Virus record (IMG/VR): IMGVR_UViG_3300042558_000964
Span: 1 to 22,985 of that record
Length of the DNA: 22,985 nucleotides
Strand: one strand, 5' to 3'
DNA from: a virus
Shown: piece after piece, positions 1 to 22,985 of the stretch
Layout: each line of letters opens with the position of its first letter
Position numbering within the stretch: position 1 is the first letter of the stretch
Notes under the pieces: model-generated
What the model was told of the DNA's origin: nothing
What the model saw: only the letters and a program-made list of their open reading frames with translations
Databases searched by the model: none
Program-made: the position numbers and the translations under genes

Positions 1-217
1 GCGTGTCGCTATCAGGATGCCATAGGTTCAGATTGTCCCATAACTTCCTGCCTTGATACTCCCCTGCAATCACCTCCAGCTCAAACTCGACGTAACGATT
101 ACCGTTTCGGCTCGTTTTTTCTGTCGTGGTCGTAATGACCGCTTGGTACTTGCCCTCTGGCAATACACCAACTGGACGCGATGCTTCGTACTGGTCTAAA
201 TCGAAATCGATGTTCAC
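1..217 (-). CDS. DUF669-family phage protein (probable ssDNA-binding partner of Sak4), partial
   Basis: The reading frame starts at a GTG at 217-215, with GGAG about seven bases upstream, and stays open to the window edge (about 72 codons), so the C-terminus is missing. Visible residues include LPEGKYQAVITTTTEKTSRN, then RYVEFELEVIAGEYQGRKLW, then a DNLNLW motif. This follows the DUF669 pattern: a G-x-Y-x-A strand, a T-rich turn, then 'G-x-Y-x-G-R-K-L-W-D-x-L-N-L-W'. DUF669 proteins commonly sit next to Sak4 recombinases in phages and are thought to act as single-strand DNA-binding proteins; that role is inferred here from family and position. It starts two bases after the Sak4 stop, so the two genes should be co-translated. 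The missing C-terminus could hold an acidic tail, which would support the SSB reading. Confidence 0.8.
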   Translation of the reverse strand, partial: MNIDFDLDQYEASRPVGVLPEGKYQAVITTTTEKTSRNGNRYVEFELEVIAGEYQGRKLWDNLNLWHPDSDT

Positions 218-219
218 TG

Positions 220-999
220 CTATTCTCCAAACTGAATTTCACTTGCAGGATCAACCACCGATGCGGCTACGCTGCCGCTTGGCTTGATCTCGTTTTTGGT
301 TAAATACGGATAGAAGGATGCGATTTCCATCGGCACTTCATCCGGCATACCTAAGCGGTTTTTCGCTTCGATAGATTGCATGTTATTGCAGACGATGACG
401 CGATCTCCCTTCGCTGCTACTGTTCGCTTCCCTTCGTCGGCCTTGCGTGCAATTCGACGATGCTTGCAAAACAGCACCTCGTCACACCATTCGCTCACAC
501 AAGCCGAGCCGACGCGATGCAATGCGGGTCGGTAGTAGTTGTATCCGTCCCCTTCCGGGTCTGCAAACTTGTCAATAGTCTCATGGCAAGTCAGCACGAT
601 GTTCCGGCCTTGTTTCCACAGGTAGGTCAGACCCGCGAATACGTCTTGCCATGATTTCGCTAGGGACTGATAGCCCTTACCAAAGCCGATGTCTTCAATG
701 GTTTTCTTGCCGTGTGCCGAAGCAACTTCGAGCATCAGCAACTTCTCCAACCAATCGACTGTATCAATCACGATTGTAGCGTAATCGGTTTGTGGTAGCT
801 CCAACGCTAGCAGCTGCTGAAACTCTTTGTAGCTGCGGATTACGTCCGTCGAGTCGCACTCAATATCCCCGATGCCGTCTTCCATATTCAGAAATAGCGG
901 ATGCGGAAACTGACTTGCAAGCGTCGATTTGCCTACGCCCGGCTCGCCGTAAATAAGCATCCTTCGTGATCTGGATTGCTTGCCTTTGTTAATCTTCAT
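220..999 (-). CDS. Sak4-type RecA-like ATPase (AAA_24), phage recombinase
   Basis: A 259-residue protein with Walker A GEPGVGKST at residues 18-26 and a Walker B strand TIVIDT (D79) followed by VDWLE. This short RecA-core layout is typical of AAA_24/Sak4 phage ATPases, which promote single-strand annealing or strand exchange during phage replication and recombination together with an SSB. The length fits the family (about 220-300). The ATG at 999-997 overlaps the previous stop by one base (TAATG) and has a very strong ribosome site, GAGGAGGTAAGG, just upstream. The following gene is a DUF669 protein, the usual Sak4 partner, which supports the call. A role as a replication-linked ATPase other than an annealase cannot be excluded from sequence alone. 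Confidence 0.85.
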   Translation of the reverse strand: MKINKGKQSRSRRMLIYGEPGVGKSTLASQFPHPLFLNMEDGIGDIECDSTDVIRSYKEFQQLLALELPQTDYATIVIDTVDWLEKLLMLEVASAHGKKTIEDIGFGKGYQSLAKSWQDVFAGLTYLWKQGRNIVLTCHETIDKFADPEGDGYNYYRPALHRVGSACVSEWCDEVLFCKHRRIARKADEGKRTVAAKGDRVIVCNNMQSIEAKNRLGMPDEVPMEIASFYPYLTKNEIKPSGSVAASVVDPASEIQFGE

Positions 1000-1238
1000 T
1001 AAAACCTTACCTCCTCACCGAACGCTTTGAACTGCTCGGTGTTCATGTCGTAGATTTCTTGCATGCCACCAGGATCGATTGCCGACCAATCAACCTTAAA
1101 ACCAGCGTCACGCATGCTTTCAAACTCTTTGTTTAACGCCGCATCGCAAAGTTCTCTTGCGTGCGTTTGCGGGAAGCGACGGAATGTCATCGCTTGCCCC
1201 TCGTCGGATGTGACCTTGACCCAGAAGCACCAGTTCAC
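999..1238 (-). CDS. Hypothetical protein, 79 aa
   Basis: A small soluble protein beginning MNWCFWVKVTSDEGQAMTFR and ending KAFGEEVRF. No family was recognised. The N-terminal part (WCFWVKV, then TFRRFP) looks like short beta strands; the C-terminal half is acidic and probably helical (NKEFESMRDAGFKVDW). The GTG start at 1238 forms a GTGA overlap with the stop of the preceding gene and has no clear ribosome site of its own, so it probably depends on translational coupling. It lies directly upstream of the Sak4 gene and overlaps it by one base, so it belongs to the same recombination/replication transcript. A role as accessory to that module is only inference from position. Confidence 0.6.
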   Translation of the reverse strand: MNWCFWVKVTSDEGQAMTFRRFPQTHARELCDAALNKEFESMRDAGFKVDWSAIDPGGMQEIYDMNTEQFKAFGEEVRF

Positions 1239-1525
1239 TTCGCACCGTCGCTTTCTGTTGTCTCCGCAGCCGGAACCGCATCAAACTCCCTAAGTATGCT
1301 AGGCGTGAACGTCCAAAACTCGCCATCGAACTTCATGTGTCCACATGGAACGCCACCATCCTCCCTATCGTCAGTAATCTTGATCTCGCCATGAAAAAAC
1401 ATCAAATTGTCTTCCGCATGGTTTGCGTCGTTAAGACACTTGAGCACGTTGGCTAGCGAAACCAAGTCTTCTTCAAAGAAACTATGAACGTATACACCTT
1501 CGTCTTTTACTTCTTCAACCACCAT
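1235..1525 (-). CDS. Hypothetical protein, 96 aa
   Basis: The ATG at 1525 is chosen over an in-frame TTG at 1540 because the sequence between them is the ribosome site itself (GGAGGTGA, seven bases before the ATG). The protein begins MVVEEVKDEGVYVHSFFEED and has a strand-rich middle (LMFFHGEIKITDD, then GHMKFDGEFWTF). It is acidic, without membrane segments or signal peptide. A hydrophobic helix (LVSLANVLKCLNDANHAEDN) follows the first strands. No family recognised. It is coupled to the next gene by a GTGA overlap. The compact alpha/beta look fits the many small unknown early-region phage proteins; no function can be assigned. Confidence 0.65.
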   Translation of the reverse strand: MVVEEVKDEGVYVHSFFEEDLVSLANVLKCLNDANHAEDNLMFFHGEIKITDDREDGGVPCGHMKFDGEFWTFTPSILREFDAVPAAETTESDGAK

Positions 1526-1596
1526 CCTACTCACCTCCAATTAAAAACCACAGAACCACCGCGACCACGCTTAGCACCGCGCCAAGCTCGCAAAGG

Positions 1597-1845
1597 TCAG
1601 ATAGCATCAAGCTCATCGTCGTCGAAATCCTTCTCTTCCTGCGTTCGCAAGTCTGCGTGCATCGGCAAGCACTTACGACCCCTCATTCCTTTATTCCACG
1701 ACCTGCGAATCTCTTTCGATTCTTCCAGGTAACCTTCTTTTGCAAGTTGCTTCAAAACGGCGAACTTGCAATTGTTGCAATACTTCTCGTCGCGGATTCT
1801 TGGCTTAACTCCGCATCTGTCGCAAAGTTTTTCAGCCATGATCAT
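1597..1845 (-). CDS. Small zinc-knuckle protein with acidic tail, 82 aa
   Basis: The open frame extends upstream to 2022, but that part overlaps other genes; the ATG at 1845 is preferred because it makes an ATGA overlap with the preceding 34-residue gene (an alternative ATG is at 1839). Residues 8-26 hold a four-cysteine motif, C8-x2-C11-x11-C23-x2-C26, typical of a single zinc knuckle or treble-clef ribbon. A basic stretch follows (RRSWNKGMRGRK), then a strongly acidic C-terminus (EEKDFDDDELDAI). Such proteins often bind nucleic acid or a protein partner. The basic/acidic split suggests interaction with DNA or RNA and possible self-masking, but this is inference. No named family was recognised. 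Confidence 0.6.
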   Translation of the reverse strand: MIMAEKLCDRCGVKPRIRDEKYCNNCKFAVLKQLAKEGYLEESKEIRRSWNKGMRGRKCLPMHADLRTQEEKDFDDDELDAI

Positions 1846-1946
1846 TCGCAATCGTCGCAATGAGTGATTCCAGCGAACAGGATCGCAGCGACACCCGCCG
1901 CGAAACCTAGGCCGAAACAACCGAGTACCGTTAAGAGCAAAGCCAT
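1842..1946 (-). CDS. 34-residue single-span membrane peptide
   Basis: A short frame begins at ATG 1946 with a textbook GGAGGT seven bases upstream and ends with TGA at 1844-1842, inside the next gene's ATG (ATGA overlap). The peptide reads MALLLTVLGCFGLGFAAGVA followed by AILFAGITHCDDCE. Residues 2-27 form one hydrophobic, glycine/alanine-rich segment with GxxxG-like spacing; the tail carries two cysteines and three acidic residues. It starts two bases after the stop of the preceding gene, so it fits the operon exactly. It could be a tiny holin-like, superinfection-exclusion or membrane-anchoring peptide, but the sequence does not decide. Confidence 0.65.
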   Translation of the reverse strand: MALLLTVLGCFGLGFAAGVAAILFAGITHCDDCE

Positions 1947-1948
1947 CT

Positions 1949-2152
1949 TCAAACCTCCAAAAACTGAATGTCATCAAACTCGAAACCGTCAAGGAACAAT
2001 TCCTTGAACTTGATTTCAACAAACGTCGTCATTTCACCCGCCGTCATCCCCGCAGGAATTCCAGTCGCTATTGTTCGCGTCGATGTGATTATGTCGTCAC
2101 CGTTGCGGATGTAGCGAACAAAGTAAAGCTCCACCGGCTGATAGATCCTCAC
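1949..2152 (-). CDS. Hypothetical protein, 67 aa
   Basis: A 67-residue protein starting at GTG 2152, in a GTGA overlap with the preceding stop and preceded by GAGGTGA. It opens with two short strands (YQPVELYFVRYI and DDIITSTRTIATGI) and continues with an acidic, aromatic C-terminus (FKELFLDGFEFDDIQFLEV). No conserved motif or family was recognised. It is probably a small cytoplasmic alpha/beta protein from the early block. Tight coupling on both sides (GTGA upstream, two-base gap downstream) is the main reason to accept it as real. Confidence 0.55.
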   Translation of the reverse strand: MRIYQPVELYFVRYIRNGDDIITSTRTIATGIPAGMTAGEMTTFVEIKFKELFLDGFEFDDIQFLEV

Positions 2153-2349
2153 CGCTCACCTCTTCGGATTCGCTCGCCAAGTTGCTTGCGAAAATCTTTC
2201 GGCTTTTCGCCTGTGATCCTTGCCGCCCGATCTAGGCAAGCCTCACCGACAAATTCCGAAAGCGTAATTCCTTCAAGCGATGCCGCTTTGCGGATCGCGT
2301 CAACCCATGCTGATGGCTGAGTTGTGTCCAGTCGTGCTGTGTCGCTCAC
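2149..2349 (-). CDS. Small protein, possible ribbon-helix-helix DNA-binding fold, 66 aa
   Basis: GTG start at 2349 with GGAGGTGA just upstream, overlapping the preceding stop as GTGA. The layout, a short strand (TARLDTTQ), a helix (AWVDAIRKAASLEG), a turn and a second helix (TLSEFVGEACLDRAARI), matches the MetJ/Arc/CopG pattern, in which the 'G-x-(S/T)-x-S-E-F-(V/I)-x-E-A' helix is characteristic. A basic tail follows (KQLGERIRRGER). Ribbon-helix-helix proteins dimerise and bind operators through the strand. If so, it could regulate this early operon, perhaps at the palindrome at 3556-3571, but no direct link is visible. It could also be an unrelated two-helix protein. Confidence 0.6.
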   Translation of the reverse strand: MSDTARLDTTQPSAWVDAIRKAASLEGITLSEFVGEACLDRAARITGEKPKDFRKQLGERIRRGER

Positions 2350-2744
2350 TCTGTCACCTCCACGCCGAATGGGGTGCCATCCGCCTTGATGAACAACTCA
2401 AACATTTCCTGAAAGCTGTATTCGGCGTTTCCGACAACAACGGCGTCACTATCCATCACGCTGATGCGATAAATGGCGGACTCTACCGGCTTAGCACCTT
2501 TCCATCTCAACCGCTCGTCAAAAAACGGCTCAGCCTCCGCCGAGCCAGCAAACGGTCGGAACTGCTTCGGCTTTTCGATCTTGCGGATGACGGCGTAAAC
2601 ATTCACGGAACTAGATACTTGCTGCCATCGCTCCGGTTTTCCCGTGGCACCGACATACCAGTCTCCAAACATCAATCGACGAAATCCCACCAACTCCCAC
2701 CCATCCGGCACGCCGGGAACATTCTTGAAACCTTCGCTACTCAT
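2346..2744 (-). CDS. Hypothetical protein, 132 aa
   Basis: The ATG at 2744 follows GGGGAGAAGG, so it is preferred over an in-frame start at 2789 that lies deeper in the neighbouring gene. It overlaps the preceding stop by eight bases (ATGAGTAG). The protein has an N-terminal segment resembling 'MSSEGFKNVPGVPDGWELVG', with the 'P-G-x-P-x-G-W-E-L-V' feature seen in small phage proteins of unknown function, then strands FGDWYVGATG, VNVYAVIRKI and IYRISVMD, and an acidic C-terminus. No catalytic motif. Tryptophan and tyrosine are frequent, suggesting a compact beta-rich fold. Function unknown. Confidence 0.65.
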   Translation of the reverse strand: MSSEGFKNVPGVPDGWELVGFRRLMFGDWYVGATGKPERWQQVSSSVNVYAVIRKIEKPKQFRPFAGSAEAEPFFDERLRWKGAKPVESAIYRISVMDSDAVVVGNAEYSFQEMFELFIKADGTPFGVEVTE

Positions 2745-2958
2745 CCTTCTCCCCTCTCCGAATAAAATCCAAAAACTTGTGAAGATCATGCGACGCCCTC
2801 GAAAGCGTCAAGCTCAACTCAATCATCTTGCCTAAGTGGGCATGTCCAACGTGATCGCCTTTTTGCGTGTCTGGCATCAGGTCGAGTTGCTGAGCGATTG
2901 CGTCGAGCAGCATCGACGCCGTGTTTATCTGTGCGTTGTAATGGTCGTGTATGCTCAA
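2737..2958 (-). CDS. Hypothetical helical protein, 73 aa
   Basis: The best start is a TTG at 2958, which overlaps the preceding stop as TTGA and has GGGAG upstream; a longer in-frame start at 2991 would place 34 extra bases inside the upstream gene and lacks a ribosome site. The protein (SIHDHYNAQINTASMLLDAI, then AQQLDLMPDTQKGDH, then a long helix to RRGEKDE) is almost entirely helical, with leucines and histidines at regular spacing, and could form a small helical bundle. No family recognised. It is coupled to both neighbours and so belongs to the early operon. Confidence 0.55.
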   Translation of the reverse strand: MSIHDHYNAQINTASMLLDAIAQQLDLMPDTQKGDHVGHAHLGKMIELSLTLSRASHDLHKFLDFIRRGEKDE

Positions 2959-3251
2959 GATGCCGCTCCCACGCTGTAAACACCTCGGCAACGGCGAACA
3001 TACTCAGCGGCACTCATCGCACCTCGTTTTTCTCGCAGTGTTGCAAACGCCGCTTTCGCTTCGCGGATAGTGCGAAACTCCACTTCGTGCCATACGTCGC
3101 CATCGCTGGTAATCTTAGCGACAATCTTAGCTCTGTCCGACCAACCGCCTTTGGCAAGCCGTGCAATCACCTTCAATGGCCCTCTGATCTTGTTGCCGTG
3201 CCGTGAAAACTCTTTGCCACAAATTACAACCCACTCGTTATCAAATTTCAT
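2955..3251 (-). CDS. Hypothetical protein, 98 aa
   Basis: Start ATG at 3251 preceded by GGGAGGTAA; an upstream in-frame start at 3266 would include the ribosome site and is rejected. The protein is basic, with an N-terminal strand pair (EWVVICGKEF; IRGPLKVIARLAKGG), a second pair (AKIVAKITSDGDVWHEVEFR), a helix (IREAKAAFATLREKRG) and a basic tail. A basic alpha/beta protein of this size may bind nucleic acid, but no named motif is visible. It is the first gene after the gap at 3252-3330. Confidence 0.6.
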   Translation of the reverse strand: MKFDNEWVVICGKEFSRHGNKIRGPLKVIARLAKGGWSDRAKIVAKITSDGDVWHEVEFRTIREAKAAFATLREKRGAMSAAEYVRRCRGVYSVGAAS

Positions 3252-3279
3252 CGCATTACCTCCCAAGAAAACTAAAGAC

Positions 3280-3303
3280 TAAAACCAAGACCGCTTTCGC
3301 GGT
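3280..3303 (-). terminator. Weak hairpin, possible attenuator or terminator
   Basis: On the minus strand ACCGC-GAAA-GCGGT forms a five-base-pair stem closed by a GNRA (GAAA) tetraloop, followed by CTTGGTTTTA. It lies in the 79-base gap between the 64-residue and 98-residue genes. The stem is short and the T-tract is interrupted, so it may only reduce read-through or protect an RNA end. Confidence 0.3.
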
Positions 3304-3330
3304 TTCGCCGTTCCCGGCTCGTCAGTTGGC

Positions 3331-3525
3331 TTAGCGGGTCGCCTTCCGCGATTGCATCTCGTCTACTTTTTGCTCAACGTCGTAGAGGCTATGGAAAATC
3401 CGATTGTGCCCATCGTTGAAACACACGGAAAGAGCGTAGGAGCCATTACCAGTACCGATGATCTCGGATCGCTGAACGTGGCTCTTGAGCATGTTTGTTG
3501 CTGTCTTGATCGCTGCCTTGGTCAT
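3331..3525 (-). CDS. Hypothetical protein, 64 aa; first gene of the small-gene block
   Basis: ATG at 3525, with AAAGGTAAAG upstream. The protein begins MTKAAIKTATNMLKSHVQRS (basic helix), continues with a strand pair (SYALSVCFNDG, HNRIFHSL) and ends in a helix (YDVEQKVDEMQSRKATR). It is small, charged and cytoplasmic, with no recognised family. Being first after the 156-base control region, it would be the promoter-proximal early gene if transcription starts there. Small basic promoter-proximal phage proteins are sometimes regulators or host-takeover factors, but there is no sequence proof. Confidence 0.55.
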   Translation of the reverse strand: MTKAAIKTATNMLKSHVQRSEIIGTGNGSYALSVCFNDGHNRIFHSLYDVEQKVDEMQSRKATR

Positions 3526-3555
3526 ATCTTTACCTTTTCAAAACTTGAGAAACTT

Positions 3556-3571
3556 GCTAGCACGTGCTAGC
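3556..3571. promoter_or_regulatory. Perfect 16-bp palindrome, candidate operator
   Basis: GCTAGCACGTGCTAGC reads identically on both strands and sits in the longest gene-free stretch of the window, 31 bases upstream of the 64-residue gene's start codon. Perfect two-fold symmetry of this length is typical of a dimeric repressor or activator site. It would lie just downstream of the weak -10 candidate at 3581-3586, so a bound protein could block initiation. Confidence 0.5.
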
Positions 3572-3580
3572 GATGTACAG

Positions 3581-3609
3581 AGAATATCGGCAATTAAAAA
3601 CCGCTGCAA
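3581..3609 (-). promoter_or_regulatory. Weak sigma70-like promoter candidate
   Basis: On the minus strand TTGCAG (3609-3604), a 17-base spacer and TATTCT (3586-3581) point to the 64-residue gene. Only three of six -35 and four of six -10 bases match the E. coli consensus, and host promoter rules are unknown. Correct spacing and the adjacent palindrome are the reasons to list it. Confidence 0.25.
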
Positions 3610-3610
3610 G

Positions 3611-3635
3611 ACTACTAATTTCAAAACTTAGTAGT
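3611..3635. repeat. 8-bp inverted repeat (ACTACTAA / TTAGTAGT)
   Basis: Perfect eight-base arms at 3611-3618 and 3628-3635 flank a nine-base A/T-rich loop. The plus-strand side is followed by TTTTC and the minus-strand side by CTTGC, so as a terminator it would work better on the plus strand, where no gene is seen. It may instead be a second operator or the structured end of the late transcript coming from the SprT-like gene. Confidence 0.4.
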
Positions 3636-3681
3636 TTTCGGTCAAAAAGTGCGTTTAACCAATGAAAACACTGGGAAAAAT

Positions 3682-3990
3682 TTATTCCGCTGAGACAATT
3701 TTTTCGTAGACGCGATAGGCTTTGCTGTACTCAAGCCCCCACAACGGCCCGTGCTGTTGCGTGTTTTCCCACTCAATCCAGCTTGCGGCATGGGCGATTT
3801 CGTGAATCAGCGTATCTAGTTGCTCTTGCTCTGTGAGGCTCGAAGAGATGCGAATCAGGAAGTGATCCGGCATCCGCCGACAGTAGCCGCAAACGCTGCT
3901 AGAGACTTTGCACCTACGCACCGAGATTGACAGCGTAGGGTGTTCCGCTTTGAGTGCGTCACGAAGTTCGCAAAACAGGTCGTTACCCAT
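3682..3990 (-). CDS. SprT-like zinc metalloprotease, 102 aa
   Basis: The HEIAH motif at residues 63-67 with a third ligand in QQHGPLWG (H80) is the zinc-binding and catalytic pattern of SprT/Spartan-type proteins, in which His-Glu-x-x-His and a later H-G-x-x-(F/W) bind zinc. An upstream C-x2-C (VCGYC, residues 34-37) is unusual and may add structural zinc. The start at ATG 3990 follows the stop of the metallophosphoesterase gene by four bases; longer in-frame starts at 4041 and 4071 overlap that gene. At 102 residues it is just the catalytic core, shorter than cellular SprT (about 165). Cellular relatives cleave DNA-protein crosslinks; a role in processing phage or host DNA-bound proteins is inference. 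Confidence 0.75.
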   Translation of the reverse strand: MGNDLFCELRDALKAEHPTLSISVRRCKVSSSVCGYCRRMPDHFLIRISSSLTEQEQLDTLIHEIAHAASWIEWENTQQHGPLWGLEYSKAYRVYEKIVSAE

Positions 3991-3994
3991 TTTG

Positions 3995-4870
3995 TCACTT
4001 CGCTCGCATGTGATCGAATAGCACTCGTTCTGCTTTGCCATCCCAGTAAAACCGCAACCAGTGCGAGCCAAGCGGCTTAGGCCCTAGCATCCGCTCAACC
4101 TCCCATCCGCCGTAACCATCGCCCCAAGCATCCTTATATCCGGGACAACGAACGTGTAATTGCTCGTCGTGATAAACATTGCCATGTATGCTCAGTCGCT
4201 GTCTTGTGATCGTGACTGCCCATTCATCGTGAGTATGCCCGGTCAAGACGATCTCTGGATCCGGAGTCATGACCGCGATTCGGTTTGTTTGTATCGTGCC
4301 CCGCGTTACTGGCCCGCCTCCGCCCGTGCCGTGAAAGTGATAGAGCGTCACGGAGTCCTTGGCGCTCTTGCTGCCTTCACCAACGCGAAAACGGAAGATA
4401 ACCCACCCGCCGTATCCGCTCGCTTCTGTGATGCCGCTATGGGCACGCAATCGCCCCGCTAACCTATCCGTCAAGTCGGTTTCGTGTGCCTTGGTTATCG
4501 CGGTTTCGTGGTTGCCTCTGCCCATCACCGCGAAGATGTCTTTGTAAGGCTTGTAGTACTCGTAGGCCGTGTCAACTAATAGGTCAAAGTAGTTGCTACC
4601 TTGATGCTCTGGTCGCAATGCTGACTTGTCTGCTCGTTTGTCCCAACGCCCTTGCATCGCACAAAACAGATCGCCGTTGTCGATGACTGGAGCATTGACA
4701 GCTAGGGCTTCGTCGAGGTGTTTACGCTCGAGAGTTTGATCGCACTTAGGGTTATCGTGGTGGACGTCTGACCGCAATAGCACCCACTGTTCCCAGTCTT
4801 TATTCTTGGTCAACTCGCAATTGATCTCTATCACGTTGCGTTGTAGTTTGTTGAGTCTCCAGCCCATCAT
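3995..4870 (-). CDS. Calcineurin-like metallophosphoesterase, 291 aa
   Basis: The metal-binding motifs are in order: D35-V-H37 (RSDVHHDN), NGD (residues 65-67), GNHE (119-122), HFH (178-180, in LYHFHG) and GHTH (211-214). This is the two-metal phosphoesterase fold. GD is followed by LF rather than the usual second acid, so that motif is slightly atypical. Start ATG 4870 is supported by GGAGGCGGA immediately upstream (second ATG at 4867), giving a 71-base overlap with the upstream Erv1/Alr-like gene. Family members act on nucleic acids, nucleotides or phosphoproteins; phage copies are common but mostly uncharacterised. A DNA end-processing role is possible, but no Mre11-like capping domain is visible. 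Confidence 0.85.
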   Translation of the reverse strand: MMGWRLNKLQRNVIEINCELTKNKDWEQWVLLRSDVHHDNPKCDQTLERKHLDEALAVNAPVIDNGDLFCAMQGRWDKRADKSALRPEHQGSNYFDLLVDTAYEYYKPYKDIFAVMGRGNHETAITKAHETDLTDRLAGRLRAHSGITEASGYGGWVIFRFRVGEGSKSAKDSVTLYHFHGTGGGGPVTRGTIQTNRIAVMTPDPEIVLTGHTHDEWAVTITRQRLSIHGNVYHDEQLHVRCPGYKDAWGDGYGGWEVERMLGPKPLGSHWLRFYWDGKAERVLFDHMRAK

Positions 4871-5267
4871 TCCGCCTCCAGATTGCTTTAGCCTCTTCGA
4901 TGGTCAACTCGGTTTTGCCGAGTTTGCGATTAACCCAGTTGTGTAGATTGTAGCCCCAAAGCCAATAGGCGTTTGGCGATGAGAAGTCGGGCGAATTGTC
5001 CTTGCAGTAGTCCGCAAAGTCTTGCTTGCAACTGCATCCAAAAGCCGGGATAAGTAACACCCAAAGTTCATGCCATTGCGGATCGCATCCTAGATAGCCG
5101 TGCTTCTTCGCCCATGCAAAGCGGCCTTGATTTACTTTGCGCTCCTCCCTGGCCTTTAGTTGCAACTCTGCCGCGTTGTCTGGGATCGTTGGTGCGGGAT
5201 GCTGCGTCAAGGATTGCCTGTCGAGCTTTGGCGTGTAGTCTTCGCGGTTTACAAATATTGTCTTCAT
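4800..5267 (-). CDS. Erv1/Alr-like protein with CxC in place of CxxC, 155 aa
   Basis: The central part resembles the phage branch of the Erv1/Alr sulfhydryl-oxidase fold: WHELWVLLIPAFGCSCKQDF, then DNSPDFSSPNAYWLW, then NLHNWVNRKLGK (HN at 109-110, VN at 112-113), then an IEEAKAIW helix. In the family this is 'iPC-x-x-C-x-x-H-F ... P-x-x-F-x-S ... W-x-x-x-x-H-N-x-V-N-x-x-L-G-K', with FAD-contacting His/Asn and a redox CxxC. Here the cysteines are C78-S-C80, one residue short, and the nearby His of the family is Asp83, so redox activity is uncertain. ATG 5267 overlaps the preceding stop as TAATG. The gene follows directly after a 31-cysteine tail protein. The last 24 residues overlap the metallophosphoesterase frame. 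Confidence 0.6.
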   Translation of the reverse strand: MKTIFVNREDYTPKLDRQSLTQHPAPTIPDNAAELQLKAREERKVNQGRFAWAKKHGYLGCDPQWHELWVLLIPAFGCSCKQDFADYCKDNSPDFSSPNAYWLWGYNLHNWVNRKLGKTELTIEEAKAIWRRNDGLETQQTTTQRDRDQLRVDQE

Positions 5268-6688
5268 TACGGTATTAATGTGATCTTAGTGCGAAGGAAC
5301 GGAACACAAATTGAACTCAGTTCGCGGGTCGTGTAGTTCTGCGTCAGTGAGTATGAATCAACGGTATCGTACCTAGACTGATACTTCGGTATCGCTGGGT
5401 CGTTCACGGCTGTTATGCAGTTCGCACAATCCCACCAGTTACACTCGTTGCGGTCTTCAGGGAATACGCATCCCTCTTGCGGGATTAACTGAAAGCACCC
5501 TTCACCCGATAGGAAATTAGAAGACTGCAACGAGTAAAAAACATCGCTAATTCCATCGAACGTCAACTGCCCAAGCGATGCACTTCTTCCGCTATACAAA
5601 TCACCCTCAACGCCCTGTTGAGCATTGGTACACTCAACATTCCCAGCGATGTCAAATTCGCAAGACTCGTCTTCGCCGTATGCTATAACTAACGCGTTGA
5701 CGCAGGGAACTCCAAAGTCAAGGCAGTAGGCGCATGTGCTTAAAAAAGCATTTGCCCTGCGTGTGCCAGCTTCGTACGGGTCAACGCTTGATCCAAAAGC
5801 GAAGCATATCGGCCCTGATATTGCGGAGGGATCGTTGGTTGAGCAGAATCCTATTTCGCCGCATGGCCACCCGTCAGACGGGTCAAATATTATTTCGTTT
5901 GGTATGTCTTCCGCCGTATCGTAAACCTTATACTTGACTAGCCAATATCTAACGGTATTACCGCCAGACCATCCGTTTGTCAAAGTCGCTGCGTACTGGC
6001 AATCCGGCTCCGGGCTGTGGGACGTTGGCGTAATGCAAACACCGCCATTTATCCCCTCGCAGCAAGCATGGACGCCAGATGTGGAGTAACTGTATGCAAG
6101 ACTGTCGTACGTTGCACCGGATATAAAAATGTCGATTCCTTGAGCGACCTCAACGACATACTTACACTCAACGTCTCCTCCTTCTTCGCATATCATTTCG
6201 CGTTGATAAATGGCAACCCTGAATTCACTTCGGGAGTAATTCACTGAGTCCCATGCACCGATTCTTTTCTGGGCAGTTTTAATCACCGTTCCGCAATTCA
6301 AAACCTCGTCGCAAACATCAGCCGCGCTTACTAGCGGGAATTCATCGAGAAAGGAGCATGTATTATCTGTTTGCTCTCCGAATCCCATCGGAGGATCCAT
6401 CACGTATTTCTTGCTCTTCGTGATCTTCGTTGACACCTGAACCGATTCATCGGCTTGATACATGAATGTCTTTCGGCATTTCGATGAGTAGCCTGGAGTT
6501 CTATACCAGTACGCAACGTTGCAGCAATCGCTAGATGAAAAACCCACCGTGACGCCGTCGATAGGCTCAGACGGAAACTCGTCGTAGATTTCCGTGTATA
6601 TGTCGATCTCGACTTGCGATGCAATGTCTGCAAGTTCTTCCGCTGTCAAGCAGCATTCCGCGCACCCGCATTTTCCAAAACAACCCAT
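5267..6688 (-). CDS. Cysteine-rich tail-tip or fibre-like structural protein, 473 aa
   Basis: A 473-residue protein with 31 cysteines (about 6.6%), starting MGCFGKCGCAECCLTAEELA, so five of the first thirteen residues are Cys. Other clusters are SSDCCN, HACCEGINGGVC, STCAYCLDFGVPC and ECNWWDCANC. Many aromatic and Ser/Thr/Gly residues and short strands suggest a beta-rich, disulfide- or metal-stabilised extracellular-type fold. No signal peptide or membrane helix. It is the last large gene of the tail block, directly abutting the 225-residue gene (no gap) and overlapping the Erv1/Alr-like gene by one base. From its place after the tape measure and tail-tip genes, a distal tail, adhesin or host-contact role is inferred. 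No named family was recognised. Confidence 0.6.
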   Translation of the reverse strand: MGCFGKCGCAECCLTAEELADIASQVEIDIYTEIYDEFPSEPIDGVTVGFSSSDCCNVAYWYRTPGYSSKCRKTFMYQADESVQVSTKITKSKKYVMDPPMGFGEQTDNTCSFLDEFPLVSAADVCDEVLNCGTVIKTAQKRIGAWDSVNYSRSEFRVAIYQREMICEEGGDVECKYVVEVAQGIDIFISGATYDSLAYSYSTSGVHACCEGINGGVCITPTSHSPEPDCQYAATLTNGWSGGNTVRYWLVKYKVYDTAEDIPNEIIFDPSDGWPCGEIGFCSTNDPSAISGPICFAFGSSVDPYEAGTRRANAFLSTCAYCLDFGVPCVNALVIAYGEDESCEFDIAGNVECTNAQQGVEGDLYSGRSASLGQLTFDGISDVFYSLQSSNFLSGEGCFQLIPQEGCVFPEDRNECNWWDCANCITAVNDPAIPKYQSRYDTVDSYSLTQNYTTRELSSICVPFLRTKITLIP

Positions 6689-7366
6689 CTAGCAAATCTC
6701 CACTGCGACCCACTTAGCATCGACCGGAAAGATCATCACTGTAGCATTTGCCGCAATCGGCGTTGCTGTTGGTGCCCACGCCGTATAGGTCACGCTTCCG
6801 CTCGTCCAGTTGCCTGATGCCGGTTGCTTCGCTGTGACCGTGCCGCTTAAATTCGCCGGTATGCCGCCACTTCCAGCGATGGCTAATAGAGGCGTTTCAC
6901 ATGCGATTAGACGAACGCAATCGGTTTCAACGTCATCTTCGCCGAGGTACGTAAAGACGCTCCCCTTGCCCACAGTGTACGCATCAGGAAGCGGACCGAA
7001 TCTAGTGCCAGTTGTGTATGCTGAACCGTCGCTGATCGCTCGATAGATCGGCCCCCATTGAGCCGTTCCAAAGTCGTCCGCGCCAACCTCGTTCGGCCCG
7101 TTGAGCAGAAATGGCCCCATTACCGATTGGCTGTAGTCGAACGGACGCGTCACCTGCAAGTAATTGCGACCGCCGATCTCTTCGGTGCCTACGATCTGGA
7201 TGCAACCATACGCGGGAATCGCAGTAGTCCCTTTGTTGACGAAGGATATCGGGGTCGGCGTGATCGGCTTCTCGTCCGACGCTCGGCCCTTGGTGCCCTT
7301 CTCGAAAGCCTTGGTTGCTTCCCATACGCGTTCCGCTTGACGCGGGGTGAAGTAGCCTACCTCCAT
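6689..7366 (-). CDS. Phage structural protein, beta-rich, 225 aa
   Basis: The N-terminus is helical (PRQAERVWEATKAFEKGTKG), followed by a strand-rich body (IPAYGCIQIVGTEEIGGRNY, then LQVTRPFD) and a C-terminal beta domain (VTAKQPASGNWTSGSVTYTA, ANATVMIFPVDAKWVAVEIC). This layout, a short helix then an adhesion-like beta domain, is frequent in tail-tip accessory proteins of siphoviruses. ATG 7366 has AAGGGG upstream, and a perfect hairpin lies 13 bases before the start codon. It sits between the 209- and 473-residue genes of the tail block. The helix may be a trimerisation or attachment segment. No specific family or enzymatic motif was recognised. Confidence 0.55.
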   Translation of the reverse strand: MEVGYFTPRQAERVWEATKAFEKGTKGRASDEKPITPTPISFVNKGTTAIPAYGCIQIVGTEEIGGRNYLQVTRPFDYSQSVMGPFLLNGPNEVGADDFGTAQWGPIYRAISDGSAYTTGTRFGPLPDAYTVGKGSVFTYLGEDDVETDCVRLIACETPLLAIAGSGGIPANLSGTVTAKQPASGNWTSGSVTYTAWAPTATPIAANATVMIFPVDAKWVAVEIC

Positions 7367-7369
7367 TGC

Positions 7370-7999
7370 TTAGCCCCTTGTGTCGCAAAGGAGCGACACT
7401 TTATAGACCGCCGGAATGACCGCCGTGCCGGTTGCCGCATCGTTGCTAGCGATGGTTAATCGGCATTCGAGCAACTGCCCTGGATCGACTCCTGTTGCGT
7501 TGATCGTGAAGTCGTAGTTAGCCGCTGAGAGCGAATTCATGGAGGTTGATGGGCTTGTAACCAAGTCGCTTGACAGAGTACCGTCTGACCCGACGTAGGC
7601 TTCTAGGTCAATGGTGCAACTGGTATCGGCAACGGTCGTTTCCATCTTCGCACGGATACGAATCTGGATCGTCTGACCGTCTTCGTAGTTGGCGGGAATT
7701 GGCACGCTGAAATAGATTCGACGCGTAAGGCTTCCCGATGCTTTAACGTCACCGGCGGTGATCCGAACCGGATTAGTTCCCCAAGTCCCGGTTACCAGCC
7801 CCAGGTCATCGTTAGCCGCTGATGAAACTGGATTCGATGCGACCGCGTCCCACACTCGGAAGGAGTGAACCGGAACAACCGATTCAGCAAGCACTCTTTG
7901 GGCCATCTTGGTATAGGCGATATCCGCATTGCCTGCGATGGTGTAATTGGTGATCACCTCAGGCGGGAGGATGATTACTGTGTTTGGTATCGTCGTCAT
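7370..7999 (-). CDS. Phage structural protein, probable beta-sandwich, 209 aa
   Basis: The sequence alternates short strands rich in Thr, Val, Ile and Ser: LTRRIYFSVPIPANYEDGQT, IQIRIRAKMETTVADTSCTI, NYDFTINATGVDPGQLLECR, ending VYKVSLLCDTRG. The middle ('D-G-Q-T-I-x-I-R-I-R-A-K ... D-T-S-x-T-I-D-L-E-A-Y') resembles a jelly-roll sandwich as found in phage tail-tip and capsid-decoration proteins. The first 45 residues contain a hydrophobic strand (NTVIILPPEVITNYTI), not a signal peptide. The start ATG is at 7999, one base after the preceding stop; the ribosome site is weak (GGACTT). Function beyond structural is not visible. Confidence 0.5.
   Translation of the reverse strand: MTTIPNTVIILPPEVITNYTIAGNADIAYTKMAQRVLAESVVPVHSFRVWDAVASNPVSSAANDDLGLVTGTWGTNPVRITAGDVKASGSLTRRIYFSVPIPANYEDGQTIQIRIRAKMETTVADTSCTIDLEAYVGSDGTLSSDLVTSPSTSMNSLSAANYDFTINATGVDPGQLLECRLTIASNDAATGTAVIPAVYKVSLLCDTRG
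7380..7399 (-). promoter_or_regulatory. Perfect 7-bp hairpin ahead of the 225-residue gene
   Basis: On the minus strand GTGTCGC and GCGACAC flank the loop TCCTTT. The stem lies over the last codons of the 209-residue gene, just before the AAGGGG ribosome site of the 225-residue gene. The loop is complementary to AAGG-type ribosome sites, so it might pair with the neighbouring one. Confidence 0.35.
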
Positions 8000-8000
8000 A

Positions 8001-8915
8001 TTAAATAAGTCCTAGTGCGTTGAAAGGAAGTGAATCGAACTTCTTAAACTCTAGCCAATGGGCGGTTACTGGTTGCCCTGGCTCTTCGGTCTGGATCCTA
8101 AAGCCCTGAGCGTTAAGCAGCACGGGCTTCGTTACAGGCTCTTTGTTTCCGTCGACCGCTCGAACAATCCGCGTTCCCGCGTTGCCCGGCCCTGACAATT
8201 GTACACGCTCATAGAATCCTTCGTGTCGAACTCTCGAGTACCAAGCCCGCTCTGGAGTCGTGCGATACGGAAAGCGAAACTGAATCTGTGCCGTGATCTC
8301 CCAGTATGCCTGCTCCTTCGTGGTCACGTTCGACGCAGAGAACTTGGTGATCCGTGCCGTGCCCGGCGGCCATCCTAAGAACAGGTCGGAGTTGACCGCA
8401 CGTCGGTATCTTGCTTGAACGTACGAGTTAAAGATGAGCATGTTTCGCTTGATCGTTACAGTCTGATCTGGGATCGGCACCGTTACGCCATCGATAGGCT
8501 CGCCGTTGACCGTCTGGATAGGGTTGCCGTCCCAGTCTTCATCGATAGCCTCATCGGTTTCAACATCGTCCCAGTCGATTCTAGGCGGTGCCAGAAGAGG
8601 ATTATCTGTACCGCCATCAGTGAGGCTTGCAAGTTCGCCGTTGTAGTCGTACGTTACGATCCAGTAGATGGGGCTTACCCGTTGCGTATTGACTCCATCG
8701 GAGTACACGTAAGGATAGTTCGCTGAGTAAATCGAACCCGACGCGGGGAGCCTGTCGTCGTTGAAGATGTCGTACTCGACCGCCTCTGGCTTCGTGACAA
8801 CTTGAAACGCTCGTTGAAACTTTACCGTCAGTTTTCGGAACTTGTCGGTAAGTCTCTGGTCGTACGTTGGACGCGACCACATTTCAGTGACTTCCAAAAC
8901 GTTTGGGCTTTGCAT
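8001..8915 (-). CDS. Tail-tip/baseplate-like structural protein, 304 aa
   Basis: A beta-rich 304-residue protein directly after the tape measure, where lambda-like phages encode distal tail and hub proteins. Notable pieces are WSRPTYDQRLTDKFRKLTVK near the start, EITAQIQFRFPYRTTPERAW at about 210, and a C-terminal VLLNAQGFRIQTEEPGQPVT followed by HWLEFKKFDSLPFNALGLI. The ending ('P-V-L-L-N-x-x-G ... F-x-x-F-D-S-L-P-F-N-A-L-G-L') resembles tail proteins built around a beta-sandwich hub. Asp/Glu-rich loops in the middle (DWDDVETDEAIDEDWDGNPI) could bind metal. ATG 8915 follows GGAG. Exact role not assigned. Confidence 0.55.
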   Translation of the reverse strand: MQSPNVLEVTEMWSRPTYDQRLTDKFRKLTVKFQRAFQVVTKPEAVEYDIFNDDRLPASGSIYSANYPYVYSDGVNTQRVSPIYWIVTYDYNGELASLTDGGTDNPLLAPPRIDWDDVETDEAIDEDWDGNPIQTVNGEPIDGVTVPIPDQTVTIKRNMLIFNSYVQARYRRAVNSDLFLGWPPGTARITKFSASNVTTKEQAYWEITAQIQFRFPYRTTPERAWYSRVRHEGFYERVQLSGPGNAGTRIVRAVDGNKEPVTKPVLLNAQGFRIQTEEPGQPVTAHWLEFKKFDSLPFNALGLI

Positions 8916-8918
8916 GGC

Positions 8919-10301
8919 TTAGACTCCGGGGCTTTGGAATTCGATAATGGTTGTCGGCGGTTGCAACTTGTCCTTCAATGCGGTGATCGCCTCGGTGACT
9001 TTGTCGAGTTTACCAACCGTTGCTAGCGTGTTCGCTTCGATCTTCTTTTGCGAGTCGTCAGCCTTGCCCCTAGTAAGCAATCGCGATTCCTTTGCTGCTA
9101 GGTCAGGGGTGCTTATCGTCGCTTTCATTTCCTTCTTTTTGGCTGCTTCTGCGAACTGTGCTTTAGCTGCTGCGATTGCCAAGGCGGTGTCTTTATCAAG
9201 CCCTTGCTGCTGGAGCCTAAATGCTTCCGCTGCTTGCTCGCCTTGCTCCAAGAGGATCTTCTGTTCTTCGAGTCGCTGCAATTCACTCTTGCCTAAATCC
9301 GCGATTCTTTGCAGTCGTGATTTCTCTTCGTCTTGGGCTTTCTTCTTCGCCGCGTCTTTGTCCTGCTCGGCCTTTAGCGTCTTCTCGGCGAACATGATCC
9401 GCTTGATGTCAGCATCGCCTAGCCCCTGATCTTGCAGTTGTGCCCGCCGTGCTTCTTCAGCACTCTTAGTCAGTGCAATGTACTGGTAGCTAACGTTGCG
9501 AAGCGTCGATATGGTTGATTGATCGATCTGTGCTTTCTTCGCTGCCGCTGCATCTTCTGCGGCTTGTTGCTCTTTAATGAGTCGCACTTGCTGAGCATGG
9601 GCACTGTATTTTTCACCAAGTTGATTCTGTTGATTGCGTAAGGCCGCCGCAATCTCCATGTACTTATTCGCTTCGTTCTGCAAGTCAGCAATGACCTCAG
9701 GGCCTTGCTTGCTTGCTGTTGCCTTTTCCGCTTGATCGCTGTAATACTGGAAGGATGCGACCGCGTCATCAACTTCTTTGCCGATAGACTTAAACAAATC
9801 AACCGCTGCTTGTTGTTGCTTATTCGGATCGCGGATTAACGTAAGGTCTTCGAGTTGATCGCCGAACTTGATACCAGCAAGTTTAATCATGTGGTTGGCG
9901 AAGTTCTCCGATTCTTTCGCCGCTGCTTCCATGCGTCCAGCAACGTCATCGATGCCGAATATCATCTCACCGATTGACTTGCCGAATTGGACGGACATAA
10001 CGCCGACCAACGCAACCAATCCGGTCTTAAACGCCATCGCACCCGCGCCGCCTAGTTTCATCACTTCCGAGAATTGGCCTATCTTTTCCGTGATACCTGC
10101 AACACTCTGTGCCGCTGTTGCAAACTCCGCACCGCCCAACTGACCCGCTAAGACTCCAATAAACTCCGTAGACGCTTTCGCCTTCGATCCGACTTCCTTA
10201 ACACCGCTTACCGCGTTTTCAATATTCTTCGCAGCGTAGACCGCTTTTGCGCTTGCTTGATCTTCGGCTTGGATCAGGATTTTTACGGCGTCACCGGCCA
10301 T
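8919..10301 (-). CDS. Tail tape-measure protein, 460 aa
   Basis: Identified by position (after tube and chaperone genes, before tail-tip genes) and by a long helical, Ala/Lys/Gln/Glu-rich body. The N-terminus (VKILIQAEDQASAKAVYAAK, then ENAVSGVKEV) is a typical tape-measure opening. Residues about 75-120 hold the hydrophobic, glycine-rich stretch GGAGAMAFKTGLVALVGVMS and a second SIGEMIFGI, the usual central membrane-like segment. The rest is coiled-coil-like, up to KLDKVTEAITALKDKL. At about 1.5 angstrom per residue, 460 residues suggest a tail near 69 nm. ATG 10301 overlaps the T-domain stop (TAATG) and has GGAGAGCG upstream. No lysozyme or peptidase domain is seen. Confidence 0.8.
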   Translation of the reverse strand: MAGDAVKILIQAEDQASAKAVYAAKNIENAVSGVKEVGSKAKASTEFIGVLAGQLGGAEFATAAQSVAGITEKIGQFSEVMKLGGAGAMAFKTGLVALVGVMSVQFGKSIGEMIFGIDDVAGRMEAAAKESENFANHMIKLAGIKFGDQLEDLTLIRDPNKQQQAAVDLFKSIGKEVDDAVASFQYYSDQAEKATASKQGPEVIADLQNEANKYMEIAAALRNQQNQLGEKYSAHAQQVRLIKEQQAAEDAAAAKKAQIDQSTISTLRNVSYQYIALTKSAEEARRAQLQDQGLGDADIKRIMFAEKTLKAEQDKDAAKKKAQDEEKSRLQRIADLGKSELQRLEEQKILLEQGEQAAEAFRLQQQGLDKDTALAIAAAKAQFAEAAKKKEMKATISTPDLAAKESRLLTRGKADDSQKKIEANTLATVGKLDKVTEAITALKDKLQPPTTIIEFQSPGV

Positions 10302-10621
10302 TATTCGCTCTCCGCTTTAATCCTGTTTTCTTCGTACTTCAAAATCCGCACCGCATCAACAAAGGAGGCTGATTGATCGAGACTTCCACCTGCTACCGGC
10401 GGCAAGCCTTCGTTGAACAAATCAGCCATCGAAACAAACTGGCCGATACTGTCGCAGTATCGATTCGGGCATCCTTTTAAGATCCAACTTCCATTTGTGC
10501 ATTCGTCGCATCCTGTGCCGTTACACGCTGGGCATTCGATCTCAATAGGCTCCGCGTCTGTTCCTTCATCCTCGCACTTCTTGTCGCTGCATCGTCGGCA
10601 AAGTTCTCCCTGCCTAATCAA
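10301..10621 (-). CDS. T domain of tail-assembly chaperone (gpGT-like), Cys-rich, 106 aa
   Basis: This frame lies one step (-1) from the upstream G-type gene and is open across the G stop codon, so it is probably made as part of a 225-residue G-T fusion by frameshifting at 10639-10645; six residues (RLRVAA) would join G to L1 of this frame. Taken alone it would need a TTG start at 10621 with no clear ribosome site. Nine cysteines occur in its first 57 residues (C8, C11, C16, C30, C33, C38, C41, C51, C56), including CPACNGTGCDEC, a DnaJ-like zinc motif unusual for a T domain. It ends directly at the tape measure start, the classic place for GT. The helical C-terminus (SFVDAVRILKYEENRIKAES) could contact the tape measure. 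Confidence 0.7.
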   Translation of the reverse strand: MIRQGELCRRCSDKKCEDEGTDAEPIEIECPACNGTGCDECTNGSWILKGCPNRYCDSIGQFVSMADLFNEGLPPVAGGSLDQSASFVDAVRILKYEENRIKAESE

Positions 10622-10632
10622 TGCCGCGACTC

Positions 10633-10977
10633 TCAGTCTTTTTTTTCGTTGGTGTCCATTCGCTGATTGTACGCCACCTTAATAAGCAACTCTCTCGCCT
10701 CCCGGTACGTCAATAGGTTGTCAAGGTCGTCGACAACAAACGGACGCTCGACGTTTCTCCATCCGACAACAACCCGCTTTAATTCGCTGATTGTCACGTC
10801 GAAGATTTCGTCGATTGAATGCTTTTCATCGAGTAGATCAACCGCTTGAAGTATGCTGCGCTGCCCTCGCATCGATTGCGATAAGCAGACGAATACTGGA
10901 CGCGTCTCGACGGGCTTGCTCTGGTCGGCATCGAGGCACACTTCAAAGGTCTGATCTGGCTCTAAGAAAATCGGCAT
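10633..10977 (-). CDS. Tail-assembly chaperone G-type protein, 114 aa
   Basis: A 114-residue, mostly helical acidic protein (FEVCLDADQSKPVETRPVFV, then DEKHSIDEIFDVTISELKRV, then DDLDNLLTYREARELLIKVA) between the tail tube and tape measure genes, as is lambda gpG. Its last codons, GAA AAA AAA GAC TGA, contain the A AAA AAA heptamer in frame; a -1 slip fuses it to the T domain downstream. ATG 10977 has AGGA upstream, 12 bases after the tube stop. In the known system G and GT coat the tape measure and recruit tube subunits, with the fusion made only in a minority of events. The frameshift rate here is not knowable from sequence. Confidence 0.75.
   Translation of the reverse strand: MPIFLEPDQTFEVCLDADQSKPVETRPVFVCLSQSMRGQRSILQAVDLLDEKHSIDEIFDVTISELKRVVVGWRNVERPFVVDDLDNLLTYREARELLIKVAYNQRMDTNEKKD
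10639..10645 (-). other. -1 programmed frameshift slippery site A AAA AAA
   Basis: On the minus strand the run of eight A residues (10646-10639) places A AAA AAA in the zero frame (GAA AAA AAA GAC TGA). The -1 frame then reads AGA CTG AGA GTC GCG GCA TTG and joins the 106-residue frame exactly. Both position and phase match tail-chaperone frameshift sites. No obvious stimulatory hairpin or upstream SD was identified by eye. Confidence 0.75.
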
Positions 10978-10989
10978 TGCTGATCCTGG

Positions 10990-11925
10990 TTAGGTTGCTG
11001 CTGTGAAGGTGATTGAGCATTCTTCGTCGACATTGGAGCCGTTGCGATTGGCTTGCCACTCGATTTCATCGACAACCAAGTTCTCCCGGTCTGCTTCTTG
11101 CAAACTGATGATCTGTGCCTTGGGTGCCGTGAATGTCATAACGCTGTTGGTCGGCCCGTCGAGCGACCACGTCAGCGAATGCTCGGACATATCCAAGAGT
11201 TTACCGTATCTGTCTTGAGTAGCAACCAACTTGGACTCTGGGTTGCCCGTGATCCTAACAACTCGATTGGTGATTAGACCGGCAAGGAAACCTGATACGT
11301 CCGAAGGGTCTTCGCGTAGGATGACGGTATTGCCGCTATCGAGCGTGACATTCTCCACGCCTAGAGCAACGCTATTCCAGGTCGTTGTCGAGGATGCGAA
11401 GCGAAGCGACTGAGCCGAAGGATAGGTCGGTGCGAGGATCGCGGTATCGGTCGGACTCGACCAAACGCCGGTAAACTCGAACTCGAAGAACGCCGCCTTG
11501 CCTGTTGGGCAGTTCAGCTTGAAGGTGCCTGCACAACCGCGTAGCAGTTTTCGCATCCCGTCGATGTAGACGCCAATCGTTAGCGTCTTGACGTTACTAC
11601 CTGGTGCTTCCGTTCGAGGTGTGAAGACTTGACCGCTTTTGACCCATCCGCAAGCGGGTAGAAATGTATCCGCCCAACTTGGTTCGGTTGCTGTTCCGTC
11701 CCAAGATGCGTCGTGCTTAAAAGTCACCTTACCGCGATACCCGCCCGGTACGCTTGCACGCATTCCGAAAGCCGCTTGGCCTTCCCGCGATTCAAGCTCC
11801 GTTTCAGTCTGGATTGCGATGTCGTAGCAGTTAAACGCGGCATCCGACCCGGTCAGGCTCATCGCTGTACCTGGAGTCGTTTCAATCGATGCTGCCAATA
11901 CTCGCTTGCGTTTTAGTAACGTCAT
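10990..11925 (-). CDS. Major tail tube protein, 311 aa
   Basis: The protein begins MTLLKRKRVLAASIETTPGT and has a strand-rich body: GYRGKVTFKHDASWDGTATE, VKTLTIGVYIDGMRKLLRGC, GTFKLNCPTGKAAFFEFEFT. The 'A-x-x-E-T-T-P-G-T-A' opening and the C-terminal WSLDGPTNSVMTFTAPKAQI are typical of siphoviral tube proteins (lambda gpV / HK97 gp6-like fold). The 311-residue length and the extra C-terminal beta part suggest an added Ig-like or decorating domain. ATG 11925 has AAAGGA upstream. It sits between the gpZ-like and G-type genes, as expected. The overall call is good; the fine fold class was not checked. Confidence 0.75.
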   Translation of the reverse strand: MTLLKRKRVLAASIETTPGTAMSLTGSDAAFNCYDIAIQTETELESREGQAAFGMRASVPGGYRGKVTFKHDASWDGTATEPSWADTFLPACGWVKSGQVFTPRTEAPGSNVKTLTIGVYIDGMRKLLRGCAGTFKLNCPTGKAAFFEFEFTGVWSSPTDTAILAPTYPSAQSLRFASSTTTWNSVALGVENVTLDSGNTVILREDPSDVSGFLAGLITNRVVRITGNPESKLVATQDRYGKLLDMSEHSLTWSLDGPTNSVMTFTAPKAQIISLQEADRENLVVDEIEWQANRNGSNVDEECSITFTAAT

Positions 11926-11935
11926 TTTGTTTCCT

Positions 11936-12583
11936 TTATTGATTCAATGCCTTGAGTTTGATCTTACCTTGTGCCGCTAGTATGACGTCACGCAAACGGC
12001 GATTGACTTCTATTGGGAGTCGCTCCCGTGCTTTATTTTCCGCAATCTTGCCGATACCGCCTCGAATGTAGTAGTCACCGGGCTTCTTGCCCTTTACCTG
12101 CCGAAGCGTACGTCGATTCGTTTCGTCGGCCGTGTATACATTACCTCGCCAGTTGCGAGCGATGAAGCCATCTAGTACGGTCGTCCATCCGCCGCCCATG
12201 TCAGGCTTGTAGACGACGCCGCTAGACTTGACCTTGCCCTTTCGCTTGCGAGTGTACGTCTTTGCTTCGTGATACTTCGCGGGGAATGGATAGCCTTCCC
12301 ACAGTCCGATGGTTGCTTCAGCCCGCTTCGGTACTGCTTTGTTTTTCTGGCGTATCGTTTTCTTCAACGTTGCCGCTTTACTGATTGCTTTGCTGTTGCC
12401 TTTGTTCATCGATGACAACTTGAGGTTAATCATCTTGCCTACTACCTGAGCAACCTCGACGCGTACGCTCTTTGCTGTGCGATTAACCGCCGTTGCCAAC
12501 ACTCTTGGCAAGTGTATTTGGAAGTGACCCAAGTTGGTCTTCATTTTCTTTAGCGACTTCGCGTCGATGGATATCTTTATCAC
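11936..12583 (-). CDS. Neck/minor tail protein, gpZ-like, 215 aa
   Basis: The open frame extends upstream to 12829, but the GTG at 12583 is chosen because it overlaps the previous stop as GTGA, a pattern seen often in this window. The basic N-terminal half (KSLKKMKTNLGHFQIHLPRV, LATAVNRTAKSVRVEVAQVV) is characteristic of phage minor tail Z / HK97 gp10-like neck proteins, with 'L-x-x-A-x-N-R-T-A-x-x-x-R' as the hallmark. The C-terminus (GIGKIAENKARERLPIEVNR) also fits. Strongly basic overall (many K/R), with KTYTRKRKGKVKSSG exposed. Such proteins form the ring between head closure and tail tube. Its place after the tail terminator gene supports the role. Confidence 0.65.
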   Translation of the reverse strand: MIKISIDAKSLKKMKTNLGHFQIHLPRVLATAVNRTAKSVRVEVAQVVGKMINLKLSSMNKGNSKAISKAATLKKTIRQKNKAVPKRAEATIGLWEGYPFPAKYHEAKTYTRKRKGKVKSSGVVYKPDMGGGWTTVLDGFIARNWRGNVYTADETNRRTLRQVKGKKPGDYYIRGGIGKIAENKARERLPIEVNRRLRDVILAAQGKIKLKALNQ

Positions 12584-13068
12584 GCTCGTAGCTCCGTCAT
12601 GTCGTCTTCGGAAACTCGGTAGGTGATGTTCAACGGGATCTGTAGCCCGTCCATCCCGCCATCCGCCTGGATGTAATTGACCGTCTGCCACTGGGCATCC
12701 GTTGCATAGCCTCCAAAGGTATGCCAAGTCGAGGAACCCGACGCGACCGCCTTGATGACGTCCGCATGAAACGCATTGAGCAGCGAATCTATTGCGTCCG
12801 TGTTTCGCTCGTCCTGCATTACATGGCAATGAATAAGGAACTGCTGGCGGTATGCGTTTGATGGAGGCTCGCCTGGCCTGTCAAGTTCCGGCACTCTTTC
12901 AGGCTGTCCTTGGGTCAAGACGATCTGGTTGTTTCTCGGTGTGAAGTCTGCGAATCTAGCCGGTCGTTGCACTTCGCAAATTTCAGTTTGGTAGCCGTTG
13001 GCCCCGATCATTGCATCGAGGCGAGACTTGAGTTCAAGTGCTATGGATTCGACAACTGCTACCGGCAT
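12580..13068 (-). CDS. Tail terminator (gpU-like), 162 aa
   Basis: The start is ATG 13068, overlapping the preceding stop by ten bases. Sequence features are a long N-terminal helix (VVESIALELKSRLDAMIGAN), a strand region (NQIVLTQGQPERVPELD), then RQQFLIHCHVMQDERNTDAI, a helix (SLLNAFHADVIKAVA) and C-terminal strands (GLQIPLNITYRVSEDDMTEL). This alpha/beta layout, a helix, a central strand like 'F-L-I-x-C-H-V', a helix and a last strand 'I-P-L-x-I-x-Y-R', is that of tail-terminator/tail-completion proteins. The neighbours (FII-like before, gpZ-like after) place it in the neck. Motif support is moderate, and it could be another small neck protein. Confidence 0.6.
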   Translation of the reverse strand: MPVAVVESIALELKSRLDAMIGANGYQTEICEVQRPARFADFTPRNNQIVLTQGQPERVPELDRPGEPPSNAYRQQFLIHCHVMQDERNTDAIDSLLNAFHADVIKAVASGSSTWHTFGGYATDAQWQTVNYIQADGGMDGLQIPLNITYRVSEDDMTELRA

Positions 13069-13406
13069 TCTAGGACTAGCATCCCTTCGTCGTGACTCAA
13101 CAGTTTTAGTATCGATCTTCGCTTCGGTGCTTCACCTACGCGATTAGGAAACGCCAATTCATCCCCGCCTAAGTTTATCTCGTCGCTTGCAATCCCGCTC
13201 GACTGATCGTTGGCAACGTGTACCTCAAAGAGAGGGTAAACCACGTTTCCATCCTCAGGCAAGACGCCGAGTGCTTCGCGTATCACAACCGCCTTGATCT
13301 CCCTGGATCGACCGTTCTTTTTGTAGTAAACAATCGATTCAGCGAAGTCGTCAGCGTTGCAAAATACGCTCTCGGCATCTTGCTTAATCAGGTCGTGAAG
13401 CGTCAC
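13059..13406 (-). CDS. Head-closure/head-tail attachment protein, FII-like, 115 aa
   Basis: The N-terminal pattern MTLHDLIKQDAESVFCNADD followed by FAESIVYYKKNG is close to the phage head-tail attachment (lambda FII) family, whose consensus opens with an acidic helix, a 'D-x-x-x-V-F-x-N-x-x-D-F-A-E-x-I-x-Y' strand and a short basic loop. The rest is beta-strand with hydrophobic ends (EIKAVVIREALGVLPED, RSILKLLSHDEGMLVLEC). Length agrees with FII (117). It is expected to close the portal and attach the tail. The start ATG 13406 lies four bases after the LamG-like stop, and its stop overlaps the tail terminator gene by ten bases. Confidence 0.75.
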   Translation of the reverse strand: MTLHDLIKQDAESVFCNADDFAESIVYYKKNGRSREIKAVVIREALGVLPEDGNVVYPLFEVHVANDQSSGIASDEINLGGDELAFPNRVGEAPKRRSILKLLSHDEGMLVLECR

Positions 13407-13409
13407 TTA

Positions 13410-14081
13410 CTAGGCTCGCTTGCAAGTGATCTTGACGTAGTCAACAACCACCGAATCCACGTTTGTATTCGCGGCCTTCTGGAGTTGGATGATCGGCTGC
13501 AACCCAGAGCTATAGCCGCTCATATCGAAGGTCGTGCCGGTTGCGACTCGACGTCCATCGATGTAAAACTTGACGTCTTGCTTTCCGCCGGTGAAGTCGA
13601 TCACGAATTCCTTGTAGGTCGTGCCCAATGTCGTCCCGCTGGAAACGTCGTCGTTATCCCGCGTCCCGTCATCAGTCTCGACATAGACAAGGCTGGTGCT
13701 ATTTGCACCTTCCATGCGGAACCATGCGTTAGCCGCTACGCTGTCGGCCGTATCGTTACGTGCCGAGCCGACACCAAAGCAGAGAATTGATCCGCTGGTA
13801 AAGGTTGCTGCACCAATCTTCACTCGCATCTCGACTCGCTGAATCAAGTCGATGTCGAAGTCCAACGCATCGCCGAAGTGCGGACAAACGTTTTCGATCT
13901 CGTTCGTTGCCGCTAGGGTAGCGGTAAGTTCCGAAGTGCCCTTGGTGTAAACCGGCGCACCCGATGCGGAAGTGTCATCGACTAGCCAAGGCGTTGCTGG
14001 ATCCGCCGAAGTTGGAAGCGTTGCGACCGCTCCGTTGAAGTCGTCGTAAAAAATCTGAAAGTCTCGAATGTCACTCATCAT
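13410..14081 (-). CDS. LamG-like head decoration or structural protein, 223 aa
   Basis: Start ATG 14081 (or 14078; AAGGA upstream) is preferred, as the longer frame from 14150 runs through the terminator. The protein begins MMSDIRDFQIFYDDFNGAVA and has a concanavalin/LamG-like jelly-roll pattern: 'F-Y-D-D-F', strands DLIQRVEMRVKIG, SILCFGVGSARND, YKEFVIDFTGGKQDVKFYID and DSVVVDYVKITCKR. The 'F-x-I-D-x-x-G-G-x-x-x-V-x-F-Y-I-D-G-x-x' section is typical of LamG folds. It lies between the capsid fusion (with a terminator in between) and head closure, as decoration or head-fibre genes often do. Sugar binding would be a family-level guess. It starts 29 bases after the T-tract of the terminator. Confidence 0.6.
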   Translation of the reverse strand: MMSDIRDFQIFYDDFNGAVATLPTSADPATPWLVDDTSASGAPVYTKGTSELTATLAATNEIENVCPHFGDALDFDIDLIQRVEMRVKIGAATFTSGSILCFGVGSARNDTADSVAANAWFRMEGANSTSLVYVETDDGTRDNDDVSSGTTLGTTYKEFVIDFTGGKQDVKFYIDGRRVATGTTFDMSGYSSGLQPIIQLQKAANTNVDSVVVDYVKITCKRA

Positions 14082-14109
14082 TAATTCCTTTGCTTTGTTT
14101 GTTCGTTTG

Positions 14110-14141
14110 AAAAAAGGCCCCAACCCAATCGAGCCGGGGCC
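14110..14141 (-). terminator. Intrinsic terminator after the capsid gene
   Basis: On the minus strand GGCCCC (14141-14136) and GGGGCC (14121-14116) form a six-base all-G/C stem with a 14-base loop, followed immediately by TTTTTT (14115-14110). It lies 22 bases beyond the capsid stop codon and before the LamG-like gene. It would cut or reduce transcription after the head block, so the tail genes probably depend on partial read-through or antitermination. Confidence 0.8.
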
Positions 14142-14162
14142 GTGTGTCATTCAGGTAATCGA

Positions 14163-16775
14163 CTACGCAGAGCGATTACCGAAGATGCCGCGATGATCGA
14201 TTACCGCTGTACCCATCGTCTGGCGGATCTTGTAGAGGTACACGTCGCGGGACATGTCCCAGTCGTTTTCCAGCACTGGGGCCTCTTCGCCACTAAGGAA
14301 GGTCAGTTCCATCGTGTCGACTTGCGAATTGTCGGCGATTGCGTACCAGTTGGTCGAACTGTTCGCATCGAGCAATGCCGTAGCAACAACGGTCAGCGGT
14401 CGAGTCCCGTTGATGCCGTAGAGGCTGGTTACTCCCTCGTTTCCGTTCGACTGTGCAAAGGATTGGCTGTTGACAATCCGCGATGCAGTCGCTGCGTACT
14501 TCTGAGGAACCAACAACACCTTCGGCGAAAGGTTCAGAACCGATCCCCCAAGGCCCTTTTGCTTGCTCATCAACTCGAATGCTTCGTCGAGAGTGGTTTC
14601 GCTTGGAGCCGCTGGGCTGACTGCGGTAATGTTCGATCCGCTTGCGTGCGAAGCAGAGAACAACGCCAAGCCATCAGGCATTACAGGATTACTCAAAAAC
14701 GTGTCGTAAACGAGACGCTCTTGTGTACGTCGAGCCGCTTGCCCTTGCATTGCAGGGATGCGAGAGAGTGCATCGAGGTCGTCGTTGATAACGGTCTCCC
14801 AAGTCACGGTGAATTCAGCACCGAACTTGTCGACCTTGTACGACTTCTTCTGATCGCTCAAGCCCTTTTCAGGGTAAGCCTTGCCCTCTGGTACCATTTC
14901 CAAGTTTGGATACTCGGAGAGTTGCGTCCGGTTGATCTGCTTGAAGTCATCCACGCTAGCCGCTTGCCGAACCCACAGAGCCCAAGTGAATGGGGCCTCG
15001 TCGTAAGCCGCTCGGAGAGTCTTGTTAACCGCGTCTGAGAGGATGTTCTGGAAGCTTCCGGTCGTGTGATACGCATCGGATCGGCGAACCTTGAGACGAT
15101 TAAACGTCCCGGCGTGACCCATCGCCATTCGTGCTACGTCGCCCTTGGTGTGCTTCAATGGGTCGATGCCCATTCGACGTACGCATTCTTCGGCAAGTCG
15201 GTACAGTCCGACATTGCGAAACTCAGCATCGCCTTGGGCAGTCGGTGCCTTGGTGCGTTGGATGTTCCCTTGGAAGCAACGTTGAACCAAGCCAGCCTTA
15301 GCGGCTTGTTCAAACTTGTCGTGTTCCGATTCAGTAACCGTGACGCTGCTGCCAATTGGTTGATTAGCCATCTGTCGAATAATCCTTTGCTGAGCGTCTT
15401 CCAGTGAACAACCGGAGTCAACCAACTCGTCAGCAAAGGTACGCTCAACCTTCGCTAGTTTGGCCGCTGCGTAAATCGATTTCTTTCGCTCGTCGATTGC
15501 TTTCAGTTGTCGAGCAACTTCGCTCTCGACTTTGTATTCCGCTCGAGCAACCTCAGGCTCTTTAGGCATTTCGCCTTCCGCCCTTGCCGCTTCTTCGGTT
15601 GGCTTGTCCATGCCTTCCATCAACTCGACTTCGAGTTCTGGTTTTGCCATGTGATCGGCCATCCACTTGATGATCTCGTTCGGATCGGTCATACCTTCGG
15701 GTAGACCAAGAGACGAGAGTTGAGCCATCAATTGCTCATCCATGCCTTCCTGCCTTTCTGCTTGGTCGTAAGACCGTCTGACCGTGGAATTAGGATCTGC
15801 ACCCGTTGCGCAGATACTCGCGTTGTGAGGCTCCCAAGCGGTAACAATCTCCGCTGGCCCTTCAACTACAACGCCACGTTTCGTTGTGTATGCTTGCCCT
15901 TCCGGGATGTAGATGCGATTGAGGATTACCGCATCGATACTGAAGTCATTCAGATGCCCCTCTTGGTATCGAGTCGCTACGACTTGGCTCTCTGGATCCG
16001 ATGCGAACGAAGGATCGCCAACTAGCTCGCCATCCTGGATTTCGATATTGCGAATCGACCCGAAGACATTGCGGACAGTTCTATCGTTGTGTGAGTCGAC
16101 AATGGGCAATTGATTCTTTGAGTTGCGAAACTGGACGCCGTCCATTAGCAAGACTTGACGAACCATTCGACCGCGTTGTTCGTCGTAAATCTCAATCGGG
16201 GTCTCGGTTGCAATAACCGCTCGACCGTCTTTAGGTGCCGCGAATGCTCGCTGAATCTTTGGGACTGCTGCGATACGCTCGACTTTGTCTGCTGCTTGCA
16301 TTTGTCGTTGCACCTTTTCGCTCCAAGTTTTTCCAGCGTCTCCGCCCCATAACGCCCACGCAATCCGACCGGCTGATGGAAATCCCTTTTGGCCTGGCTT
16401 CCAGCCTTCGCCCTGCTTGTCTACTTCGTGTCTTGCGAAGTAACTGACCATGCGACCGATGGTATCTGGACTCATCGCTTTGCCGTTGCTCAAGTCTCTA
16501 GCTCTTGCAACGCCAACCGGAGTTCCTCCGCGATTGTGTTCGCGTCTCCACTCAAGGCCCTGCTTAGCCTCTTCGCGTACGCCCTCAGGTGGAGTAAAGT
16601 CAATGTCGCCGTACTTCGCTCGTTCGATCTCTTCCGCTGCGTACAATGCCGCGACCTGATCGCTAGCCGCATCCTCCGAAGCATGGCAACCCATTAACTG
16701 GGCTGTATCGTCTTTCACGACACCCCACGGACGCGATATAGGGCAAGCCTTGGTTTGCTTCGTGCTATAGGGCAC
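14163..16775 (-). CDS. Prohead protease / scaffold / major capsid fusion protein, 870 aa
   Basis: A single frame of 870 residues. Residues 11-45 (CPISRPWGVVKDDTAQLMGC followed by HASEDAASDQVAALYA) and 58-155 (DFTPPEGVREEAKQGLEWRR, GRMVSYFARHEVDK, SAGRIAWALWGGDAGKTW) are conserved phage segments of unknown role. At 180-335 lies a prohead protease core with candidate catalytic H229 (VDSHNDR) and S279 (DFSIDA) and an acid near TAWEP. Residues 345-475 are charged and helical, scaffold-like. From about 478 to the end is a Mu gpT-like/HK97-type capsid (GMVSYF-unrelated; e.g. SFQNILSDAVNKTLRAAYDE, WETVINDDLDALSRIPAMQG, ending RGIFGNRSA). Proteolysis would release the capsid domain. GTG 16775 follows GAGGTAGCCA and overlaps the portal gene by 11 bases. 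Confidence 0.8.
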   Translation of the reverse strand: MPYSTKQTKACPISRPWGVVKDDTAQLMGCHASEDAASDQVAALYAAEEIERAKYGDIDFTPPEGVREEAKQGLEWRREHNRGGTPVGVARARDLSNGKAMSPDTIGRMVSYFARHEVDKQGEGWKPGQKGFPSAGRIAWALWGGDAGKTWSEKVQRQMQAADKVERIAAVPKIQRAFAAPKDGRAVIATETPIEIYDEQRGRMVRQVLLMDGVQFRNSKNQLPIVDSHNDRTVRNVFGSIRNIEIQDGELVGDPSFASDPESQVVATRYQEGHLNDFSIDAVILNRIYIPEGQAYTTKRGVVVEGPAEIVTAWEPHNASICATGADPNSTVRRSYDQAERQEGMDEQLMAQLSSLGLPEGMTDPNEIIKWMADHMAKPELEVELMEGMDKPTEEAARAEGEMPKEPEVARAEYKVESEVARQLKAIDERKKSIYAAAKLAKVERTFADELVDSGCSLEDAQQRIIRQMANQPIGSSVTVTESEHDKFEQAAKAGLVQRCFQGNIQRTKAPTAQGDAEFRNVGLYRLAEECVRRMGIDPLKHTKGDVARMAMGHAGTFNRLKVRRSDAYHTTGSFQNILSDAVNKTLRAAYDEAPFTWALWVRQAASVDDFKQINRTQLSEYPNLEMVPEGKAYPEKGLSDQKKSYKVDKFGAEFTVTWETVINDDLDALSRIPAMQGQAARRTQERLVYDTFLSNPVMPDGLALFSASHASGSNITAVSPAAPSETTLDEAFELMSKQKGLGGSVLNLSPKVLLVPQKYAATASRIVNSQSFAQSNGNEGVTSLYGINGTRPLTVVATALLDANSSTNWYAIADNSQVDTMELTFLSGEEAPVLENDWDMSRDVYLYKIRQTMGTAVIDHRGIFGNRSA

Positions 16776-18351
16776 TGGCTACCTCGCTTACAACCTCTTG
16801 CGTCTGAGGCGATGGAGTAGCCGACTGAGCCGCACTGATTGCCAGTTGCTGTTCTTGTGGCGTGAGCAACCCAAGTTTCTTCTTCAGGTCTTGCTCTTTT
16901 TTGCGTTGGTAGAACACCGCTCGCCATGATCGACCACGGGAACCAAGTTCCGTCTGGTAGTCCGACATGAAAGAATCGATGGCATCCTTTGCCGATGCCT
17001 GTTCGGTCTGAGGATCCACCCATTCCCATTCAGGGGTCTGCCACTCGACCGGGCTTGCTTTGCGTCGATCTGACAGCAAGTCAATCGGAGTTGGAAACCC
17101 TCGAGTTCCGCTGATCGATGCCGCATCGAAGAACGCGTCCCAAGTCGGCTGGAGCATGTGCCGAATCAAGTATTGCTGCCAACAACGGAACCGCCTTCGG
17201 TCTTCGAGTTGACTCGTACGGCTCGAACTGTAGGACGTCTGCGAATAGTCGCGGGCTACAGTCTCGTAAGACAATCCCGTGCCCACCGCAATCTGCCGAA
17301 GGATTAAAGCAATCCAAGGCTCCGCACCTGTTGCCGGTCGGCCTGGATTGATACCCTCGACGCTTTCGCCTGGGTTAAGCTCCATCACCATGCCCGGCTC
17401 GATGTATCGCTGTTTATTACCCGCTGAATCGACAGGGCTTCCGCCGTCTGGATCGGCAAGATCACCCAAGGGAGTCTCGGTCTTAATGGCAACCGTGAAG
17501 CATGAAGCAACCGCAGATGCTTGCAGTTCGTTATCTAGGTACGTGCCCAAGTCACGGATAGCCGCGACCACCGGAGCAAACCACGATACGCCCCGCGTCT
17601 GCCCTACTCGCTCCCGGCGGAATAAGTGCATGATCTCCGACGCTGGAACTCGTTCAGGCTCTCTTGTGTAGGAGTAGGGTTGCAATGGGTGATCGGGATA
17701 GATCCAGTAAGCAACTGGACGACCCGTATCGTCGACCTCGACCCCGCGAATGATGCGGTTTTCGCCGTTGGCGGTGAGTCTCGAAGCGTAGTTATCTTTG
17801 TCACCTGCTAGCCGGTCTGCTTCGATGATCTCCAATGCCAATGGGACTGGTCGATAGATGCCGCGATACACGCTTCCAGGCGTGCGAATCTTTCGGATGA
17901 GGACTTCGCCCGCTTCAACAACTTCGCGTTGTGCGATGGACTGGATTTCCTCTAAGGTGTACTGGCCGTTGATGTCGCAGACTTCGCACCATTCCGACCA
18001 AACGCTATCACGCCGGTCGTTTACCTCTTCGATATCATCGCCTGCGGGAGTCTCGAAAACCGATTGAGCCTTGATGCCGCATCCGACTACGGATGAAACG
18101 ATGGTATCGACTACGCCCCAAGCGTAGGCATTGTTGCGAACGAGTTCCCGCGACCACGCTCGAAGCCGATCCGCTCCAAACGGGCCGAGTAACTCGGTGT
18201 CCGCTGGTTGATTCTTTGGAGTGCGTCCGCTCGATACTCTCGAAGGCTCCGCCCCTAGATAGGATCGCAATACCTTGCGGGCTTGCATTCGTCTCAATGC
18301 TCGAAGCGGGCTTACTGCCTCAATCGCTTTGTCGATAAGCCTGGTAATCAT
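16765..18351 (-). CDS. Portal protein, lambda B-like, 528 aa
   Basis: The protein matches the lambda gpB / Phage_portal_2 layout and length: N-terminal AIEAVSPLRALRRMQARKVL, then LVRNNAYAWGVVDTIVSSVV, GEVLIRKIRTPGSVY, IIEADRLAGDKDN, IMHLFRRERVGQTRGVSWFA and the stem/crown helices to SEVASAL. RNNAYAWGV and 'R-x-G-Q-x-R-G-V-S-W-F-A-P' are family signatures. It forms the dodecameric ring for packaging and head-tail attachment. ATG 18351 overlaps the gpW-like stop (ATGA). The gpW-like gene before and the protease/capsid fusion after are the expected neighbours. Confidence 0.9.
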   Translation of the reverse strand: MITRLIDKAIEAVSPLRALRRMQARKVLRSYLGAEPSRVSSGRTPKNQPADTELLGPFGADRLRAWSRELVRNNAYAWGVVDTIVSSVVGCGIKAQSVFETPAGDDIEEVNDRRDSVWSEWCEVCDINGQYTLEEIQSIAQREVVEAGEVLIRKIRTPGSVYRGIYRPVPLALEIIEADRLAGDKDNYASRLTANGENRIIRGVEVDDTGRPVAYWIYPDHPLQPYSYTREPERVPASEIMHLFRRERVGQTRGVSWFAPVVAAIRDLGTYLDNELQASAVASCFTVAIKTETPLGDLADPDGGSPVDSAGNKQRYIEPGMVMELNPGESVEGINPGRPATGAEPWIALILRQIAVGTGLSYETVARDYSQTSYSSSRTSQLEDRRRFRCWQQYLIRHMLQPTWDAFFDAASISGTRGFPTPIDLLSDRRKASPVEWQTPEWEWVDPQTEQASAKDAIDSFMSDYQTELGSRGRSWRAVFYQRKKEQDLKKKLGLLTPQEQQLAISAAQSATPSPQTQEVVSEVASAL

Positions 18352-18563
18352 CGGCGAGACCTCGACATTTTCGCAAGGCTGATACCGCCGCTCGAAGTCT
18401 CTCGGTTGACTTGTTGCTGTAGTTGCCGACGCTCTTGAAGTAGAGTACCCAGGTCAAGTTTTGTAACCGTACGCGAACCAATCGAATACGAAGACGCCCC
18501 GCCTGTAAGCAGGGCTTCGATTGCTGCGTCAATGAGTGCAAGTAGACTCGCCGATGTTGCCAT
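18348..18563 (-). CDS. gpW-like head-tail joining protein, 71 aa
   Basis: A 71-residue protein, MATSASLLALIDAAIEALLT followed by GGASSYSIGSRTVTKLDLGT and LLQERRQLQQQV, matches gpW: helix one, a short hairpin ('S-Y-x-I-G-S-R-T-V-T-K-L-D-L') and helix two ('L-x-x-x-R-R-x-L-x-x-x-V'). Lambda gpW is 68 residues. The ATG at 18563 is preferred over an in-frame TTG at 18569; it has no ribosome site and is immediately preceded by a perfect hairpin (18564-18579). The stop overlaps the portal start as ATGA. The basic end (KMSRSRR) fits the head interior contact seen in gpW. Confidence 0.8.
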   Translation of the reverse strand: MATSASLLALIDAAIEALLTGGASSYSIGSRTVTKLDLGTLLQERRQLQQQVNRETSSGGISLAKMSRSRR

Positions 18564-18579
18564 GTGCAAAGGATTGCAC
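18564..18579 (-). promoter_or_regulatory. 6-bp hairpin abutting the gpW-like start codon
   Basis: On the minus strand GTGCAA-TCCT-TTGCAC forms a perfect stem that ends at the base before the ATG. No Shine-Dalgarno sequence is seen, so the structure may control translation of the joining protein. The loop UCCU resembles an anti-Shine-Dalgarno sequence and is shared with the hairpin at 7380-7399. Confidence 0.4.
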
Positions 18580-18641
18580 GACAGCTTGACAATCTCAATT
18601 CCCTATGGCTGGTAGTTACCACGTAGATGGTAAACCGGTGG

Positions 18642-19184
18642 CTATTCTTCGACCTGCTTGTACAGATACCCGCAAGGCTTCCATCCGCATCGTATGTATC
18701 GAGTATTGCCCTTCGTGCAATACACTCGACTGTAACTTGATCGCGTTGGCCTCATTGCTGTGCATTGAACGCAATCACGAGGGCGAAATCTCGGAATCGT
18801 CTCGGATATCGACTCTTCCTCTTTTGTTAGCGGGCTTATCTCTGGATGCGGAACTTCCTGTGGGTTGCAATCCTCCAGCGAGTCGTATGTGATATTTCCG
18901 TCCGCATCGTAGATTCTCGTGCGTGAGGCGACATCCTCGACAGGATCATAATCGACGCACAATCCACCTTTGTACGGCTTCTTTGCTTCACTAAGCGACG
19001 CTCCGTCACGGAGTGCGGATTCGCGTTCGGAAATGATCTTGCTAGATGAGTACGCTGTGGTTTCCGCTGCCAGTTCTTCCATTGTCTTGTCGCAACCAAC
19101 CGCATCAGCAATTGTTTGTAATTGCTTCTCGATTGCTTCGCTCAATTGCTCAACCGCTGGAATCTGCTTCTTACTCTTTGCCAT
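18642..19184 (-). CDS. Zinc-ribbon protein between terminase and head-joining gene, 180 aa
   Basis: ATG 19184 (GAGGAGGAG upstream) is preferred over the frame extension to 19238. The N-terminus is helical (AVEQLSEAIEKQLQTIADAV), the middle acidic (KGGLCVDYDPVEDVASRTRI) and the C-terminus has a ribbon: RDCVQCTAMRPTRSSYSRVY, then CTKGNTRYIRCGWKPCGYLY. The pattern C-x2-C ... Y-C ... R-Y-x-R-C-x4-C-G-Y-x-Y-K is that of a phage zinc ribbon. It starts one base after the TerL stop. Ribbons of this type occur in small phage proteins that may bind DNA or terminase. Function unknown; a late regulator or packaging accessory is possible. Confidence 0.6.
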   Translation of the reverse strand: MAKSKKQIPAVEQLSEAIEKQLQTIADAVGCDKTMEELAAETTAYSSSKIISERESALRDGASLSEAKKPYKGGLCVDYDPVEDVASRTRIYDADGNITYDSLEDCNPQEVPHPEISPLTKEEESISETIPRFRPRDCVQCTAMRPTRSSYSRVYCTKGNTRYIRCGWKPCGYLYKQVEE

Positions 19185-19185
19185 C

Positions 19186-21408
19186 CTAACTCCTCCTCTT
19201 TGGTATCCATCCGCCTTGCCGAGTCTTGAAGTTACCATGCTGGTATCGCTTCGGTTGTGGCTTTGGTTGTGACTGCTTTTGATCGCCGCTTACCGTCTTC
19301 GGCTGAACCTCAATCTCTGACGGTGCTATTAGTTTAACACCGCACGCCTCGCCCGCTGCTGCTGCCATGTAGGTCGCATCGAGCCAGTGGTTGTTAGTGT
19401 CCTTGACGCTCCAATATGTCTTCGCCCCCTTGCCCTCGGTAAACTTCGTGACTAGCTCTTCCGCTGCGATATGCTGAGCGTATTGGCTGTGCCGTTGGTT
19501 TTCGTCGAGGGAGAAGAGTGAGAGTGATCCACGCCGAACCATGTTGGATTCATCGAAGGTCGGAGTCATAAATCGCTCGTGAACGAACTGCTTCCAATAC
19601 GAGGTATCAAGCTCGTAAAGCCACAACCCGCCGTTTGGTAGTTTTGATGCGTGCAAGTTGTCGCCTGCAATGCAAGTTGTTGTAGACTTGGTTTTTCGAT
19701 GATATGGGAATTGGCCCTTTGAAGCGTGAAAGATACCACCGACTTCGCGTACGAACTTGTACGGGGCATTCGTAAAAGCACCCGAATCGACGAAGCAGAA
19801 GTCGACCGCCCGTCGCGTCCCTGTTGCGTCAACAAACTCACGACTTAGTAACTCATCTCGCCAGTTTAGGAGTGCGTCGTAAATCATAGGCTCGGATGCT
19901 TCGTGATCCATGCTCTTATCCGTGCCGTAGACTTGAGCAATACCGTAATCGACGACAACACCGCCTGCTCCGTGCCACCAAGCCGTCACAACCCAATGGC
20001 AATTATACTTGCCCAAGTCGATTGCCGCTGTGAGTGCAACCGTGTTGGCGGGTAGTTGTCTTCGTGCGAATCCCGATAGACGCGACTCAACCAGGGCCGG
20101 AGTGATCCCCAATCCCATCGGCCCCGCTTCCTCTGGTGGATCGTTATCAATCTCGGTCGATACCGCCTTTGCTCCGACGTCTGCAACGCGGTTGTAGTAA
20201 CTTTGCACCGCTGATAGCTCCATCGGCTCGCCGTCAGCGTGCGTCTTGCGACTGAATGAGCATTGATTCGAGACAACGGAACCGCGTTCAATCTCTTCTC
20301 GATTATCACGCCAAAACGCGAAGGCTTCCCGTGCATCAGGATCGTCGTCTTTGCGTCCGCGTCTTAGGTCGATGTACTTCTCGACCAAGTCGAGACGGTC
20401 AGGGGCTTTGACTAACTTTCGATACCGCTTGCCCCTCCAAGATGGCTTGCGTTTAGGATCCGTGTAAGTGTACGCAATGCACTTTCTGTTTTGGATGGTG
20501 CATAGCATAACGCGGGGTATTCGCTCCGATGACTGACCTAGCCCGGCGATATCCTGCTCGATGATGTCGGTATTCTTTGTTACCTGTGCTTCACTCGCTG
20601 CCGCGTCTCGGTCTTCGATGTCGTCGATGATCGCAAGCGTAGGCCGTTGGCTTCGGTATTTAGTACCGCGGATCGCTCCGTCGATACCCAACGAGTAAAG
20701 CACTTGCCCATTCGACGCGGGCTTGATCTCCTTCGGCCATCCTGATAACTGATCCAGATCGATTGACGGGAAAACAAAGAACTCAGGGCCGATGACGATG
20801 TTAGTTGATCGTCCGCCAACGGTCTGCATTCTTCCGCGACTTGACCACGCTCCAACCGCTTGAAACGGGATGCCGATCTCTGGATAGTCTGCAATGAAAA
20901 CTTCGTTCTGTTGCAATTGCTCAACAACGTCGCGGACTTCCTTCTTTGCCTTGTCTGCATTCTTGCCGATCACTACCGGGAAATGCGACAAGCCGCGAAC
21001 CATTAGGAATAAAGCCGTGAGAATGGCAAGCGTAGTCTTCCCCTCGCCTCTAGGCCCTGCTATCGCTTGGTCGCCACCGTAGCAAGCCGCATCGATGATC
21101 GACTTGACCATTGCTAGACGATCCTCAGTCCAAGCCTCAAAGAACTTATCCGCAAAGTACGTCGACAACCACAAAGAGCAATCAGCCTCGCACCGCAGAC
21201 GACGCGAAGGATCAGCGGGAGGCGGGATGACTAGGTCGCGTAACTTAGCCCGCTTCGCTTCCTTCCTCGCTTTGTCCGCTTCCGCTTCCGTCATCTTCGG
21301 CTTGTGTACCAACGATGCCGTTGTCGGATGCAATCCTAGCAAGGTCTCTAGCTGAGACACGCTGAGCGAGTTCAAGAAGTTGAAGCCGTCGCTGTTCGTC
21401 TCCTGCAC
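19186..21408 (-). CDS. Large terminase subunit, GpA-like, 740 aa
   Basis: ATPase motifs are Walker A GPRGEGKTT (118-126) and Walker B LAIIDD (258-263) followed by IED. The C-terminal nuclease has acids in AAIDLGK (D464), FVDSGAF (D541) and HWLDATYM (D677), the RNaseH-like triad of terminases. Size and motif order fit the lambda gpA group. It cuts concatemers and drives packaging into the portal. The GTG at 21408 has GAGGA upstream; the start is uncertain, as ATG 21294 is also possible. From 21408 it overlaps the TerS-like gene by 164 bases. The C-terminal tail (about 695-740) is Pro/Gln/Lys/Gly-rich (SGDQKQSQPKPQPKRYQHGN), as in tails that contact the portal. Confidence 0.85.
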   Translation of the reverse strand: MQETNSDGFNFLNSLSVSQLETLLGLHPTTASLVHKPKMTEAEADKARKEAKRAKLRDLVIPPPADPSRRLRCEADCSLWLSTYFADKFFEAWTEDRLAMVKSIIDAACYGGDQAIAGPRGEGKTTLAILTALFLMVRGLSHFPVVIGKNADKAKKEVRDVVEQLQQNEVFIADYPEIGIPFQAVGAWSSRGRMQTVGGRSTNIVIGPEFFVFPSIDLDQLSGWPKEIKPASNGQVLYSLGIDGAIRGTKYRSQRPTLAIIDDIEDRDAAASEAQVTKNTDIIEQDIAGLGQSSERIPRVMLCTIQNRKCIAYTYTDPKRKPSWRGKRYRKLVKAPDRLDLVEKYIDLRRGRKDDDPDAREAFAFWRDNREEIERGSVVSNQCSFSRKTHADGEPMELSAVQSYYNRVADVGAKAVSTEIDNDPPEEAGPMGLGITPALVESRLSGFARRQLPANTVALTAAIDLGKYNCHWVVTAWWHGAGGVVVDYGIAQVYGTDKSMDHEASEPMIYDALLNWRDELLSREFVDATGTRRAVDFCFVDSGAFTNAPYKFVREVGGIFHASKGQFPYHRKTKSTTTCIAGDNLHASKLPNGGLWLYELDTSYWKQFVHERFMTPTFDESNMVRRGSLSLFSLDENQRHSQYAQHIAAEELVTKFTEGKGAKTYWSVKDTNNHWLDATYMAAAAGEACGVKLIAPSEIEVQPKTVSGDQKQSQPKPQPKRYQHGNFKTRQGGWIPKRRS

Positions 21409-21604
21409 GTCGCTTGTCCTCTAGTTCTTCTCGTTTGCAATCAATCGCATCAGCCGCAATCAATACCTTTGCGGCATCGACACATAAATCAGGATCCGAC
21501 AAACATTGCATCAACGCTTTCTTGATCGCTTCTTTGTCTACCTGCCATCCTTCGCGGATAGCTCGCCCAACTAGCCGAACATCGCTCGTTTTGTTGATCT
21601 CCAA
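21245..21604 (-). CDS. Small terminase-like protein, 119 aa
   Basis: TTG start at 21604 with GGGGGAG six bases upstream; an in-frame stop lies immediately before it. The body VRLVGRAIREGWQVDKEAIK, then ALMQCLSDPDLCVDAAKVLI, then a helical RRAGDEQRRLQLLELAQRV, resembles small-terminase-like phage proteins with the 'D-V-R-L-V-x-R-A-I-R-E-G-W' DNA-binding-type opening, a helix bundle and an oligomerising coil. The C-terminus (DDGSGSGQSEEGSEAG) is low-complexity and overlaps the TerL N-terminus. Lying just upstream of TerL is the expected place for TerS. Motif support is moderate, so a neighbouring unrelated small protein is still possible. Confidence 0.6.
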   Translation of the reverse strand: MEINKTSDVRLVGRAIREGWQVDKEAIKKALMQCLSDPDLCVDAAKVLIAADAIDCKREELEDKRRAGDEQRRLQLLELAQRVSARDLARIASDNGIVGTQAEDDGSGSGQSEEGSEAG

Positions 21605-21735
21605 TCAAAACTCCCCCTTTCCCCCACAAGTGGCAAGCAAGCAAGAATTTCATCAGGTTTTCTGTGCGAAAGGTCTGCGTGTACCATTTTGAGACACTTT
21701 GGGAGTACCTTGAGTATGGGGGGCCGGTTTTTTTA
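21605..21735 (-). other. 131-base intergenic stretch upstream of TerS-like gene
   Basis: Between the fibre stop (21736) and the TerS-like start. On the minus strand it begins with AAAAAAACCGGCCCCCCAT and contains a GCTTGCTTGCC direct repeat and the GGGGGAAAGGGGGAG purine tract that supplies the TerS ribosome site. No clear hairpin terminator or promoter was seen. Being next to TerS, it is where a cos or pac recognition site could lie, but nothing proves it. Confidence 0.3.
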
Positions 21736-22971
21736 TCATGTCTGCTTCTCCTGCCACTCGGCATTCTTACCGCTTTTAACCCTCGTAACCTCAACGCCTG
21801 ATGCTGAAACAATCTCGACCGACCAATCATACCAACCCGGTCTTAGATCGCCTGTGACCGTCTTAGCAACATCGAACGATAGTATCACGTTACCGCTTCC
21901 GGCATCCGTTACCGTGCCTGTAGCGATGAAGGAATTGACGCCCTGCTCATCCTCGAATCGCATACCAAACCGACAAGACGCCGTAGCCGCAACAAATCCG
22001 GTAGGCAAGGCCACTGTCCAACTAAAGGCTCTGCCGTTAGCCGCTAGGTAGTCGTCACCGATAACCAACGGGCTAGTAATCTGGCCGCTTGACGTGACTG
22101 GTAGAGCCGTGTAAACCGTGCCTGATGTGATCAGGTCGGTCTTGTCTTTGATCGCATCCAGAACGCCTTCGCTTGGCAATGAGATAACGCCACTCGAATT
22201 GAATCCAAGGATACTCCGAATAGCCGTCCTCTCATTTGACGTCCAGTCAGTCCCACCACCACCGCCACCGCCGCTCGGAGCATTTTCAAGAGCAATAACG
22301 TCAAACCTAAATTGCCCGGATCCATCGCTCTCGATCATCGAGTCCAATCGCGTAAGAACCTGCAACGTACCAACCGCCGTTGCGATCTCTGTAGCCGCAT
22401 CCGCTGCTAGCACCCGTGCCGATAATGCACCCGTCGCAAAGGCATCCTCAGCGATAACGCCCGGCTGGAATTCGTGGATATCCGCTGCGACGTGATGGCT
22501 ACCCGTTACCGCAACTGATCGCTGCGTTGACGATCCTATAAGCACCTGCTTGCCGAAGGAATCGGTAGGCCAAGTAGCCGTAGTAAGTTGCTGCCAAACA
22601 ACAACGCCGATATCGTCAATCAATCCGTTTGCGTTGAGTGCGTCCGGCCCAAGTTCATCGACGACATCAACATTCGTGACGTTCGGTATCGTTACGCCTG
22701 TCTGAGTAGGCTGCAGCAGCACTCGTCCGGTTCCATCGATGCTCAATGTCGAGAAGTTGGAGGGGAACGACTGCGTCAGGCTGTAACCGCTCTTGTCGTT
22801 GTTGGTGCTAACCGTCACTCCGTTAGTCACGCTTGTGACCGTAGGTATCGTAACGCCTGGCTGAGATGCCGCTAGCGTTACGCCACTTGCCGAAGTAATG
22901 TTCGTAGGACTTGCCACGGTCGCTGGGAATGTAGCCGCCAGGAATCCCGTTGGCTGTGTGTACGTTGCCAT
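21736..22971 (-). CDS. Fibre/host-contact protein with Gly linker and BppU-like C-domain, 411 aa
   Basis: ATG 22971 begins MATYTQPTGFLAATFPATVA. The first 110 residues are Thr/Ser/Val-rich strands with an internal repeat (PGVTIPT at 38-44, TGVTIPN at 91-97). A middle helical part (EDAFATGALSARVLAADAAT) leads to an eight-residue glycine-rich linker at about 232-240 (SGGGGGGGTDWTSNERTAIR), then KTDLI. The C-terminus ('L-R-P-G-W-Y-D-W-S-V-E-I-V-x-A-S-G-V-E-V-T-R-V-x-S-G') is BppU/baseplate-upper-like, the beta domain found in receptor-binding complexes. The likely role is virion fibre or baseplate. It lies upstream of the terminases, separated by a 131-base gap, so on a circularly permuted map it may end the tail block. 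No ribosome site could be placed. Confidence 0.55.
   Translation of the reverse strand: MATYTQPTGFLAATFPATVASPTNITSASGVTLAASQPGVTIPTVTSVTNGVTVSTNNDKSGYSLTQSFPSNFSTLSIDGTGRVLLQPTQTGVTIPNVTNVDVVDELGPDALNANGLIDDIGVVVWQQLTTATWPTDSFGKQVLIGSSTQRSVAVTGSHHVAADIHEFQPGVIAEDAFATGALSARVLAADAATEIATAVGTLQVLTRLDSMIESDGSGQFRFDVIALENAPSGGGGGGGTDWTSNERTAIRSILGFNSSGVISLPSEGVLDAIKDKTDLITSGTVYTALPVTSSGQITSPLVIGDDYLAANGRAFSWTVALPTGFVAATASCRFGMRFEDEQGVNSFIATGTVTDAGSGNVILSFDVAKTVTGDLRPGWYDWSVEIVSASGVEVTRVKSGKNAEWQEKQT
22685..22865 (-). repeat. Two near-identical 22-base direct repeats inside the fibre gene
   Basis: Copies at 22685-22706 and 22844-22865 match at 20 of 22 positions and are 159 bases (53 codons) apart, in the same reading frame. 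They encode the GVTIP repeat of the N-terminal region. They point to internal duplication or recombination within the fibre, a common way for fibres to diversify. Confidence 0.6.
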
Positions 22972-22985
22972 GCGACTCGTTACCG

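Follow-up and report, generated by a model that had tools for sequence, protein, structure and literature searches.

The window, that is, the whole stretch of 22,985 nucleotides of viral DNA analyzed here (IMG/VR record IMGVR_UViG_3300042558_000964), carries on its minus strand genes for a terminase, a portal, a protease/major head protein, a neck protein, and a tail tube protein. After these structural genes come several uncharacterized genes and then, on the same strand, a cysteine-rich gene (5267-6688) followed directly by an Erv-like gene (4800-5267), with a metallophosphoesterase-like gene next in line. The cysteine-rich gene encodes 473 residues with 31 cysteines, five of which lie within residues 3-13 (MGCFGKCGCAECC), while the Erv-like gene encodes 155 residues. 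The stop codon of the former and the start codon of the latter have one base in common in the sequence TAATG (5265-5269, minus strand). Both open reading frames and their overlap were as described in an earlier note on this DNA. The overlap probably couples the translation of the two genes, and short overlaps or gaps between them were found again in relatives. At its other end, the Erv-like gene shares its final 71 bases (4800-4870, minus strand) with the beginning of the metallophosphoesterase-like gene in a different reading frame, and the C-terminal tail of the Erv protein varied among relatives where the following gene varied. Elsewhere on the minus strand, the head maturation protease and the major head protein are apparently fused in a single ORF of 870 aa (14163-16775), and a 106-aa protein encoded between tail genes (10301-10621) has a DnaJ-like zinc-finger pattern (CPACNGTGCDEC) without a family match at a useful score.

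The earlier note had remarked on a resemblance of the 155-aa protein to Erv1/Alr oxidases. This was borne out by a score of 38.9 bits against the Pfam family Evr1_Alr (PF04777), for which the curated cutoff is 27.6, and most relatives of the protein also exceeded this cutoff. An alignment of 31 phage homologues (designated A3) provided the basis for both an AF2 model and a sequence profile. The model had a mean pLDDT of 84, with helices at residues 32-57, 63-70, 80-90, 98-116, and 123-134. In a Foldseek search against the PDB, the top 24 matches were all Erv/ALR sulfhydryl oxidases with probabilities of 0.96-1.00, including ASFV pB119L and Arabidopsis Erv1 (target TM 0.69), although the E-values were modest, at about 0.007-0.2. 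The profile matched ALR (4e-12), yeast Erv1 (8e-12), and ASFV pB119L (4e-8). A predicted fold unrelated to Erv1 would have refuted the original proposal, and the fold obtained was that of Erv/ALR. No conserved second (shuttle) cysteine pair was found in the Erv-like protein across the 31 homologues of A3. A shuttle disulfide outside the Erv core is common in the Erv1/ALR family, but it is not universal.

The signature of Erv1/ALR is a CxxC active-site disulfide (PMC10598087). The 155-aa protein lacks this signature and has C78-S-C80 instead (5028-5036, minus strand), for which reason we class it within the Erv fold family as a CxC variant, without calling it an established Erv1/ALR oxidase. 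In the alignment with yeast Erv1 and human ALR, C80 corresponded to the flavin-proximal second cysteine of CxxC, which in yeast Erv1 is C133, the cysteine interacting with the isoalloxazine ring, and the first cysteine was shifted by one position to give CxC. The motif was invariant in the 31 aligned homologues, as was WxxxH in helix 1 (W52 and H56; 5100-5114, minus strand), whose W52 aligned with yeast Erv1 Trp95, a residue that stacks on FAD (PMC4721541). The putative FAD-contact helix contains HNWVNRKLGK (residues 109-118; 4914-4943, minus strand), which aligned with Erv1 H162, V165, and K171 and in which H109, N110, N113, and L116 were invariant. The HN-x-VN and LGK segments pointed out previously were accordingly all present, together with the CxC pair. 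Thirteen yeast Erv1 residues have been listed as key for FAD binding (PMC4721541), and nine of these were kept in the alignment with the window protein (Erv1/window: G91/G48, R92/R49, W95/W52, C133/C80, F137/F84, H162/H109, V165/V112, K171/K118, and W183/W130, the last pairing coming via the ALR alignment). The remaining four, Y128, C159, F174, and R182, had no clear counterpart in this alignment. The spacing between the second active-site cysteine and HN was 28 residues in both the CxC and the CxxC forms.

It had also been suggested that the replacement of a nearby His by Asp is odd and that the chemistry might be altered. The Asp lies three residues past the second cysteine in the window motif CKQDF, and Asp is likewise found there in yeast Erv1 (CNWCAKDF) and human ALR (CEECAEDL). 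Since Asp is normal at this position, the His-to-Asp change was rejected as a mark of altered chemistry, and only the CxC part of the suggestion remains, which is reasonable but unproven.

In a homology scan, relatives of the Erv-like protein turned up on 157 viral contigs, and 80 of these contigs were retained; the relatives found were from uncultivated phages. Every readable homologue with a complete region had CxC (CSC, CDC, CTC, CGC, CKC, CQC, or CRC). The possibility that CxC was a peculiarity of the window or a sequencing error was rejected, given its invariance across contigs. The scan says nothing about the frequency of CxxC because its seeds were CxC. Using a CxC-specific DNA pattern, 36 contigs were retrieved, 33 of them real members, while 16 contigs matched a CxxC-specific pattern, every one of them Erv-like by sequence (nine were checked against Pfam). 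These canonical CxxC genes of other phages occupied the same slot, adjoining cysteine-rich ORFs. Two CxxC forms, at loci L145 and L154, had a compact helix 1-2 region, as in the CxC forms, and in a tree of the short Erv domain all CxC rows grouped with these two. We do not claim a single origin of CxC, because support for this grouping was weak (bootstrap 74). L145 and L154 are different phage contigs under one IMG number (2936182689), each with a CxxC Erv gene beside a partner with an N-terminal cysteine cluster, and the gene of L145 is an Erv-GT2 fusion. With the window protein, two glycosyltransferase-fused types, and two CxxC forms as queries, a search of 50,697 cultured-phage records gave no relatives of the Erv-like protein. 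The first of two scans of genome contigs for a cellular home of the protein gave nothing, and the only matches in the second were two cyanobacterial loci that aligned, at 24% identity, with the glycosyltransferase-like C-terminal part of the query; these loci do not constitute a cellular home.

The AF2 model of the 473-aa protein was mostly beta, with a pLDDT of 77.7. Its N-terminal cluster of C3, C7, C9, C12, and C13 (CxxxCxCxxCC; 6650-6682, minus strand) was modeled with low confidence (pLDDT about 42). The model had no credible match in a fold search against the PDB and viral model libraries, and no Pfam, PHROGs, or NCBIfam family exceeded its cutoff for any of the cysteine-rich partners. 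That it is a tail protein, as initially proposed, is therefore supported by gene order only, without homology or a fold match, and we regard it as a probable tail/adhesion-region protein. In an alignment of 13 homologues (mean identity about 39%, minimum 28%), 26 of the 31 window cysteines were invariant, versus 21 of the 442 other residues. The usual cysteine count among the homologues was 34, an even number. C295 and C461 were lost together in L003 and again in L056, and C360 and a second cysteine were both absent in the window. Such paired losses are as expected of disulfide partners, and together with the near-total invariance they fit disulfides, although the evidence is indirect and the events are few. 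Metal binding by the cysteines had been named as an outcome that would speak against the original idea, and the pattern fits disulfides better than metal sites.

In almost every locus, the ORF directly upstream of the Erv-like gene was cysteine-rich or cysteine-clustered. The upstream set comprised 88 non-redundant ORFs in 15 families mutually without blastp similarity. As background served 468 further ORFs on the same strand of the Erv loci, each 200 aa or longer, with a median cysteine content of 1.12% and a 95th percentile of 2.63%. Fourteen of the 15 families exceeded this 95th percentile, the exception being L151, which lies at a contig end, and only one background ORF reached 5.5%. The association of the Erv-like gene with a cysteine-rich gene is far above chance. 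Four to six cysteines within 15 residues, in the first 60 residues, were found in 12 of the 15 unrelated families, and the least cysteine-rich partners tended still to carry such a cluster; start codons were uncertain for some ORFs. In the reverse test, an Erv-like gene followed all 28 readable homologues of the window's cysteine-rich protein, i.e., those with at least 200 bases downstream. The pair, whose lack of conservation would have counted against the earlier proposal, was conserved in both search directions and is a conserved phage module.

With the observed homology and flavin-contact residues, the predicted fold, the invariant CxC, the two-way linkage, and the disulfide-like conservation of the partner cysteines, the two genes probably form a phage-encoded disulfide-making module, in which a flavin thiol oxidase serves the neighboring, probably tail, protein. 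The 155-aa protein would be a compact Erv-fold flavoprotein with the CxC pair adjoining FAD, its binding of FAD and its oxidase activity both being inferred. The CxC pair would accept electrons from the thiols of the co-translated cysteine-rich protein, its inferred substrate, and pass them via FAD to oxygen or another acceptor. In this way, many disulfides (some 15-17) would be introduced into the beta-rich partner, a tail/adhesion protein only inferred to be part of the virion tail, as it assembles in the reducing host cytoplasm. The flexible cysteine cluster of the partner may, speculatively, stand in for the missing shuttle pair. Against such an oxidase module stand the absence of the CxxC signature, the strained CxC ring, the missing shuttle pair, the four Erv1 FAD-contact residues without a clear counterpart, the modest Foldseek E-values, the placement of the partner in the virion by gene order alone, and the lack of biochemical data. 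The idea of a dedicated disulfide helper for the cysteine-rich protein is thus upheld as an interpretation, without a demonstration of oxidase activity.

Oxidation alone also does not explain several glycosyltransferase fusions. The Erv-like domain was fused to GT4 (L021:9447-10763 and L118:3-1250), GT2 (L145:3426-4643), and GT29 (L151:8237-9649) at scores over the Pfam cutoffs, with the Erv domain C-terminal to GT29 in L151, and to a GT8-like domain below the cutoff in L105, L107 (11078-12214), and L108. At least three kinds from unrelated glycosyltransferase families were involved, and on the tree of the Erv domain a minimum of four switches between the fused and the unfused state was needed. 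A cysteine-rich or cysteine-clustered gene was still present upstream in all fused loci with upstream sequence except L151. The fused proteins of L107, L105, L118, and L145 have a zinc-ribbon-like CxxC...CxC segment N-terminal to the Erv domain, and this segment might bind metal or act as a shuttle pair. In a possible but unlikely one-domain version of the oxidase reading, the CxC pair would carry out direct, Mia40-like oxidation next to the Erv flavin, with the flexible N-terminal cysteine cluster of the partner as a shuttle arm acting in trans, and in the fused forms docking would also couple glycosylation to the oxidation of the tail-region protein. It is also rather unlikely that the Erv-like domain has lost its oxidase activity and serves for docking, recognizing the cysteine cluster of the partner and bringing in modifying enzymes, the fused glycosyltransferases among them. 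The GT4, GT2, GT29, and GT8-like fusions, CxC in place of CxxC, and the recurrence of the N-terminal cluster in partners would agree with pure docking, but it would not need both cysteines and the flavin-contact W, H, N, and K residues to be kept, nor canonical CxxC versions in the same slot, and a glycosyltransferase is absent from most of the members found.

A disulfide isomerase or reductase, whose CxC would shuffle or protect the partner cysteines without oxygen-driven oxidation, is a doubtful alternative. Isomerases such as YphP carry a CxC motif, as does the redox protein CsgC (PMC3173608), and a protein with 31 cysteines would require reshuffling, but the fold is that of Erv and not of thioredoxin, and an isomerase has no need of the FAD-contact residues that were kept. 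It is very unlikely that the partner cysteines bind metal or Fe-S clusters which the Erv-like protein helps to load or protect, as the dense CxxxCxCxxCC cluster and the zinc-ribbon-like N-terminus on some fused Erv proteins might indicate, given cysteines distributed across 473 residues, their commonly even number and paired losses, and the absence of a metal-protein family match.

If the disulfide-making module is real, a widespread phage Erv tied to cysteine-packed tail-region proteins would mean that phages override the reducing bacterial cytoplasm for disulfide-hardened parts. The results suggest that phages carry their own machinery for disulfide-locking a cysteine-packed neighbor protein. 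The constant CxC amounts to a natural experiment in Erv chemistry, in which CxC and CxxC can be compared directly in one genomic slot, and the recurrent glycosyltransferase fusions hint at an unexplored maturation step. Compact, self-paired oxidase/substrate cassettes might be of use for producing disulfide-rich proteins in the bacterial cytoplasm.

The window protein shares with yeast Erv1 and human ALR the predicted fold, the motifs GRxxWxxxH and HNxVNxxLxK, xDF past the second cysteine, the terminal W, and a distance of exactly 28 residues from the second active-site cysteine to HN. It differs from them in having CxC and not CxxC, in a helix 1-2 region about 10 residues shorter (an alignment gap), in being phage-borne, and in lacking a conserved shuttle or structural cysteine pair. 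In the Mia40/Erv1 relay, the CPC pair of Mia40 oxidizes substrates and the Erv flavodomain is the electron sink, whereas the phage protein has CxC and the flavin fold in one small domain, and no Mia40 homologue was seen. CxC disulfides are known to be redox-active and oxidizing, with potentials of -139 mV for CsgC, -167 mV for a CGC peptide, and -130 mV for YphP (PMC3173608). CsgC and YphP thus offer a redox CxC of oxidizing potential, but their folds are unrelated to the phage protein and they have no flavin. A virus-encoded Erv fold, as in the phage protein, is found in ASFV pB119L, mimivirus R596, poxvirus E10R, and baculovirus Ac92/P33. For these proteins, the formation of virion disulfides in a reducing cell is known or proposed, and we know of no Erv oxidase from a eukaryotic virus that is co-translated with a cysteine-rich tail-region protein or fused to a glycosyltransferase. 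Erv enzymes of eukaryotic viruses form virion disulfides in reducing compartments, and baculovirus BSOX functions in disulfide formation during virion assembly (PMC11654684). In the literature searched, virus Erv-type oxidases came only from viruses of eukaryotes, and no report on phage Erv or phage disulfide systems was found, with incomplete coverage. The Erv oxidases of ASFV, mimivirus, poxviruses, and baculoviruses belong to viruses infecting eukaryotes and have kept CxxC, whereas the phage form has CxC.
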